Shown here: positions 1 through 64,000 of the stretch, piece after piece | Position numbering within the stretch: position 1 is the first letter of the stretch | Layout: each line of letters opens with the position of its first letter | Source: Dietzia lutea | Lineage (GTDB): Bacteria > Actinomycetota > Actinomycetes > Mycobacteriales > Mycobacteriaceae | NCBI RefSeq assembly: GCF_003096075.1 | Contig: NZ_CP015449.1 | Coordinates: 2,845,001-2,909,000 of the forward strand | Reading direction: 5' to 3' | DNA length: 64,000 nt | Translations under genes and position numbers: made by a program | The notes under the pieces: model-generated | Told to the model about the DNA's origin: nothing | The model's input: only the letters and a program-made list of their open reading frames with translations | Databases searched by the model: none

Positions 1-1
1 C

Positions 2-451
2 GAGCTGCAGACCGTGGCCACCGCCGGCGACGAGGTGACCATCACCGCCGTGGTGTCCCGCCTGGACGGGCGGGACCTCACCGACGCCGGAACCGACGAT
101 CTCGGCTCCGTGTGGTTCTTCCGGGACGGCGACGCAATCGGTTCGGCACCGGTCGTGATCAACTCGGCCACGGGTGAGGCCACCGCGGTATTCACCCACC
201 GGTTCGCCGAGCGCGGCGAGTACCGCATCACGGCGGAGTACTCAGGCGCATTCGGCACGGACGAGGTGATCGCCCCGTCCGAGACCGCTGACGCGACCGT
301 CGTGACGGTCAGGCCCTCCGAGATCGAGATCGATGAACCCGGCCCGCCGTCCAACGAAATCGACCTGAGCTTCGGTTCCCTCGACCTCGGCAGTGCCATG
401 GACGTCATCGGGACAGACAACCTGAGCAGCCTCGGCAACCTGGTCGGCTGA
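2..451 (+). CDS. 3' end of a secreted Ig-like repeat protein (5' partial)
   Basis: The reading frame is open to the left edge, so the true start lies outside the window. The visible ~149 residues look like one bacterial Ig-like (Big/invasin-type) module: alternating beta-strand residues, a DEVTITAVVSRLDG opening and an ERGEYRITAEYSG closing strand. The protein ends in a Leu/Gly/Ser-rich tail (DLSFGSLDLGSAMDVIG, then SSLGNLVG). Such modules usually sit in exported surface or adhesin proteins; export itself is inferred because the N-terminus is missing. A similar Gly-Leu-Ser tail ends the leucine-rich-repeat protein at 52277-53536. No neighbour downstream explains its role. Confidence 0.7.
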   Translation, partial: ELQTVATAGDEVTITAVVSRLDGRDLTDAGTDDLGSVWFFRDGDAIGSAPVVINSATGEATAVFTHRFAERGEYRITAEYSGAFGTDEVIAPSETADATVVTVRPSEIEIDEPGPPSNEIDLSFGSLDLGSAMDVIGTDNLSSLGNLVG

Positions 452-1516
452 CCTCACCCCACCACCCGCCTGGCGGGCACATTCGGCGAAGTGCCGGAGG
501 TGCCCGCCAGACGCGTATCGCGGAACCGACACACCTGTCTGTTCAGAGGTGATGGGGTGGTTGAGTCAGAGTGGATCGCCGAGAAGTCGAGGCCATTGCT
601 TCGGCAGCTATCTCGATCGGTCCGGTGGAGATGTCGCGGAGGCGATGCGGACCTGGGTACCGCTGAAGCAACGGAACCGGCCACGTTGAAGGCCTCTTCC
701 TGCGCTGGCGTCGACAACCGCATCATTAGCTGCCGGCGGGACGAGTCGGCTACGCCCGCGTGAACTGGTGCGTCAACTCCCCGAGCGACGTGATCGTCTC
801 CCCGAACGGCAGGAGCCGATGGAAGGCCGTCCAACTCGCGGCCTGAGAGACGACCGAACCTAGCGAGGGGTCCCGGTTTTGCCTCCCCAGATCTCGCCGC
901 TTCTCATCGCTGTAGCCGCGGGCCTGACTGTGGTCGCATGCGTTGCGAAGACTGACTGGAAGGCCTGTCGCGGTGTGCCTGCGGGGATCCTATAGGGAGT
1001 CGCCTCGATGCCCGGGACCCGCGTGGCGCGGCAAAACCGCTGGTAGATCCTGCTAGGAGTGTGGCTCGTCGCTCTGCGAACTGTCGAGCTTGGCTTCGTC
1101 AAGGCCAGACCACTCGACGTAGTCGGCCCATGCCCGGCCGTACTCGGCGTCAGTGGCGTCGCGGGGCGGCTGTGGCGCCGCCTCCGGGCTGTCTCGACCA
1201 GCGCGAGAGCGAAACGGATTGAACATGGCGACTCCGAAGGCCGAGTGAAGAAAGCGTTACATACCTTCTGTCGCCGTTCAACACCTCAGCGTTACAAAGC
1301 GACGTGGATTGTTGCGCTGCCCGCCTGCACTCACCGACTACGATGGAGTTGCGCAGGGACTTGCCGCCCCAGATTCTTGCTAGCGGTCTCGCGTCCGCAC
1401 AGGTACAGGGCAGGTCGGGCGGGTAGCACTGGTCGAAACAGTCGGTCGAGCTCCTGGTTCGAACTGACGGACGTGCATAAGAAGCGATTAGCGGCGAAAG
1501 TGAGCCGCCGCGGGCC
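452..1516. other. Non-coding or decayed stretch, about 1 kb
   Basis: No frame here gives a recognisable protein or a convincing start with ribosome binding site. Two short similar words occur, at about 877-890 and 1365-1378 (TTGCC[T/C]CCCCAGAT), 490 bp apart in the same orientation. They could be leftovers of a mobile element, but nothing else supports this. With the remnants that follow, the stretch reads as a degraded region. Confidence 0.4.
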
Positions 1517-2039
1517 ATGGCGGGTCCTGGCCCTATCGGCAGCGTTGCTGACGCTTCTCCTGCTCCGCGGCGATCGCGATCTGCACCTTCACCGGCTCGC
1601 GCCGGGCGGGCGGTCTTCACCGCACTCCTGGCGGGCGGCACGGTCATCGGGCTGTGGAGCGCGGTGGCCCCTCAGGCTGCGGCGCTGGGCAGCGGCGAGC
1701 TCATCCTGGCCGCCGTGCATCTCACGTTCATGTCGCTCACTTCCCTCGCGGTGGCGCTCGTGGGCACCGCGGTGCTGGCGCTGCTCTACCGCCCGGACGG
1801 CAACGATTACTTCCGCGCCCACTCCGCCCACGCCACCGGCCACCACCGGCCAGCGGGACGTCGGCCACGCCGAGGAGACGCTCCCCCAGACCTGCAACGA
1901 GGCAGCGCTGACGATGACCAGCCCCACCCATCACCGCGCCACTGCGGCGACCGAGCCGATCGGCGCGATCGCCACCCCGAGTCCCGTTCGCCCCAGCGCC
2001 ACCCCGACCCGCAAAGAACCGATCGCACCCGCGCTCTGA
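1517..2039 (+). pseudogene. Remnant of a small two-helix membrane protein
   Basis: The frame starting at the ATG encodes two plausible membrane helices: about residues 30-52 (AVFTALLAGGTVIGLWSAVA) and 60-88 (ELILAAVHLTF... then ALVGTAVLALLY). After NDYFRAHSAHATG near position 1850 it turns into low-complexity Arg/His/Pro sequence, while the +1 frame continues with QRDVGHAEETLPQ and stops at 2037-2039. That suggests a frameshift near 1850. I do not recognise a family. The longer open frame running on to 3010 crosses an antisense EAL relic, so it is not one gene. Confidence 0.35.
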
Positions 2040-2135
2040 CGGGTAAGCACCGGGAAGGGGCGACGACGACTAGCCCCATCACCCCCGACCGACCGGCAAC
2101 CCCCACGGCCGCGGGTCCGGCAGGGTCAACCCCTG
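2037..2135. repeat. Direct repeat, copy A (~95 bp)
   Basis: From the TGA at 2037 this stretch matches 3072-3168 in the same orientation. It shares GGGAAGGGGCGACGACGAC, a CCCCCG.CCGACC block, GCAACCCC and ACGGCCGCGGGTCCGGC followed by GGGTCA. The copies differ at scattered bases and small indels. Together they bracket the EAL relic and the small secreted-protein gene. Confidence 0.75.
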
Positions 2136-2570
2136 CGGACGCCGGGCCCGTCGCCGACCACGCTGCCCGGCTCGCGGCCGCCGGCGCCGGCACCTGGACC
2201 GGCATCGGCACCGCCACCGGCCAGGTACCGGACCACGAATTCGCCCTCCGGACACGGCCGCACGATCCCGAACCCCTGGGCCAGGTGGATGTCCTCCGCG
2301 CGCACCATCTCCATCACGGTCTCGCTTTCCACGTGCTCGGCGACGACCTGCATGTGCAGCTGGCCGGCGAGGCCGACGATCGACCGGACGATGGTGCAGT
2401 CGGTCGAGGAGGTGTCCATGGTGGTGACGAACTGGCCGTAGATTTTCACGTAGTCGAACAGCATGTGCTTGAGGTAGAGGAACGAGCCGAAGCCGGTACC
2501 GAAGTCGTCAACGGCCAGACGGATTCCAGCGGCGCGGAGTCGCTGGGCTTGGGCTCGTGCCCCGGGAACG
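2126..2570 (-). pseudogene. 3' relic of an EAL-domain cyclic-di-GMP phosphodiesterase
   Basis: On the minus strand this reads as the C-terminal two thirds of an EAL domain: ARAQAQRLRAAGIRLAVDDF, then GTGFGSFLYLKHM, a VKIYGQFV segment, VVAEHVESETV and LAQGFGIVRP. In the family DDFGTG binds metal, the Lys of the K-I-D motif is catalytic and AEGVE contributes a Glu. Here K-I-D has become K-I-Y and AEGVE has become AEHVE, and the EAL signature itself plus everything N-terminal is absent. Upstream sequence in this frame is antisense to another small gene. It is therefore a dead fragment of a c-di-GMP hydrolase, not a working enzyme. Confidence 0.65.
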
Positions 2571-2593
2571 TCGTCGATCTGTGCGGTTTCTGT

Positions 2594-3010
2594 CTGAAGA
2601 GAATCGCCCGCCTCGAGGTCGGCGCCCTGTGCGCTGTCCTCGTCCTTCTGGTCGCCGTTGCTAATCTGGCCCGGATGGGCGGCGAGGGCGCGCAGGCGAC
2701 CCCGTCCCCCTCTCCCCCGGCGGGTCAGGCCGTGGCGATGAAGGCGGCAGCAGACCTGACGCCGTGGACCTTCACGATCGACGAGGCGTATGCGTACGGC
2801 GAGCGGGCATGCGAGGACATCCGGGATCCGAACTATGACGGGTTCGGCGGCTTCTACATGGGGGTCCGCAAGACGTGGGTCGCGATGCGGATGGACGCGG
2901 ACGGTCTGTCGAGTGAGGAACAGGTGGAGCACCTCAGGCGTCTCTACGCCGAGGCGGTGCGCTCACTGTGTCCGGAGCTCCTGCCGCACCTACCGCCCCT
3001 GTACCGCTGA
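2594..3010 (+). CDS. Small membrane-anchored or secreted protein, start uncertain
   Basis: The frame encodes a hydrophobic N-terminal helix (LEVGALCAVLVLLVAVANLA) followed by a ~100-residue domain containing two cysteines, at ERACEDIRD and SLCPELLP. That layout is typical of small exported actinobacterial proteins of the DUF732 kind, though I cannot assign the family. No ATG or GTG precedes the helix in frame; the frame runs open into sequence antisense to the EAL relic, and the first in-frame ATG (2675) would remove the helix. Either a CTG near 2594 is used, or the 5' end was replaced by recombination. The coding part from 2675 to the stop is the secure part. Confidence 0.45.
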   Translation: MKRIARLEVGALCAVLVLLVAVANLARMGGEGAQATPSPSPPAGQAVAMKAAADLTPWTFTIDEAYAYGERACEDIRDPNYDGFGGFYMGVRKTWVAMRMDADGLSSEEQVEHLRRLYAEAVRSLCPELLPHLPPLYR

Positions 3011-3071
3011 CCCCTACGCGCGTCCCCTTTATTACATCGCTTCTCGCCGGGGTGCCCGAACGGCGGCCGTC

Positions 3072-3168
3072 TGAGGGGTGAGCAGCGGGAAGGGGCGACG
3101 ACGACGAGCTCAACCTCCCCCGGCCGACCCGCAACCCCACACGGCCGCGGGTCCGGCGGGGTCAGCCC
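3072..3168. repeat. Direct repeat, copy B (~95 bp)
   Basis: Partner of the repeat beginning at 2037. The right end of this copy includes the stop codon and last codons of the minus-strand alpha/beta hydrolase at 3162. Copy A therefore carries a copied hydrolase 3' end, which suggests duplication of the intergenic strip rather than independent origin. Confidence 0.75.
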
Positions 3169-3869
3169 TCGAGCGAGCTGAGCCAGTCGCTGAGCACGCC
3201 GGCCAGCTGACCCGGCGCCTCCACGGGCAGCATATGTCCGGTCTCCGCGATCTCCACGTAGGTCACCTGCGGCGCCGAGTTCTTCTCCGCCCACTGCCGC
3301 TGCTCGTCGGTGGGCACCACCTGATCGTCCGAGGCGCCGACGATCAGCACCGGGCACGACGCCGTCGCGGGAAAGTCCCAGCGGTCGGGCCGGGACCCGA
3401 TGGCCACCGAGTGCGCGGCGAACCGCTCGGGCCCGTACACCCGAGCAGCGCGCAATCGCTCGGCGCGGACTTGCGGGTCCTGTCCGCGGTCGCCGTAGTA
3501 GACGGCCTCCATACCGTCGAGGGCGATCTCCTCATACTCCTCCTGGCTCAGGCCCGCCGCCCGAGCGGCCCGCGCTGCCGCGGACTCCGGGTCCTCGGCC
3601 CCCACCGGCGCGGTGACCAGCACGAGCCCGGCCAGCAACTCCGGGTGTCGTTCGGCCAGGTGCATGGCCACAACTCCGCCGAGGGAATGCCCGACCACCA
3701 CGCTGCCGGCCGCGACCTGCTCGCCCACCTCGTCGACGAGCGCGTCGAGGTCGGCCACGGCCGGAAGGTCGAGGGCCGTGGCGCACAGCCCGCCGGGCAG
3801 CGCGTCGATGACCGGGGACCACGTCTGCGCATCGCCGTGTAGGCCGGGAAGGAACACCAGGGTCGTCAT
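3162..3869 (-). CDS. Alpha/beta hydrolase
   Basis: A 235-residue single-domain alpha/beta hydrolase, normal length for the family. The N-terminal strand TLVFLPGLHGDAQTW carries the HG-type oxyanion loop. GHSLGG is the nucleophile elbow with the catalytic Ser, VGASDDQVVP supplies the acid and AETGHMLPVEAP the catalytic His. The ATG at 3869 is chosen because it directly precedes the first core strand; the longer frame upstream adds unstructured sequence. The substrate cannot be told; esters or lactones are typical. It stands alone on the minus strand between decayed regions and looks intact. Confidence 0.85.
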   Translation of the reverse strand: MTTLVFLPGLHGDAQTWSPVIDALPGGLCATALDLPAVADLDALVDEVGEQVAAGSVVVGHSLGGVVAMHLAERHPELLAGLVLVTAPVGAEDPESAAARAARAAGLSQEEYEEIALDGMEAVYYGDRGQDPQVRAERLRAARVYGPERFAAHSVAIGSRPDRWDFPATASCPVLIVGASDDQVVPTDEQRQWAEKNSAPQVTYVEIAETGHMLPVEAPGQLAGVLSDWLSSLEG

Positions 3870-4022
3870 GAGCCCGACCGTACGCGGGCCGACAGCAGCC
3901 AGCGCCCGACCAGTAGATTCAGCACCAGCCGAGGTGCCCGGGGGCGTTCGCACCGCGCGAGTGGTGGCGCCCCGTACCTGCGGGCCAGTCAGACTGAGGT
4001 CGTCCACCTGGCGTTCAGTCAC

Positions 4023-4574
4023 GTGCGTCCGGTGGTGAGCACGTACATGGGCGACCTGGGCGAGGCCGTGCGCGACGGCGAGTCGGGGCTGCTCGTGCCC
4101 CTACCCCCGGGCGACCTGGCGGCGCTAGCCCGGGCGCTGGAGCGCCTGCTGGTGAAGTCCGGCATCCCCGTCTACACCGCCGACGCCGACACCATGCGGC
4201 ACCGGGGCTTTTGGGAGCGGATCACAGCCGAAGTGGGTGCGGTCCCGAGGCACTTCGCGTACCCGAACGGCGGACCGTCGGACTTACTGGACCCAGACGT
4301 CGCGGCGGTCGCTGACGCGGGGTTCGTCAGCGCGGTAACCACCAGCGAGGGGATCCACTACGCAGACTCGGATCGCTTCCGGCTCCTGCGGTTCAACGTG
4401 CACGAAGAGCGTTTCTGCGCGCAGACCGGCTTTGTCTCCCATGGTGCCGGACCGGCACGCGAGCACAACCGGAGATCTCCGCATACCGCCATCGAGAAGC
4501 GTCTCTTGGGCCGAAACCAGCCCGTTCGACTCGCATTCAGGGCGGACGAATACCGCGTCGCCGCTCCGGTTTGA
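4023..4574 (+). pseudogene. Chimera of a GT4 glycosyltransferase tail and a polysaccharide deacetylase tail
   Basis: Residues 1-43 match the UDP/GDP-sugar-binding C-terminal segment of GT4 glycosyltransferases (GDLGEAVRDGESGLLVP, then PGDLAALARALERLL). From about position 4152 the same frame continues as the C-terminal part of a NodB-type polysaccharide deacetylase: RHFAYPNGGPSDLL, an ADAGFVSAVTTSEG strand and a FRLLRFNV segment. The catalytic half of both enzymes is missing, so this is an in-frame fusion of two gene tails after a deletion. Both families belong in polysaccharide loci, so this probably marks lost genes at the left edge of the locus that starts at 4768. Confidence 0.65.
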
Positions 4575-4767
4575 AGCAGACGTACCAGTCTCAGCGAGGT
4601 CCCGCCAGCACACCCCAGCAAATCTGCGCCGCCGCCGAGCAGGCCGGAGCCAGATCTGACATTTTTTCTTTAAGGACACGACCATTCGGGGCTACTAGCA
4701 ACTGGACGATCAGAAAAAACGCCGGTGCGGCCTACACTGACTGGGTGACACCGAGTCGGAAGGTCCT

Positions 4768-5925
4768 ATGAGCGATCGCATCTTTATGTCTAAGGCGCAT
4801 ATCACCGACGCCGAAGAAGAAGCAGTCCGCCGAGCAATCCGCTCCGGATGGGTCGCGCCACTTGGCCCCGAGGTCGACGCGTTCGAACTGGAAGTCGCCG
4901 ACCGGGTCGGAGTGAAGGGTGCGCTCGCACTGTCCTCAGGAACTGCCGCACTTCACTTGGCGCTCCTCGAACTTGGCGCGAGACCGGGCACAGCTGTAGT
5001 GGTATCTTCAATGACCTTCGCCGCCTCGGCTAACGCGGTCGCGTACACCGGTGCTGAGCCTGTCTTTGTCGATTCGCAAAAAACCGATGGCAACATTGAT
5101 CCCGAACTACTTTTCGACGCTATCGACACTCTCCACGCCGAAGGGACCGAAGTCGTCGCGGCAATGACGGTTGACCTCATCGGGCGCACATGCGACTACA
5201 ACACCTTAGAGGCGGGACTCGCGGAGCGAGGTGTACCGCTTTTGGAGGACGCAGCAGAGTCGCTGGGCTCATCTATAGCGGGCCGGGCAGCAGGCTCGTT
5301 CGGACGTGCCGCAGCGTTGTCGTTCAACGGCAACAAGATCATGACTACTTCCGGCGGCGGAATGCTGCTCTCGAACGACGAACAGCTGCTCGAGCGGGCT
5401 CGGTATCTGTCGACTCAGGCGCGGCAGCCAGTCGCCTGGTATGAGCACACCGAGATAGGATACAACTACCGTCTGTCGAATATCCTCGCTGCCATCGGAC
5501 GTGCACAGCTTGGCCGATTAGACGAAATGATCGCCCGTCGCCGAGACATACGCAAGCAATATATGAGGGCATTTTCCGGCCTAGATGTCCGGTTCCTCGG
5601 TACAGCCGACACCGAGGGTGAACAGATCGAAAACTGCTGGCTCACGGGAATCGTGCTGGGTGATTCGATCACTAGATCACCTGACGACATCGTCGCTTCA
5701 CTGAGTGAAGCAGGCATTGAGGTACGCCGTCTGTGGAAGCCAATGCACCTCCAGCCCGTCTTTGCCAACGCGCGGGCGTTCACGAACGGCGCATCCGAGC
5801 ATCTATTTGCGCGCGGACTTACTTTGCCCAGCGGATCCGCTCTAACGGATTCAGAGGTTGAACGCGTAATAACCGCACTCCTGAATAACTTCGAAAGCCC
5901 ACTGAGCGACCAGGCCACTCGATAG
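4768..5925 (+). CDS. PLP-dependent sugar aminotransferase, DegT/DnrJ family (PglE-like)
   Basis: 385 residues, full length for the DegT/DnrJ/EryC1/StrS family. LALSSGTAALHLAL near residue 53 binds the cofactor phosphate, EDAAESLGS (Asp161) contacts the pyridine nitrogen, and the Schiff-base lysine is Lys190 in LSFNGNKIMTTSGGG. The family transfers an amino group from glutamate to a keto-sugar nucleotide. Next to a PglC-like transferase and a PglD-like acetyltransferase, the likely substrate is UDP-4-keto-6-deoxy-GlcNAc, made by the dehydratase at 24258-26117. GGAAGG lies just upstream of the ATG. It heads a tightly packed + strand set and has lower GC than the window average. A different 3- or 4-keto sugar is possible. 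Confidence 0.85.
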   Translation: MSDRIFMSKAHITDAEEEAVRRAIRSGWVAPLGPEVDAFELEVADRVGVKGALALSSGTAALHLALLELGARPGTAVVVSSMTFAASANAVAYTGAEPVFVDSQKTDGNIDPELLFDAIDTLHAEGTEVVAAMTVDLIGRTCDYNTLEAGLAERGVPLLEDAAESLGSSIAGRAAGSFGRAAALSFNGNKIMTTSGGGMLLSNDEQLLERARYLSTQARQPVAWYEHTEIGYNYRLSNILAAIGRAQLGRLDEMIARRRDIRKQYMRAFSGLDVRFLGTADTEGEQIENCWLTGIVLGDSITRSPDDIVASLSEAGIEVRRLWKPMHLQPVFANARAFTNGASEHLFARGLTLPSGSALTDSEVERVITALLNNFESPLSDQATR

Positions 5926-5937
5926 GAGCGCCTGAAG

Positions 5938-6576
5938 ATGACTTCAAGACCTTCCGCGACTCCAACATTATTCGACAGGAGCAAGCGCGCTTTCGACGTG
6001 TTGGCTTCTTCACTAGCCCTCATAGTCACGGCACCGGTAACGATCGTCCTCAGCGTACTCATCGCAGTGAAACTCGGCCGCCCCGTCTTGTTCCGCCAGG
6101 CACGCCCGGGTCAACATGGCGAAGTGTTCGAACTCGTCAAATTCCGCACGATGTTAAACCCAGATCCGAGCCGGGGCATCGAGACAAACGAAGATCGTAT
6201 GACCGCCTTCGGCTCTAAGCTAAGGAACTGGAGCCTAGACGAACTGCCGAGTCTGTGGAACATTCTTACTGGGGATATGTCGTTGGTTGGCCCGCGGCCG
6301 CTATTAACTACCTACCTACCGCTTTACACCGCAGAACAAGCCCGTCGTCATGAAGTTAGACCCGGGTTGACGGGGCTTGCTCAGGTCAACGGTCGAAATC
6401 AGCTCGATTGGGAATCCCGATTCGAGTTTGACGTAGAATATGTAGATAATCGGTCGTGGCGGCTCGATGCGAAGATACTTGCCCTGACCTTTCAGAAGGT
6501 CTTGAAGCGCGAGGGAATCGCTACCACTGGCCACGTAGTTGGCGCTCCGTTCCAAGGGCGCGAGGACACCCAGTGA
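5938..6576 (+). CDS. Initiating sugar-phosphate transferase (PglC/WcaJ-type)
   Basis: 212 residues, the short monotopic form of the bacterial sugar transferase family. A hydrophobic re-entrant segment spans about residues 20-46 (FDVLASSLALIVTAPVTIVL). The conserved core follows: LVKFRTM, SLDELPSLWNILTGDMSLVG, PRPLL and the VRPGLTGLAQVNGR block. The enzyme moves a sugar-1-phosphate from UDP-sugar to undecaprenyl phosphate at the inner membrane, starting the repeat unit. The short size and the neighbours (PglE-like upstream, PglD-like overlapping downstream) suggest UDP-diacetylbacillosamine as donor. It starts 12 bp after the previous stop and its TGA overlaps the next GTG, implying translational coupling. 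Confidence 0.88.
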   Translation: MTSRPSATPTLFDRSKRAFDVLASSLALIVTAPVTIVLSVLIAVKLGRPVLFRQARPGQHGEVFELVKFRTMLNPDPSRGIETNEDRMTAFGSKLRNWSLDELPSLWNILTGDMSLVGPRPLLTTYLPLYTAEQARRHEVRPGLTGLAQVNGRNQLDWESRFEFDVEYVDNRSWRLDAKILALTFQKVLKREGIATTGHVVGAPFQGREDTQ

Positions 6577-7226
6577 CCCGTGTCGTAATCGCCGGCGCCG
6601 GCGGGTTCGGGCGCGGCGTCCATTCGTGGCTGATCAGCTCGCCTCGGCACCTCGCCCAAGGCGGTGTCACGGACATTGTTTTCATAGACGACGCGCCACC
6701 TCGCGAACATCTTTATGCGGAGCACGTCGGTCGAATATCGGATTTTCAACCAAGTCCGGACGACCGAATCCTATGCGCAATTGGCGCTCCAGCAGTACGC
6801 CGAACTGTCGTCCAATTGCTAGCGCGACGGGCAGCTAAATTCCACACTTTCGTGGCCGACACAGCCGTCTTAGCGCACGGGGTCTATGCGGGCGAAGGCG
6901 CAATAGTCTGCCCCGGGACAGTAGTCTCGGCAGACGCATACATTGGCCCACACGTGCACATAAATTTCAATTGCTCAGTTGGACACGACACTACAATAGG
7001 CGAGTTTTCCACGCTAAGCCCGTCCGTAAATATAATGGGGGAGGTAAACGTCGGCGACTCAGTCTTCCTGGGAGGCAGCTGCTCTGTTCTGCCCAGAATA
7101 GAGGTAGGACGGCTCAGCACAATCGCGGCTGGAGCGACGGTAGTCGAGAGCGTTCTCAGTTCCACGACAGTGGCAGGGACTCCCGCTCGAGCATTGGCAA
7201 GGGGAAGGGAAGCCGATGACGCTTAG
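6573..7226 (+). CDS. PglD/NeuD-family sugar N- or O-acetyltransferase
   Basis: 217 residues from the GTG that overlaps the preceding stop (GTGA). The N-terminus has a Rossmann-like strand-loop (RVVIAGAGGFGRGVHSW) that binds the sugar nucleotide in PglD. The C-terminal half is a left-handed beta helix of hexapeptide repeats (GEGAIVCPGTVVSADAYIG, then HVHINFNCSVGHDTTIGEFS) that binds acetyl-CoA. His in NCSVGHDTTIG matches the catalytic base position of PglD. Predicted role: acetylate the 4-amino sugar made by the aminotransferase upstream, giving a UDP-diacetylbacillosamine-type donor. O-acetylation as in NeuD cannot be ruled out. Its 3' end overlaps the next gene by 11 bp. Confidence 0.82.
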   Translation: MTRVVIAGAGGFGRGVHSWLISSPRHLAQGGVTDIVFIDDAPPREHLYAEHVGRISDFQPSPDDRILCAIGAPAVRRTVVQLLARRAAKFHTFVADTAVLAHGVYAGEGAIVCPGTVVSADAYIGPHVHINFNCSVGHDTTIGEFSTLSPSVNIMGEVNVGDSVFLGGSCSVLPRIEVGRLSTIAAGATVVESVLSSTTVAGTPARALARGREADDA

Positions 7227-8526
7227 GGAAACAGTTTTCTGGGCCTTCGATCGCGCTCGCGGCGGCCACATTAAACGAGAAATACTTGAAATAGAAGCTG
7301 CTGTCAACCAGCCGTCGGCAAAACAGCAACAAGATGCGCTAGAGGCGCAGCTTCTACATGCTGGCTCTAACGTGCCGTTCTATGAACATCTCAGAGGAAT
7401 TCGCAAGCTGGAAGAGTTTCCTGTTGTCAATAAAGCAACTATCAAGGAGGCCGGTGATCGATTTATTGCAACCGGGACTGACATTCTGAGTTGCACAACC
7501 GCATCAACGAGTGGTTCAACTGGCACGCCGTTTTCTATCTTGCACGACCGCCGCAAGCGTCGCCGAGTATCGGCGGATGCGATCTACTGGGGTCGCCAGG
7601 CAGGCTACGAATTGGGGCTCCCGCTCGCTCACCTAAAAGTATGGAGTGACCGGAACCGGATCACGCCGGCGACTCGCAGATTTCGGAACATCATTCCCAT
7701 CGACACCACGAAGCTCACTGGCGAGGAGATACTCGCCGCGCTAACCGCGGCGGCTCGCAACCGACCACTGTCGGTTATATCGTACGCCTCAAGCCTCGAC
7801 CTACTCGCTCGTTCGTTGGAGTCCGAGACTTTCAATGGAACTCGGCGTTCTCCTCTCCCGCGAATCGCTTCAATCGTGGCGCAGTCCGAGCATTTACCTT
7901 CGGAAGCACGGCGCCTTCTCCGTGAGCATCTCGGAGTCGACCCGGTAAGCCGGTATGGCTTAGAGGAGATTGGGATAGTCGGTCAGCAAGCCCGAAACGG
8001 AAACAACGACTACAGGGTCAACTCCTCTTCCGTCGTAGTTGAGATTCTAGAGGATGCGAGCCCAGAGCCAGCCCCCCCTGGCCGGGTTGGGCGAATTGTA
8101 GTAACCGAGCTCATTAACCGAGCGCAACCTTTGATCCGGTACGACACCGGTGATCTAGGGGCATTCCGTGTTGACGAGCATGGTCGCCTTGATACCACCA
8201 AACTCGCAGTAGTCGAAGGCCGTAAACTTGATCAAGTTTATGACGCCGACGACCGTCCGCTGACTTCAATGGTGATGTACAACCTTTGGTGGCGCTTCCC
8301 TGAGATTAGGCAGTACCAGCTCGTACAGAAGGGGCGCGCCGACTATCTACTGCGCCTGAACGTTTCACCCGGATTCAACGACGAAGCTGACGTCATTCAC
8401 CGGTTTAAGGAAATCGTAGGCGCTTCCGCCAACGTCGAAGTAGAGCTCACTACCGAGAGTTTTGTTCTCTCATCCGGTAAACGCAAGAGTGTTGTCAGCA
8501 ACTACAAGCCGGCGATGCAGCGTTAG
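7216..8526 (+). CDS. CapK/PaaK-like AMP-forming adenylating enzyme
   Basis: 436 residues. The AMP-binding P-loop is TSGSTGTP at residues 98-105; SRYGLEEIG and IRYDTGDLGAFR are the further adenylate-forming motifs. It resembles phenylacetate-CoA ligase-like CapK proteins found in capsule and O-antigen loci. There they are thought to activate a carboxylic acid for attachment to a sugar or amino group, but the substrate is unknown. It overlaps the acetyltransferase gene and is followed after 25 bp by a glycosyltransferase, so it belongs to the same transcript. A usual length and intact motifs suggest it works. Low-GC codon use matches its neighbours and not the flanks. Confidence 0.8.
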   Translation: MTLRETVFWAFDRARGGHIKREILEIEAAVNQPSAKQQQDALEAQLLHAGSNVPFYEHLRGIRKLEEFPVVNKATIKEAGDRFIATGTDILSCTTASTSGSTGTPFSILHDRRKRRRVSADAIYWGRQAGYELGLPLAHLKVWSDRNRITPATRRFRNIIPIDTTKLTGEEILAALTAAARNRPLSVISYASSLDLLARSLESETFNGTRRSPLPRIASIVAQSEHLPSEARRLLREHLGVDPVSRYGLEEIGIVGQQARNGNNDYRVNSSSVVVEILEDASPEPAPPGRVGRIVVTELINRAQPLIRYDTGDLGAFRVDEHGRLDTTKLAVVEGRKLDQVYDADDRPLTSMVMYNLWWRFPEIRQYQLVQKGRADYLLRLNVSPGFNDEADVIHRFKEIVGASANVEVELTTESFVLSSGKRKSVVSNYKPAMQR

Positions 8527-8551
8527 AACGATCCAAGTTTTTGGGAGCGAT

Positions 8552-9802
8552 ATGGAATCGGGAACGACGCCAAAGCACGTGTGGGTTATCAATCACCACG
8601 CGGTGCTGCCCTCTAAAGACGGCAGTGGGGCTCGCCACCTGAGGCTTGCCGAGCTTTTACCACGATATGGATGGACAGCCACGCTGTTGGTGGCAAGCAC
8701 CCGGCATTCTAATGGGAGTCAGGCACTGCGCGGCTGGCGGGCGAGGAAGTTGACGGTAGAAAACGGGGTCCGTGCCCTGTGGATTCGCAGTAATGCGTAC
8801 GGTTCAAGCCTCCCCCTGCGCTTTTTGGGCATGTTCACGTTCACGGCCAACCTGCTTCGCCCGAGTGCAACGCGCGGCATTCAACAACCCAACATAATTA
8901 TCGGAAGCACCGTGCACCCCATTGCGGCATGGGCCGGTTACCGACTATCACGTCGCCACAACGTGCCGTTCGTTTACGAAATCCGGGACGTTTGGCCTGA
9001 AACGCTTTTCGAATTGGGTCGACTCGGACCGAAGTCCCCAATTTCTCGCCTACTCACAGCGTTGGATAAGAAGCTAATCAGCCGGGCGGCGCTCGTCCTT
9101 TCCCCTCTACCTTATGTCGATCAGCACTTGGCCGAGATGGGCTTTCCCAACAAACCTTTTTGCTGGATCGCCAATGGGTACGACTCAACGACCGATCCGG
9201 GCGAACTACCACGGTCAGACGGCAGACCTTTCACGTTCATGTACCTTGGCGCGCACGGCCGCGCCAACGCCCTCGAAGGAGTTTTGGACGCTTTTGAGAC
9301 CGCGTGCACGAATGCTCCGGATCTCGACCTACGCCTTCGACTCGTCGGAGATGGCCCTCTAAAAGGCGAACTCAAGAATCACGCGCGCTCGCTGGCTCAC
9401 AATGAGCGGATAACTTTCGAAGACAGAATTCCGGGCTCGGAGGTAATTTGTCGCGCACGCCAGGCCGACTGTTTGATCGCAAACCTCCGGGATCTGCCCG
9501 TCTACAGGTTCGGAGTCAGCCTCAATAAGTACTTCATGTACATGGCTGCCGGCAGGCCTATTCTTTCGGCCTCGAGCGCCCCGAACAACCCCATTGCGGA
9601 AGGCGAAGCGGGTTTTGTCGTGGAGGCGTCAGATCCTAACGCTATCGCGCGAGGCATTGAATCGATGGCACGGCTGCCCCATGAAATGCGAGCTGAAATG
9701 GCGGCAAACGGCCGCAAAGAACTAGAAAGCAATTACGCGTTCGATGTGTTGGCCAGAAAACTCGCTGCGGCGCTAAACGAGTTATCTAAGACCAGGGCTT
9801 AA
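8552..9802 (+). CDS. Glycosyltransferase family 4 (WbuB-like)
   Basis: 416 residues with two GT-B Rossmann halves. The N-terminal half opens with VWVINHHAVLPSKDGSGARH, and EIRDVWPETL is the motif typical of WbuB-type GT4 enzymes. The C-terminal donor-binding half has FMYLGAHGRANALEGVLDAF, LRLVGDGPLKGELK and the FMYMAAGRPILS loop. The ATG at 8552 is preceded by GGGAGCG; 30 further in-frame codons upstream lie inside the previous gene and are less likely. It probably adds a sugar to the lipid-linked repeat unit on the cytoplasmic side. It is the only complete glycosyltransferase seen in the locus. Confidence 0.87.
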   Translation: MESGTTPKHVWVINHHAVLPSKDGSGARHLRLAELLPRYGWTATLLVASTRHSNGSQALRGWRARKLTVENGVRALWIRSNAYGSSLPLRFLGMFTFTANLLRPSATRGIQQPNIIIGSTVHPIAAWAGYRLSRRHNVPFVYEIRDVWPETLFELGRLGPKSPISRLLTALDKKLISRAALVLSPLPYVDQHLAEMGFPNKPFCWIANGYDSTTDPGELPRSDGRPFTFMYLGAHGRANALEGVLDAFETACTNAPDLDLRLRLVGDGPLKGELKNHARSLAHNERITFEDRIPGSEVICRARQADCLIANLRDLPVYRFGVSLNKYFMYMAAGRPILSASSAPNNPIAEGEAGFVVEASDPNAIARGIESMARLPHEMRAEMAANGRKELESNYAFDVLARKLAAALNELSKTRA

Positions 9803-9959
9803 CTTCATTTTGCTCTCGTCATTTGCCAAAGGACAGCAAACTTCTGCTGACGATTTCGCCTTTTGTCAAGATTCCCGATAGGGCTTGTCGATGTTTCGGG
9901 TCCGGCTTATTGAAATCGTTGTTCCGGCGTCCTGGTTCGTTGGGCTCTTCCCAGTTGGC
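9803..9959. other. Gap between the polysaccharide arm and the IS block
   Basis: No gene seen. This strip follows the glycosyltransferase stop and ends where similarity to IS21 sequence begins. The broken end of the older IS21 relic falls near 9960, so the original locus was probably cut here. Confidence 0.4.
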
Positions 9960-10147
9960 GGCGATGGTCCACGATGCCCTCCGGATCGACACCGGCACGC
10001 ACAACATGCGCGAGCACGCCGCCGCGAATCAGTAAGTAGATACCGGCAGGGGTCGGCGGCACCGACAGACGCGATCACCGGCGACAACGGCAATACCGCT
10101 GCCCCTTAAACGCATTATCCGGTGGCCCCCAAGCCTCCAAATACTCA
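9960..10147 (+). mobile_element. Relic of an IS21 element end (istB 3' tail and terminal repeats)
   Basis: This is a diverged copy of the reverse complement of about 14244-14430. It encodes the last residues of IstB (RIDTGTHNMREHAAANQ against WIDTGTHNMREHAAAHQ in the intact element). It then has the same non-coding end with GATCACCGGC, CAATACCGCTG, ATCCGGTGGCCCCCAA and CTCCAAATACTCA. The outer end is at 10147. The rest of the element is gone. It shows that this IS family entered the locus more than once. Confidence 0.8.
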
Positions 10148-10319
10148 TCAGACACTGCTTGGCGGCCGCTTCGGCCATCGTGATCGCCTGGTCACGGATG
10201 GGCGGGCAGGCTCAGGCTCGTGGTCGCGGCACTGATGGCGGCTTCGGCGGCCGCGTCAGTGGGCGCGGTCATCGCTGGTTGGGTCTTGGCGCTCACTGCG
10301 ATGGCCTCCTCAAGCTGGC

Positions 10320-10743
10320 GCCCGCTTGTGGTCAGGAGTTGGTCCTATCTACTCAAGGACGAGATGCCCACGATCCCGGATGGGCTCATCACCTCGCAGA
10401 CTGTGGGCAACGTGATCGCGGTACCCGAGGACGCCCCGGTGCCTCCGCCCATTCTGGGAGGCCGCTATGCCGATGGCACAGGCTAGGTAGGTTTTCCCGC
10501 CGCCGGTCGGTGAGAGGACCAGCAGGTGGGTGGGGTGTTGCCGCCAGTGGTGTCCGGCGTAGCGTTTCATCCGTACCAGGGTGATCCCGCGTCCGTCCTG
10601 GTAGTTGATCTCGGCGATCGAGGCCTGCGGGATCGGGAGCTTGGCGGCGCGGATGAGCTTGTCGATCCGGTGGGCTTGGCGCTGGTCTAGGGCGTCGTCG
10701 ACGGCAGTGAGGAAGATCTGCTCTGGGGTGAGCTCGCCTTGGC
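10320..10743 (-). pseudogene. istB: istB of the older IS21 element, middle part
   Basis: The minus frame encodes an IstB ATPase segment: LTPEQIFLTAVDDALDQRQA, then KLIRAAKLPIPQASIAEINY and the Walker A region LSPTGGGKTYLACAIGIAA. After about 10450 the frame is lost (SQNGRRHRGVLGYRDHV) and Walker B and the C-terminus are not readable. The 5' part lies beyond the younger element, at 13089-13185. Joining the two across the 7-bp duplication leaves a frame mismatch, so the gene was already broken or decayed further afterwards. Confidence 0.75.
10737..10743. repeat. Target site duplication, left copy (CCTTGGC)
   Basis: The seven bases CCTTGGC directly precede the left end of the IS21 element and recur immediately after its right end at 13089-13095. 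An exact duplication of this size fits IS21 family insertion and indicates a fairly recent event. Confidence 0.88.
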
Positions 10744-10916
10744 TGTCCGCGTACACCTTGATACGTCGGTTTGGGGACAGGTTCATATGTAGGTCGATGT
10801 TCGGTGTTCCGTAGTTGTTCGCCGAGGTGGGTGGGCCACCCTTGGAGTCGTCTTCCGGCAAGTTGACGATTTCCGAAGGGTGGCCCACCCCCATGATCCT
10901 GGATCAGGAGTCCTGG

Positions 10917-12254
10917 ATGAATATCCGACGTTTCAAACAGCTGCATGCCACCGGCATGACGTACGCCGAGATCGGTCGCGAGTGCGGCTGTGACTGGCGC
11001 ACGGTACGCAAGTACCTGGCCGAGGATTCCCCGACGGCGCCCCCGTCGGCGCCCTCGCGCAAGGGCACGCAGAAGGTGGCCATCACCGAGGTAATCGCAG
11101 CGCTGATCGATGCGATGCTGCGAGCCTGCATCGACCTCAAGGCCACCGTGATCTGCGAGCGTCTCGCCGACGAGCACGACGTGCATGTGCACTATCAGCG
11201 GGTCAAAACCTACTGCCGCTCCCGCCGCCCTCAGATCCGCGCCGAGCTCGGCCTCGACGAACCCGGAGCGGGGAGTCTGCACCGGCGCATTGCCACCCTG
11301 CCCGGGGCTCAGGCCCAGGTCGACTGGGGCGATGAGGGGGACCTGCTGGGCACCGGCGTGCGCGTCTACTCGTTCCACATGACGCTGTCGTACTCGCGAG
11401 ATCCGTTCTGCTGCTTCGTGACCTCGATGGATGCCGCGACGTTCTTCGACTGCCACCGGCGGGCCTTCGACCACTTCAGCGGAGTCCCGGCAGCGATCGT
11501 CTACGACCGCCTCAAGACCGTGGTGCGCCGCCACGTGGCCCCGGGCAAGGCAGTCCCGGTCACCGCCGCAGCCACCGCGTTCGCCGGCCACTACGGGTAC
11601 GACATCGATGTGTTGGCCGCCTACCGGCCCACCGGCAAGGGCCGGGTGGAGCGGCAGGTCGATATCGTGCGTGACCACGTCGTGGCCGGTCGCCGGTTCC
11701 GCTCGGTCGGCGATGCCGATGCCGCGTTCGCCCGGTGGGTGAAGATCCGCCGCGGCCAAGTCCATCGCACGCACGGGCAAGTCATCGCCGAGGCCGCCGC
11801 AACCGATCACGCCGCACTGGGCCCGCTTCCGGCTACGGAGTACGAGATCTTCGATGAGCACGTGCGCACGGTGGGCAAGGACTGTCTGATCTCGTTCGAG
11901 TCCGACCACTACTCGGTTCCTGCCTCCCAGGTGACGGCGAGGCAGAAGGTCCTGGTCCGCGCCACAGCCAACCGCATCACAGTCTGCCGCCTGGAGGACC
12001 CCGCCCAGGAGCTGGCGGTCCATCGGCGTGGCGGCCGGTCCCACGAGTGGATCATCGACCCCACCCACTGGGACGGCCTGCCCGACGGGGCCGGCCGCGC
12101 CGTCTGTCACACCGAGCCCGACCGGGCCGGGGCATCTGCCAGGCCGGAGGAATCGTCCTCGGTGCTGGCGCACTATCTGGCCTCGATGGACCCGGTTCCC
12201 GATATCCGGCGGCCGTTGGCGTCCTACGAGCTGATGGCGAGTGAGGCGTCGTGA
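10917..12254 (+). CDS. istA: IS21 transposase IstA
   Basis: 445 residues. An N-terminal helix-turn-helix (MTYAEIGRECGCDWRTVRKY) is followed by the DDE integrase core: QVDWGDEG holds the first Asp, AIVYDRLKTVV the second and GKGRVERQVD the Glu. A C-terminal beta segment (FESDHYSVPASQV) is typical of IstA. The ATG at 10917 is chosen because AGGAG lies six bases upstream; an in-frame ATG at 10893 lacks such a site. The protein catalyses strand transfer and works with the ATPase IstB, whose gene overlaps by four bases. Confidence 0.92.
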   Translation: MNIRRFKQLHATGMTYAEIGRECGCDWRTVRKYLAEDSPTAPPSAPSRKGTQKVAITEVIAALIDAMLRACIDLKATVICERLADEHDVHVHYQRVKTYCRSRRPQIRAELGLDEPGAGSLHRRIATLPGAQAQVDWGDEGDLLGTGVRVYSFHMTLSYSRDPFCCFVTSMDAATFFDCHRRAFDHFSGVPAAIVYDRLKTVVRRHVAPGKAVPVTAAATAFAGHYGYDIDVLAAYRPTGKGRVERQVDIVRDHVVAGRRFRSVGDADAAFARWVKIRRGQVHRTHGQVIAEAAATDHAALGPLPATEYEIFDEHVRTVGKDCLISFESDHYSVPASQVTARQKVLVRATANRITVCRLEDPAQELAVHRRGGRSHEWIIDPTHWDGLPDGAGRAVCHTEPDRAGASARPEESSSVLAHYLASMDPVPDIRRPLASYELMASEAS

Positions 12255-13024
12255 GCGAGTTCGTCATCAGTCGGATCACTGCCGCCGCGCAGCGGCTCAA
12301 GCTGCCGCACATGGCCGCCAGCGCCGCTGACGCCGCGACCCGAGCCGAGCAGTCGCAACTGGGCTACCTGGACTTTCTCGACCAGCTGCTCGAGGAGGAG
12401 GTCACCCACCGGGAGTCGGGCCGGTTCCGCAACGCGCTCAAGCTCTCCGGGCTGCCTCACCACAAGACCTTGGAAGACTTCGACTTCGCGTTCCAACCTG
12501 GCGTCGATGCCAGGCGCTTGAAGGATCTCGCGGCGATGGAGTTCGTCGAACGCAAAGCCAACATCGCTCTGCTCGGCCCGCCCGGCGTGGGCAAGACCCA
12601 CATCGCCGTGGCACTGGCAGTGACTGCATGCCGGGCCGGTCACTCGATCTACTACACCACCCTCGACGACCTGGTCCGCAAGCTGCGCAAGGCCGACAGC
12701 CTCGGCACCCTGCCCAAGCAACTCTCCAGCCTGGCCCGACCGTCACTGCTGGTCATTGACGAAGTCGGCTATCTCCCACTCAACCGCGCAGAGGCCAACA
12801 TGTTCTTCCAGCTGGTCTCACGCCGCTACGAGAAGGGCTCGACGATCATCACCAGCAACAAAACCTTCGCCGAATGGGGCACTGTCCTGGGAGACGAGGT
12901 CCTGGCCACCGCCATCCTGGACCGGTTCCTGCACCACTGCGAGGTCATCGCCATCAACGGTCCGTCCTACCGGCTCAAAGACCGGGCAGACCTTGTCAGC
13001 ACCGCCGAAGAACCGGCACCATAA
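12251..13024 (+). CDS. istB: IS21 helper ATPase IstB
   Basis: 257 residues, AAA+ ATPase related to DnaC. Walker A is LLGPPGVGKTH at about residue 110 and Walker B is LLVIDEVGYLPL, followed by the sensor strand STIITSNKTFAEW. Family members assemble on target DNA and license IstA for transposition. The GTG start overlaps the istA stop, so the pair is probably translationally coupled. No defects seen. Confidence 0.92.
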   Translation: MSEFVISRITAAAQRLKLPHMAASAADAATRAEQSQLGYLDFLDQLLEEEVTHRESGRFRNALKLSGLPHHKTLEDFDFAFQPGVDARRLKDLAAMEFVERKANIALLGPPGVGKTHIAVALAVTACRAGHSIYYTTLDDLVRKLRKADSLGTLPKQLSSLARPSLLVIDEVGYLPLNRAEANMFFQLVSRRYEKGSTIITSNKTFAEWGTVLGDEVLATAILDRFLHHCEVIAINGPSYRLKDRADLVSTAEEPAP

Positions 13025-13088
13025 ACCCCAGCCGGACACCGACACGTGAGCTTGTACGCCGCACGACACGTCACCCTGTACGCGGACA

Positions 13089-13185
13089 CCTTGGCCTCAT
13101 CGCTAATGAGCTCCTCGAACCGGGTGGCCACGTGCGTGATGCGCAGGCTGCGGAACTTCTGGTGATCGATCTCGGTGAGCATCAC
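13089..13185 (-). pseudogene. istB: istB of the older IS21 element, 5' part
   Basis: Begins at an ATG overlapping the end of the older istA (codons for MMLTEIDHQKFRSLRITHVA, then TRFEELISDEA), an ordinary IstB N-terminus. It breaks off after about 32 residues exactly where the younger element with TGTCCGCGTACA ends begins. The continuation is at 10320-10743. Confidence 0.78.
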
Positions 13186-14243
13186 GCCTCACCGCCGGCA
13201 CGGCCGCGCGCATAGTGATCAGCCGAGCGGACTTGGATCGCGCCGTCGTTTCGGGCCCCGGCCGGTGGTGCGGGTTTTCGTGTGGCCGCCGCTGGCACCA
13301 CAGGCCGGGGCGCCTTGCCGTCGGAGTCGATGGTGGCCATGACGCGTTTGAGCACGCTGTAACTACCGGCGCCGTTCTGGTTGAGGAGCACTTGGCAGGC
13401 CGCCTCGAGCCGCTGGCGACTGCGCTTGCCCAGGGTCTCGAGGATGTTCTGGCAGTCCAGATATCCTTGCGCCTCGATCACGTGACGATCTAGCATCTGG
13501 GCGATCACCTGCTCGGTGGCGGGGCCGAACCCGCGAGCACGATCGGTGAACCACTTCCGTGACCAGAGCCAGTCGATGCCCTGATGCGCCTTTGGGGCGT
13601 GGGCGAGCACCGTGGAGTACTGGCCTTTGCGGCCGTGGCGCCTGGGGTGCTCGCAGACGACCTGATCGCCATCGAAGATCGTCACCGACTGCGCGGTCAA
13701 CCGGACTCGCAGCAGCTGACCGGCGAAGGTGTACGGCACCGAGTAGTACTGCGAATCGCAGGACACGTTATAGTTCCGTCCCATCTTGAGCTGTTTCCAC
13801 TCCACCGTGGCGAACCCATCGTCAGGCAGGGCGCCCAGCAGCGGTGCTTCGTCGGATTCGAACAGCTCCCACCGAGTCGTCCCGTCAGCCCGGCGGATCG
13901 CGGTGTTGATTTCCGCGACTCGCTCGGTAATCGCGGCGTTTAGGGCCTCGAAGGTGGTCCAGACCTCTTCGGCGAGGTAGCCGATGACGCGCTTGTTGAT
14001 CACTTCCACGGCCGATTCCACGGCCGCCTTGTCGCGGGGTTTGTGCACCCGAGCCGGCACGCTCGCCGTGCCGTAGTGATCGGCTAATTGCTGGTAGCGG
14101 ACGTTGACCGCCCGGGCCGCCTCTCCCTTCTTCTGCCGATGAGTGGCGGTCGTCGGATTGTCGGGCACCACCATCTGCGGAACCCCGCCGTAGAACAAGA
14201 AAGCCGCCACGTGGGCATCGATCCAGGTCGGCGACTTCATATC
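13182..14243 (-). pseudogene. istA: istA of the older IS21 element, 3' part
   Basis: From the junction the frame reads DMKSPTWIDAHVAAFLFYGG, VPQMVVPDN (second Asp of the DDE core), HKPRDKAAVESAVEVINK (catalytic Glu) and the C-terminal CDSQYYSVPYTF beta segment, ending in RAGGEA. The first half of the gene is at 16829-17371. The apparent start further upstream (14573) lies inside the inserted element, so that N-terminal extension is artefactual. Gene interrupted, hence inactive. Confidence 0.85.
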
Positions 14244-14254
14244 TGAGTATTTGG

Positions 14255-14350
14255 AGGGTTGGGGGCCACCGGATATTGCGTTCGGGGGCCAGCAGTATTG
14301 CCGTTGGGGGCCGGTGATCGCGACTGTCGGGGCCACCGGCCCCCCGCCGG
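14255..14350. repeat. Left multiple terminal repeats of the IS21 element
   Basis: Four spaced copies of a GGGG(G)CC(A/G) unit follow each other, three of them running into A/C-rich words such as CACCGGATATTGCG, CAGCAGTATTGCCG and CGGTGATCGCG. The right end (about 16715-16818) carries the same units in inverted orientation. Multiple internal terminal repeats of this kind are characteristic transposase binding sites of IS21 elements. Confidence 0.7.
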
Positions 14351-14358
14351 GGTTTTCG

Positions 14359-15105
14359 CTACTGGTGCGCTGCGGCGTGCTCGCGCATGTTGTGGGTGCC
14401 GGTGTCGATCCAGATGGCGCTGTGGACGATGCGGTCCATGATCGCGTCGGCGTGGACCCCGGAGCCGAGCCGCTGGTGCCAGTCCTTCTTCGCGTACTGG
14501 GTGCAGAAGACGGTGGAGCCGGTGTCGTAGCGGCGCTCGAGCAGTTCGAGCAGCATGCTGCGCATCGCCTCATCGGGGTGGTCGAGGAGCCATTCGTCGA
14601 TGACCAGCAGCGAGAAGGCGGCGTACTTCTTCAGGAACTTCGTCTGCCCCTGCGGTCGGTCTTTCGCCAGCGCCCAGACCTCTTCCAGGTCGGGCATCCG
14701 GATGTAGTGCGCCCGGTACCGGTGGGTGCAGGCCTGCTTGGCCAGGGCGCATCCGAGGTAGGACTTGCCCGAGCCGGTGAACCCCTGGAACACGACGTTC
14801 TGCTGGCGATCGATGAATGAGCAGGTGGCCAGCTGGGCGAGCACGGCCCGGTTCAGGCCGCGCTCGCCGATCAGGTCCACTCGCCGCAGGTCAGCGCTCG
14901 GGTACCGAAGGCCTGCTCGCCGGATCAGGCCGTCGACTTTGGAGTGGTTGAAGCTCTCGTGGGCGTGGTCGACGACCAGCTGCAGCCGCTCATGGAAGCT
15001 CATCCCGAGAACGTGGTCCTCGTGTTGGGCCTCGATAGCCTCCAGCAGGGGCTGGGCGCCCATCTCGCGGAGCTTGCGTTTGGTCTCGATATCGATGGCG
15101 CTCAT
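14359..15105 (-). CDS. istB: IS21 helper ATPase IstB (second element)
   Basis: 248 residues. Walker A is FQGFTGSGKSYLGCALA, Walker B LLVIDEWLLD, and the C-terminus is SAIWIDTGTHNMREHAAAHQ. The ATG overlaps the istA stop by four bases. It acts as the target-DNA-binding ATPase partner of IstA. The distinctive C-terminal string recurs as a relic at 9960-10035, identifying the same subfamily there. No defects seen. Confidence 0.92.
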   Translation of the reverse strand: MSAIDIETKRKLREMGAQPLLEAIEAQHEDHVLGMSFHERLQLVVDHAHESFNHSKVDGLIRRAGLRYPSADLRRVDLIGERGLNRAVLAQLATCSFIDRQQNVVFQGFTGSGKSYLGCALAKQACTHRYRAHYIRMPDLEEVWALAKDRPQGQTKFLKKYAAFSLLVIDEWLLDHPDEAMRSMLLELLERRYDTGSTVFCTQYAKKDWHQRLGSGVHADAIMDRIVHSAIWIDTGTHNMREHAAAHQ

Positions 15106-16667
15106 CGCGTGCCTCCGGCGTAGTAGTCGGCGCCGCGCACGTAGCCGCCGACCTCAGCGGGTGCTTCTTGTGCTGGTCGCAGGGCCGCGGTCTTGTCCTG
15201 ACCGGTGACCAGGATCGGTTGGATGTGCGCGTACCGGGGCGAGCGCACCGGGCCGGTCAGCGCCAGGGCGCACGCGGCTTCGACCCGCTCGGCCGAGAAA
15301 CGGCGAGAAAGGCGCAGTACCGCCAGGGCGGCGTCGAGACCTTGTTCGTCGACCGGGACGGCTTCGAAGATCCGGTTGACCACGATCACCGCCGCCGGCC
15401 CCACCCGCTCGGCCCACTGGCGTACCCGCGGCGCATCCCACGGCTGGTACCGCTCGCCAGCTGGCAGGTCGGCGTCGTTGGTGCGGTACTGGCCCGAGGC
15501 GCTCTCCGGCAGCAGCAGGTGGGAGGAGAGGCGCTCGGTGCCGCGATAGATCTCCAGCGTTCGGGCGGTGATCCGAACGTCGACCTTCGTGCCGATATGC
15601 GCCAGTGGGGCCGAGTAGAAGTTGCGCTCGACCACCACGTGCCCGTTGCGGCCCACGCGGCGGCCGTAGAGCCACCGGCTGATCTCGTACGCCACCGCCG
15701 GCAGCGGCGTCAGCAGCGGCTGCTCCTCCGCGGTGAACACGCCGAGTCTTGAGCCGGGGCGTTTCTGGAAGGGCTCGCGGTTGTAGGCATCCATCCGCTC
15801 ACCGATCACCGCAGCCAGCTCGGGCAGCGAGGCGAACTTCCGGTCCCGCAGTCCGGCGATCACCCACGTCGCCACATGCAAAACGGTGTTCTCGGCCCCA
15901 GATTTGTCCTTGGGGCGCCGGATACGCCCTGGTAAAACGGCTGCGGAGTAGTGAGCGGCCATCTCCCGGTACGCGTCGTTCAAGACGATCTCCCCGTCGC
16001 GGGGGTGCTTGACCACCCCGGTTTTGAGGTTGTCGCACACGATCCGCGGTACCGAGCCACCGAAGTTCTCGAACATCGCCACGTGCGCCCGCAGCCACGC
16101 GTCCTGCTGCATATCGGTCGCCGGATAGACGAACGCGTACCGGCTGAACGGCAGGCACCCAACGAACAGGTACACCTTCGTCGCCGTGCCGGTGACCGGG
16201 TCGGTCAGCTCCATCGTCGGACCGGACCAGTCGACCTCGACCGTCTGGGCGGCCTTGTGGCCAACCCGCGAAGCGGCGCCGGTGACCATCACGTGCCGCT
16301 GGTAGGTCTTGCACCACCGGTCATATCCCATCGCCGGTGCCTTCGAGGCGCTGCACTGGTCGGTGTACTCGCTGTGCAGGAGCTTCAGCGTGACCCCGAC
16401 CCGCGCCATCTCCCGGTGAACCTGCTCCCAGTCCGGCTGGGCGAACACGCTCTCGTGCTCCCCGCGGCCCGGGAACAGGCGGGCGTACACCTGCTCATCA
16501 GTCAGCTCGGCGACGTCGTCCCAGCTCGTCTCGGTCGCATCGGCGGCCTCCAGCACCGCCGTGATGCTCTTGCGGGACATGCCCTGCGAGGCGGCGATCG
16601 CCCGCCCGGACAGTCCCTCGGAGCGAAGCTGCAACACAAGCTTCGCCCTGATCTTCCGTACAGTCAC
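15102..16667 (-). CDS. istA: IS21 transposase IstA (second element)
   Basis: 521 residues. The N-terminal helix-turn-helix is LRSEGLSGRAIAASQGMSRK. DDE core: QTVEVDWSGP (first Asp), RIVCDNLKTGVV (second Asp), KDKSGAENTVLH (Glu). The C-terminal part VVVERNFYSAPL is the IstA beta segment. The GTG start at 16667 is preceded by GGAAGGAGC. It differs strongly from the other two IstA proteins here, so the block holds at least two IS21 subgroups. Confidence 0.92.
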   Translation of the reverse strand: MTVRKIRAKLVLQLRSEGLSGRAIAASQGMSRKSITAVLEAADATETSWDDVAELTDEQVYARLFPGRGEHESVFAQPDWEQVHREMARVGVTLKLLHSEYTDQCSASKAPAMGYDRWCKTYQRHVMVTGAASRVGHKAAQTVEVDWSGPTMELTDPVTGTATKVYLFVGCLPFSRYAFVYPATDMQQDAWLRAHVAMFENFGGSVPRIVCDNLKTGVVKHPRDGEIVLNDAYREMAAHYSAAVLPGRIRRPKDKSGAENTVLHVATWVIAGLRDRKFASLPELAAVIGERMDAYNREPFQKRPGSRLGVFTAEEQPLLTPLPAVAYEISRWLYGRRVGRNGHVVVERNFYSAPLAHIGTKVDVRITARTLEIYRGTERLSSHLLLPESASGQYRTNDADLPAGERYQPWDAPRVRQWAERVGPAAVIVVNRIFEAVPVDEQGLDAALAVLRLSRRFSAERVEAACALALTGPVRSPRYAHIQPILVTGQDKTAALRPAQEAPAEVGGYVRGADYYAGGTR

Positions 16668-16828
16668 GGATTGCTCCTTCCGCCACGTGCCCTCTACACG
16701 CGGCGGAAGGAGCCTAAGGACCGGTGGCCCCCACGGACGCTACTGCTGGCCCCCAAGCGCAATATCCACGTTTCCGGCCACTGGCCCTCGAAGGCAATAG
16801 CGATGGCCCCCAGTGAGACGAATATTCA

Positions 16829-17371
16829 TATCCGTGAAGCCGCGGCAGAACACCGCACCGGAGTACGGCAGCACCGCCACGAACAAGTACAGCCTGGTGA
16901 CCTGACCAGTGACCGCGTCGAGAACGTCGAGGGTGTCGCCGGCCCAGTCGACCAGCATCGTTCTGCCGGGTGCGTGATGCAGCGTGGCCACGACGTCCTT
17001 GATGCGGGCATGCGCGGCGAACAGGGCGCAGTACTGCGAGTACCCGTACTTCTTGCCCGCCCCGGCGGGGTCGGCCAGGTACTTGCCCCAGGCCTGTTGG
17101 ATGGCGAAGTGCCGGTTGAACTTCATCGACGCCAGAACCCGATCAAAAGCTGGTTTGGCGAATCCTCCGAGATGCGCTTGCGTCCGTCGGGAAACATCCC
17201 GGCGATCTCGGCCGGGTTCATCGACGCCGCCTGCCCTGCGGTGATGCCGTACGCGGTGATCGTCTTCTTCACCGCCGCGATCTCCCGCCGCGAGCACCCG
17301 ACGGCGGCGACGATTTCGCTGTAGCTATGCCCGGCCAGCGCCAACATCATGATGGCGTGGTAGTCGGCCAT
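16829..17371 (-). pseudogene. istA: istA of the older IS21 element, 5' part, frameshifted
   Basis: Starts MADYHAIMMLALAGHSYSEI, with a helix-turn-helix VAAVGCSRREIAAVKK. At FPDGRKRISE (near 17168) the frame shifts: the continuation FAKPAFDRVLASMKFNRHFA is in another frame, consistent with loss of one base. It then runs through MLVDWAGDTLDV (first Asp of the DDE core) to AVFCRGFTD, where the TATC-flanked element begins. GAGGAGG stands upstream of the ATG. The other half is at 13182-14243. Confidence 0.8.
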
Positions 17372-17468
17372 TCAGCCTCCTCAAATAGGAAAAGACGGCG
17401 CGGTCGCGCCGCCTCACCTCGAGCAGACCATCCTGAGCAGTACCGAGTCCCCGGAATCGAAGTACCGG

Positions 17469-17683
17469 AGCGCAGACGCGTTTCACGTCAGCTGAGTGGC
17501 GGTAGGCGAAGGCGTTGTCGGTCAAGACCCGCTCGATGCGCGTGATGCCCTTGTCGGCGAAGTAGGCGGCGGCCCGGCGCAGGAAGTTCGCGCAGGTCGC
17601 GCGCTTTTCGACGGGGCGGATTTCCGAGTAGGTCAGGCGTGAGTGGTCGTCGACTGTCAGATAGTCCCAGTGGGTACTCCTAT
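17469..17683 (-). pseudogene. IS481-type transposase fragment
   Basis: The minus strand encodes WDYLTVDDHSRLTYSEI, EKRATCANFLRRAAAYFADK and RVLTDNAFAYRHSADVKRVC. These are the first two Asp regions (VDDHSR and TDN) of the integrase core of IS481-type transposases. The N-terminal helix-turn-helix and the part with the catalytic Glu are missing. It is truncated next to the older IS21 element, which may have inserted into it. Confidence 0.72.
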
Positions 17684-17792
17684 TCCGGCGACAACTTCTT
17701 CCAAATCAAGTAAATAAAAAGCCGTGACACCCCAACTGCTAAACGTCAGAATGTCCGAATCTTAAATTCGGCCCCCTTGAGGCGGGCGCAAA

Positions 17793-17818
17793 ACATCCGC
17801 ACTCTAATGCGGTTATGT
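17793..17818 (-). terminator. Possible Rho-independent terminator of the right polysaccharide arm
   Basis: ACATCCGCActctaaTGCGGTTATGT forms a hairpin overlapping the stop codon of the flippase gene. Read on the minus strand the stem CCGCATTAGAGTGCGG is followed by ATGTTTT. The short T run makes it a modest but plausible terminator. Confidence 0.45.
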
Positions 17819-18967
17819 CGACGGTTTTCGAAAACCAAAGATCGCCAGAACGACTATGGCTATGCTATATACGGCGACGCTTCCCCAAGCGGCACCAAGC
17901 GCAGACGGGAAGACTAGCAAGAAACAAGAATAAACTATAACTGCCTGAATGCCTGTAACTACTTCCGAAGCTGCAAAGGCGCGGCTCGACCGCCCGAGGA
18001 GCACCTTTCCGGATAACTGTCTATACAACGCCAAGATAATACTTGCCAAGATTAGGGGTGCGATTAGCGCCCGAGACTCTTCGTACGCTTCGCCGAACAC
18101 CGGAACCAATAAATAGTTGATTGCAACTCCGCCGATCGCACCTACCGAGCCGAATAGCAGAATGTCTATTGCAAACGCGCGTCGCGAGAACGCACTTGCC
18201 TTTCCCGCTCCTACCCGAATATCCGAAAGCGCCTGAGCAAACCAGAATAGAGGCTCTGAAGCAGTAGCTACCACAATATAAAGGCCGAGCTCGCGCGGAT
18301 TAGCGAGAATAGGTAGCAACAGTCGCTCGAAGCGAGTAGTAGCAATCACGCTAACTGAAGCAAGCATGTAGTTTTTATTGCCCCTAAGAGTGCTCCATAG
18401 CCCGGCAAGTGGCTTCCGGGACCGCCAAAGGAGTTTACGCACGTTCCAAACAGCAATGAAGACGCCGGGCAAAATGTAGACAGCCGCCCACACTTCCCAA
18501 CGATCTACGCCACCAAAGAACAACGCTAACGCGCCGATTACCACCGAAGCCTGGTAGCAAACAAAGGGTATTACGTAAGATCGAACCGCGCTTCTAGCAA
18601 CGTTCCAAGCCCTTACATAAGCGAACATTACTGCGACAATGGAAATTGGGACCGCCAAGAGGCCGCCCGGACCGGCCGCAATAAGGCACGCTGGCGTCGC
18701 TATGAGCGCTACGATCAGAATCGAGTTGTAAGGCGGCGCGTCTTTCGGTGAAGCGTCTTTCCCGGAACGCAGGATTCTTTTCTCGGCGCCTAGCAGAAGA
18801 AATGGCGAAATAAAGTATGAGAGCTGCAGGACCAAAGCTAGGCTGCCCCGCAACTCGGGACCTAACATTCGCGCAGATAGTATGTTAACGATGAAAGCGC
18901 CCGCCGCTGCGGTCAGTGAGCCTACGACGAGGCCCCCGGCTGCACTGAGATTACGCGGCTTCATCAT
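17813..18967 (-). CDS. wzx: Wzx-type polysaccharide flippase (MATE/MVF superfamily)
   Basis: 384 residues with about ten to twelve predicted membrane helices. The start GGLVVGSLTAAAGAFIVNIL and the motif ARMLGPELRGSLALVLQLSY are typical of oligosaccharide flippases. It should move undecaprenyl-linked repeat units across the inner membrane. Slightly short for Wzx (usually 400-480). It overlaps the polymerase gene by 17 bp. Two adjacent ATG codons (18967, 18964) are possible starts. AT-richer than the window average, like the left arm, suggesting horizontal origin. Confidence 0.82.
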   Translation of the reverse strand: MMKPRNLSAAGGLVVGSLTAAAGAFIVNILSARMLGPELRGSLALVLQLSYFISPFLLLGAEKRILRSGKDASPKDAPPYNSILIVALIATPACLIAAGPGGLLAVPISIVAVMFAYVRAWNVARSAVRSYVIPFVCYQASVVIGALALFFGGVDRWEVWAAVYILPGVFIAVWNVRKLLWRSRKPLAGLWSTLRGNKNYMLASVSVIATTRFERLLLPILANPRELGLYIVVATASEPLFWFAQALSDIRVGAGKASAFSRRAFAIDILLFGSVGAIGGVAINYLLVPVFGEAYEESRALIAPLILASIILALYRQLSGKVLLGRSSRAFAASEVVTGIQAVIVYSCFLLVFPSALGAAWGSVAVYSIAIVVLAIFGFRKPST

Positions 18968-20204
18968 TCCTCGATTCGCTTTTCGCTACGATCGACGACG
19001 ATCCGGCCAGCGCCACAAAGAGGAAGAAAAGCCGGAAGTCAAAGTAATACCCTGAAAACTGCGCTGCTACGAAAATAAATACGGCCCCTGCCGAGGCGCC
19101 AACCGCCAGTATCGACGCTTTACCTCCGAACTGGAGCCGGCGCGAGCAAGCGTAAAAAGCGAGAGCGAGAACGGCGCCTCCCAAAACCCCGCCCTCGGCG
19201 AGAGTCGACAGAATAAGATTGTGCGCGTGGCTTTCCCCGCTGATGACGGTCTGTACTTGAGCGAACCCGGAAGCGCCGACCCCAAATAACGGATTCTCAA
19301 GAAAAACGCGAATAGCTTCGGCGTAGAGCCCCGATCGACCTGAGAGATTCCCCTCGCCGATTGCCTCGGTAACCACTCGCTGCGCGAGAAGCTTCCTCAC
19401 CTCGTTGCCCAGTGGGCTGCCAAAGGCAAGCAGTCCCAGCGCTGCGCCGACTCCGGCGATTGATAATACGATAGCGCGCAATCCGATCCTGCGGTAAATC
19501 GCGCCAAGCAAAAATAGCGTCGCTAGCGCCGAAGCTACTAACCCACCGCGGCTTCCTGACAAGAGCACGGCCACGACGAGCAGTGGTACTGGGATGAGAT
19601 ACCGTGCTTGGCCTCGATATATCGCGAGCACTACGGCCGCCAGTAAGCCAATAAAGACTACCCGAACAAACGTGTTGGGCCCCCCGCCGAATGCCGAAAA
19701 ACGCCCTTGGCTGCCCGCTCCCGAAGCTAGACCAGCAAGCGCAAAAAGAATGCCAACTCCGTAGGCGCTCCACCACAGATGTACTTGACTGCCATACTTA
19801 GTGAGGCCAATTGTAAGGACCGCCAAAGACGCCATTACGGCCAGCCAGAGCAATTCAGCCGTCGCGCTGCGATAGCTCGAAACATTCATCGGCGCCCACC
19901 GGGTAGAGAGCAGTAAGTATCCCAGCCACACGGCACTAAAGAATAGCCAATAGCCTCCGCCCATTCGGGAGCGTCCATTCCCTCTAACCAAAGTGAGGAT
20001 TAGGACCAGAACGACTCCGACCGCTCGAAGCTCGATGTCGGGCGCAGCAGAAATTATGGACGAAAGCTTGTTATCGCCGGCTACGAATGCGAGGTAAAGA
20101 ACGACCATTGCGGCGATTTCGGTGCTCTTAGGTTTCCCCAAGCCATTCAGTTCGTCGCTTACGGAACCAGCAGACTTGGATAGAGGCTCTCTCGCTTTAT
20201 TCAC
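18951..20204 (-). CDS. wzy: Wzy-type O-antigen/exopolysaccharide polymerase
   Basis: 417 residues, about twelve hydrophobic segments. The Wzy_C/O-antigen ligase-like features are the periplasmic-loop sequence GSRGGLVASALATLF and the second loop LSGRSGLYAEAIRVFLENPL, GVGASGF and HAHNLILSTLAEGG. It would polymerise flipped repeat units; the Arg and His residues in the loops are the usual functional ones. A ligase (WaaL-type) role has the same signature, but placement beside Wzx and Wzz favours polymerase. Starts 43 bp after the dehydrogenase gene's stop. Confidence 0.82.
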   Translation of the reverse strand: MNKAREPLSKSAGSVSDELNGLGKPKSTEIAAMVVLYLAFVAGDNKLSSIISAAPDIELRAVGVVLVLILTLVRGNGRSRMGGGYWLFFSAVWLGYLLLSTRWAPMNVSSYRSATAELLWLAVMASLAVLTIGLTKYGSQVHLWWSAYGVGILFALAGLASGAGSQGRFSAFGGGPNTFVRVVFIGLLAAVVLAIYRGQARYLIPVPLLVVAVLLSGSRGGLVASALATLFLLGAIYRRIGLRAIVLSIAGVGAALGLLAFGSPLGNEVRKLLAQRVVTEAIGEGNLSGRSGLYAEAIRVFLENPLFGVGASGFAQVQTVISGESHAHNLILSTLAEGGVLGGAVLALAFYACSRRLQFGGKASILAVGASAGAVFIFVAAQFSGYYFDFRLFFLFVALAGSSSIVAKSESRNDEAA

Positions 20205-20247
20205 GATGTAGTCCGAGTGTCCGACAGTTGCTTAAGCACCTCTCCAC

Positions 20248-21240
20248 TTACGCAACTACAACCGTCTCGTTGCGGAGAGCCGACTCTAGCGCCGCTTCCG
20301 CCACCCTTACAGTTGCCAACCCTTGGGCAAAGGTGACTATATTCCGCATCTCCCCTTGTTGGATCGCATCTCGAAAGCTCTCGTGCTCCGTCCGTAGTGG
20401 CTCTGGCTTTGGGAAGGCGTACCTAATGACGTCCCCCTCCGACACGCCCCGGAACTGTGAAATTTCATTCCACGTCGTCTCGATCTGCCCATTGGCGAAG
20501 AAGGTAAGATCTGCCGTGAGCGTATCCGCCACGAATGCACCCTTCTCTCCAGTGATGACCGTGGTGCGCTCTTTAAGCGGAGACAGCCAGTTAACTAGGT
20601 GGTTCGTCACTGCCCCGCCAGTCAACTTGCCGACAGCCGCGACCAGATCTTCGTGCTGTCGGCCGGACTTGAAGCCCGTCTGGGCAGATATACTGAGATA
20701 CTGCCGTTGCGTCACCCATGCAGTGAGGTCGATGTCGTGAGTCCCAAGGTCCTTCACCACTCCTACGTCCGCGATCCGACCGGGGAAGGGACCCTGTCGG
20801 CGGGTCGCAACCTGGTAAATCTCTCCGAGATCACCATTCTCGATCCGAGACCGCGCCTGCTGAAGCGCAGGGTTATACCGTTCGATGTGCCCGACTCCGC
20901 CCACAAGTCCGGCCTTTTCAAAGGCCGCCACGATGCGCTCAGAGGATGCGGTGTCATGCGCCAGCGGCTTCTCGATGATCGCGTGGACTCCCGCCTCTGC
21001 GAGTTCCAAGGCCACCTCCTCGTGGAGGCCTGTCGGCACAGCAACCATGCAGTAGTCGATGCCCTGCTCGATGAGCTCAGTGACTGAAGAAACTAGCCGC
21101 CGCCCGTTGGCGGCGCCGAACTTGTCTCCATCTGGATCGGCGACAGCCACAAGGTCGACACCGTCGAGCGAACCGAGCACACGCGCGTGGTGACGCCCCA
21201 TCATTCCCAGGCCAACGAGTCCCGCTCTGAGTTTCGCCAT
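20248..21240 (-). CDS. wbpB: Gfo/Idh/MocA dehydrogenase, WbpB-like (UDP-GlcNAcA 3-dehydrogenase)
   Basis: 330 residues. The N-terminal NAD fold has GLVGLGMMGRHHARVLG, and the catalytic Lys is Lys91 in IIEKPLAHD. The C-terminal substrate domain includes GGVGHIERYNPALQQARS, DLGTHDIDL and the QFRGV segment. WbpB/WlbA oxidises the 3-OH of UDP-GlcNAc-uronic acid, preparing it for transamination. The ATG at 21240 stands one base after the stop of the aminotransferase gene. With the three genes upstream it completes the four-step route, so the assignment rests on context as well as sequence. Confidence 0.85.
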   Translation of the reverse strand: MAKLRAGLVGLGMMGRHHARVLGSLDGVDLVAVADPDGDKFGAANGRRLVSSVTELIEQGIDYCMVAVPTGLHEEVALELAEAGVHAIIEKPLAHDTASSERIVAAFEKAGLVGGVGHIERYNPALQQARSRIENGDLGEIYQVATRRQGPFPGRIADVGVVKDLGTHDIDLTAWVTQRQYLSISAQTGFKSGRQHEDLVAAVGKLTGGAVTNHLVNWLSPLKERTTVITGEKGAFVADTLTADLTFFANGQIETTWNEISQFRGVSEGDVIRYAFPKPEPLRTEHESFRDAIQQGEMRNIVTFAQGLATVRVAEAALESALRNETVVVA

Positions 21241-21241
21241 G

Positions 21242-22327
21242 TCAGCTCCCTGCCTTTGCAAGCTTGTTGACTGCCGTGACGATCCTGTCCAGTTCCGCCA
21301 CGCCAACCGACGGGTGCACCGGGAGCGACAAGCACTGCCGCGCCGCTAACGCTGTCTCCGGCAGATCAACCTCTGCAGCAAACGGGGCGAGCAAGTGGTT
21401 CGGCACCGGATAGAACATCCCTGACCCCACGCCGAATTCGTTCTTGAGCGCGGCAGCGAAACCGTCTCGATCTTCTGAGATTCTCACCGTGTACTGGTGA
21501 TAGACGTGCTTTGCGCCGGCCGCCACCGGCGGCACTACGACTCCCTCGAGGTTTGCGTCGAGGTACGCTGCGTTCGCCCGACGGGCCTCCGTCCAAGCGT
21601 CGACCTTGGTGAGCTGTACCCGCCCGATCGCGGCATGAATGTCAGTCATCCGGTTGTTCAGACCAACTAGCTCATTGTGGTACTGCTTCTCCATGCCCTG
21701 GTTGCGGTATAGCCGCAACTTTCGACCGGTTTCGGCGTCCCCGACCGAGACCATGCCTCCCTCGCCAGAGGTCATGTTCTTCGTCGGGTAGAGCGAGAAC
21801 ATGCCAAACCGGCCGAAGGCCCCGACCGGAGTGCCGTCAAGAGATGCGCCGTGCGCCTGAGCCGCATCCTCGAAAACCTCAAGGCCGCGGGACTCTGCAA
21901 GGCGAAGGAAGGTCGGCATGTCTGCCGGATGGCCGTAGAGGTGGACCGGCATGATCGCCCGGGTACGATCGGTGATCGCGGCCTCGACCGCTGCCGGAGA
22001 AAGGCAGAAAGAGCCGGGATCAATGTCCGCGAACACCGGCGTCGCTCCGGTGAGCGCGACGGAGTTGGCGGTCGCCGCGAAGGTGAAAGACGGCACGATG
22101 ACCTCGTCACCGGGGCCGATCCCGCTGGAAAGCAGGCCGAGGTGAAGGCCCGAGGTACCGGAGTTCACCGCGACGCACTCTCGACCCAAGCCGAAGTGGG
22201 CTGAGAATTCCTCCTCGAACGCCCCAACCTCCGGCCCCTGCGCAATCATGCCGCTACGCATTACGCGGTCAACCGCAGCGCGTTCCTCATCACCGATAAG
22301 CGGTTTAGCGGGGGGAATGAAGTCCAT
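21242..22327 (-). CDS. wbpE: PLP aminotransferase, WbpE-like
   Basis: 361 residues, DegT/DnrJ family. VNSGTSGLHLGLL binds the phosphate, EDAAQAHGA supplies the Asp and Lys183 in FSLYPTKNMTSGEGG is the Schiff-base lysine. S-L-Y-P-T-K-N is typical of the WbpE/WlbC subgroup. It would aminate UDP-3-keto-GlcNAcA at C3. The ATG at 22327 shares a base with the preceding stop (TAATG), so the genes are coupled. It is clearly distinct from the PglE-like aminotransferase at 4768-5925. Confidence 0.87.
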   Translation of the reverse strand: MDFIPPAKPLIGDEERAAVDRVMRSGMIAQGPEVGAFEEEFSAHFGLGRECVAVNSGTSGLHLGLLSSGIGPGDEVIVPSFTFAATANSVALTGATPVFADIDPGSFCLSPAAVEAAITDRTRAIMPVHLYGHPADMPTFLRLAESRGLEVFEDAAQAHGASLDGTPVGAFGRFGMFSLYPTKNMTSGEGGMVSVGDAETGRKLRLYRNQGMEKQYHNELVGLNNRMTDIHAAIGRVQLTKVDAWTEARRANAAYLDANLEGVVVPPVAAGAKHVYHQYTVRISEDRDGFAAALKNEFGVGSGMFYPVPNHLLAPFAAEVDLPETALAARQCLSLPVHPSVGVAELDRIVTAVNKLAKAGS

Positions 22328-22923
22328 TATTGCGTCTCCTCGATCAGAGTATCTCCGGACTGACGGAACCGGTCGTCTGTCTCCGGACACGTCCAAGCTC
22401 CATTTCCGGCGTTCTGAAGCGGCACCCCTGCCCGGCCGACCCAACGGATGCGGCGAGCTGGAACTCCCGCGACGAGAGCAAAATCGGGAACATCTCTAGT
22501 AACCACCGACCCTGCCGCGACCATCGCCCAACGCCCGATGGTGACCGGGGCAATGCACACAGCGCGAGCCCCGATCGAGGCACCAGTCCGACACGTAACG
22601 CCCACTGGCTCCCAGTCTTCTGCCCGTTTGAGGGACCCGTCCGGGGAGATCGACCGCGGGTAGTGGTCATTGGTGAACACCGCAGCTGGTCCGACGAACA
22701 CACCATCCTCGAGTTCGGCCGGTTCATAGACGAGCGCGTAGTTCTGCAGTTTGCAGTTGTCTCCCATCGTCACCCCGGTGCCTACGTAGGCGCCTCGTCC
22801 GATGACGCAGTTCTCGCCAACTCGCGCTTCTTCGCGCACCTGGGCGAGGTGCCACACCGAGGATCCGTCGCCGATCGTTGCCGTTTCCGCAACGTCGGCG
22901 GAGTCCATCACACGTACCGCCAT
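22327..22923 (-). CDS. wbpD: Left-handed beta-helix N-acetyltransferase, WbpD-like
   Basis: 198 residues made almost wholly of hexapeptide repeats: ATIGDGSSVWHLAQVREEAR, VGENCVIGRGAYVG, then FVGPAAVFTNDHYPRS with the conserved N-D-x-x-P-R, and IGRWAMVAAGSVVTRDVPDF. WbpD acetylates the 3-amino group of UDP-2-acetamido-3-amino-glucuronate using acetyl-CoA. It is coupled on both sides by one-base overlaps (TGATG upstream, TAATG downstream). Confidence 0.86.
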   Translation of the reverse strand: MAVRVMDSADVAETATIGDGSSVWHLAQVREEARVGENCVIGRGAYVGTGVTMGDNCKLQNYALVYEPAELEDGVFVGPAAVFTNDHYPRSISPDGSLKRAEDWEPVGVTCRTGASIGARAVCIAPVTIGRWAMVAAGSVVTRDVPDFALVAGVPARRIRWVGRAGVPLQNAGNGAWTCPETDDRFRQSGDTLIEETQ

Positions 22924-24239
22924 CAGTCGTCAGCTCCGTCGGCCGCGCGCCCCACGACGAGGAAAGTGACCGAATCGAAAAGGCCGGGGTCGAGGACCCG
23001 TCTACCGTCCACGACGATGCTCACCCCGGGCAGGTCATCAGCGGAGAGCTCTCGGTAGGATGCGTGATCAGCCTGCAGAACGGCAACGTCGACGAAGCTC
23101 CCCATGGCGTACGGTTCCCACCCGAAGCCGCGTAGCTCATCGTCCGAGTACATAGGGTCGTGGACGCTCACCTGGGCGCCGGCCTTCCGAAGGGCCTCCA
23201 CTGTGGCGAACACTCCGGAGAACGCCGTCTCCTTGACCCCGCCTCGGTAAGCGGCGCCGAGAACAACCGCCTTCTTACCCTCAAGTGATCCGCCAGCGGC
23301 ACCAACGGCAAGGCCCACGGAGTAGCTCGGCATCGCCGCGTTGGCCTCGCGCGCAGCACGGACCACGGTGGCATCCGGGTCGTTCCACAGGTACAACCGC
23401 GGATACACGGGAATGCAATGCCCGCCAACGGCGATTCCCGGTCGGTGTATGTGGCTGTACGGCTGCGAGTTACTCGCTTCGATGACCTGGTAAACATCAA
23501 TGCCGTTCTTCGCCGCGAACACACCGAACTGGTTGGCCAGTCCGATGTTGACGTCCCGGTAAGTAGTCTCAGCGAGCTTCGTCATTTCAGCGGCTTCCGC
23601 CGAACCCAGATCCCACACCCCGTTACCTCGCTCAAGGTCCGGGCGGTCATCAAACTGGAGGACCTGCTCGTAGAACTCTCCCGCACGGCGCGCACCCTCC
23701 TCGGAGAGCCCACCGAGCAACTTGGGGTACTTGCGCAAGTCTTCAAAGACCCGCCCGGTGAGCACCCGCTCCGGGGAGAAGACGACATGAAAATCTGTTC
23801 CCTCGGTCAGGCCGGACTCTCGTTCGAGTCTCGGCTTCCACCGGGTCCTTGTGGTGCCTACTGGCAGGGTGGTCTCGTAGATTACGAGGGTCGAGTTTTC
23901 CGAACGCAGTCCACGTGCGATGTCACTGGTGGCGGTATCCATCCATCCGAAATCCGGACGCGCCTCCTCATCTACGAATAGCGGCACCACGATCACGACG
24001 GCATCGCTTTTCGATACGGCGGCGGCAGTATCCGTCTGAGCAACAAGATGGCCTGCTGATACAACCTCCGCGAGATACTCGGCCAAATGGGACTCGCCTG
24101 GGAATGGCTCTGCACCGCTATTGACCAACTCCACGACATTCTGATTGACATCCGCGCCGTACACCTGATGCCCAGATCGGGCGAACTGCACGGCCAGCGG
24201 GAGACCGATTTTCCCAAGGCCGACTACTGTAATTCTCAT
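22923..24239 (-). CDS. wbpA: Nucleotide-sugar 6-dehydrogenase, WbpA-like
   Basis: 438 residues, UDP-Glc/GDP-Man dehydrogenase family. The N-terminal NAD motif is VVGLGKIGLPLAVQFA. YETTLPVGTTRTRW and the FSPERVLTGR strand are family motifs, and the catalytic Cys is Cys275 in VGGHCIPVYP. It would oxidise C6 of UDP-GlcNAc in two steps to the uronic acid. UDP-ManNAc dehydrogenases are similar in sequence; the following D-E-B genes argue for UDP-GlcNAc. First gene of the tight wbpA-D-E-B unit, 18 bp after the dehydratase gene. Confidence 0.87.
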   Translation of the reverse strand: MRITVVGLGKIGLPLAVQFARSGHQVYGADVNQNVVELVNSGAEPFPGESHLAEYLAEVVSAGHLVAQTDTAAAVSKSDAVVIVVPLFVDEEARPDFGWMDTATSDIARGLRSENSTLVIYETTLPVGTTRTRWKPRLERESGLTEGTDFHVVFSPERVLTGRVFEDLRKYPKLLGGLSEEGARRAGEFYEQVLQFDDRPDLERGNGVWDLGSAEAAEMTKLAETTYRDVNIGLANQFGVFAAKNGIDVYQVIEASNSQPYSHIHRPGIAVGGHCIPVYPRLYLWNDPDATVVRAAREANAAMPSYSVGLAVGAAGGSLEGKKAVVLGAAYRGGVKETAFSGVFATVEALRKAGAQVSVHDPMYSDDELRGFGWEPYAMGSFVDVAVLQADHASYRELSADDLPGVSIVVDGRRVLDPGLFDSVTFLVVGRAADGADD

Positions 24240-24257
24240 CTGCGCAGATTCTCGCTC

Positions 24258-26117
24258 TCAGAAAGATGTGACTTTGTGTGGCGGGTATACGTGCTGTTCC
24301 AACCAGATTCTCGCCTGATCGTGGTTCGTTATTGCATCGACCTCCGTAAGGTCAAAGCTAAGGGGGGGCACTTGAACTTCCGACAAAGCTTTATGCTTCG
24401 AACTGATCCGTGGTTCTTCAGTGTCGTCGAAAAGCTCCTCCGACAGCTTTTCGTTGTCACGGAGGCCGGTATAGACAATTTCGAGGGGCTTTCCCGATTG
24501 CTCGATGAGCGTCTTGGCGACTTGTGCGATCTTGATGGGCTCGCCCATATCCAAGACGAGCGTGTCACCACTCGACCCCACTGCTGCTGCCTGGAGTACC
24601 AGCTGGCAGGCTTCTGGGATAGTCATGAAGAAGCGGTCAACCTCAGGGTCGGTCACCGTGAGGGGGCCGCCATCCTTAATCTGCTTCTCGAATACCGTCA
24701 ATACTGAGCCGCGAGAACCGAGCACATTGCCGAAACGAACGGACACGAACTTGGCGCGCTCATTCTTTTCAGCTTCTGCCGCGGTGAGTCTTTCGGCTAT
24801 TCGTTTACTGGTGCCCAGTGCCGAGCTAGGGTTGGCTGCTTTGTCTGTGGAAATGTTGACGAAGGTCTCGACACCACTCATCGAGGCTGCCTCGAGCAAG
24901 TTTAGTGTCCCAAGAACGTTTGTCTTGAGAGCTTCCAGCGGATAGTGCTCGAGGAGAGGCATGTGCTTGAGGGCCGCCGCATGAAACACTATCTGGGGTT
25001 TCCGATTGGCGAAGATCTCCAGGATCGAACTTCGGTCGCGGATCGACGCGAGGATGGTGTCGTCACCGTCAAGCATCGCCTGATCGTGAAGAGACAGCTG
25101 AACTGAATGGAGACCCGATTCATCTCGGTCCAGCATCATGAGTTCAGCAGGCCGGAACCTGCTTATCTGGCGGCAGAGTTCAGATCCGATGGATCCCCCA
25201 GCACCTGTCACCATGATCCGCTTTCCACGGAGGTACTCGGCGATCTGCGTCTGATTCAGCTGGGCTGGTTTGCGCCCCAACAGATCATTTACATTGATCT
25301 CACGAAGTTCATCCGCAGCGACCCGGCCCCTCATCATTGAATCGAGCGGCGGCAGCACCAGGACATGCAATCCTGCAGCTTCTGCCCGGTCGCGAATGTC
25401 TATAAGCTCCTCGCTGGGCAGGCTCGGCACTGCGAGCAGGAGAGTGGAAGCCCCCGTCTTCTTTGCTACTTCTTCGAGCCTTTCGCGTCCACCATGCACG
25501 CGCACGCCCTCGATCACCATGTGGCGCTTTCCTGCGTCGTCGTCCAGAATCCCGACAGGATTGAAGTGCGCGACCTCGGAACGTCGAAGCTGGCGCACTA
25601 GTTGGAGACCGCCGTCACCGGCGCCGAAGACCAACGCGCGCTCCGCATCCTTAGCCCCACCTGCACCGAACAGCCTTTTCCGCCGCACGAGCAGTCGGAG
25701 GACAAGCGCGCCGAGGATAGTGAAGGCTCCGGTCACGATGGACGTGGAGCGTGGGACCCCCTCGTACCGCCCACCGATGATATGACCGAGGAACACCGTG
25801 AACGTGACCGCCGAAAATACGAAAGTGACGACACTGGTCTCCAGAACGCTGCCAGGAACGAACCGACCACGATACAACCCTACTAACAAGCCTACGATCC
25901 ACGTCAGCACGATGAGCGCAGCCAGCACTAAGTACGCGTTCCCAATCCTCAGGGATTGAGCCAGCCGGTCCACCGAAAAATCGAATCGCATCCACAGGGC
26001 AAGTACGAACATTGCCGCCCACAAAATGGCATCGACGACGATCCACTGGGACATGCCGAGATCAATGGGGCGACGAAAAGGCCCTCTGAGCCGTTCGGCT
26101 TGAGCATCCCTGGTCAT
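24258..26117 (-). CDS. Membrane-bound UDP-sugar 4,6-dehydratase (PglF/WbpM/CapD-type)
   Basis: 619 residues, the long membrane form. Four hydrophobic helices lie in the first ~145 residues, then a first Rossmann-like region (ALVFGAGDGGLQLVRQLRRS). The catalytic short-chain dehydrogenase domain has MVTGAGGSIGSELCRQI at about 303 and NISTDKAANPSSALGTSKR (Ser423/Thr424, Asp425, Lys426) in place of the usual Y-x3-K, as in PglF and WbpM. It makes UDP-4-keto-6-deoxy-GlcNAc, the substrate expected for the aminotransferase at 4768-5925 on the other side of the IS block. It is 53 bp downstream of the kinase gene. Confidence 0.87.
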   Translation of the reverse strand: MTRDAQAERLRGPFRRPIDLGMSQWIVVDAILWAAMFVLALWMRFDFSVDRLAQSLRIGNAYLVLAALIVLTWIVGLLVGLYRGRFVPGSVLETSVVTFVFSAVTFTVFLGHIIGGRYEGVPRSTSIVTGAFTILGALVLRLLVRRKRLFGAGGAKDAERALVFGAGDGGLQLVRQLRRSEVAHFNPVGILDDDAGKRHMVIEGVRVHGGRERLEEVAKKTGASTLLLAVPSLPSEELIDIRDRAEAAGLHVLVLPPLDSMMRGRVAADELREINVNDLLGRKPAQLNQTQIAEYLRGKRIMVTGAGGSIGSELCRQISRFRPAELMMLDRDESGLHSVQLSLHDQAMLDGDDTILASIRDRSSILEIFANRKPQIVFHAAALKHMPLLEHYPLEALKTNVLGTLNLLEAASMSGVETFVNISTDKAANPSSALGTSKRIAERLTAAEAEKNERAKFVSVRFGNVLGSRGSVLTVFEKQIKDGGPLTVTDPEVDRFFMTIPEACQLVLQAAAVGSSGDTLVLDMGEPIKIAQVAKTLIEQSGKPLEIVYTGLRDNEKLSEELFDDTEEPRISSKHKALSEVQVPPLSFDLTEVDAITNHDQARIWLEQHVYPPHKVTSF

Positions 26118-26170
26118 AGAACATCCTCCCTGGGGCTACAAGTCTTCTTTACCGGAAGGAACTTGAACAT

Positions 26171-27565
26171 TTAGCTTTTCCCAGCCGCTGAGGTCTTCTT
26201 GGACGAGTAGTAATACGAGTCGTAGTATCCAACTGAGCCCTTCTTGACGGGCTTGTTAGCGACCGTCACGATGCCCAGGAGGATGGCGTCTGCCTTCGCC
26301 AGGTTGTCTACTGCCTGCGCGACCTGATCGGCGGTAGTCCGATGTGAGCGGACCACGAGCAGTGCGCCATCTGTGATCCTGGCAAGTAACGCGCCGTCCG
26401 TTACAGGGAGTAGCGGCGGCGAGTCGATGATCACGTAGTCATACTTGCTGCGCAGCTCGTCGAGGAGGTGCCGCGCCATATCGGAGGCGAGGAGCTCGGA
26501 GGGGTTGGGCGGCAACGGGCCGCATGCCAGCAGGTCCACTCCGTCGTGTCGGGTCTCCTGCACCACTTCTGCGAACTTGGCCTGACCCGACAGGATGTTG
26601 GTCAGGCCCACCTTGTCCGGCATGGACATGTAGTTGACCACTAGGGGGCGGCGGAGATCAGCCTCGATTAACAGGACCCGGTTACCGGACTCGGCGAGGG
26701 CAAGGGAGAGATTAATTGCGGTTTCAGACTTGCCCTCAGTGGCCACAGATGAGGTCAGCACAAAGACGCGTGGGGGATTGTCGACGTTTAGGAACTGCAG
26801 GTTGGTCCGCAGCCGCCGAAAGGACTCCGCCGCCGGAGAGTGTCCTTCACGGAACGGAACGATATGCTCGGCGTCCTGTTCTTTGTCCTCCGCCTTGCGA
26901 AACGGAATCGACCCCACGACTGGCTTACCCGCGATTGATTCCAATTGCTCCGATGATTTGACCCTGCGATCGAAAGCGTTAATGAGGAGCGCGATGCCGA
27001 TGCCGGCGAGAAGTCCCAGGACGAGGCCGATCGCCACGTTCTGCTCGGTTTTAGGCGCGATGGGCGAAGTCGGCAACGCGGGCGGGTTGACCACGGTGAG
27101 CTTCGCCAACGCCGGGCCGCCGCCATCCGGGGTCTCGAGGCGGTTGATGGCCTCGGGGAGGACCTCACCGAAGCCCTCCGCCAACTGAAGTGCGCGCTGC
27201 GGGTCTAAATTCGTGACCGCGACATTGAGCAGAACGGTCTTCGCATCGGCAGTGGCGGTAGTTTGGCTCGCCACCTGGGAAGGGGCGAGGTCAGCTCCGG
27301 CGGTGTCCACCACCCGCTGAGTGATGTCCGTGCTCTCGACGAGCGCAGCGTAGGACTGCACCCGCTGCTGAGCGCCGAGCGAACCCTGGTAGGCCGCCGC
27401 AGCGGAATCCCCGCCGGCGACGGTCACGTAGAACTGGACCTTCGCTTGATAGCTCGGAGGGGTGAGCAAGCTCATGCCCAGCGCCAAGAAACCCCCGATG
27501 AGCGTTGCAGCCACGATGACGATCCAGCGGGCTCGGAGTACGGACAACAGATCCCGCAGATCCAC
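26171..27565 (-). CDS. Wzz-type co-polymerase fused to a BY-kinase (tyrosine autokinase)
   Basis: 464 residues. The Wzz domain spans about 1-200 with membrane helices at 14-34 and 177-197 around an extracytoplasmic loop. The cytoplasmic kinase follows: Walker A SVATEGKSE (273-281), Walker A' VLLIEADLRRP (298-308) and Walker B DYVIIDSPP (376-384). The C-terminus holds a tyrosine cluster, GYYDSYYYSSKK, the expected autophosphorylation sites. Such proteins set chain length and coordinate export by phosphorylation cycles. First gene of the minus-strand operon that runs to 17813, so the promoter should lie just upstream of 27565. Confidence 0.9.
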   Translation of the reverse strand: MDLRDLLSVLRARWIVIVAATLIGGFLALGMSLLTPPSYQAKVQFYVTVAGGDSAAAAYQGSLGAQQRVQSYAALVESTDITQRVVDTAGADLAPSQVASQTTATADAKTVLLNVAVTNLDPQRALQLAEGFGEVLPEAINRLETPDGGGPALAKLTVVNPPALPTSPIAPKTEQNVAIGLVLGLLAGIGIALLINAFDRRVKSSEQLESIAGKPVVGSIPFRKAEDKEQDAEHIVPFREGHSPAAESFRRLRTNLQFLNVDNPPRVFVLTSSVATEGKSETAINLSLALAESGNRVLLIEADLRRPLVVNYMSMPDKVGLTNILSGQAKFAEVVQETRHDGVDLLACGPLPPNPSELLASDMARHLLDELRSKYDYVIIDSPPLLPVTDGALLARITDGALLVVRSHRTTADQVAQAVDNLAKADAILLGIVTVANKPVKKGSVGYYDSYYYSSKKTSAAGKS

Positions 27566-28943
27566 TCCAGGGTCCTTTCCTTGAGGCCAGTCACACGGAA
27601 GCGACCCGGTTCAGCGGACGCGAATCGGGTCAAACGATGACACTACTTTGCTGAGGGCCGCCTCAACACTCGTCGTTCACACGATGAACATGGATTCACC
27701 GAAACGGCACCCGGCGGGTCCGCTGCGGTTCTGCGCATTCGTAGTTGGGCTACTCGGTCTCGTTTGCGTCAACCGCCGACCCGTCGCTACTGGCTGATAC
27801 TCGCTTCTAGAACCCGCTCCCTGCGTGTACGGCGAGCGCGGGTTTGTCCCCCGCCAACTCCGTGCTCCACCCCATATGCAGCCTTTCCGAGCGAGTCGCC
27901 GCATTGGTAGTGGTGGCGGGGTCTAGGAATGGCCGACCGATTCCGTTCGCCACCTGGTCGAAACGGGGTGGCGGGCGCAGTTTTATCGACCGGCCGCGCG
28001 AGTCTTCTGGGCGATCCGTCCCTGCTCTCGAGTCCTCCTGGTCCGCTAGGCCTGGCTTCACACTCGATCGGCGGGGCGTCGAGATTTAGTGCTTTTCTCC
28101 CGAGGTCGACAGCACCGAAGTTGAACTCACTGCCAACACCCGGATAGCCCACGGCCGGGGGTGGAAATGTCTCGTCGTCTTCGCCATCTTCGTATGCACC
28201 GGCGTCACCACCGCGGTCCTTTGCGCTCGCAGCAGTTCGACCTCCTGCGGACGGTCCTTCGCCTCCTTCTCCAACCGCTACAGACTCGCCGGCCGAGTCT
28301 TGTCCGGGCACCGGATCGGCTGCAGAATTGTCCTCCCTTGCTACACAACCTCCTTGCCACTTGACCCACTGTTCCCGGCCGAGGCGACCTCTCCTCCTTA
28401 GACCGCGACCTCTGAGGCCTATCGAATCGACACGTGCACCTCCGCTTGTAGTCGCGGCGCATGCGCCGCGACAAGTCTCTGCTGGATCGGTTCGTGCTCA
28501 TTGCCTGAAGCGGTGACCACTACCGGGACAGGCGGTTTAAGGGTGGCTCATCCATGGCCCCATCTGAGCGACCGAGGCGTGCGGTGCCCGAACCGCTCGG
28601 TCTCGAAGACTCCGACGAATGACAACACGTCGGAGACTGTGGCGTCGGTAATCATCACGCTGCCAGAGTCGTCCATGTGTGCAACCACCCACCTGGCTAC
28701 CGCGTTAGTGGTCAACTGTCCGCGGGCAGCGATCGCCGGCGAGGACCGGGGCCGGGGAGATGCCGAGGGTGGATATGGGCGTTGCGCGCCACCGCGATAA
28801 CGCTGCCACGGGTGCCGCAATGAAGGTGTGCGCCGAACGGCCTATTCCGGCACTACAGGCGCTACCTCGCCGACGTCATGCCGCGTGAAGTGGGAACTAT
28901 AGACGAGGGCACCCTCACTCCTTACAGGATTCACTAGATCCCG
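27566..28943. other. Long intergenic region with promoter area and decayed sequence
   Basis: About 1.4 kb without a convincing gene. The part near 27566-27700 must hold the promoter of the polysaccharide operon, but no clear -10/-35 pair stands out. About 28130-28335 is a probable Ku relic (separate entry). Around 28548-28820 the minus strand has a protein-like stretch (VMITDATVSDVLSFVGVFET) that I cannot assign; it may be another decayed gene. Confidence 0.45.
28130..28335 (-). pseudogene. Probable old Ku gene relic
   Basis: Read on the minus strand, this segment lines up with the middle of the intact Ku gene. The word GGAGGCGAAGGaCCGtCCGCAGGAGGTC matches almost base for base, and the preceding sequence keeps CCCGGACaAGA...CGGCCGGCGAgTCTG. 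The readable peptide EKEAKDRPQEVELL corresponds to DKEAKVRPQEVKMA in Ku. Further on only TACGAaGAtGgCGAaGACGAC survives. Several indels and stops make it non-coding. The match is short, so chance cannot be wholly excluded. Confidence 0.5.
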
Positions 28944-29555
28944 GTGAGCAGCCGTACGGTCGACTCCGTGAGGCCCCGTTCTCGTCGTCGCCGAGTTGTT
29001 CTCGTTGTAGTGCTGGTCGTCCTGGTAACCATCGCCGTAGCTGGACTGACAGCCGCACGAGCAGTTCTCTACCCAAAAGTAGATTCGCCCGGTCAGGTCA
29101 ACGCCGTCGTGGTGGTAGCGGGCGCAGCGGATGACCGTTATGTCTACGCCAGACACCTGGCCGAGACCGGAGTCGCCGACAGAGTTCTGGTTTCTCAGCC
29201 ATCACCCAGCGGCGACAAATCCTACTCAGCTTCGATCAACGCCTACTGCGCGAACAGTCCGGTGGTCGCCCGCGACGGTCGACGTATCCAGATCGAGTGT
29301 TTCGAGCCGGACGTCAGTACCACCGAGGGCGAGGCAACTGACGCCACTCGCATCGCACGCGAGCGGGGGTACGACTCGCTCCTGGTGGTGACCTACTGGG
29401 GGCACGTCTCGCGAGTTCGCATCTACTTCGAGCAGTGCTTTGACGGGCCCGTCTACGTCACCGACACACCCCGGCCGCTGTCGAAGTCCCGTAAGGATGC
29501 GCTCCTCCACGAGACTGGAGGCTACTTCAAGGCGTTTCTCAAGCCAGCCTGCTGA
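28944..29555 (+). CDS. YdcF/DUF218-family membrane-anchored protein (short form)
   Basis: 203 residues. A basic N-terminus is followed by one helix (VVLVVVLVVLVTIAVAGLTA), then an extracytoplasmic DUF218-like domain: AVVVVAGAADDRYVYARHLA, EPDVSTTEGEATDATRIARE and LLVVTYWGHVSRVRIYFEQC. The Thr-Glu-Gly-Glu/Ala pattern is the diagnostic motif seen as T-x-E-N in YdcF/SanA proteins. Biochemical function is poorly known, with envelope roles suggested. The GTG start at 28944 is uncertain because no strong ribosome site precedes it. A longer member of the family lies at 46131-47153. Confidence 0.7.
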   Translation: MSSRTVDSVRPRSRRRRVVLVVVLVVLVTIAVAGLTAARAVLYPKVDSPGQVNAVVVVAGAADDRYVYARHLAETGVADRVLVSQPSPSGDKSYSASINAYCANSPVVARDGRRIQIECFEPDVSTTEGEATDATRIARERGYDSLLVVTYWGHVSRVRIYFEQCFDGPVYVTDTPRPLSKSRKDALLHETGGYFKAFLKPAC

Positions 29556-29675
29556 ACCGAGCTGCTGAGCTGGCCATCGCCCTTCGGCCGTCAGACCATA
29601 CCGGTTGATCGAACGCGGCCCCCGGTGGTGCCATCGGAAGGGACACACCGCCTCACGTCAGAAGGAGTGTCCGAC

Positions 29676-29954
29676 ATGGCATCCGAGTCCACCACCACGA
29701 CCGACCACGACGAGATCCGCAAGTGGGTCGAGAGCAATCGCGGCAAGCCCGCCTGCGTCCGCGACACCGGAAAGGGCGACGACCCCGGCATCCTGCGCTT
29801 CGACTTCCCCGGCGGCGCTGGCGACGAATCGCTCGAGCAGATCAGCTGGGACGAGTGGTTCGAGAAGTTCGACTCGCAGAAGCTCGCCCTGCTGTACCAG
29901 GAGAAAAAGTCCAGCGGAGAAGGCAGCACCTTCTTCAAGCTCGTCAATCGCTGA
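29676..29954 (+). CDS. Small acidic conserved protein, copy 1
   Basis: 92 residues with AGAAGGAGTG as ribosome binding site. The layout is a Thr/Asp-rich start (ASESTTTTDHDEIRKWVES), GKPACVRDTGKGDDPG, FDFPGGAGDESLEQISWDEW and FEKFDSQKLALLYQEKK. I recognise the type as a small conserved soluble protein of unknown function seen in many bacteria, sometimes annotated from genome context only. A near-identical copy is at 44398-44676, and the ~60 bp before both start codons is also alike, so the duplication included the upstream region. Confidence 0.85.
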   Translation: MASESTTTTDHDEIRKWVESNRGKPACVRDTGKGDDPGILRFDFPGGAGDESLEQISWDEWFEKFDSQKLALLYQEKKSSGEGSTFFKLVNR

Positions 29955-30316
29955 GCCTCTAGGCCCGGTGCTCGGCGCTCCACGGGAGTGAACCGCCAGC
30001 GGCCGCGGAAGGGGGGTCAGCGACCGCCGGCGATTCCATCGCACGACGCGCGGGTCGCGACCGGGGATGGTCCGCGTGTTCCGCGCGACGCGGCGGGGTC
30101 GGCGAGATGAGGGGGGATCATGTTTCGCCAACGAGGCCCACTATAGGATCGGCCGCGCCAGTTCACAAGCGTCAGTTATACGGAGCAAGGCTAAGTGTTT
30201 CATTGTCCGCTGTTCCGACGATCCGAGACGCGGACAGCGACCAGCGGTGTCGCCCGGGCGCAGCGTTCCCGACCTCGCCCGACTCTTCTCGCCGGGAGCG
30301 TGAAATCGTCGAGGGC

Positions 30317-31101
30317 ATGTCGGGTCCTCACCGCTCCCCCTGGGCACGTCCGCCCGCGCACGACCAGCACGCCGGGCCGGCGCCCCACCGCCACCCCGCT
30401 CCCCCGCAGGGATGGCCGCAGAACGCGACCGAGCCGGCGCCGGTGACGCCGCGCAACACTCTGGGAATGGTCGCGTTGTGGCTCGCCGGGCTCGGCATCC
30501 TCCTGGCGTGCGTGCCCGGCATCATGCCGCTCGGCTGGGTCGTGCTGCTGATCGCATTCGTCCTGAGTCTGGTCGCCGTCACCTCCACCCGCAAGCGCAC
30601 GGGCGTCGCGATCGCGGGCATCGGCGCCTCCCTGGGCGGGGTGCTCGTCGCCGCGATCGCCTTTGTCGTGGCGACCGGCGTCTCCCCCACCTCGGTGCTG
30701 ACTGACGACGAGGTGGTCGCCTCGGGCGAGGCCGGCGGCAGCACCACGGCCGGTGGTGCAGCGGAGAGCCGTGAGGATCCCGCCGTGCCCGGCGAGACCG
30801 TCACCGTGGGCGACTGGGAGATCGTCGTGAACTCCTTCACCGCGATGCCACCGAGCAGGTGATGGGGACAACCGCTTCGGGCGACCCGCCGCCCGCCGGC
30901 AGCGAGTGGGCCCTGGTCGACCTCACCGCGACCTACGTCGGCGACGAGCTGGGCTCCACGACCCTCATCGGCGTCTCGTACGTGACCGGGGACGGGACGG
31001 TCATCCATTGGTATGACCACGTCGCCGTCGTCCCCCACGCCCTGAACGGCGAGCTGTACCCCGGCGGCACCGCCACCACGCCCCGGATAGGAACCGCATG
31101 A
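30317..31101 (+). pseudogene. Membrane-anchored DUF4352-type protein, frameshifted
   Basis: From the ATG at 30317 the frame encodes a Pro/His-rich start, two helices (MVALWLAGLGILLACVPGIM and VLLIAFVLSLVAV), a third hydrophobic stretch, then a Thr/Gly linker and the start of an Ig-like DUF4352 domain (VTVGDWEIVVNSFT). It hits a stop at about 30862. The domain continues in the next frame (ATEQVMGTTASG, SEWALVDLTATYVGDELGST, then NGELYPGGTAT) up to 31101. One inserted or deleted base near 30845-30850 explains this. The end also looks cut short: the usual final strand after GGTAT is missing where the acetyltransferase begins. Sequencing error could explain the frameshift. Confidence 0.65.
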
Positions 31102-31607
31102 CCACCTGGACCACCCGCGCCGAGACCGACGCGGACATCCCCGCGATCCGCGACATCATCCTGCGGGCCTTTCCCACCGCCGCCGAGGCCGACCTCGTCG
31201 ATGCGCTCCGCGCTGACCCGGCCGCGTGGATCGACGGGCTGTCGATGATCGCCGCGACCGCCGGCGGGCGTCCGGTGGGTCACGCGCTGCTCACCCGCTG
31301 CCACGTCGGGGACGAGCCCACCCTCGCGCTGGCGCCGTGCTCGGTGCTGCCCGACTTCCAGCGCACCGGCGCCGGCTCGGCCGCCACCCGCGCGGCCCTG
31401 GCCGCGGCTCGGGCGATGGGCGAGAAACTCGTCGTGGTGCTTGGCCATGCCGGCTACTACCCGCGGTTCGGCTTTCGCCGCGCCTCCAGCTTCGGCATCC
31501 GAGCGTCGTTCGACGTCCCCGACGAGGCGTTGATGGCCCTGCCCCTCGACGACTCCCCTGCCGTCCCGGGCGGCGTCATCCGCTATCCCGCGGCGTTCGG
31601 GGTGTGA
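31098..31607 (+). CDS. GNAT-family N-acetyltransferase, copy 1
   Basis: 169 residues. The N-terminal strand MTTWTTRAETDADIPAIRDI is followed by the acetyl-CoA-binding part LAPCSVLPDFQRTGAGSAAT (the Q/R-x-x-G-x-G/A loop as QRTGAG), then LVVVLGHAGYYPRFGFRRAS, typical of the YhbS-like subgroup. Substrate unknown. The start overlaps the end of the DUF4352 pseudogene (ATGA). A paralogue of equal length and roughly 85% identical by eye is at 43524-44033. Confidence 0.86.
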   Translation: MTTWTTRAETDADIPAIRDIILRAFPTAAEADLVDALRADPAAWIDGLSMIAATAGGRPVGHALLTRCHVGDEPTLALAPCSVLPDFQRTGAGSAATRAALAAARAMGEKLVVVLGHAGYYPRFGFRRASSFGIRASFDVPDEALMALPLDDSPAVPGGVIRYPAAFGV

Positions 31608-31681
31608 CCGCGCGCGCAGCCGCGGCGACCGCGGGACCGTGAGGGCGGGGTGACCACGTCGTCGTCGTAGGCTTGACGACC

Positions 31682-32017
31682 ATGTCTGCGACCGCGAACC
31701 TCCGCCAGGAGCTCGACGCCGCCCGGGACCGGTTCGAGCAGTACCGTGTCTCCGTGAGCACGGCGTTCGACGATCGGCCCGCGGGCGAGCTGTCCCGGGC
31801 CGTCGAGGCGGTGCTGCCGGATCTGGCGTTCCATGAGGGGCAGGCGGTTGCCGCGGCAGTGGCTCTAGATCGGTTGGCCGCCGGCGCCGATCTGGCCGCG
31901 GTGATCCGGGCGCTGGAACTGCTGCTCCTCGAGCAGCAGGCCGCGCGGCGCAGCCGGGACTTCCTGGCCGGTGTGGCCCGGATCCTCGCCAATGTGAGGC
32001 GGCGCGGGGTGAGCTAG
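31682..32017 (+). CDS. Hypothetical helical protein
   Basis: 111 residues, almost entirely alpha-helical by composition (LRQELDAARDRFEQYRVSVS, AVAAAVALDRLAAGADLAAV, VARILANVRRRG). No cysteine, signal or membrane segment. I do not recognise the family. The ATG at 31682 is preferred to a TTG nine bases upstream. Codon use is strongly GC-biased in third positions, which supports it being real. Confidence 0.55.
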   Translation: MSATANLRQELDAARDRFEQYRVSVSTAFDDRPAGELSRAVEAVLPDLAFHEGQAVAAAVALDRLAAGADLAAVIRALELLLLEQQAARRSRDFLAGVARILANVRRRGVS

Positions 32018-32164
32018 CTGGGTGGTCGGGCTCGGCGCGGCGCGCGCCGGCGGGGCGACCGTGCGCGGGGGCCTGGCGAGGCGGCTGCGCGCACACCGGC
32101 TGCTGAGCGGGCAGGCGGGGGCGGCCGGGCACGCCCCGGCAGCGCGACCGGAGACAATGGGTGC

Positions 32165-32722
32165 ATGGCATCCCCGGAACAGCGCGCACAGTTCGAGCTC
32201 CTCGCCCCTCTCCTGGCTCGCGAGGGCGTCGATGTGTGGACCGCGACCGTCGCCGACCTCGACGCCGGGATGGAGCGCGCCAAGCAGCGCCGCGCTGCTG
32301 CGGTCGCCCGGGTCCGCGCTGTCCTGGACGCCCACGCCCGCGACGACATCTCCGCCGCCGGCGCGCTTCTCGAGGAGCTGGAGCTGACCGCCGAGACCAC
32401 TCCCCCGCCGATCCCCGACGCGTTGACCGTGTCGACGCGCTTCGCCCAGCTCGCCCAGACGCTGGCGCCGCAGCTACCGGCAGAGGTCATTGGCGCGGTC
32501 CGGGACCGGGCGCGTCTCGATGACGCTCCGGAGGGCATGGCCGAGCTGTCCGACGCGGTGCTGCTCGACTGCGACGCCGCCACCGGCATCCGCACCGTGG
32601 TCCGCGATCACGGGCCGGCGTCCGCCCTCTACGCCGCCGCGTCCATGACAGCCGCGGTCTTCAGCCGCTGGGCCGCGCACACCGGGGACCCCATGGACGA
32701 ACTCGTCGCCGCGCACGCCTGA
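32165..32722 (+). CDS. Hypothetical soluble protein
   Basis: 185 residues, helical and Ala-rich, no export signal (EQRAQFELLAPLLAREGVDV, then LPAEVIGAVRDRARLDDAPE and DHGPASALYAAASMTAAVFS). Family not recognised. It is real by codon bias and because a broken partial copy persists at 36077-36166, where only the strip around GAVRDRARLDDAPEGMA and the very end remain. It converges on the amidase gene with a hairpin between them. Confidence 0.6.
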   Translation: MASPEQRAQFELLAPLLAREGVDVWTATVADLDAGMERAKQRRAAAVARVRAVLDAHARDDISAAGALLEELELTAETTPPPIPDALTVSTRFAQLAQTLAPQLPAEVIGAVRDRARLDDAPEGMAELSDAVLLDCDAATGIRTVVRDHGPASALYAAASMTAAVFSRWAAHTGDPMDELVAAHA

Positions 32723-32737
32723 GGGGCTGATAAGCCC

Positions 32738-32770
32738 GAGGATGCGACGGCGTTTCGCCGCCGCCTCCTC
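32738..32770. terminator. Hairpin between convergent genes
   Basis: GAGGATGCGACGGCG, a TTT loop, then CGCCGCCGCCTCCTC form a 15-bp stem with two mismatches. It lies between the ends of the hypothetical gene and the amidase gene and probably stops transcription from both sides. Confidence 0.6.
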
Positions 32771-32820
32771 GGACCCCTCCCGCGTCGGCGGTCACGCGGG
32801 CACGTACCGCGGTGCCCGGG

Positions 32821-34257
32821 TCACACCTTCGTGACGTGGACGCGGGGCCTGCGCTCCGCCCACGGCAACGCCGATTCCAGCTGCGACGCGAGCCGGAGCA
32901 GCATCGATTCCGAGCACATCGGTCCCGCCACCTGCACCCCAATCGGCAGGCCTTCCCCCGACTCGGCCAGGGGCAGACTGACCGCCGGCGTCCCTGTGGT
33001 ATTGAACAGCGGAGTGAAGGAGAACGCCTCGAAGATCCGGCGAGTCCAGCCCAACGCGTCCAGATCGGCGTTCGCATCCAGGTAACCCAGCCTCATCGCC
33101 GGATGGTTGGTCGTGGGCGTGAGCAGGACGTCGTGGCTCTCGAAGAAGCGGCCGACCTCGCGGGAGATCGAGTTGAACGTCGCGTTGGCCGCCGCCATCT
33201 CCAACACCGACAGGTCTCGGCCGTACTGCACACACGCCCAGGTGGTGGCCTCCAGGTTGTCTGGGCCCGCCGTCCGTCCTGTCATCGCTTCGATCCCGGC
33301 CACCGACTCCGCAAGGAACGCCGCCCACGCCTTCGCAGTGGCCTCCAGGAACGGCTCCCACTCGAACGTGGGTGTCGCCCACTCCACGTGATGGCCCGCC
33401 TCCTCGAGTGTCCTGGCCACCTGCTCCACCGCGGCCGCTACCTCCGGATCGACCGATGTCCCCGACCATGCTTCCGTGTGCACGGCGATGCGGAGCCGGC
33501 CCGGGTCCGCCCCGACTTCCTGTGCCCACGGCCGCTCGGGCGGAGCGATGATGAAGCGGTCACCCGGGTAGTTCACCGCTGCCTCGTCGAGCAGCGCCGC
33601 CGCGTCGCGCACGGAACGCGTCACCGCGAATTCGATGGCCATACCGCTCAGCGCATTCCCGTCCACGTCCGGGCCGAGCGGGACGCGGCCTCGGCTCGGC
33701 TTCAGCCCGACGAGCCCATTGACCGCGGCGGGAATGCGAATGGACCCGCCCCCGTCGTTGGCGTGCGCCATCGGAACCGCCCCGGCTGCCACCAGAGCCC
33801 CGGACCCGCCGCTCGATCCGCCCGGACTCCGCGTCGTGTCCCAAGGGTTTCGCGTGGAACCGTAGACGAGAGCCTCGGTATTGGCGCTGTATCCGAACTC
33901 CGGCGTCGTGGAGGCGGCGAGCGTCGCGAGCCCCGCCGCCCGGAACCGTTCCATCAGATGGGTGTCCGACGGCGGCGTCATGCCGTCCGCCAGCATTCGC
34001 GTGCCCATACGCGTGGGAACCCCCTCCGCATGACAGACCAGGTCCTTGATCACGAACGGCACGCCCGCGAACGTGCCGTCCTGCGCGTAGTCCAACGGGG
34101 CATCGAACGGACCCGACGCGACGGCATTGATGTGCTCGTTCACCGCGTTGATACCGTCCGTGGCCAGCGCGGCCAGTTCATCGGCTGTGACCTCACCGGC
34201 CGCGACCAACGCCGCCAGACCGGTTGCGTCCTGAGACGAGTACTCCTCGATATTCAT
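32821..34257 (-). CDS. Amidase (amidase signature family)
   Basis: 478 residues, normal length. The Ser-cisSer-Lys triad is visible: Lys71 in [14 protein letters not shown], cis-Ser148 in PGGSSGGSG and Ser172 in [15 protein letters not shown], with the expected 24-residue gap. The family hydrolyses amides to acid and ammonia; the exact substrate is unknown. The ATG at 34257 has GGAGG upstream. It is divergent from a LuxR-type regulator, with a perfect palindrome in between. It is not in the same transcript as the acyl-CoA genes, but an acid it releases could feed them (inference). Confidence 0.88.
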
Positions 34258-34348
34258 GGTTCCTCCAAGGGGTCGGCGTACCCGGCCACTACCGGCTCCG
34301 GGGGTGTACGCAGTCGGCGCATCGCGCCGATGCCCCAAGAGTGGCACC

Positions 34349-34383
34349 ATGTGGTCTGACTCACATCGGCCGATCGGCCGATG
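34349..34383. promoter_or_regulatory. Candidate operator between amidase and LuxR-type gene
   Basis: A perfect 20-bp palindrome CATCGGCCGATCGGCCGATG occupies 34364-34383. Just left is a second inverted repeat, ATGTG-8 bp-CACAT (34349-34353 and 34362-34366). Position in the divergent gap makes regulator binding likely, though it has no experimental support. Confidence 0.5.
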
Positions 34384-34445
34384 CCGTCGCGCCGGTCGGA
34401 CGTTGTCGGCCGCGACGACTGCGACTGCTCGCGGAGTGCACGACT

Positions 34446-35474
34446 ATGGACATGACCTGGTGGATCCGACTCACCGACAGCGTTCGCGCGGCCGGACGCG
34501 GGGACGTGCCTGTGGACGAACCCATCCGAATGATCCGTGACGGGCTGGGGTTCGACTGCGCGACTCTCGTGGGCCCGCGGCATGGCGGGCTGCGCGAGCA
34601 ACGTTCCCAGGGCGGCCCCCTGGCAACCGGCCATCCGGTACTGGTGAACATCGACTACCCCGGCGAGGCCCTCAACTTCATCGCCACCACTTACGCCATG
34701 CAATGTCCCGCGCACCGCTATGCCGTCGAGCACCGCGTGGCGCGTCGGTTCATAGACCTGCCCTACGACTTCCGCGCGCTGCGCACCTACAAGGAGGCGC
34801 TCGAACCCTGTGGCTTCCACGAGGGCCTCACCGTGCCTCTCGGAGCGCTGCACCTCGGTGCGAGCCAACAGGGCACGGCCGGACCGAGCGCGGTCAGCCC
34901 AGGGTTCCTCGCTCTCAGCTCCCTTCACGGGCGACCTCTTCCCGACGACGCCCGACTCGCGCTCACCATGCTCGCCCCCGACCTCGCCAAGCTCACCGAC
35001 CCGCAACCTGACTCAATCCGCTCCCCCGCAGACCTCGTGGTCTGGGCGTCCGACAGCCGGATCGAACCGCGAATCGGCACGCTCACTGACTCCCCGTTCC
35101 CCGCCAAGCGACTCACGCAGATTGAGCGACTTCACCGGCGCGCGAACGGGGACCTGCACTTCCGGCACCGCGATACCGCCGGCCGCTGGTGGCGAGTAGA
35201 CACTTCTTCCGCCGCGAACGGGGTCCTCATCCGGCTCGAGCGGACTGAGCCGGACGACCGCCTCACCGTCCGCGAACTGGACGTCGTGGGGCTCCTGTCA
35301 CGTGGCTGGACCAATGACACGATCGCCGAGCACTTGGGAGTCTCGGTCCGCACTGTCCGCACCCATATCGAGTCCGCGCTGATGAAACTCGGCGTTCCGA
35401 ACAGGACCGCGCTGGCCCGCGAAGCACTGCGGCGTGACCTCGACAGTCTCGACGCCATTCGCTGTGCGGTTTAG
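34446..35474 (+). CDS. LuxR-family (GerE-type HTH) transcription regulator
   Basis: 342 residues. The C-terminal HTH is LTVRELDVVGLLSRGWTNDT, then IAEHLGVSVRTVRTHIESAL, the classic LuxR/GerE arrangement. The N-terminal ~260 residues have no receiver domain or autoinducer signature that I can name; they may sense a small molecule (GAF/PAS-like fold possible). The ATG at 34446 starts the conserved part; the frame upstream runs through the control region. Likely controls the divergent amidase. Confidence 0.8.
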   Translation: MDMTWWIRLTDSVRAAGRGDVPVDEPIRMIRDGLGFDCATLVGPRHGGLREQRSQGGPLATGHPVLVNIDYPGEALNFIATTYAMQCPAHRYAVEHRVARRFIDLPYDFRALRTYKEALEPCGFHEGLTVPLGALHLGASQQGTAGPSAVSPGFLALSSLHGRPLPDDARLALTMLAPDLAKLTDPQPDSIRSPADLVVWASDSRIEPRIGTLTDSPFPAKRLTQIERLHRRANGDLHFRHRDTAGRWWRVDTSSAANGVLIRLERTEPDDRLTVRELDVVGLLSRGWTNDTIAEHLGVSVRTVRTHIESALMKLGVPNRTALAREALRRDLDSLDAIRCAV

Positions 35475-35539
35475 GCCAGGACCCGTCCGGCGACCGCAGA
35501 ATTTTTGTGTCGTAGATCACCTCTACGCTGCGCGCAACG

Positions 35540-35780
35540 ATGAGAGGAGGTGAGAATGCGAGGTTCAACGAGAAGGAACTCGCGAAGGGAATCGCGAAGC
35601 TGGCGAAGGATGCGAACCGAGACCTCGTACGAATTACGCGCGCAGCAGCAACCGCTCCGGCCGCGACGTTCAGCGATCAATCGAGCAGGTTGCGAAGAGG
35701 TACATCTCGAGGGCGTCGACGCGAATGCGATGGTGGCTCAGTTCAGGGGCGGGACGAAAGTCCTCTTCGGCGTCAAGTAG
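35540..35780 (+). pseudogene. Possible decayed small gene
   Basis: After GAGAGGAGG-type sequence one frame begins ARFNEKELAKGIAKLAKDAN, a natural-looking helical start. It then degenerates, while another frame ends sensibly with EEVHLEGVDANAMVAQFRGG and KVLFGVK. Together they look like one small protein of about 75 residues with a frameshift near 35650-35690. I do not recognise a family. Confidence 0.3.
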
Positions 35781-35906
35781 GCCCCTGACCGCACCGCGTG
35801 CCACTCCCGCAGGCGGAGTCGGACGCGGTCGCAATTCCGCCCGGCTTGCAGCTCACTCGCCGGTTCCGCCTTCGCTGCGCCTGCGGTGTAGTGAGGGAGC
35901 GAAACC

Positions 35907-35975
35907 TCGTCGTCGTTCTCTGCACAGCCTGACGTTCGGCGCCCAGGTAGGCCAGCGCCGCCACCACGTGGGCCC
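35907..35975. repeat. Flanking repeat of the acyl-CoA island, left copy
   Basis: CGTCGTCGTTCTCTGCAC followed by GGCGCCCAGGTAGGCCAG corresponds to 43318-43385 (CGTCGTCGTTCCCTGTAC then GGCGCTCAGGTAGGCAG), in the same orientation. The two copies bracket the cluster from the first acyl-CoA dehydrogenase to the GntR gene. A weaker related strip follows the small acidic gene at about 44682-44715. Confidence 0.5.
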
Positions 35976-36076
35976 GCCTCGCCGTGAGCAGCGTCGGCTC
36001 CTCCACCGGCGCGAAGTGCGGCGAGTGGTTGGCCGGAATCTGGCGACTCACCGCGCCGCGCGAGACCGCGTCCCGG

Positions 36077-36166
36077 TAGCTACCAGCAGAAGTCATCGGC
36101 GCGGTGAAGGACCGGGCACGTCTGGCTGACGCTCCGGAGGGCATGGCCGACCACGCTCACGCCTGA
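36077..36166 (+). pseudogene. Partial copy of the hypothetical gene at 32165
   Basis: The DNA from CTACCAGCAGAAGTCATCGG through GACGCTCCGGAGGGCATGG matches the middle of the 32165-32722 gene with a few substitutions. It then jumps directly to that gene's last codons and stop (CACGCCTGA). An internal deletion removed the segment between. It is a scar of a duplicated segment. Confidence 0.72.
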
Positions 36167-36190
36167 GCGCTGTCACGGTCAGGGCCTGGA

Positions 36191-37279
36191 TCAGCTCGCC
36201 GTGAGAGACCGTCCGACCGCCTGCATATGGACTGCGTCGTCGCCGAACAACAGCTGATTGGCCTTCGCGCGGCGGAAATAGTGGTGCAGCGGGTGCTCCC
36301 AGGTGAAGCCGATCCCTCCGTGAACCTGGATCGACTCCTCCGCGGCCGTCATCGCCGCCCGGGTTGCCAGCACTCGGGCCGCCGCCGCGCGGTCGGCCAG
36401 CTCGGCAGTGCCTGACCCTCCCTCGCGACGCCCTGCCTCCCCTGATGCATCGAGCACCGTGGCCTCGGCGAGCTCGATGGCGACCAGCAGATCGACGAGC
36501 TTGTGCTTGATCCCCTGGAACGAGCCGATCGTCCGCCCGAACTGCTGACGAGTCCTCGCGTAGTCCACCGCCATCTCGAGGCACGTCCTCGCCGCACCAA
36601 CCTGCTCGGCTGCGAGAGCGATGAGGATTCGAGACCGCACGTCCGCGAGGCGCGCCGCGACGTCCGGCCCGGAGATGGGCTGCGCCACCGCCCCGCGGAA
36701 CGCGATGGTGGCGAGCTGGCGTGTGCCGTCCAGTTGCTCGCCGACCGTCCGTTGCACCCCGGCAGCCGAGCCCTCGACGAGGGCGAGTTGGACCCCGGAG
36801 GAGCCATGCGTGACGACGACGAGGAGGTCCGCACTCGCGCCGTCCACCACCGCGTGCTGCACGCCGGACAGGATCAGTTCTCGACCACCCGCGTCCCCGG
36901 CATCGACCGACGACGCCGAGACCGACGAGTCCACGATGGTCGGACCGCACACCAGCGCCGCAGTTTGAGCCCCCGACACGAGGCCAGGCAGGACCTCGCG
37001 GCGCGTACGGTCATCGGCGGCCTCGAACACCGCGAGGCCGGCCATCACCACGGACGAGAAGAAGGGCGCCGACGCCAGCGTCCGACCGAGACCGGTCATC
37101 ACGACGGCGAGGTCCCTGAACGTGCCGTCCGCACCGCCCACGGCGGCCGGGAACGGGATCTCGGTGAGCCCGAGCTCGCGGATCGACGGCCAGGCGTCCT
37201 CGCCCGGCACGAACCCCGCCCACATCTCGCCGAGGGTCTCCGCGAGGTCCTTCTGTTCAACGGTCAGGTTGATGGGCAT
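36191..37279 (-). CDS. Acyl-CoA dehydrogenase (short, second-subunit type)
   Basis: 362 residues. The C-terminal helical domain has YARTRQQFGRTIGSFQGIKH and QVHGGIGFTWEHPLHHYFRR, both diagnostic of acyl-CoA dehydrogenases. The N-terminal and middle beta domains are short and divergent. It lies nine bases after another acyl-CoA dehydrogenase gene; such adjacent pairs often form hetero-oligomers in actinobacteria (as in steroid side-chain FadE pairs). Predicted reaction: FAD-dependent alpha,beta-desaturation of an acyl-CoA. Last gene of the minus-strand operon. Confidence 0.88.
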   Translation of the reverse strand: MPINLTVEQKDLAETLGEMWAGFVPGEDAWPSIRELGLTEIPFPAAVGGADGTFRDLAVVMTGLGRTLASAPFFSSVVMAGLAVFEAADDRTRREVLPGLVSGAQTAALVCGPTIVDSSVSASSVDAGDAGGRELILSGVQHAVVDGASADLLVVVTHGSSGVQLALVEGSAAGVQRTVGEQLDGTRQLATIAFRGAVAQPISGPDVAARLADVRSRILIALAAEQVGAARTCLEMAVDYARTRQQFGRTIGSFQGIKHKLVDLLVAIELAEATVLDASGEAGRREGGSGTAELADRAAAARVLATRAAMTAAEESIQVHGGIGFTWEHPLHHYFRRAKANQLLFGDDAVHMQAVGRSLTAS

Positions 37280-37288
37280 ACCGTCCTC

Positions 37289-38506
37289 CTAACGGGGTTC
37301 GCGCGGAAGACCGAGCCCGCGCTCACCGATGATGTTTCGCTGGATCTCATCCGACCCGCCGGCTATCCGATAGCCCGGGGCGCCGAGGAGATGCTGCGCC
37401 CATGCGAACGTGTCCGGCTCGCCGGTGTCCGCGAGGATGCGGTGACCTAGGAAGGACGCCGCCGCATCCCCCACGCGCTTGAGGTTCTGCGTCCACACCA
37501 GCTTCCCGATCGACCCCTCGACTCCCGGAACTCCCCCGGCCTGCTCGAGCTCGGCGTACCGGGCCACCATCAGCGCCTGGGCGCGTTCGTAGATGTGCGA
37601 CTCGGCGATCCGACTCCGCACCTCGGCGCTGTCCGTGATCCCGAGCGATCGAGCGAGTCGAACAAGATCCGTCGTGTTTCCGCCCGCGCTGACGATTCCC
37701 GCGCTGGACTGGCGCTCGAATCCCAGGGTGGTGAGCGCGACCTTCCAGCCGTCGCCCACCTCGCCCACCCGGTACTCATCCGGCAGCTCGACGTCGGTGA
37801 GGAACACCTCGTTGAACGTCGATCCGCCGGACATCTGACGGATAGGGCGCACCTCGACACCGTCGAGATCCATGGGGACCATGAACGCCGTCATGCCGCG
37901 GTGCTTGGGCGCGGCATGATCCGACCGAGCGATGAGCAGTCCCCACTCGGAGAACTGGGCGCCGGAGCTCCACACCTTCTGCCCGTTGATCTGCCACCCG
38001 TCCCCCGCGCGGACCGCCTTCGTGGACAACCCCGCCAGGTCGGATCCCGCCCCGGGCTCCGAGAACAGCTGACAGCACAGCTCATCCGCCCGCAGGAACG
38101 GTCGGACGAACCAGTCCCTTTGCCAGTCGGTGCCCAGCTCGAACAGCGTCGGCGCCACCAGTTCGACCGTCACCAGGATCGTCTCGTGCCGATCAGGGGC
38201 CAGGTACTCGCGTTCCACGCCCGCATAGACGCGTTCGTGACTCGCCGTGAGGCCCTGCCCGCCCCATTCCGGTGCCCACGCGATCGCGCCGAATCCGGCG
38301 TCCACCCGCTCGGCCTGCCACGCGCGACCGGCGTCGATGACCGCCTTCTCCTCCTCGTGACCGAGATTGTGGAAGATCGCGTAGTTGGGCTCCCGCGCCG
38401 CCGTGTCCCTGCGGGGCAATCGGGCGTCGAGCCAGTCGCGGCACCTCGCTTCGAACGCCGCCACCTCACCGCTGCTCAGGGGGGCGGGCACCTGCGTTGC
38501 CGTCAT
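37289..38506 (-). CDS. Acyl-CoA dehydrogenase (full length)
   Basis: 405 residues. The FAD-contact signature is CCQLFSEPGAGSDLAGLSTK, the substrate loop WQINGQKVWSSGAQFSEWG, and the C-terminal motif GYRIAGGSDEIQRNIIGERG. Its ATG overlaps the stop of the enoyl-CoA hydratase gene by four bases. With the partner gene just downstream it should catalyse the first oxidation of the CoA ester made by the ligase encoded at the head of the operon. Chain length or ring specificity cannot be read from sequence. Confidence 0.9.
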   Translation of the reverse strand: MTATQVPAPLSSGEVAAFEARCRDWLDARLPRRDTAAREPNYAIFHNLGHEEEKAVIDAGRAWQAERVDAGFGAIAWAPEWGGQGLTASHERVYAGVEREYLAPDRHETILVTVELVAPTLFELGTDWQRDWFVRPFLRADELCCQLFSEPGAGSDLAGLSTKAVRAGDGWQINGQKVWSSGAQFSEWGLLIARSDHAAPKHRGMTAFMVPMDLDGVEVRPIRQMSGGSTFNEVFLTDVELPDEYRVGEVGDGWKVALTTLGFERQSSAGIVSAGGNTTDLVRLARSLGITDSAEVRSRIAESHIYERAQALMVARYAELEQAGGVPGVEGSIGKLVWTQNLKRVGDAAASFLGHRILADTGEPDTFAWAQHLLGAPGYRIAGGSDEIQRNIIGERGLGLPREPR

Positions 38507-39363
38507 GGGTTCGTTCCCTTCCGTTCGTCGGCCCGCCCGTCTCGGCCGGTGCCGGCGATCGCTGCCAGTCGCTGCTCGACCGCCGTCGTGGAATCCGGGT
38601 GCTCCGACAGCCGGACGGTGAAGGTCTGCTCGAGCTCGTAGCCCCGACGCAGGTCCAGGCCCTCGCAGCCGTTCAACGACTGCTTGGCCAGCGTCAGCGC
38701 GTATCTGCTCCTGCTCGCGATCACCTCGGCGCGCTCCAGCGCCCTGTCCATCAGCTCGTCATGGGGCACGATCTCGATCGGTGCACCCCAGCTCCGGAAG
38801 GTCTCCGCATCGACGGCCTCGGCGGTGAAGAACATCCGTCGCATGGCCTGCTCGGGGAGCATCCGAGCGGCGAAACGGCCACCGCCTAAGACGCCGACCT
38901 GCATCTCGGGGAGCCCGAACGTCGCCCGATCGGAGGCGACCACCAGGTCTGCACTCGCGGTCAGCCCCATGCCGCTACCCAACGCCGGCCCGTTCACCGC
39001 GACGATCACCGGAAGCCGGCACTCCAGAACCGCGAAGAATGCGCGCCGGGCGTCCCGCATCGCCGCGTCGCCGTTGGACCCGTCCATCGTCCGGAACTCG
39101 TGGAGATCGTTCCCCGCGCAGAAGACCCGCCCCCGGCCGGTGAGGATCACCGCACGGAATCGCTCGTCGTCGGAGATCCGGTCGAACGCCTCGGCTATGG
39201 CGCGATAGGCAGCACCGTCCAGCGCGTTCACCTTGCCGCGGGCCAACTCAACCACGGCGATGCCCGGGCGGGCTTCGGTCACGGTCAGTGGCACGTCGGC
39301 CGCGTTCGCGGTCCTCGTCGTCGCCGTTGTCGTTGTCGTTGTCGTTGTCATCTTCTGTGTCAC
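38503..39363 (-). CDS. Enoyl-CoA hydratase/isomerase (crotonase family)
   Basis: 286 residues. Oxyanion-hole segments are GRGRVFCAGNDLHEF and NGPALGSGMGLTASADLVVA, and the GLPEMQVGVLGGG strand carries the position of the catalytic Glu. It hydrates the enoyl-CoA made by the dehydrogenases or isomerises related esters. The GTG at 39363 overlaps the ligase stop (GTGA); an ATG four codons later is an alternative. The N-terminus is a run of threonines (MTTTTTTTTATT) coded by tandem ACAACG/ACGACA-type codons, an expandable microsatellite. Confidence 0.88.
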   Translation of the reverse strand: MTQKMTTTTTTTTATTRTANAADVPLTVTEARPGIAVVELARGKVNALDGAAYRAIAEAFDRISDDERFRAVILTGRGRVFCAGNDLHEFRTMDGSNGDAAMRDARRAFFAVLECRLPVIVAVNGPALGSGMGLTASADLVVASDRATFGLPEMQVGVLGGGRFAARMLPEQAMRRMFFTAEAVDAETFRSWGAPIEIVPHDELMDRALERAEVIASRSRYALTLAKQSLNGCEGLDLRRGYELEQTFTVRLSEHPDSTTAVEQRLAAIAGTGRDGRADERKGTNP

Positions 39364-41033
39364 CTCTCGTGGACGGCCACAACGCTGGTGGTCGCCATCT
39401 GCTCGGGCGCGGTGGTTCGGTCGCGCGTGTAGTTCCGCAGCGCGAATTTCTGGATCTTCCCGCTCGCCGTTTTGGGCAGGCTGTCCACCACGAAGACGCT
39501 CTCGGGAACCTTCTGGATCGCGACGCCACGCCCGATGAGGAACGTGCGCACCTCCTCCAGCGGGAGATCGACCTGCTCGCGGGTCACGACGAACGCGCAG
39601 CCCCGCTCGCCCGTCTCCGGGTCGGGGCCGGCGACGACCGCGACCTCGACCACTTCCGGGTGCTCGCTGAGCTGGTTCTCCACGTCGAACGCGCTGATCT
39701 TCTCGCCGGAGCGATTGATGATGTCCTTGATCCGGCCGACGATGTGGATACCCCCGCGCTCGTCGAAGCGCGCGAGATCACCGGTCCGGAAGAACCCGGA
39801 ATCCGTGAACGCCTCGTCGTTGAGCGACGCGTCGAGATAGCCCAGGAAGGTGTCCGGCCCCCGCCACAGCGCTTCGCCGACCTGGCCGGTCTCCACCTGG
39901 CGCCCGGACTCGTCCACGACGATGACCTCCGTCGGCGACAGCACCCGGCCGTCCGAGTGCTGACGCAGGTCCGGCCCGTCCGCCACGCTCGCCGAGGTGA
40001 CCGACGGCCCCTCCGTCGCGCCGTACATCCGGGTGACAGTGCCCAGCCGCTCATCGGCCTCCGTCACCAGGGCGTCGGGGATGTCCGCGCCGCCGCAGAT
40101 GATGTAGCGGATCGACGGGGTCTCGAGGCCCGTCTCGCGTGCAGCCTCCAGCAGTCCGCGCAGGAACGGCGTCGCGAAGATCATGAAGCTCGCGCCCTCC
40201 TCGCGGATGGCTCGCAGTGCCACTCGTGAGTCCCAGACGTCCTGCAGCACCACCGGCGCGCCCAGGACGAACGGCAGCATCAGAGCGCAGTTCACGCCGG
40301 TGATGTGGGTGACCGGAGAGGGGTTGAAGATGACGTCCTGCTCGGTCAGCTCGAACGTGTCGATCATCGACCGGTTCTCGAACGCCAACGTGTTGTGGCT
40401 GTGCAGCGCGCCTTTCGGGTCGGCCGTGGTCCCGGAGGTGTAGAGCAGCAGGCAGACATCGTCGGGATCGGGCGTCGGCAACGCGCGCACCCGCTCCACC
40501 TGCTCATCTGTCACGTCGTCGATCAACGAGGCGAGACTCTCCGCCCCCTGGTGCGGTGTCGGGTCAGTGGTGACGATCAGATCGAGATCGGGCAGGTCGG
40601 CGGCGATAGAGCGGTACATCTCGACGAAGTCGAACCCGCGATGCACGCCCGGAACGATCACCGCGCGAGACCGGGCCTGCGCCGCGATGAACCGGACCTC
40701 ACGCTCGCGGTAGATGGGGACGATCGGGTTCGCGACCACGCCGATCCGGTGCAGCGCGTGATAGACGATGACCGCCTCAGCGCAGTTCGGCAGCTGGAAC
40801 GAGATCACGTCCCCCGACCGCACGCCGCGCTCGACGAGAGCGGCCGCCAACCGAAGCGCGTCCCGGTACACCTGTGCGAACGTCAGTCGCCTGTCGCCGT
40901 CCACCACCGCGACCGCGTCCGGCCAGAGCCGCGCCGCCCGTTCCGTGAAGTAGTCCAACGGTCGGTCCTGCCAGTGCCCCTCGGCACGGAACGCCGCCAT
41001 CCTGCGCTCGTCTGGAAATCGAGTGGGCCTCAT
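39360..41033 (-). CDS. Acyl-CoA synthetase/ligase (AMP-forming)
   Basis: 557 residues. The P-loop is LLLYTSGTTADPKGALHSH, followed by MYGATEGPSVT, the FRTGDLARFDERGGIHIVGR hinge region and the C-terminal catalytic Lys in LPKTASGKIQKF. It activates a carboxylic acid to its CoA ester via the adenylate. The ATG at 41033 has AAGGAG upstream; 32 in-frame codons further upstream run into the divergent promoter region. First gene of the operon, so it defines the entry substrate, which remains unknown. CaiC-like and cyclohexanecarboxylate-ligase-like enzymes share this architecture. Confidence 0.9.
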   Translation of the reverse strand: MRPTRFPDERRMAAFRAEGHWQDRPLDYFTERAARLWPDAVAVVDGDRRLTFAQVYRDALRLAAALVERGVRSGDVISFQLPNCAEAVIVYHALHRIGVVANPIVPIYREREVRFIAAQARSRAVIVPGVHRGFDFVEMYRSIAADLPDLDLIVTTDPTPHQGAESLASLIDDVTDEQVERVRALPTPDPDDVCLLLYTSGTTADPKGALHSHNTLAFENRSMIDTFELTEQDVIFNPSPVTHITGVNCALMLPFVLGAPVVLQDVWDSRVALRAIREEGASFMIFATPFLRGLLEAARETGLETPSIRYIICGGADIPDALVTEADERLGTVTRMYGATEGPSVTSASVADGPDLRQHSDGRVLSPTEVIVVDESGRQVETGQVGEALWRGPDTFLGYLDASLNDEAFTDSGFFRTGDLARFDERGGIHIVGRIKDIINRSGEKISAFDVENQLSEHPEVVEVAVVAGPDPETGERGCAFVVTREQVDLPLEEVRTFLIGRGVAIQKVPESVFVVDSLPKTASGKIQKFALRNYTRDRTTAPEQMATTSVVAVHER

Positions 41034-41164
41034 ACCAACTCCTTCACGAATTGCTTGCCGGACCTCGTCCTCGCGACCTAGAGTAACGCACGTCTCCCTA
41101 AATATGCACATGTTTCGAGAGGCGTCCACTCCCTAACTCCCCCTTCACCGGGAAGGTGACTGAA
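41034..41164. promoter_or_regulatory. Divergent promoter region of the acyl-CoA operon and permease
   Basis: 131 bp between the ligase and permease starts. It holds the imperfect inverted repeat AAATATG-CA-CATGTTT near 41098-41113, the only AT-rich strip here, a candidate for promoter and operator. The GntR-type regulator two genes to the right is the obvious binder (inference). Confidence 0.4.
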
Positions 41165-42484
41165 GTGAACAAAATCCAGCCCAAGCAGCGCAGGTCGGTC
41201 GCTGCAGCAGGGATCGGCACGGTCGTCGAGTACTACGACCTGACGGTCTACGCGTACCTCGCCGTGGTCGTCAGCCCCCTGTTCTTCCCGGGTGACGACC
41301 CCACCGCGTCGCTGCTGGCCAGCCTCGCCGTCTTCGCCTCCGCCTACCTCATGCGGCCCATCGGCGGCCTGTTCTTCGGCCGCCTCGGCGACCGCTACGG
41401 ACGCAAGCGCGCGCTGCTCGTCTCCGTCATCCTCATGGGGTTCGCCACGCTGCTCATGGCGTTCCTGCCCACCTACGCCGCGGCCGGCGTGATCGCCCCG
41501 ACCCTGCTGGTCATCGCGCGCCTGGCCCAGGGCTTCTCCGCCGGCGGGGAGCTCGGCGGCGCCCTGACCTACGTCTACGAGATCGTCGGACCCCGCCGCC
41601 GCGGCCTTGGAGGATCGATCGTCGCGCTCGGATCCAACGCCGGCTTCGCGCTCGCCGCCATCGTCGTGGCGACGACATCCGCCCTGACCTCTGACGTCCA
41701 GATGTCGAGCTGGGGATGGCGGATCCCCTTCATCGCAGGCCTGCCGTTGCTGATCCTGTGCCTCTGGCTGCGCTCGCGCATTGAGGACACGCCCGAATTC
41801 GAGGACGCGGCCGCCTCCGCGGACCTCGCCAAGTCGCCGGTGCGTGAGCTGCTCTCGCGCCAGCCGCTGCAGGTCCTCCAGGTCTTCGGCCTCGGCATCG
41901 CCCAGAACGCCACCGGCTACATGGTGCTCACCTACGTCGGCATTCACCTCGTCCGCGAGGGCGGATACAGCCAGACTGCGGTTACCTGGACCGCGGCCGC
42001 GGTCATTGTCTTCGTTGCCCTACTTATGCCGGTTGCGGGCCTACTCGTCGACCGCTTCGGCAGCCGCGTCATGGTGACGGTCGGCCTCCTGTGGGCAGCC
42101 GTCTTCGCGTACCCCGCGATGTCTCTCATGACCGGGCACGGGTTGTTCATCGCTGGCCTCGCGTTTGCGTTCTTTGCCGTGTGCACTCCGCTAATCCAGG
42201 TCAGCACCGCCCCGGTGTTCCCCGAGCTCTTCGATCCCCGGGTGCGTCTCACCGGAGTGGCGCTCGGCTTCAACCTCGCTACCGTCGCCGCGGGCGGCAC
42301 CGCCGCGTATATCGCCACGTGGCTCATCGACCGAACGGGCGACCCGATCTCCCCGGCCTACTTCCTCATCGGCGCAAGCGTTGTCGGCGGTCTGACCCTC
42401 GCGACCATTCGCGGCGCGATGTACAAGGGCTCCGCGGTTACCGAGGAGACTCAGCAGCTACCCGAGACCGCGCCCGTGCGCTGA
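41165..42484 (+). CDS. MFS permease, metabolite:H+ symporter type
   Basis: 439 residues with twelve predicted membrane helices. The MFS loop motif is GRLGDRYGRKRALLVS between helices 2 and 3. The start GIGTVVEYYDLTVYAYLAVV resembles metabolite:H+ symporters of the ShiA/ProP type (usual G-T-x-x-E-x-Y/F-D). The GTG at 41165 is chosen because GGGAAGG lies eight bases upstream; a GTG at 41156 has no spacing. Probably imports the carboxylate used by the divergent operon. Confidence 0.88.
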   Translation: MNKIQPKQRRSVAAAGIGTVVEYYDLTVYAYLAVVVSPLFFPGDDPTASLLASLAVFASAYLMRPIGGLFFGRLGDRYGRKRALLVSVILMGFATLLMAFLPTYAAAGVIAPTLLVIARLAQGFSAGGELGGALTYVYEIVGPRRRGLGGSIVALGSNAGFALAAIVVATTSALTSDVQMSSWGWRIPFIAGLPLLILCLWLRSRIEDTPEFEDAAASADLAKSPVRELLSRQPLQVLQVFGLGIAQNATGYMVLTYVGIHLVREGGYSQTAVTWTAAAVIVFVALLMPVAGLLVDRFGSRVMVTVGLLWAAVFAYPAMSLMTGHGLFIAGLAFAFFAVCTPLIQVSTAPVFPELFDPRVRLTGVALGFNLATVAAGGTAAYIATWLIDRTGDPISPAYFLIGASVVGGLTLATIRGAMYKGSAVTEETQQLPETAPVR

Positions 42485-42568
42485 CCACGGCGGCTCATCA
42501 CCAGGTCCAAGCGTAAGGCCGATGAGTAGAGTAATCAGCCACCTGCGCTTTCCCTGATCTGGAGAACA

Positions 42569-43315
42569 ATGACCGCACGAGATTCTGAGGCTCCCCGCCC
42601 GCGAGGACGCAAGATGTCAGCGCGGGTGGGGAATCTCATCGCCGAGAAGATCTTCTCCGGCGGCCTCGTCGAAGGGCACCGACTCCCGACAGAGAAAGAG
42701 ATGATCGAGGAGTACGACGTAGGACGAACTACGGTCCGCGAGGCGCTCCGGCTCTTGGAGAGCAGAGACCTCGTCACCGTCAAGGCCGGCATCGGTGGCG
42801 GTCCTATCGCCAAGATGCCGCAACTCGAGTCGCTGGGCCAGACGATGAAGCTGTTCTTCCAGATCAACGGCGCCACCATCAGCGACGTCATCGACGTCCG
42901 TCTCATGCTCGAGCCGATCGTCGCCCGCGCCGCCGCAGAAACCATCACCGATCATCAGCTCGATGTGATGCAGGGAGCACTCGACCGAATAGTCGATGAC
43001 CCCCATGATCACGACGCATTCCAGCTCAACAACGCGCTGTTCCAGCGGACGATCTACGACGCGGTCGGGAATCCGGCGCTGAGGATCGTCATGGAAACAC
43101 TCTGGTTGTTGGTTCGCGACGCCGAACCGAGCGAGCATCCCCTTGCAACCAGGCTGGACGCGGCCGAACTCCAGTCCGACCTTCTCGAGTCACTACGTCG
43201 CCGCGACCCGGACGCGGCCGAGGCCGCGATGCAAGTGTTCGTGGAACGCTCGGCCCGGTACTACCGGCGGCATCTCGCGGACATCATCTCCCAACCGGTG
43301 AAGTGGGAGCTCTGA
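42569..43315 (+). CDS. GntR-family regulator, FadR/FCD type
   Basis: 248 residues. The winged helix near residues 20-80 has RLPTEKEMIEEYDVGRTTVR and EALRLLESRDLVTVKAGIGG. The helical FCD ligand domain follows (VRLMLEPIVARAAAETITDH to the end), with Asp/His residues that can bind metal and a carboxylate effector. It likely represses the permease and the acyl-CoA operon until the substrate appears. It follows the permease gene by 84 bp. Confidence 0.86.
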   Translation: MTARDSEAPRPRGRKMSARVGNLIAEKIFSGGLVEGHRLPTEKEMIEEYDVGRTTVREALRLLESRDLVTVKAGIGGGPIAKMPQLESLGQTMKLFFQINGATISDVIDVRLMLEPIVARAAAETITDHQLDVMQGALDRIVDDPHDHDAFQLNNALFQRTIYDAVGNPALRIVMETLWLLVRDAEPSEHPLATRLDAAELQSDLLESLRRRDPDAAEAAMQVFVERSARYYRRHLADIISQPVKWEL

Positions 43316-43317
43316 TC

Positions 43318-43385
43318 GCCGTCGTCGTTCCCTGTACGGCCGGGCGCTCGGCGCTCAGGTAGGCAGTGCCCCACCACCCGAGCAC
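43318..43385. repeat. Flanking repeat of the acyl-CoA island, right copy
   Basis: Partner of the strip at 35907-35975. In the reverse direction both read like the end of a protein (A-Y-L-G/S-A before a stop), so they may be copies of a gene 3' end left by duplication or insertion. Confidence 0.5.
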
Positions 43386-43523
43386 GCGTAGCGTCACATC
43401 CGTCATTTCGTTCCCGTCGAGGCCTAGTTGCACTCGTGTCGACGCTGCTCATGCTGCCGTCGAGTGCGTCTAGGCGTTCCACTAGCCGACCTGCTGAGCA
43501 TCCAACACCAGAACGGAACCCGG

Positions 43524-44033
43524 ATGACCACCTGGACCACCCGCCCCGAGACCGTCGACGACATCCCCGCGATCGGAGACATCACCCTGCGCGCCTTCCC
43601 CACCGCCGGAGAGGCCGACCTCGTCGACGCCCTCCGCGCCGACCCGGCCGCGTGGATCGCCGGGCTGTCCGTGATCGCCACGGCCGCCGGCGACCGCCCC
43701 GTCGGCCACGCACTGCTCACGCGCTGCCACGTCGGGGACCAACCCGCCCTCGCCCTGGCGCCCTGCTCGGTCCTGCCCGAGTTCCAACGCACCGGCGCCG
43801 GCTCCGCCGCCGTCCGAGCAGCCCTGGCCTGCGCCCGAGCGATGGGCGAAAAGCTCGTCGTGGTCCTGGGCCATGCCGACTACTACCCGCGGTTCGGCTT
43901 CCGCCGCGCCTCCGCGTTCGGCATTCGCGCACCCTTCGAGACCCCCGAAGACGCGATGATGTCCCTGGCCCTCGACGACGCCTACGCCGTCCCGAGCGGA
44001 GTCATCCGTTATCCGGCGGCATTCGGGGTATAG
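43524..44033 (+). CDS. GNAT-family N-acetyltransferase, copy 2
   Basis: 169 residues, aligned without gaps to the protein at 31098-31607. QRTGAGSAAV is the acetyl-CoA loop and LVVVLGHADYYPRFGFRRAS the C-terminal signature. Differences are scattered, so the copy is not recent. Both copies start with the same MTTWTTR and are preceded by GGAACC(G/C). Intact and likely active; substrate unknown. Confidence 0.86.
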   Translation: MTTWTTRPETVDDIPAIGDITLRAFPTAGEADLVDALRADPAAWIAGLSVIATAAGDRPVGHALLTRCHVGDQPALALAPCSVLPEFQRTGAGSAAVRAALACARAMGEKLVVVLGHADYYPRFGFRRASAFGIRAPFETPEDAMMSLALDDAYAVPSGVIRYPAAFGV

Positions 44034-44091
44034 CGGGGCGGCGGCCGTCCGATGGTCGGAGACCCTTTCGGTCCCCGCCCTCAGGGTCGCC

Positions 44092-44280
44092 ATGACCACT
44101 CAGACCATCGGCAACCCGCACCTCGGCGGCTCCACCATCGGCTGCCGGTTCGGCCCCGAGTACGACCCCTCCCTGCCCACCCTTATGTTGATCAACTCCT
44201 TCACCACCTCAGTTCATGCGGGAACTCCAGCTCGTCGCTGACGAACTGCGGCCGGTACAGCTCCACGGAATGTGGTCCTA
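44092..44280. pseudogene. Alpha/beta hydrolase remnant split by a small inversion
   Basis: On the + strand 44092-44210 encodes an alpha/beta hydrolase N-terminus (IGNPHLGGSTIGCRFGPEYD, then LPTLMLINSFTTS). The following family sequence, HSVELYRPQFVSDELE, is present but on the minus strand at about 44222-44275. A short stretch was therefore inverted after S-F-T-T-S, and the rest of the gene is missing. Not functional. Confidence 0.5.
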
Positions 44281-44397
44281 GTGCCGGCGCCCGCATAGTC
44301 CGCTGGTTCCGCAGCCGGGCCCGACCGGTTGTAGGTGGTGGGCCCGGGTGGTGCCATCGAAAAGATCCACCGCTTCACAGCAGAAGGAGTGTCCGAC

Positions 44398-44676
44398 ATG
44401 GCGTCCGAGTCCACCACCACGACCGACCACGACGAGATCCGCCAGTGGGTCGAGAGCAACGACGGCAAGCCCGCCTGCGTCCGCGACACCGGCGACGGCG
44501 ACGACCCCGGCGTCCTGCGCTTCGACTTCCCCGGCGGCGCCGGCGACGAAGCACTCGAGCAGATCAGCTGGGACGAGTGGTTCGAGAAGTTCGATTCGCA
44601 GAAGCTCGCCCTGCTGTACCAGGAGAAGAAGGCCAGCGGAGAGGGCAGCACCTTCTTCAAACTCGTCAACCGCTGA
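44398..44676 (+). CDS. Small acidic conserved protein, copy 2
   Basis: 92 residues, differing from the copy at 29676-29954 at only about ten positions (for example IRQWVESNDGKPACVRDTG). The same CAGAAGGAGTGTCCGAC leader precedes the ATG. The coding sequence is followed at once by Ku remnants on the opposite strand. Function unknown. Confidence 0.85.
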   Translation: MASESTTTTDHDEIRQWVESNDGKPACVRDTGDGDDPGVLRFDFPGGAGDEALEQISWDEWFEKFDSQKLALLYQEKKASGEGSTFFKLVNR

Positions 44677-44792
44677 CCAGGCCGGTGCTCAGGTAGTCGA
44701 GCGCCGCCGGCTCGCCGAGTGGTCGCAAGAGCAGTTTCTCGGACGACGCGTCATGGGCAATGTGGCCGCATCTGACCCCACGGCGAAGTCGG

Positions 44793-45153
44793 TCAGGCCG
44801 GCGCTTTGCGAGCCGTCGACTTCTTTGCCGAGCTACTTCCGCCCTTCTTGCTGGCGATCTTCTTGGCGGAGCCGGAGTCCTCGTCGTCGTCCTCGTCGTC
44901 GCCCAAGGTGTCCTTCACCTCCACCGTGAACGCCTCACCGCCGGCCGCCTTGGTCTCGATCAACTCCTTGAACTGCGTCTGGTAGTCGTCCTCGTACTTC
45001 TCCGGCTCGAATTCGGCCGCCATCGTCTCGATCAACGAGGCCGCCATCTTAGCCTCCTGCGGCCGGGCCTTGGCGTCCTTGTCCAGCCCCTCCAGGATCG
45101 CCGGGCGAATCTCATCCGGCCACAACAAACGTCTGCAGCATCAGCACGTGACC
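44793..45153 (-). pseudogene. 3' fragment of a second Ku gene
   Basis: Encodes the last third of Ku: LWPDEIRPAILEGLDKDAKA, EFEPEKYEDDYQTQFKELIE and the acidic then Lys/Ala-rich tail (SGSAKKIASKKGGSSSAKKS). An extra base at CAGACGTTTGTTGTGG (intact Ku has CAGACGCTGCTGTGG) shifts the frame, and homology stops near 45153, just before the PAP2 gene. The DNA-encircling core is absent, so it cannot work as Ku. It is close in sequence to the intact gene at 47221-48261. Confidence 0.82.
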
Positions 45154-45169
45154 TTGTTAGCGTCCAGCT

Positions 45170-46108
45170 ATGGGAAATAACCGACCTGGGAGCGCTCCCG
45201 TTGCCACGCCTACGATCCGGAGCACTCGATGGATCGCCGCTGCGGTAGCGAGCGTTCTCGTGCTGACGATCAGCTACTTGAGCGCGGTATGGACGACCCG
45301 CGGTCAAGCTACCGAGAACGCGGCGCTCAGAGGCGCCGACCAGGTCAGTGAACAGGACTTCTCGGCAGCCTCGGAGGCCCTGGGCCACATCACCATCGCT
45401 ACGTTGGCGGTGGCGGTGATTCTGATCGCGCTGGTGGGGCTAGTGCGGCGACGTCCGGACCTGGCCATCGCGGGCGTGGCCGTGATCGTGTTGGGCCAGG
45501 TAATCACGCAAGCACTCAAACGATTTGTCCTACCGCGCCCAGAACTGGTCGAGGTCAGCAGCAACTACACCCAGAACAGCTTTCCGAGTGGGCACACAAC
45601 GATCGCTATGACCGTGCTGTTCGCGGTCTTCATCGTTGTCCCCCACCGCTGGCGAGGAATCGCCGCCCTGGTGGTTCTCACGTGGGCGATCGGTATCGGC
45701 GCATACACCACAACCGCGAAGTGGCACCGTCTCAGTGACACCATCGGCGCCGATGCCGTCGCGTTGCTCTGTGGCTGCCTCGCGGCATGGTGGTTGGCCC
45801 GCCGGGGAAGCCTCTGCCATTACCAGGGCGGCGTCCGACGAGGCAGGGTCGTCTATGTGGTGATCGTCGCGGCGCTCACCTCGATTTCCTTAGCCCTCGG
45901 GGCGGCCCTCTGGGGAATCCCACATCTTCGCGGCACGGATCTGTCAATTCCGGACGCAGCCCAGGACTACACCGCCTACCTCGGTGCGCATGCACTCGCA
46001 GCGGGATTCTCAGGGCTCACTGCTCTCGCCTTCTGGGCTCTGTGGCACCGCGTGGATACCACGTGCAGGGAGGCTTTCGCTCCAATGCACAGCCGCGCAG
46101 TGAACTGA
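45170..46108 (+). CDS. PAP2-superfamily membrane phosphatase
   Basis: 312 residues with about seven membrane helices. The three phosphatase motifs are KRFVLPRPE, SFPSGHTTIAMT and WHRLSDTIGA, giving the catalytic His pair and phosphate-binding Lys/Arg. Such enzymes remove phosphate from lipid or prenyl pyrophosphates at the outer face of the membrane. The long C-terminal half adds further helices. It starts 17 bp beyond the Ku fragment, so its upstream region was remodelled. Confidence 0.85.
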   Translation: MGNNRPGSAPVATPTIRSTRWIAAAVASVLVLTISYLSAVWTTRGQATENAALRGADQVSEQDFSAASEALGHITIATLAVAVILIALVGLVRRRPDLAIAGVAVIVLGQVITQALKRFVLPRPELVEVSSNYTQNSFPSGHTTIAMTVLFAVFIVVPHRWRGIAALVVLTWAIGIGAYTTTAKWHRLSDTIGADAVALLCGCLAAWWLARRGSLCHYQGGVRRGRVVYVVIVAALTSISLALGAALWGIPHLRGTDLSIPDAAQDYTAYLGAHALAAGFSGLTALAFWALWHRVDTTCREAFAPMHSRAVN

Positions 46109-46130
46109 GTGGCCCGTCCCCGTCCCTCCG

Positions 46131-47153
46131 TCAGTCGACATTCTGCAGCAGCACGACCGCCGCGAGGATGCCGAGGAGCAGGGCTACATTGGCTTTCCAG
46201 TAGCCGCGCACGATCGCCACGAACTCACGGAGGAACGCGGTCGGCGCGTAGAAGCGTGCGGTCCGGGCCCCCGTCACCTGGGCGTCCAGGCCGACATCGC
46301 GGGTGAAAGCGGCTGCTCGCAGGACGTGGAAATTGCTAGTGACGACGATCATCGGCTGGTACTCGATACCCATCGAGTCCAGCAGCTCCGCGCTGAACAC
46401 CAGGTTCTCGTGAGTGGTCCGCGACGAGGTCTCGGCGATAATGTTCTCCTCGGACATTCCGTAGTCCTTGAGGTAGTTCTTCATCGCCGTGGCCTCGGCC
46501 ATAGCCTCGTCCACGCCCTGCCCGCCCGAGACCACGAGGACGGGCCTGTGTCCGGCCTCCACCTCGGCGTCGTACACCTCGCGCGCACGATCCAATCGGC
46601 TGGCCAAAAGCGGGGTGACAGTGCCGCCCGCGCCCAGTCCGCACCCCAACACCAGCACCGCCGCGTTGCCCGTCGGCGGTCGCAGATGCCCGTAGATCAC
46701 GGCATACACCGAGAACGCTGCGAGCTGGAGGCCCAGTCCCACTGCGAAGAACACGCCGGTCCACAACAGAGCCAGAAACCACAGCGGGAGGGGATGCGAC
46801 TCGAGCACCCGGGCCACCGTGAACAGCAACCCGGCCCCGAGGATCGTCACCGTGGCCAGCGCGAGCGGCAGGACCGTGGCGAGGCGGAATCCTTCGCGAC
46901 GGATCACCACCACCCCGTTCACCGCTGCCGCTGCGATCAATCCGATCGCGGTCAGGAAGAGAAGCACCGCGATGACGGCGAGCACGGCAGCCTCCACCCG
47001 AGGCTCCAACAGGTTCATCACGCTCACTGCGGTCAAAACCCACGCGAGTAGAGCGGCGAGGACGATCAGAGCGTTGGACAGCCGCCGTGGCTCCGATGCG
47101 ATCCTGATAGCAGAGACGATCGTCAGCACAACGGCAAGCGCAAAGAAGAACAC
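46131..47153 (-). CDS. YdcF/DUF218-family membrane protein (long form)
   Basis: 340 residues. Five or more N-terminal helices are followed by the DUF218 domain: AAVLVLGCGLGAGGTVTPLL, LVVSGGQGVDEAMAEATAMK, ETSSRTTHENLVFSAELL and IVVTSNFHVLRAAAFTRDVG. The T-x-E-N and S-N-x-H-x-x-R motifs are intact, then a final helix. The family is linked to envelope integrity in other bacteria, but its reaction is unknown. The start is a GTG with a weak ribosome site. It converges on the PAP2 gene. Confidence 0.83.
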   Translation of the reverse strand: MFFFALAVVLTIVSAIRIASEPRRLSNALIVLAALLAWVLTAVSVMNLLEPRVEAAVLAVIAVLLFLTAIGLIAAAAVNGVVVIRREGFRLATVLPLALATVTILGAGLLFTVARVLESHPLPLWFLALLWTGVFFAVGLGLQLAAFSVYAVIYGHLRPPTGNAAVLVLGCGLGAGGTVTPLLASRLDRAREVYDAEVEAGHRPVLVVSGGQGVDEAMAEATAMKNYLKDYGMSEENIIAETSSRTTHENLVFSAELLDSMGIEYQPMIVVTSNFHVLRAAAFTRDVGLDAQVTGARTARFYAPTAFLREFVAIVRGYWKANVALLLGILAAVVLLQNVD

Positions 47154-47220
47154 CAGACGAACCTATCCAGAGCGCGCTCGGTGGGGCGGGACATCACCCC
47201 AGAGGCCGGGGTCGTTCCGG

Positions 47221-48261
47221 TCAGGCCGACTTTTTGGCCGGAGTTTTACGCGCAGAGGTCTTCTTTGCGGTCGACTTAGTTGCCGTGGACTTTGAGGTTG
47301 TCGACTTCTTGGCAGTCGACTTCTTGGCCGCGGCCTTTTTGGCGGGCGCCTTCTTCGCCGCAGTCTTCTTGGCCGGGGTCTTCTTTGCCGAGCTACTCCC
47401 GCTCTTCTTACTAGTGGCCTTCTTGGCGGAGCCGGAATCCTCGTCGTCGTCCTGGTCGTCGGCCTCGTCCGCCTTACCGCCCCGGTCCTTCACACTCGCC
47501 CGCAGCGCCGCGAGCAGATCGGCCACGTCGTCGTCGCCGTCATCGTCGCCCGAGGTGTCCTTTTCCTCCACCGTGAACGCCTCACCTCCGGCCGCCTTGG
47601 CCTCGATCAACTCCTTGAGCTGAGTCTGGTAGTCGTCCTCGTACTTCTCCGGCTCGAAATCCGCGGCCATGGTCTCGATGAGCGACGCCGCCATCTTGAC
47701 CTCCTGCGGCCGGACCTTCGCCTCCTTGTCCAGCCCCTCCAGAATCGCCGGGCGGATCTCGTCCGGCCACAGCAGCGTCTGCAGCATGAGCACGTCCTTG
47801 TAGACCCTGAGGGCGCAGAGGCGAGTGCGGTTACGCAGCGTGAACGTGCAGATGGCGAGGCGATCCGTCTGTTGCAGAGCCTCGCGCATCAGCACATACG
47901 CGCGGTTGGATCGCGACGCCGGCTCCAGGAAGTACGCGTTGTCGAACGCCACCGGGTCCACCTGATCCGCCGGGACGAACTCCGTCACCTCGATCTCGTG
48001 GTTCTGCTCCACCGGCAGGCTGGCGAGGTCCTCCTTGGTGAGGATGACCATCTCGCCCTCTTCGGACTCGTACGCCTTGGCGATGTCGGAGAACTCGACC
48101 TCCTCGCCGTTGTCGTCCCGCACCTTCTTGTAGCGGATGCGGACGCCGTCCTTCTTGTCCACCTGCCGCGCGTGCAGGTCGTGGTCCTCCGTCGCCGCGT
48201 ACACCTTGACCGGCACGTTGACCAGACCGAACGAGACCTCGCCCTTCCAGATGGATCGCAT
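47221..48261 (-). CDS. ku: Non-homologous end-joining protein Ku
   Basis: 346 residues. It starts MRSIWKGEVSFGLVNVPVKV, the hallmark of bacterial Ku. The beta-barrel core (AFDNAYFLEPASRSNRAYVL, LMLQTLLWPDEIRP) and LigD-interaction region are intact. The tail from about residue 290 is a long run of Lys/Ala/Ser/Thr repeats (AKKTPAKKTAAKKAPAKK) that can bind DNA, longer than in short-tailed homologues. The homodimer threads onto broken ends and recruits LigD, whose gene is at 57397-60117. The ATG at 48261 is set by the conserved start; 26 upstream codons are discarded. Confidence 0.95.
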   Translation of the reverse strand: MRSIWKGEVSFGLVNVPVKVYAATEDHDLHARQVDKKDGVRIRYKKVRDDNGEEVEFSDIAKAYESEEGEMVILTKEDLASLPVEQNHEIEVTEFVPADQVDPVAFDNAYFLEPASRSNRAYVLMREALQQTDRLAICTFTLRNRTRLCALRVYKDVLMLQTLLWPDEIRPAILEGLDKEAKVRPQEVKMAASLIETMAADFEPEKYEDDYQTQLKELIEAKAAGGEAFTVEEKDTSGDDDGDDDVADLLAALRASVKDRGGKADEADDQDDDEDSGSAKKATSKKSGSSSAKKTPAKKTAAKKAPAKKAAAKKSTAKKSTTSKSTATKSTAKKTSARKTPAKKSA

Positions 48262-48570
48262 ATAGGGAGTATGCGATAGATCGGGGGCGGCGGCAGCCGG
48301 ACGCGGGGGCGTGGTTGGGCGTAGTTGCATGGCTTTCAAGCCCGACCGCCGCGAGGCGATGCACCAGTTCGATCGCCACCAGATATTCGAGAGACCGGGT
48401 CTGCGATTCAGGAATCGATGCTCCTAGAGCCTTGCGCCCGCCCGAGAGGTGCCCTGCATCCGATCTTTCACCTGCCATGAACCCGACCCGTTATTTACGG
48501 CCATGATACCGGGTGCTTTAGACTGCTTAACATCTACCAGAATTCTCACAGATAGACAGAGTGACACGCA

Positions 48571-49995
48571 ATGCCATCCTCCTTCTCTTCGATCGTCGAA
48601 CGCTACAAGGAGCAGGTAATAGCCATCGGCGAACTCTCCAAGAATCTGACCCCCGAACTCGACAGGCTCCGAAAAGAGCCACCATTCCAGAAAAGAGTTC
48701 TTCAATCTATAGAACTGTTCGATCGCGAAAAGCAGAAGGTAGCGATTTCCGCAGTGGTAGCCACGATCGACATATGGGAGGCCCTAACCACGGCAGATCC
48801 AGAGGAAGTCAAGAGGGTCGTCGACCAGGCCGATGCCATCGACGATCGACTCTCTTTTGAATTCGACGGCAGTGAGCTGTCCATCGGAGGAACCGACCGA
48901 GATTTGCGCAGATCGGTCATGGACACTTTCGACGGACTCCAGAGTAGGCTAATCAGACCCTCCCACAAAACGCTACTTCGCAGATCACTCCTGGCAATGC
49001 TCGTTGGCACCTTTGAGTCATATATTGGAGATTTGTATCGCAAAAACCTCGAACTGCATCCCGGAATAATTAACTCAAGCGAGAAGTCGTTCTCTCTAAA
49101 GGAAATCCAAGCGTTCTCATCAATTGACGAGGCACAGCAAACCCTCATCGACCGCGAAGTGGACCAGTTTACTCGGAAGGGTTTTGACGATTGGGGAGAA
49201 TGGCTTTCCAAGCCCCCCATCGAGCTGGACAGGAAGCTGAAATCGTCAGATTGGGCGGCCGCCCGTGAAATTTACGAGCGCCGAAACCTTGTCCTTCACC
49301 GATCATGTAGGGTAAGTTCGCAGTACCTATCGAAAGTCTCGACCGAGTTCAGTCGCGAACTCTCCGTTGGCGACAGACTGGATGTCGATGAAGAATACCT
49401 CGACAATGCGCTCGATCTTCTACTTAAACTCGGATTGACGCTAGGGCTCCGAATGTGGTCAAGGCTCGCAAGCAATGACGACGAACTTGGACAATGGGCC
49501 ACCGCAGCGCAAGTCGAGTTTCTTGACGCAAAGAATCCGTCAGTTACCCAAGCAATAAGTGACGCTTTGGATCACAATAGGCTCAAAGCTTCGGCCCAAC
49601 TGCAGGTCCGCGTGAATTCATGGCTGGCCGAGAAAGAACTTCACGGGGTTGAATCGATTCGCGGAGAAGTCCGAGCTTGGGATACTGGCCCACTTTCGCC
49701 CCTGTATCAGGTCGCCCAGGCGGCACTTCTCGACGACCTTAGTCACGCCGAAGCGGGAGTTAGGGCCCTAATCAAGGAAGAAAAACTCTCAATAGTCGAC
49801 GCGCTCCAATGGCCCCTATTCGCGTCTCTCAGAGAGAGCGGCGCGATCGACGACCTGCTCTACCCCGATGAGAATCGTGCGGTAAGTCCCGACGAACGAG
49901 ATTCTCGAGTCACACTCTCTCGTGAGGCCCCAGATAATTCGCCCGTCGATGCACTAGAAGGCGAATCGGGCGACGCTGAGGAACCTATGCCATGA
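48571..49995 (+). CDS. Large hypothetical protein with a HEPN-type RNase motif
   Basis: 474 residues, no membrane segment. Around residues 136-243 it looks like a HEPN helical bundle: LLRRSLLAMLVGTFESYIGD begins one helix and EIYERRNLVLHRSCRVSSQY holds the R-N-x3-H motif (Arg238, Asn239, His243) used by HEPN RNases and MAE/RiboL-PSP families. The C-terminal third is helical and acidic. Base use is clearly more AT-rich than its neighbours, suggesting transfer. HEPN proteins of this layout are common in phage defence and toxin-antitoxin systems; no partner gene is seen beside it. Confidence 0.65.
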   Translation: MPSSFSSIVERYKEQVIAIGELSKNLTPELDRLRKEPPFQKRVLQSIELFDREKQKVAISAVVATIDIWEALTTADPEEVKRVVDQADAIDDRLSFEFDGSELSIGGTDRDLRRSVMDTFDGLQSRLIRPSHKTLLRRSLLAMLVGTFESYIGDLYRKNLELHPGIINSSEKSFSLKEIQAFSSIDEAQQTLIDREVDQFTRKGFDDWGEWLSKPPIELDRKLKSSDWAAAREIYERRNLVLHRSCRVSSQYLSKVSTEFSRELSVGDRLDVDEEYLDNALDLLLKLGLTLGLRMWSRLASNDDELGQWATAAQVEFLDAKNPSVTQAISDALDHNRLKASAQLQVRVNSWLAEKELHGVESIRGEVRAWDTGPLSPLYQVAQAALLDDLSHAEAGVRALIKEEKLSIVDALQWPLFASLRESGAIDDLLYPDENRAVSPDERDSRVTLSREAPDNSPVDALEGESGDAEEPMP

Positions 49996-50274
49996 GTTCG
50001 ACAGACACTCAGCCGAAGATGCCACTCGAGGGCCGCTAGAGCACAACGCGCACTGTCAGTTCCGTCTCGAGGTCTTACTCCGTGCTCTGCGCGGCTCGCT
50101 CAGCTGTTCCTCCAGCTTGCTAGCTTGTCGGCCAGCAATACCGGCCCACCGGGCGGCGAATCAGGGCCGCGATCGCTCACCTCGTCGTCGTCACATAGTC
50201 ACGGCGACCCTCACCTACGTGCCGGGCGGTGCCACCCCACCGATCGGCCAGCGGCCCCGCCGGAGGCACCTGGA
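49996..50274. other. Intergenic, nothing recognised
   Basis: Between the HEPN gene and the permease. It contains a GGAGG ribosome site at the right end for the permease and otherwise no gene, repeat or hairpin that I can support. Confidence 0.4.
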
Positions 50275-51045
50275 ATGCTGTTCCCCATGCCCGCCGACGT
50301 CGCGCCTCTGCTCCTGCTCGTGGCGGCGTCCGCCGTCATCCTCGGGACCGTGCTGCAGCGGGTCAGCGGGATGGGGGTCGGGCTCGTGGTCTCGCCGACG
50401 CTCGCGCTGCTGCTCGGGCCCGTCACCGGCGTACTGCTGACCAACATCACGACCGTCGTCTCCGCCGCGCTCATCGGGATCACGCTGCGACACGACATCG
50501 ACTGGCAGCGCTACCGCCGCCTCGCTCCCCTGATCGTCGTGGGGTCCGTGCCCGGCGCGCTTCTGGTCGGCGCCGCGGACCGCCATTGGCTCGAGGTGAT
50601 CATCGGTGTCGCCCTGATCGGCACGCTGCTGACGACCGCGTTGGTGCGGATCCCGCCCATGAGCGGACGCCTCCCCGCCGCCGCGGCCGGCACCGCCGGA
50701 GGATTCCTCAACACCGCCGTCGGCGTCGCCGCGCCCGCGATGCTGGTCTACGCGCAGGCGACCAACTGGCAGCAGCGGTCGTTCGCCGCGACCCTGCAGC
50801 CGATCTTCGGGACCATGGGCGTGGTATCCGTCCTGGTCAAGGTCGGGCTCGGCGCCGCGCCGGTCTCCGAACTGCCGCTGGCCGTTGTCTCGCTGGTCGT
50901 GGCGATGGTGCCGATCGGCATCGTCATCGGCGGCCTGGTCGCGCGGCGGGTGCCCGCGGCCGTGGGGCGGAAGGTGGCGATCGTCGTGGTCACCGTCGGC
51001 GCGCTGAGCCTGCTCGGGCGAGGATTGGCGGGCGTGATCGGCTGA
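50275..51045 (+). CDS. TauE/SafE-family membrane permease
   Basis: 256 residues, seven to eight helices. The repeated TauE/SafE core is visible: QRVSGMGVGLVVSPTLALLL, GVLLTNITTVVSAALIGITL, then AGTAGGFLNTAVGVAAPAML in the second half. The family exports sulfonates, sulfite and related anions; the substrate here is unknown. GGAGG precedes the ATG at 50275 by about eight bases, so longer upstream starts are rejected. Confidence 0.85.
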   Translation: MLFPMPADVAPLLLLVAASAVILGTVLQRVSGMGVGLVVSPTLALLLGPVTGVLLTNITTVVSAALIGITLRHDIDWQRYRRLAPLIVVGSVPGALLVGAADRHWLEVIIGVALIGTLLTTALVRIPPMSGRLPAAAAGTAGGFLNTAVGVAAPAMLVYAQATNWQQRSFAATLQPIFGTMGVVSVLVKVGLGAAPVSELPLAVVSLVVAMVPIGIVIGGLVARRVPAAVGRKVAIVVVTVGALSLLGRGLAGVIG

Positions 51046-51183
51046 GTCTGCTCGGGCGGGGCGTCGGGGGCCTGGCCGGAATCTTCTGAACGGCTGCGTG
51101 GTTACGCTGCGAGACAGCAGTCAATCGTGCCAACAATCCAGCGGACCGGCCCACACTGACCGGGTTCGCGGGAAAGAGGAACA

Positions 51184-52227
51184 ATGACCGTCTCAACCGC
51201 CTCCGTCCGCGCCGTCGGAGTAACGACCTACGGTGGCCCCGACGCCCTGCAGGTCGTGGAAGTCCCCAAGCAGGAACTCGGCCCGACCGAGGTCCGCGTG
51301 CGCGTCACCGCCGCGACCATCAACCCCACCGACACCTACACGCGCAACGGTTCCCGCTCGAAGACCGGAACGCCGCGCGGAGCCGCAGACGTCCCGGGCA
51401 TGGACATCGCCGGAACGCTCGTCGAGGTCGGCGAGGACGCGAACACCTCCCTGTCGGTCGGCGACCGGGTGATGGGGATCGTGGTGCCGCGAGACGATCA
51501 CGGTGCGTACCGCGAGGACATCGTCCTGCCTGCACGCTCGATAACCGCCGCACCCCGCGATGCCGACGACATCGCCGCCTCGACGCTCCCGATGAACGGC
51601 CTTACCGCCCGGCGTGCGCTCGACCTGCTGGGGCTGGAGCCCGGTCAGGTCCTCGCCGTCACCGGGGCGGCGGGCTCGACCGGTGGATACGTCATCCAGC
51701 TGGCCAAGCATGACGGCCTCGTCGTGGTCGCCGACGCGTCCGAGGCGGACGAGGAACTCGTCCGGTCGCTCGGCGCCGATCAGATCGTCCGGCGCGGCGA
51801 GGGCGTCGCCGACCGCATCCTCGAGCTCTACCCCGACGGCGTCGACGGCCTCTTCGACGGATCCGTGCAGGAAGCCGCCGTCCTCCCCGCGGTCAAGACC
51901 GGCGGAGGCGTCGCGACGGTGCGGTGGTACCAGGGCGACGGCCAGCACGACCTGCAGGTCCATCCGGTGAGCGTGGCTGACATGGCCGAAGAGCAGGAGA
52001 AGCTCGACGAGCTGCGGCAGCTGGCGGAGGACGGCGTGGTGACACTCCGCGTCGCTGACAGCTATGCGCCCGAGGACGCGTGGCAGGCCCACGAGCGCCT
52101 CGAAGCCGGCGGCACCCGCGGACGACTGGTCATCGACTTCACGCGGAGATGCGCGGGCGGGGCTGGCGGGTGGGGCGGCACCGGCGTGAGTGGTGCGCTT
52201 AGGGTCGGTACCCCGCGCCTACGGTGA
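51184..52227 (+). CDS. Quinone oxidoreductase / zinc-independent MDR-family alcohol dehydrogenase
   Basis: 347 residues. The N-terminal GroES-like domain has VRVRVTAATINPTDTYTRNG and PGMDIAGTLVEVGEDANTSL. The cofactor loop LAVTGAAGSTGGYVIQLAKH fits an NADPH-binding quinone reductase (A-x-x-G-x-x-G). No zinc-site cysteines are seen. The conserved fold ends at GRLVIDF; the final ~27 residues are Gly-rich and look like read-through extension. AAAGAGGAAC precedes the ATG. Substrate unknown. Confidence 0.85.
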   Translation: MTVSTASVRAVGVTTYGGPDALQVVEVPKQELGPTEVRVRVTAATINPTDTYTRNGSRSKTGTPRGAADVPGMDIAGTLVEVGEDANTSLSVGDRVMGIVVPRDDHGAYREDIVLPARSITAAPRDADDIAASTLPMNGLTARRALDLLGLEPGQVLAVTGAAGSTGGYVIQLAKHDGLVVVADASEADEELVRSLGADQIVRRGEGVADRILELYPDGVDGLFDGSVQEAAVLPAVKTGGGVATVRWYQGDGQHDLQVHPVSVADMAEEQEKLDELRQLAEDGVVTLRVADSYAPEDAWQAHERLEAGGTRGRLVIDFTRRCAGGAGGWGGTGVSGALRVGTPRLR

Positions 52228-52276
52228 CGCTTTTTCCTAAGAAGGTCCACATAACCGCCGATGGGAGAGTTATCGT

Positions 52277-53536
52277 GTGACCACATCGCGGTCGTTCGAT
52301 ACCTGCCGGTCACCCGGTGCCGCGTGGCACCCCCTGCCCCACGCGTCTCCCGCCGGCCCCTGTCGGACGGTGCGCGCGCCCGACTCATCAGGACGCTCTC
52401 CCATGCCCTCCGAACTGCCCACCATTACCGCCGCGACCCGCCGCCAACTGTCGTTCGCTCTCGCTCTACTCGGCAGAGGCGCGTTCGCCATGGCCCCGCT
52501 GGAATCGGTCGCCCTGCCGGACTCTCTCGAGAGCATCGACGACGAGGCGTTCGTCAGCAATCAGCTGGCGACGGTGACCCTGCCCCGGCACCTCACCCAC
52601 CTGGGCGAGTACGCATTCAAGAACAACAAGCTGACCTCGCTGAGCCTGCCGGACTCCCTCACCGCGGTCAGGCGCGATGCGTTCGCCAACAACCTCTTGA
52701 AAGCCGTGACGCTGCCCGACGGCCTCACGACCATCGGCGACGGGGCGTTCATCGACAATCAGCTGACGTCGGTCACGCTTCCGGACACCGTCACCAGCGT
52801 CGGCGAGTGGGCATTCGCCAACAACGCGTTGACGTCGGTCAGGCGGCCCGACGGTGTCCGCAGCATCGGTCGGTCTGCGTTCGTCAGCAACAGGCTGACC
52901 TCGGTGACTCTGCCCGACGCTCTCACCACCGTGAGCAGATACGCGTTCGCCAACAACCGGCTGACGTCGGTCACCCTGCCCGAGGGACTCACCGCCATCG
53001 AGTGGGGCGCTTTCATGGACAACCGCCTCGAGACGGTCGAGATCCCCGCCCGGGTCGCCGAGATCGGCCCGCTGGCTTTCTGGAACAACCCCGGGTTGAC
53101 CCGCGTCCGGTTCACCGGGCCCGCACCAAGCATCAGTGGCGCCGAGGAATCGGGGCCGTCACTCGCAGAATCTCCGGACCTGATCGTCGAGTTCGCCGCG
53201 CGGTATCAGCAGGACGTTGGGGGCTACACGACGCCTGAGTGGCACGGCTACCCCACGGTCCCCGCGTACACCGTCCTCTTCGACACCGGCGACGGTCCTG
53301 CCGTGGACCCGGTGACCATCTGGCCCGGCGAGGGCTTCGAGCCGCCCGCCCCAGCGCGGCCGGGCTACACCTTCACCGGCTGGTACACCTCGCCCGACCT
53401 GGCCACCCGATTCGATCCCGACGCCGCCGCCAGCCTCGACGAGGACATCACCGTCTACGCCGGATGGGAGCGCAGCAGCGGCCCGGACGGTGGCGGCTCC
53501 TCGGCCCTTGGCAGTCTCGGCAGTCTCGGCAGCTGA
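52277..53536 (+). CDS. BspA-type leucine-rich repeat protein with a Listeria-Bacteroides repeat
   Basis: 419 residues. Nine tandem ~22-residue repeats of the form LTSVTLPDxLTxVxxxAFxx (residues ~72-275) make a BspA/TpLRR solenoid. Next is one InlB B-repeat-like module (YTVLFDTGDG to TGWYTSPDLATRF and ITVYAGWE), then a GSSALGSLGSLGS tail. Such proteins are usually exported adhesins, yet no signal peptide is visible after the GTG (52277, GGGAGAG seven bases upstream) or after the inner ATG (52403). The 5' end may have been exchanged. The repeats are coded by 66-bp DNA units that can recombine. Confidence 0.8.
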   Translation: MTTSRSFDTCRSPGAAWHPLPHASPAGPCRTVRAPDSSGRSPMPSELPTITAATRRQLSFALALLGRGAFAMAPLESVALPDSLESIDDEAFVSNQLATVTLPRHLTHLGEYAFKNNKLTSLSLPDSLTAVRRDAFANNLLKAVTLPDGLTTIGDGAFIDNQLTSVTLPDTVTSVGEWAFANNALTSVRRPDGVRSIGRSAFVSNRLTSVTLPDALTTVSRYAFANNRLTSVTLPEGLTAIEWGAFMDNRLETVEIPARVAEIGPLAFWNNPGLTRVRFTGPAPSISGAEESGPSLAESPDLIVEFAARYQQDVGGYTTPEWHGYPTVPAYTVLFDTGDGPAVDPVTIWPGEGFEPPAPARPGYTFTGWYTSPDLATRFDPDAAASLDEDITVYAGWERSSGPDGGGSSALGSLGSLGS

Positions 53537-54215
53537 TGGCTGGCGTCGCACAGAGACAACAAGGCCCTGGCCACAGCGCCGATTGAAGACGGACCACGGC
53601 TCGGACGCTGGCGCAGCGTCCGGGCCGTCCACTGCTTGTCCGGCGCGTCGGGCGCCGCAGCTTTCGAGTCCCGTCAGCGCCGGACACTCGGGCGGGTGGA
53701 TCCCATCGGCCCGGCCGCCGGTCACCTCGGACGCTCGATCAACTGATCAGCAACCTCCGCGAGGTCGCCTGCGGGCCAGGAGAACTGAGGCACCGGCCGC
53801 GAGTCCCGAACGCTGTTAGGCCGGGTCTGCCACCCCCGCGGCACGGTCTTCGCGGCACCACCGCACCGTGGCCAGTGCGTATACGCCGCCCAGTGCGCCA
53901 GTCCCGCGCCCCCAGCAGGGGCAGAACGAGGGTGGCGGGCACGTTGTCGTCGTCGCCATTTGCTTGGATCTCCAATCTTCTAAATCGAGTGTCCAAGTCA
54001 GTCGACCAGAACGCTCTATCCGGTACGCCACTCACCGCAAAAGCCGAGGTTTTCCTCATAGTGCCTGCTAAAGTGCGGTTGTCCCGAGAAACATCGATGT
54101 GTGAATAAGTCAACAATTTCGAGCATTCCGGTTGCTACTGACGAGTAGATGAAGAATGCTAAACGTGTCGCATCAACGAGCGTTGGTGCAGGACCCCTCC
54201 GAGAAAGGCATCCCG
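53537..54215. other. Intergenic before the SipW-type unit
   Basis: About 680 bp with no gene I can defend. The minus frame near 53820-54030 has a short hydrophobic stretch (LGGVYALATVRW), possibly a decayed small protein. The right 100 bp are AT-richer (TGAATAAGTCAACAATTTCG) and probably contain the promoter of the exported-protein unit. Confidence 0.4.
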
Positions 54216-54917
54216 ATGAGCACCTCGCCCGAGGCCCCGCAGCCCCAGCCCGCCGCCAAGAACCAGAACCGTCGGAAGAAGGCCCGCGTGATCATGGCCT
54301 CCGGTCTCGTCCTGGGCATCGGCGCCGCCGTGACCCTTGCCGCGTGGTCGGACACCGTGTGGGGATCGGGCACGTTCGGCACCGAGGGCAACGCCTTCAA
54401 CACCCAGGGCTCGTTCGACGGCGGCACCGATTGGAAGGAGCACGTCTCCTCGACCGGCACCGGCGACAACGGGCCGGGAGCCATGTCTTTCGCCCAGAAC
54501 GCCAACGCCCTCATCCCCGGCGTTCCCGTTTACCAGCTGGTCGGACTGCACGAGGCTGAGGGGAATCTCGGCGCCGACATCGTCCTCAAGCGGACCAATG
54601 CCGACACCAGTGCGCTGAAGGACGTCGTGAAGGTCGCTGTCGCCGACGCCGGCACCGGCGAGACCGCACCGGCGTGTGGAGCCGGCACCACCTTCGGTGC
54701 ACCCGTGACGATCGGGGCGCCTGCCTCCCAGATGCTCACCACCGACATCGCTGCGGATGGCTACCGCTGGGTGTGCTTCTCCGCGACCCTCGATGACAAG
54801 GCCACCCCGGCGGTCTCCAACAAGGTGTCCCAGCCGATTCTCTGGGAGTTCGCGGCCACCTCCAAGAACGCACCCGCCACCCCGACCGCTACCACCAGCC
54901 CGGCCAACGTCAGGTAG
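54216..54917 (+). CDS. SipW-dependent exported protein (alternate signal peptide, TasA-like role)
   Basis: 233 residues. A charged Pro-rich start and RRKKARVI lead to the helix MASGLVLGIGAAVTLAAWSD, the signature of SipW-dependent substrates, whose cleavage site lies near A-x-W-x-D. The mature domain begins WGSGTFGTEGNAFNTQGS and is rich in beta-strand, Thr and Gly with two Cys (APACGAG, WVCFSA), ending in a Thr/Pro tail. Family parallels are TasA/CalY fibre proteins and the actinobacterial alternate-signal exported proteins. The ATG at 54216 follows GAGAAAGG. First gene of the unit. Confidence 0.82.
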   Translation: MSTSPEAPQPQPAAKNQNRRKKARVIMASGLVLGIGAAVTLAAWSDTVWGSGTFGTEGNAFNTQGSFDGGTDWKEHVSSTGTGDNGPGAMSFAQNANALIPGVPVYQLVGLHEAEGNLGADIVLKRTNADTSALKDVVKVAVADAGTGETAPACGAGTTFGAPVTIGAPASQMLTTDIAADGYRWVCFSATLDDKATPAVSNKVSQPILWEFAATSKNAPATPTATTSPANVR

Positions 54918-55024
54918 TCCGCGCCGCGTAGGCGACGGCGGGTGACCCGCCGTCGCCCTCGCCGACACCCGCTCAATTTCCTCCTCCCCTCCCCCCTCAC
55001 CTCCGCCCTCGTCAGGAGATCGCC

Positions 55025-55621
55025 ATGAGCGCACAGACTGCGCCTTCCCCGTCCGAGGCGTCCGTCTCGGCAGTTGCCTCTCATCGAGTGCCACGTGGCC
55101 GGTCAGTGTGGTCGTACATCGGCGGCGGCATCGGCAACCTGCTCGCGGCCGGCGGCGTGGTGTGCATCGCGCTGGTGATCCTCGCGGTGTCGATGAACAT
55201 CTCGCTGATCATGTTTAAGACCGGCTCGATGTCGCCGACGATCCCCACCGGGTCCGTCGCAGTGGTCAAGGAGATCTCCGCCGACGAGATCCGCGTGGGC
55301 GACGTCATCACGGTAGATCGCGAAGAGGGCCAACTCCCCGTCACCCACCGGGTGGTGGAAGTGCACACGCAGTCACCCGGCGAGGCACTCGTGCAGATGA
55401 AGGGTGACGCCAACCCCATCGTCGACCCGGGCATGTATCGGGTCGAGACAGTCCGCAAGGTCCTCTGGTCCGTGCCCGAGCTCGCCAAGGTGATCGTGTG
55501 GTTCGGCAACCCCTACGTCCTGGGCGGGATCAGCCTGATCGCCGCGCTCGGCGTGCTGTGGGCGTTCTGGCCGAAGAAGGACGAGGGGGACGACGCGAGC
55601 GAGAGGTCCGGAGATGCGTAG
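55025..55621 (+). CDS. SipW-type signal peptidase I
   Basis: 198 residues, two membrane helices (about 35-58 and 158-185). Catalytic Ser68 is in FKTGSMSPTIPTGS. The second dyad position is His108 in LPVTHRVVEV, where ordinary signal peptidases have Lys; Ser-His is the ER/SipW type. KGDANPIVDPG is the following family box. It should cleave the two exported proteins encoded on either side of it. Starts 107 bp after the first substrate gene and overlaps the next gene by eight bases. Confidence 0.9.
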   Translation: MSAQTAPSPSEASVSAVASHRVPRGRSVWSYIGGGIGNLLAAGGVVCIALVILAVSMNISLIMFKTGSMSPTIPTGSVAVVKEISADEIRVGDVITVDREEGQLPVTHRVVEVHTQSPGEALVQMKGDANPIVDPGMYRVETVRKVLWSVPELAKVIVWFGNPYVLGGISLIAALGVLWAFWPKKDEGDDASERSGDA

Positions 55622-57329
55622 GTCACGCGGCATCCTTCGTCTGAGCCTGGCATTCGTCGGTGTCCTGGCGCTGATGGCCACGGTGGCCCTGAGCGCCATC
55701 ACCATTCGCCCTACAGAGGCGACGTGGCAGGACCGAGTCATGGGGACCTCCCAATTCGGGACCAGCGAAATCGCTGGCCAGAACTTCGCAAGGTCCGCCG
55801 CGGCTTATGGTTCCCTCAAGCCCTGGCTCTCCGGCGCGAGGAACCTCGGGTCGGTTCAGCGCGAAGTAGCTCCGCCCACCCATTGGATCGCGCGCAACGA
55901 AGTGCCCTCTAACTGGCGCAATGAGTCCGCCGGCGACGCCTGGACCTCGGTTCGGGCAAGTGCTGACACTCGGACGTGCGCGCGTCGTGAAAACCAGCAG
56001 CCTGACGGGTGCCAGTTCGAAGATCTCCCGGATGGCCCCGGAACTAGCTACGCCGTGTCCCAGACCAGGGATCTCGAGGCGACAGCTTGGGCCCTGTTAG
56101 TGAGGGTGCCTCTCGTTCGTACTTCTTCCACGCCGATCACCGCTACCGCTTCGTGCGCTCCTGGCGTGGACGGCGATGCCTCGATTTCCGGTTCTCCAAT
56201 TACGATCGGCGGATTTCTTTGGAACTCTGGTGACCAAATTTCGATACCCAGTGAAGGCCGTCAGGTCTCCTTCACCAGGAACATCGGGCTGTATACGTAC
56301 AAGGGAGTCCTCCAGCATCACAGTGTTGAAAAGAACGGCTATGCCCTGTCCCAACTCCGACTCTTCGTCGAAGCATCAGGAAACGTTCTCGGCTCCGACC
56401 CTTGGACCTTCCATGTAATTCTCGCCCACGCCGAATGTGGCGCTTCTAGTTCCTTTACTGGTGCACCAACCCGCCCCAGCACCTCTTGGCCCAGCCCGCT
56501 CCCAGAGCAACTCGGTCGGGTATCTGCCATGCGGACTGCCGAAGTCTTGCAAACAGAGACCCAGGCAGCGCCGGCTAGTGAAACTCCCCCGGGCAACGTC
56601 GACGAGACGGAGTTGCCTTCGTTGGAGGACGTCGCGGACGACGAGTCGTCGACAGACGAGGAGGGCAAATCGACCGAGGCGGCCCCGAGCCCGACCGCCT
56701 CGCCGCAACCGACCCAGTCCTCAGAACCGCTCGCCGCGGAGCCGGAGACTGTGGACTCAGAGCCTGCAACGTCGGAGCCGGCGACTTCTGAGCCGACCGT
56801 GCCCACCACCGTTCCCGAGGGTCCGCAGAACCCAGAGGCGGTGCGCGTCGGCCGGGAGTTCGAAGTGGTCACCCGCGACGGCCTCGAGCTCGGCACCGCA
56901 AGGATCGACGATATCGTCCGCACGCCCGGCTGCGGAGCGGAGCTAACCCTGAGCATCCGCACCTCTGCCGAGGCGGGCCCCGACCGGTGGGCGTCCATCG
57001 GCCCGGGCGACTTCGCCGAGGTCCGCCCCAGCGGGTCGATCCGCAGGGCCGGCACCGTCACCTCGGACTGTGATCAGTCGACCAACTCCAGGATCGCAGC
57101 GCTCTCGGCGAGCCGGGAGTACGAGATCGTCATCGCGATAGCGCTCGACGACTCCGCGCAGCAGGCCATGCTCCGACCCGACGGCACCGCCGGGTGGATG
57201 TTCGACCTGCCGCCGCTGCCTAAGGTGACCGCCACGACCAGCCCGTCGGCGCCGGCGACCACCTCGAGCCCGACCACAGACGCGAGCGAGCCCAGCGTCG
57301 AGACGTCGGTGACCACCGCCGAGGCATGA
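55614..57329 (+). CDS. Large exported protein with SipW-type signal, second substrate
   Basis: 571 residues. The signal helix LSLAFVGVLALMATVALSAI is followed by EATWQDRVMGTSQFGTSEIA, which matches the first substrate (AAWSDTVWGSGTFGT) at W-x-D-x-V-x-G-x3-F-G-T. A folded region to ~290 contains four Cys. A long acidic Pro/Ser/Thr/Glu linker (about 315-415) follows, then a second beta-rich domain (REFEVVTRDGLELGTARIDD) and a Thr/Pro/Ser-rich end. No membrane anchor or sortase motif at the C-terminus. It could be an accessory or tip protein to the fibre-like first protein (inference). Confidence 0.75.
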   Translation: MRRSRGILRLSLAFVGVLALMATVALSAITIRPTEATWQDRVMGTSQFGTSEIAGQNFARSAAAYGSLKPWLSGARNLGSVQREVAPPTHWIARNEVPSNWRNESAGDAWTSVRASADTRTCARRENQQPDGCQFEDLPDGPGTSYAVSQTRDLEATAWALLVRVPLVRTSSTPITATASCAPGVDGDASISGSPITIGGFLWNSGDQISIPSEGRQVSFTRNIGLYTYKGVLQHHSVEKNGYALSQLRLFVEASGNVLGSDPWTFHVILAHAECGASSSFTGAPTRPSTSWPSPLPEQLGRVSAMRTAEVLQTETQAAPASETPPGNVDETELPSLEDVADDESSTDEEGKSTEAAPSPTASPQPTQSSEPLAAEPETVDSEPATSEPATSEPTVPTTVPEGPQNPEAVRVGREFEVVTRDGLELGTARIDDIVRTPGCGAELTLSIRTSAEAGPDRWASIGPGDFAEVRPSGSIRRAGTVTSDCDQSTNSRIAALSASREYEIVIAIALDDSAQQAMLRPDGTAGWMFDLPPLPKVTATTSPSAPATTSSPTTDASEPSVETSVTTAEA

Positions 57330-57396
57330 GCCACCCTCGGCAGGGACGCCCACCGAGCCGGTCGCCAGTGTCCGAGTCGGATGCGAGAGTGGTCCC

Positions 57397-60117
57397 ATGG
57401 CGACTAAGGGGCAGAAGGAGTCGGTGAAGGTCGACGGGCGGACCGTGCGGTTCACCCACCCCGACAAGGTGCTCTACGAGGCCACCGGCACCACCAAGGC
57501 CGACGTGCTGGAGTACTACACGGCCGTCGCGCCGCTGCTCATGACCTACGCCGGCAACCGGCCCGTCACCCGCAAGCGCTGGCCCGACGGCACTGACGCC
57601 GACTCCTTCTTCGAGAAGAACCTGCCCCAGCACGCGCCCGACTGGGTGCCGAGCGTGACCATCGAGCACTCCTCGCGCACCGTCCGTTACCCGGTGCTCG
57701 ACTCCCCCGCGACCCTGGCCTGGTTCGCCCAGCAGGCCGCCCTCGAGCTGCACGTGCCGCAGTGGACTCTCACGAACGGTGAGCCGGGGAGGACGCGGCG
57801 GATCGTCATCGACCTCGATCCGGGTGAGGGCGTGGAACTGGATACGACGGCGAAGGTCGCCCTGCGCGTCCGAGATTTGCTGTCCGAGGCGGGACTCGAG
57901 TCGTTCCCGGTCACCAGTGGCTCCAAGGGGATCCACCTCTACGCCCGGCTGGACAAGGCCGTCACCGCCGCCAGCGCCTCCAAGGTGGCCAAGGAGATCG
58001 CGCAGTCCCTCGCCAAGCAGACCCCGGACCTGGTCACCGCCACCATGAAGCGCTCCATCCGCGACGGCAAGGTGTTCGTCGACTGGAGCCAGAACAGCGG
58101 CGCCAAGACCACCGTCGCGCCGTACTCCCTACGCGGGCGGGCCGAGCCGTGGGTGGCCGCGCCCCGCTCGTGGGAGGAACTCGGCGACGGCGGCCTGACG
58201 CACCTGCACTGGGACGACGTCCTCAAGCGACTGGACTCCGACGGCGACCTCCTCGACGGCCTCGAGGGCACGGCCAAGAAGGGCGGCTCCGCCAAGAAGA
58301 AGCCCGCCACGAAGGCCCCCGCCAAGAAGACCCCGGCCGAGAAGAAGGCGTCCTCGTCCGGCTCGGCGTCGCGGGCCAAGAAGTCGTCCGGGGGCAAGAA
58401 GAGCTCGTCGTCGTCGGATGACGAGGACCCCGACCGCGCGGACACCGACGCTGACGACACCGACGGCTCCACCGGCGACACCGACTCGGACGGCGCGGAC
58501 ACCCGCGCCGCCGAGGCCGAGGGCTGCGACGCCTCCCCCACCAGCGAGGACGCGGTGGTCACGAGCCTGGCGGAGTACCGGCGCAAGCGGGATCGCCGTC
58601 GCACGCCCGAGCCGTTCGAGGACGAGGTCGAGACCGATCGCTCAGAGGGCGACGGGCCCATCTTCGTGATCCAGGAACACCACGCGCGCCGCCTGCACTA
58701 CGATCTGCGGCTCGAACACCACGGGGTCCTGGCCTCGTGGGCCGTGCCCAAGAACCTGCCCACCGAGCCCAAGGACCGCCGGCTCGCGGTGAACACCGAG
58801 GACCACCCGCTCGGTTACGAGACGTTCGAGGGCACCATCCCCAAGGGCGAGTACGGCGCCGGCCACATGACCATCTGGGACCGCGGCACCTACGAGTGCG
58901 AGAAGTGGCGCGAGGACGAGATCATCGTGTGGCTCGACGGCGACAAGGTCTCCGGCCGGTACGTCCTCGTCCGCACGAGCGCCGAGAAGAACCAGTGGAT
59001 CGTGCAGTACATGAAGGACCAGTCGCCCGACTCCTTCTACGGCGGCCGCGACAACCCGAAGTCGCGGTATCCCGAAGGCGACAAGTCCGCGTCGCGCTCC
59101 GGCGGCAGCGGCTCCGGAGGTTCCGGCCGCGCGTCCCGCTCCGACGACTCCGACCGATCCGACAGCGCCGCCCGCCCCGACACGCCCCCGCTCCCCATGA
59201 TCCCCACGGCCGCCGAGGTCACCGGGCTGCCCGACGACACGTGGGCGTTCGAGGGCAAGTGGGACGGTTACCGCGTGACCGTGGCGACCAACGGCGAGCA
59301 GACCCGCCTGGTCAGCCGCAACGGCAACTCCATGGACTGGCTCGCCGACGGCTTCCCCGGACTGGCCGAGACACTCGAGAAGCCCGCCGTGATCGACGCG
59401 GAGCTCGTCATCCTCGACTCCAACGGCGTGCCCGACTTCGCCTCGCTGGCCAAGCAGGCCGCCGCCGAGGGCAAGGACTCGTCTCTTCCGCCGGTCGAGC
59501 TGTTCGTCTTTGACGTGCTCGAGGTCGACGGCGTGGATCTGCAGTCGCAGCCGTGGGAGCGTCGCCGCGAGGTGCTGGACCTGCTCGCCCCGGCGTTGAC
59601 CGAGGTCGAGCGTGTGCACGTGCCCGACGTCCTCGACGGGCCCGGCGACCGCGCCCTGGCCGAGGCCGAGGAGTACGGCTGGGAGGGCATCGTCGCCAAG
59701 CGTCGCGACTCGAAGTACGAGTCAGGCCGGCGGTCGAAGGCGTGGCTCAAGCAGAAGCTGCTCACCACCACCGAGGCGGTCGTCGGCGGCTGGCGGCCCG
59801 GCAAGGGCGGACGCTCCGGCTCGCTGGGCTCCCTGCTGCTGGGCGTGCCCGCCGAGACGGGGCTGGCCTACATCGGGCGCGTCGGCACCGGGTTCACCGA
59901 CAAGCAGGCGCGCGCCCTGCTCGACGAGCTCGAGCCCCTGCGCCGGAAGACCAGCCCCTTCGTGGAGCAGCTGCCCGCTGACGCCCGCCGCGATGCCATC
60001 TGGGTCCTACCCAAGATCGTCGTGGAGGTCCGCCACCAGGGCTTCACCGACGACGGCAACTTGCGCCAACCCTCCTGGCGCGACATCCGCCGCGACAAGC
60101 TGCCAGGGGACTTGTAG
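57397..60117 (+). CDS. ligD: Multifunctional NHEJ DNA ligase LigD (polymerase-phosphoesterase-ligase)
   Basis: 906 residues with domain order polymerase, 3'-phosphoesterase, ligase, as in mycobacteria. The polymerase primase-like domain (~1-285) has IVIDLDPGEG and VTSGSKGIHLYARL. A Lys/Ser/Asp-rich linker (~290-395) follows. The phosphoesterase (~415-565) has QEHHARRLHYDLRLEHHG and PKGEYGAGHMTIWDRG. The ligase has catalytic Lys621 in FEGKWDGYRVTV and the OB-fold GGWRPGKGGRSGSLGSL. With Ku (47221-48261) it repairs double-strand breaks. All key residues are present. Confidence 0.95.
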   Translation: MATKGQKESVKVDGRTVRFTHPDKVLYEATGTTKADVLEYYTAVAPLLMTYAGNRPVTRKRWPDGTDADSFFEKNLPQHAPDWVPSVTIEHSSRTVRYPVLDSPATLAWFAQQAALELHVPQWTLTNGEPGRTRRIVIDLDPGEGVELDTTAKVALRVRDLLSEAGLESFPVTSGSKGIHLYARLDKAVTAASASKVAKEIAQSLAKQTPDLVTATMKRSIRDGKVFVDWSQNSGAKTTVAPYSLRGRAEPWVAAPRSWEELGDGGLTHLHWDDVLKRLDSDGDLLDGLEGTAKKGGSAKKKPATKAPAKKTPAEKKASSSGSASRAKKSSGGKKSSSSSDDEDPDRADTDADDTDGSTGDTDSDGADTRAAEAEGCDASPTSEDAVVTSLAEYRRKRDRRRTPEPFEDEVETDRSEGDGPIFVIQEHHARRLHYDLRLEHHGVLASWAVPKNLPTEPKDRRLAVNTEDHPLGYETFEGTIPKGEYGAGHMTIWDRGTYECEKWREDEIIVWLDGDKVSGRYVLVRTSAEKNQWIVQYMKDQSPDSFYGGRDNPKSRYPEGDKSASRSGGSGSGGSGRASRSDDSDRSDSAARPDTPPLPMIPTAAEVTGLPDDTWAFEGKWDGYRVTVATNGEQTRLVSRNGNSMDWLADGFPGLAETLEKPAVIDAELVILDSNGVPDFASLAKQAAAEGKDSSLPPVELFVFDVLEVDGVDLQSQPWERRREVLDLLAPALTEVERVHVPDVLDGPGDRALAEAEEYGWEGIVAKRRDSKYESGRRSKAWLKQKLLTTTEAVVGGWRPGKGGRSGSLGSLLLGVPAETGLAYIGRVGTGFTDKQARALLDELEPLRRKTSPFVEQLPADARRDAIWVLPKIVVEVRHQGFTDDGNLRQPSWRDIRRDKLPGDL

Positions 60118-60121
60118 CGGT

Positions 60122-60168
60122 GCTGACCTGCAGTGCCCTGGACGGGGGTTTCAGGGCACCGCTGGCAG
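60122..60168. repeat. TGACCTGC hairpin element, copy 1
   Basis: GCTGACCTGCAGTGCCCTGG, then CGGGGGTTTCAGGGC and CCGC, almost the same as 60999-61047. The right arm is degraded, but the inner TGCCCTG/CAGGGCA stem survives. It sits directly after the LigD stop, so it probably serves as terminator. Confidence 0.65.
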
Positions 60169-60312
60169 ATCGGCGCCGGGCGGCGGCTCGCCCACCTCGC
60201 GACTGCGGCCGGAAGCTTGTCGGCACCACTGCGAAAAAGCGGCCCGGAAAGCGCAATGGTTACACCAAAGTTCGGAAGAGCGATCGCCGGTCGCCGCGCC
60301 GCCGCACGCCCC

Positions 60313-60810
60313 TCAGTCGGCGACGTAGGGATTCGTCGGGGCACGTCGACGCATCCTCGCGGGGACCACGAACAGCATGACGGCCACGAACGCGGCCATC
60401 ACAGCCGCCGCGGCAAGGCCCCACACCGTCCCCATCACCAAGGTGAAGATGAGCGCGACCAGGCCGACCATCGCGACAGAGAGGATCGTCAGCCCCACGC
60501 GCGCCAACCTCGCGGACACCCAGAGCACCCGGTCCTTACGGTGGGAGCGGAACACCGCGCGATGGATCATCACCGGCGCCAGCAGGATCACGGACGAGGT
60601 CAAGGTGAGCGTCAGAACCGCCAGGTAAAGGGTTCGGGCGCCACCGCCGAGCTCCGCAAAACGCTCCTGGAACGGCACGACCAGCAGGAAGCCGGTAAGG
60701 ACCTGGCCGCCGGTCTGGACGATGCGTAACTCCTGCAGCAGCTCGATCCAGTTGCGGTCGATCCGCTGGGCCTCGGTCTCGTCGCGCTCGCGGGGTTGCT
60801 CGACCTCCAT
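60313..60810 (-). CDS. Small four-helix membrane protein (DUF6328-like)
   Basis: 165 residues. An acidic start (RIDRNWIELLQELRIVQTGG) is followed by four helices: about residues 35-50, 62-85, 105-130 and 132-152. The R-N-W-x-E-L-L-Q-E-L-R-I/V-x-Q-T-G start is characteristic of a family of DUF6328-type actinobacterial membrane proteins. Function unknown. It converges on LigD. Confidence 0.75.
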   Translation of the reverse strand: MEVEQPRERDETEAQRIDRNWIELLQELRIVQTGGQVLTGFLLVVPFQERFAELGGGARTLYLAVLTLTLTSSVILLAPVMIHRAVFRSHRKDRVLWVSARLARVGLTILSVAMVGLVALIFTLVMGTVWGLAAAAVMAAFVAVMLFVVPARMRRRAPTNPYVAD

Positions 60811-60998
60811 GCCGCTCCTCTCGCCGCGGAACCCTTATCGTTCCCCGGCCCACCTGCTGGTGGCGGGTCTTTGCCGGGAATCGTCACCACTCCGCCGGTG
60901 CCGCCCACCCCCGGTGGCCCGGCGTGGCGGAGGGCGGGCTCGTCGTCGTGGCCGTCGCTCCCTAACCCTCGCAGGGCGACGGCCGTGTCTCCCTGGTC

Positions 60999-61047
60999 GC
61001 TGACCTGCAGTGCCCTGGGCGGGGGTTTCAGGGCGCCGCAGGTCAGC
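60999..61047. terminator. TGACCTGC hairpin element, copy 2
   Basis: GCTGACCTGC (60999-61008) pairs perfectly with GCAGGTCAGC (61038-61047), with an inner CCCTG/CAGGG stem. It is nearly the same sequence as the element after LigD (60122). A third hairpin with the same outer arms is at 63099-63143. It lies upstream of a + strand gene and behind the start of a minus gene, so a terminator role is not certain here. Confidence 0.6.
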
Positions 61048-61114
61048 GCGGTTCGCGGCCACCCCGGTGAGGCGAACGGCGACCGCGGGTCCGCGCGTCG
61101 GGCAGCATGAAGGC

Positions 61115-61660
61115 ATGGTCAAGTCGTCGAGTACCGCCGCCGTCGCCGCCGCCACCGGCCGCTCGTGGGAGGACTGGGTCGAGCTGCTCGACCGCGAGGG
61201 CGCCCGCGAGCTCAAGCACACCGCCATCGCGCGGCTGACGTTGCAGCACATGCCCGAGTCGGTGGAGCAGCGCGAATGGTGGGCGCAGCACGCCGCCGTC
61301 GCCTACGAGCAGCACGCCGAGCTGCGAGTCCCCGGGCAGTCCTGCGACGGCGACTTTCAGCTGTCCACCTCGAAGACCGTGGCCGGCGACAAGGACGCGG
61401 CGCTCGAGGCGTGGGTGGCGCTCGTCGGTGAGCGCGAGGAGTTCGGCGGGGTCGAGATCGAGGCCGAGCCGTCCACCTCGAGCACCGAGAAGTGGCGCTA
61501 CTGGCGGGTGCCGCTGGCAGACGGATCCCGCGTGGCCCTGAACTTCAGCGACAAGGCCGGCGGCAAGTGCACCGTGGGACTGGTGCACAGCAAGCTCGAC
61601 TCGGCCGAGGCCATCGGCTATTGGCGGCCCGTGTGGAAGGAGCAGCTCGCGCAGCTCTGA
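61115..61660 (+). CDS. Hypothetical protein, DUF4287-like N-terminus
   Basis: 181 residues, soluble. TGRSWEDWVELLDREGAREL and KHTAIARLTLQHMPESVEQR resemble the short DUF4287 helical module (T-G-x-x-x-x-x-W). The C-terminal half (STEKWRYWRVPLADGSRVAL, then GKCTVGLVHSKL) is beta-rich and may be an AHSA1/START-like fold. It could bind a small hydrophobic ligand; function unknown. The ATG at 61115 starts the conserved region. Confidence 0.65.
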   Translation: MVKSSSTAAVAAATGRSWEDWVELLDREGARELKHTAIARLTLQHMPESVEQREWWAQHAAVAYEQHAELRVPGQSCDGDFQLSTSKTVAGDKDAALEAWVALVGEREEFGGVEIEAEPSTSSTEKWRYWRVPLADGSRVALNFSDKAGGKCTVGLVHSKLDSAEAIGYWRPVWKEQLAQL

Positions 61661-61677
61661 CCGCGATCAGCACAGTT

Positions 61678-61714
61678 AGCAGGCGCCAGTAGGTGTTAGC
61701 CGTTGGCGCCTGCT
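61678..61714. terminator. Bidirectional hairpin terminator
   Basis: AGCAGGCGCCA (61678-61688) and TGGCGCCTGCT (61704-61714) form a perfect 11-bp stem with a 15-base loop, between the stops of two convergent genes. Confidence 0.7.
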
Positions 61715-61723
61715 GACACCGCC

Positions 61724-62893
61724 TCAGGCCTGCTGCAGTGACGGCTCGATGTACTCCCAGGCCTCGTCGAAGTTCTCAAGGAAGGTCGGCCAGTTGTGCA
61801 GCCCGGTGTCGAGGTAGTCGACCCGGTGATCGATGCCCTCGGCGTTCAGCGCCCGCTCCAGCGCTTGGGCGCCCTCGAGCGAGCCGCGCTCGATGATGAT
61901 GCCGAGGACCACGCCCAGCATGTCGGCCCCGTAGTAACCGAGGTCGTCGGGCCCGATCTCGCCGCTGCCGGTGGAGAAGTACACGGGCATCTCGGCCAGG
62001 CCCTCCACGTGCGAGACCGTGTCGTTCTCGCGCCACCGCTCACTGCGGTACGGCCCCCACATGTTCTCCAGGTCGCCGCCGCGGAGCTCCACGGCGAGCC
62101 GCAGGTTCTGGTACCCGATGCCGTCCATGGTGGAGTAGTAGCCACTGAAGGCCATGACCCCGTCATAGAGCTCGGGGTAGGTGGCCGCGAGGTGCATGGC
62201 GGCCTGGGCGCCGGCTGAGGCGCCGCCGATGGCGGCCTTGCCGGTGGTGGACTCGCCCATGCTGGCAAGTCCCTGCTCGATGATGCCGGGCAACTCCTCG
62301 GTGATAAAGGTCTCCCACTTGTTGTAGCCGAGCGCGGAGTCCGCGTTCTCCCAGTCGGTCCAGTAGGCACCGCCGGCCCCGGTCGGGGCGACAACGTGCA
62401 CGTTCTCGTCGGCCATGCGGGACGCGATGTCGGCACGGTGGTTCCAGCCACTGTCACCCTCGGGCGCGTCCACGCCGTCGAGCATGTAGAGAACGGGGGC
62501 CTTGTCGGACACGCGCGACGGCACGACCTCGAGGATCACCTCGCGGTGCATCGCCGCGGAGCGGACCAGCCAGTACTGGTATTCGCCTTCGGTCCGCTCG
62601 ACCTCGACGAACTCGCTCGTGGTGATCCTCGGATCGACCGGGCGGGGCGTCTCGACGGGCATCGACGAGCCCTCGCCGGTGAGCGGGAGGTCGGCGGAAC
62701 CCACAGCGCCCAGGAGGTCGGCCGTCGAGCCGACGGGCACGGAGCCGACGCCCTCGATGATCGACCCGAGCTGCTGCTCGCTGAGGCTTGACAAGTCCAG
62801 CTCGGGCTGCGCGGCGGCGGGGGAGGCGACACCGAGGGCAAGCGCGAGGGCGAGCGCGCCGGCCACGGGGAGCCGGAGGGACGGAAAAGCCAT
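61724..62893 (-). CDS. Secreted mycolyltransferase (Ag85/Cmt family)
   Basis: 389 residues. The signal peptide is at 1-28 (LRLPVAGALALALALGVASP, cleavage near AAAQ). A Ser/Gly/Leu-rich spacer (~30-80, LDLSSLSEQQLGSIIEGVGS) precedes the esterase fold. Markers are VLYMLDGVDAPEGDSGW, TGAGGAYWTDWEN, nucleophile Ser226 in GGASAGAQAAMH and His in DTGLHNWPTF. These enzymes move corynomycolates or mycolates onto trehalose and arabinogalactan in the cell envelope. The ATG at 62893 is chosen by the signal peptide; 51 codons upstream are non-coding. Supports a mycolate-producing host. Confidence 0.9.
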   Translation of the reverse strand: MAFPSLRLPVAGALALALALGVASPAAAQPELDLSSLSEQQLGSIIEGVGSVPVGSTADLLGAVGSADLPLTGEGSSMPVETPRPVDPRITTSEFVEVERTEGEYQYWLVRSAAMHREVILEVVPSRVSDKAPVLYMLDGVDAPEGDSGWNHRADIASRMADENVHVVAPTGAGGAYWTDWENADSALGYNKWETFITEELPGIIEQGLASMGESTTGKAAIGGASAGAQAAMHLAATYPELYDGVMAFSGYYSTMDGIGYQNLRLAVELRGGDLENMWGPYRSERWRENDTVSHVEGLAEMPVYFSTGSGEIGPDDLGYYGADMLGVVLGIIIERGSLEGAQALERALNAEGIDHRVDYLDTGLHNWPTFLENFDEAWEYIEPSLQQA

Positions 62894-63008
62894 GATGCTC
62901 CAGAATTGAGGTGCGATAACGCGTTTAATCTTAACAGAACTTACTGCCAGGCTGAGTATTGTCTGTGAGCGACCAGCCCAATCAGTTCCGACGCGCGCCT
63001 TCACCCGG

Positions 63009-63080
63009 CCGCGCGACAACCGCGTGGTACACCTGCAGCCGCTCACGACAATTCGTGAGCGGCTGCAGTGGTTGCGCGCG
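63009..63080. terminator. Extended palindrome upstream of the mycolyltransferase gene
   Basis: CTGCAGCCGCTCACG (63033-63047) and CGTGAGCGGCTGCAG (63054-63068) form a perfect 15-bp stem with a 6-base loop. Outer arms CGCGCGACAACC (63009-63020) and TGGTTGCGCGCG (63069-63080) can extend the pairing. It could be a terminator for a transcript from either side or a protein-binding site. Confidence 0.5.
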
Positions 63081-63098
63081 ACTGTAAGGAAAGCGCTC

Positions 63099-63143
63099 TG
63101 ACCTGCGGGGCCCTGACGGGGCCGTGCAGAGGTCCCCAGGTCA
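63099..63143. terminator. TGACCTG hairpin element, copy 3
   Basis: TGACCTG (63099-63105) and CAGGTCA (63137-63143), with an adjoining GGGG/CCCC pair, flank the stop codon of the minus-strand membrane protein gene. It shares outer arms with the hairpin elements at 60122 and 60999. Likely terminates the symporter operon. Confidence 0.5.
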
Positions 63144-63578
63144 CTCAGCCACGGCCGCCAGCCGCTTCTCGTCGATGGTGCGGTCGAAGACGAATGCGTA
63201 CAGCAGTCCGGCGCCGACGGCCGTGTACGGCCAGATGAGGTAGACGATCACGCCCATCGACATCGGGAGGCCCCAGAAGGTCGCATCACCGGCCTCGGCG
63301 ATCACCGACCACACCACCAGCACGGCCAGGACCGCGCAGTAGGCGCCGATACCGATCGTCGAGGCGCGGTCCCAGGTCCCGTTCGCGCGCAGCGAGCCGA
63401 GCAGCATCATGGCCACCGCGAACAGCGGGACGGCCAGGAAGACCATCTGCCAGACGTCGAAGAGCATGCCGACCAGTGCGAACGCGGCCACGCCGACGAA
63501 CACGTGGATAAGGGTGCCGGCGCGCTTGTGCTCGGGAATCGGGGCGCCGGCGCGGTCGAGGGCGGCGAGATCAGACAT
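63141..63578 (-). CDS. Small four-helix membrane protein paired with a solute symporter
   Basis: 145 residues. A short soluble start is followed by helices at about 22-42, 44-62, 75-95 and 105-130 (VGVAAFALVGMLFDVWQMVF, AYCAVLAVLVVWSVIAE, GVIVYLIWPYTAVGAGLLYA). The ATG overlaps the symporter stop by eight bases. Small membrane partners encoded after sodium:solute symporters are common (DUF485- or YhdT-like), though I cannot place this one in a named family. Likely needed for stability or function of the transporter. Confidence 0.75.
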   Translation of the reverse strand: MSDLAALDRAGAPIPEHKRAGTLIHVFVGVAAFALVGMLFDVWQMVFLAVPLFAVAMMLLGSLRANGTWDRASTIGIGAYCAVLAVLVVWSVIAEAGDATFWGLPMSMGVIVYLIWPYTAVGAGLLYAFVFDRTIDEKRLAAVAE

Positions 63579-64000
63579 GGTCGGGCCTTTCGGTGGAGGC
63601 GGCGGGCGAGGTGGCGGCGAGCGAGCCGTCGGTCCGGGCGACGGGGCCGCCGTAGAGGAACGCCAGGGTCGCGTCGGGGTGGCGGTTGCTCGTCATGAGG
63701 GAGACGACGTAGAAGAGCACGATCGACACGAGCAGCGAGATGCCGCCGACCTGCATGTAGGTGGGCACGGAGATGACGTCGCGGGCGGCCAGCGAGCTGA
63801 TGATCATGTTGCCGAGGATCGCGAAGACCACCGTGACCGTCGCGGCCGTGGCGGTCGCGCGCTCCCAGTAGATCGACATGACCACCGGGCCCACGATCGC
63901 CGCGGCGAACGCCGCCCAGCCCAGCGCGCCGAGCAGGAACACGACCTGCGAGAGGAACAGGGTGAGCAGGACCGACAGCACCACCAGCGTCAGGGTCGAC
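63571..64000 (-). CDS. Sodium:solute symporter, 3' end (5' partial)
   Basis: The frame is open to the right edge, so only the C-terminal ~142 residues are seen. There are three or four helices (LSVLLTLFLSQVVFLLGALG, WAAFAAAIVGPVVMSIYWER, VVFAILGNMIISS, ISLLVSIVLFYVVSLMTS) and a soluble tail. The pattern G-P-V-V-M-S-I-Y-W and the final helix fit the SSS family (acetate, proline or pantothenate type). Substrate not inferable from this part. Confidence 0.72.
   Translation of the reverse strand, partial: STLTLVVLSVLLTLFLSQVVFLLGALGWAAFAAAIVGPVVMSIYWERATATAATVTVVFAILGNMIISSLAARDVISVPTYMQVGGISLLVSIVLFYVVSLMTSNRHPDATLAFLYGGPVARTDGSLAATSPAASTERPDHV

Follow-up and report, generated by a model that had tools for sequence, protein, structure and literature searches.

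The window analysed here is a stretch of 64,000 nucleotides from the 3.9 Mb genome of Dietzia lutea. It holds three genes in one direction, as listed in Table 1: a gene for a small substrate, which we call SUB, a gene for a SipW-type signal peptidase, and a gene for a large substrate, which we call BIG. The first-pass annotation had described a peptidase between two exported proteins, and the gene calls bear this out as a real and specific three-gene unit. The end of the peptidase gene overlaps the start of the BIG gene by 8 bases, GAGAGG lies 7 bases upstream of the BIG start, and AGGAG is found upstream of the start of the peptidase gene. A scan for sigma-70 promoters found 0 with 0.4 expected, and a scan for terminators found 2 with 2.1 expected. 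The gene after BIG (57397-60117) looks by eye like LigD; a relative of this gene directly follows BIG in the related loci L107 and L108, and in L110 it is found upstream of SUB. On the other side of the cassette, positions 52403-53536 encode a BspA-type leucine-rich repeat protein with a List_Bact_rpt domain, and no gene was called at this place in L108. A gene at 48571-49995 has a low third-position GC content (0.57) and a sub-threshold RiboL-PSP-HEPN match. It adjoins a gene that looks Ku-like by eye and may have been recently acquired.

Table 1. Features of the SUB-peptidase-BIG cassette, in positions of the window
Feature	Position	Strand	Length or basis
SUB gene	54216-54917	+	233 aa
SUB signal peptide, residues 1-42, predicted cut A42/A43	54216..54341	+	TIGR04088 match
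SUB mature N-terminal arm AWSDTVWGSGTFGT, predicted donor strand	54342..54383	+	low pLDDT, BIG match
SUB pilin-like beta domain and short tail	54384..54917	+	AlphaFold2 model, fold comparison
Stem-loop (12 bp) immediately after the SUB stop, without a T run; may act as an attenuator or protect the 3' end	54931..54957	+	z -3.42 for the intergenic stretch holding the stem
SipW-type signal peptidase gene	55025-55621	+	198 aa
SipW-type signal peptidase, S68 codon 55226-55228, H108 codon 55346-55348	55025..55621	+	TIGR02228
BIG gene	55614-57329	+	571 aa
BIG signal peptide, residues 1-36, predicted cut A36/T37	55614..55721	+	hydrophobic peak; PTEA/TWQD site in sequence
BIG N-terminal arm TWQDRVMGTSQFGTSEIAG, candidate donor strand	55722..55778	+	alignment with SUB arm
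BIG N-domain, four conserved Cys	55779..56471	+	only in mycolate family
BIG acidic Pro/Ser/Thr linker	56478..56804	+	composition, low pLDDT
BIG C-domain, MPT63/YjhA/YxkC-like beta sandwich	56814..57254	+	

The peptidase scored 71.8 bits against TIGR02228, the model for archaeal/ER-like signal peptidase I (cut-off 51.85), and 49.4 bits against NF046067, the equivalog of Bacillus SipW, where the cut-off is 190. S68 and H108, which we take to be the catalytic Ser-His pair, are invariant in 22 of 22 aligned rows, and two hydrophobic peaks mark helices at residues 39-63 and 164-182. These results agree with the earlier assignment of a Ser-His peptidase of the SipW type.

SUB scored 25.7 bits against TIGR04088, a model of SipW-dependent substrates (cut-off 19), over residues 28-56. 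Its predicted cut position was set by analogy with TasA, whose mature chain begins at residue 28 in the passages of PMC10151520 that describe it. The AlphaFold2 model of SUB has a mean pLDDT of 88.8, with values below 50 for mature residues 1-10, and its nearest chains include 7ueg, 8aur, cannulae and Fim/Pap pilins. Fibre subunits ranked first in both fold comparisons, with a small margin. On this modelling, the fold of SUB appears TasA-like, and by that small margin the earlier comparison with TasA is supported for the small substrate. Exactly two Cys are present in all 83 aligned rows, and W2 of the mature chain is near-invariant. SUB itself did not match NF046066, the TasA equivalog, at E 1, and one of the 83 rows matched it, at E 0.0052. 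Since SUB matched no Pfam family, it has no known wall-binding domain.

BIG was described in the first-pass annotation as unusually large with a long acidic linker, which holds for a protein of 571 aa with 23 Asp/Glu and 3 Lys/Arg in the 109 residues of its linker. Its hydrophobic peak spans residues 11-31. The model of BIG has two folded parts, and pLDDT is below 50 in mature residues 1-18 and in the linker (mature residues 257-361). Exactly four Cys are found in the N-domain in 25 of 25 rows. When the profiles of BIG and SUB were compared, the N-terminal arm was the sole matching part (24 columns, E 4.8e-5, probability only 67.9), and by sequence the N-domain is not detectably related to SUB. 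Iterated BIG profiles were abandoned, as they began to take in SUB by the third round at the latest. In NCBIfam, BIG had no match at E 1, and in Pfam none above cut-off; one of its 25 aligned rows matched TIGR04088, at E 0.0052. No row stood out in a fold search with the N-domain (best 5.9, barrel proteins at most 5.2; Foldseek E at least 0.03).

A six-frame scan of the window for W-x-D-x-V-x-G-x3/4-FGT found two sites only, one in SUB and one in BIG. The SUB motif segment scored 40 at the BIG site and at most 9 in the rest of BIG; when BIG was shuffled 2000 times, a score of 40 was reached twice. Of the cassettes listed, only two carry the exact motif in both partners, that of the window and that of its nearest relative, Dietzia sp. 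E1 (L105 = L125). The motif reported earlier is shared by SUB and BIG, but its FGT part is local, and the general form is A|x-[WFY]-x-D.

The cleavage pattern was defined as Ala, one residue, and then W, F or Y, which 10 of 82 SUB rows and 2 of 24 BIG rows do not fit; the frequency of the aromatic cannot be tested this way because the pattern itself requires it. All 72 fitting SUB rows have Leu or Val just ahead of the cut Ala. Of the 22 fitting BIG rows, 18 have Glu or Asp at this position and the remaining four have Leu; an acidic residue, Glu or Asp, is also seen there in 21 of the 26 small proteins encoded downstream of the peptidase that fit the pattern. Passages of PMC10269814 describe poor cutting by E. 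coli LepB ahead of such an aromatic and a TasA that has an aromatic at that place and is cut by SipW. With an aromatic two places behind the cut, SUB and BIG would be poor substrates for an ordinary signal peptidase, so they are probably released by the peptidase encoded between them.

Stems comparable to the one behind SUB were found in 6 of 8 folded Dietzia loci (z -1.9 to -5.6) and not in L111 and L114, and two folded Williamsia loci gave z -1.5 and -1.9. In the RNAalifold stem of a six-sequence alignment, 95.5 percent of cells pair. Both sides changed in 4 of 11 stem pairs compared to a shuffle mean of 1.4, and 6 of 500 shuffles reached 4; with six related sequences, the covariation is suggestive. 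A partial stop at the stem might hold SUB in excess over the peptidase and BIG.

In single-sequence searches of 121 genomes (our own and its relatives), 28 had SUB, 56 had the peptidase and 15 had BIG. With profiles, 301 genomes drawn evenly from the family gave 124 with the peptidase (E 1e-10), 127 with SUB (E 1e-5; this profile also picks up subunits of a second type of locus, described below) and 44 with the BIG N-domain (E 1e-4). SUB and the peptidase occurred together in 123 of these genomes, SUB only in 4, the peptidase only in 1 and neither in 173. If the substrates were regularly found without a SipW-type peptidase, the proposed unit would be doubtful. Instead, the peptidase was present in 123 of 127 SUB genomes and, together with SUB, in 44 of 44 BIG genomes. 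The SUB-only cases are a piece with two stops (G040), a 47-residue piece at a contig start (G696), and two Dietzia genomes with a SUB match and no peptidase match (G004 and G009).

At least 44 of 48 BIG matches immediately followed a peptidase match of the same orientation, with up to 627 bases between the two profile matches. The matches placed otherwise were the second half of a copy interrupted by a transposase gene (G003), a match at a contig start (G577), a 58-position piece containing a stop (G688), and a copy in which the N-domain is whole, the first 29 residues have no match and a different gene lies upstream (G020). A BIG gene split by an ISL3-type transposase gene (PF01610) was seen in L113 (8143-9456), at the same place as in L173 from Dietzia natronolimnaea. 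A survey of the class (394 genomes) found BIG in two genomes, both from the mycolate family. Wider cassettes, with at least one SUB, the peptidase and then a partner, are present in Rhodococcus, Williamsia, Hoyosella, Plantibacter, Microbacterium, Leucobacter, Brevibacterium, Arthrobacter and others. The suggestion of a system of mycolate-bearing actinobacteria fits BIG, which was confined to the mycolate family in these surveys, but not the cassettes, which Plantibacter, Microbacterium, Brevibacterium and Arthrobacter, among others, have as well.

What lies behind the peptidase was compared in 80 named loci with second-type loci left out, of which 32 were labelled mycolate by genus name; the count includes seven loci without a called peptidase gene and one organism represented twice (L193 and L194). 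Outside the mycolate-labelled genera, 18 of 48 loci encode a protein with LPxTG and a membrane helix, either at the peptidase or behind it, and 24 of 48 have a lengthened peptidase frame, taken as fused when over 340 aa. Neither was found in any of the 32 mycolate-labelled loci. One of the 48, L141, is titled Kitasatospora arboriphila, but its cassette genes closely resemble their counterparts in Williamsia muralis, possibly through contamination. Five of the fusions were inspected (L136, L146-L148 and L169), and in L136 and L146-L148 an ordinary signal peptide lies ahead of the passenger, with LPRTG near the end. Neither SUB nor BIG has the LPxTG motif that would be expected of subunits of a sortase-built pilus. 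This agrees with the earlier statement that no sortase or anchor is present, except that the genome has one sortase gene, far away.

Our own genome also has a second SipW-type locus (L122, G000:C1:2776000-2790000, about 3563-7657), about 116 kb from the cassette. It encodes two peptidases and three more substrates, and the protein at its end belongs to no family. One of its proteins scored 108.7 bits against TIGR04089 (cut-off 60), and a substrate matched TIGR04090 weakly (15.9 bits, cut-off 60). In its relatives L099 and L101, the passenger fused to the peptidase retains a hydrophobic helix of its own as well as an Ala-Trp or Ala-Tyr site, which suggests release by the fused enzyme; L100 is less clear. 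The second-type fused passengers did not match the BIG profile at E 0.1. Genes for fused peptidase-passenger proteins are found at L099:5488-7221, L101:3975-5903, L136:6971-8266 and L146:6959-8272, and self-releasing SipW fusions are possible on their sequences.

We propose, with a probability of roughly 0.6, that the cassette makes a TasA-like, sortase-independent surface fibre; the circularity of the aromatic count and the two Dietzia genomes with SUB but no peptidase match lower this probability slightly. SUB and BIG would be exported by Sec as membrane-tethered precursors and freed by the neighbouring peptidase, after which each SUB would put its arm into the next. The stem-loop would keep SUB more abundant than the other two products. 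Because BIG can donate an arm and shows no pilin domain to accept one, it would sit at the fibre start, like TapA, and its long acidic linker and variable C-domain would tie the fibre to the envelope. The first-pass annotation had read both substrates in terms of SipW, TasA and TapA. The dedicated peptidase unit and, by its small margin, the SUB fold favour that reading, but BIG fits less well as a second fibre subunit than in a TapA-like role since it matches SUB in the arm only. The reading that fits BIG best is that of a starter and anchor resembling TapA, for whose kind no family was found.

Another possible explanation is that BIG is an adhesin at the tip or side of the fibre, with a C-domain that binds surfaces and an arm that plugs into the fibre. 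Its C-terminal parts vary between genera while the four-Cys N-domain is common to all 25 rows, and the long acidic linker would suit a module that reaches out. We consider this unlikely since passages of PMC10151520 place TapA at the membrane and confine the donor-only protein of TasA fibres to the start, and since 18 of the 48 loci outside the mycolate genera have an LPxTG protein at the peptidase or behind it. SUB and BIG could also be separate secreted matrix proteins that form no fibre and resemble each other in the arm for recognition by the peptidase. The likeness is limited to the stretch behind the cut, the fold margin is small, and the better arm match within than between cassettes is lost when one cassette per genus is kept (21 hand-picked cassettes, some with only one of their SUBs). 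However, conservation of SUB runs to F12 of the mature chain, 12 residues beyond the cut, and fibre subunits came first in both fold comparisons, which makes separate proteins improbable. A surface layer or coat in place of fibres, which the first-pass annotation had named, has nothing specific in its favour and is very improbable, as SUB is one small beta domain with a loose arm and lacks a known wall-binding domain.

The systems closest to the proposed fibre are known from other bacteria. Like tapA-sipW-tasA of Bacillus subtilis (PMC9674648; PMC10151520), the cassette has a SipW-type peptidase with two substrates, a major subunit of TasA-like fold (by a small margin), a second protein that matches the subunit in the N-terminal arm only, and overlapping partner and peptidase genes; the order subunit-peptidase-partner differs. 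As in TapA, the N-terminal strand of BIG is like that of the fibre subunit, though at the low probability given above. TapA has one Ig domain with one disulfide (PMC10151520), whereas BIG combines its four-Cys N-domain with an acidic linker and an MPT63-like C-domain. CapP-TasA-CalY of Bacillus cereus (PMC13082335) is similar by description, as a sortase-independent fibre with a SipW-processed partner, and the disordered C-part of this partner is reported there to hold it to the wall. The capP gene is transcribed apart from sipW-tasA, while BIG overlaps the peptidase gene. The sipW-bsaA locus of Clostridium perfringens (PMC7395162; TIGR04090) also has a peptidase-linked polymerising matrix protein without LPxTG, but SUB did not match TIGR04090 at E 1. 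Of the other SipW-substrate models, SUB is above cut-off for TIGR04088 and the L122 protein for TIGR04089, and BIG itself matched neither at E 1.

Fibres of this sort have been described in Bacillus, Clostridium and archaea. Among the matches listed from open PMC papers, we found no study of a sortase-free fibre of this kind in Actinobacteria. We suggest only tentatively that Actinobacteria have a widespread TasA-like fibre family in which the base is exchanged according to the type of envelope. Where an outer mycolate layer is lacking, genera would use LPxTG-anchored proteins, often fused to the peptidase with possible self-release of the passenger. In the mycolate family, BIG, as a four-Cys starter bearing a linker and a C-domain, would hold the fibre in or under the mycolate layer, and starters and other end proteins would differ from subunits in having an acid instead of Leu ahead of the cut Ala. 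With the peptidase in 124 of 301 family genomes, a kit with clear base candidates across Actinobacteria would mean a sortase-free surface fibre there. A comparison of BIG with the LPxTG and fused-peptidase versions would make the start and anchoring of the fibre testable, and the system would be more than a variant if BIG proves to be the mycolate family's way to hold the fibre.
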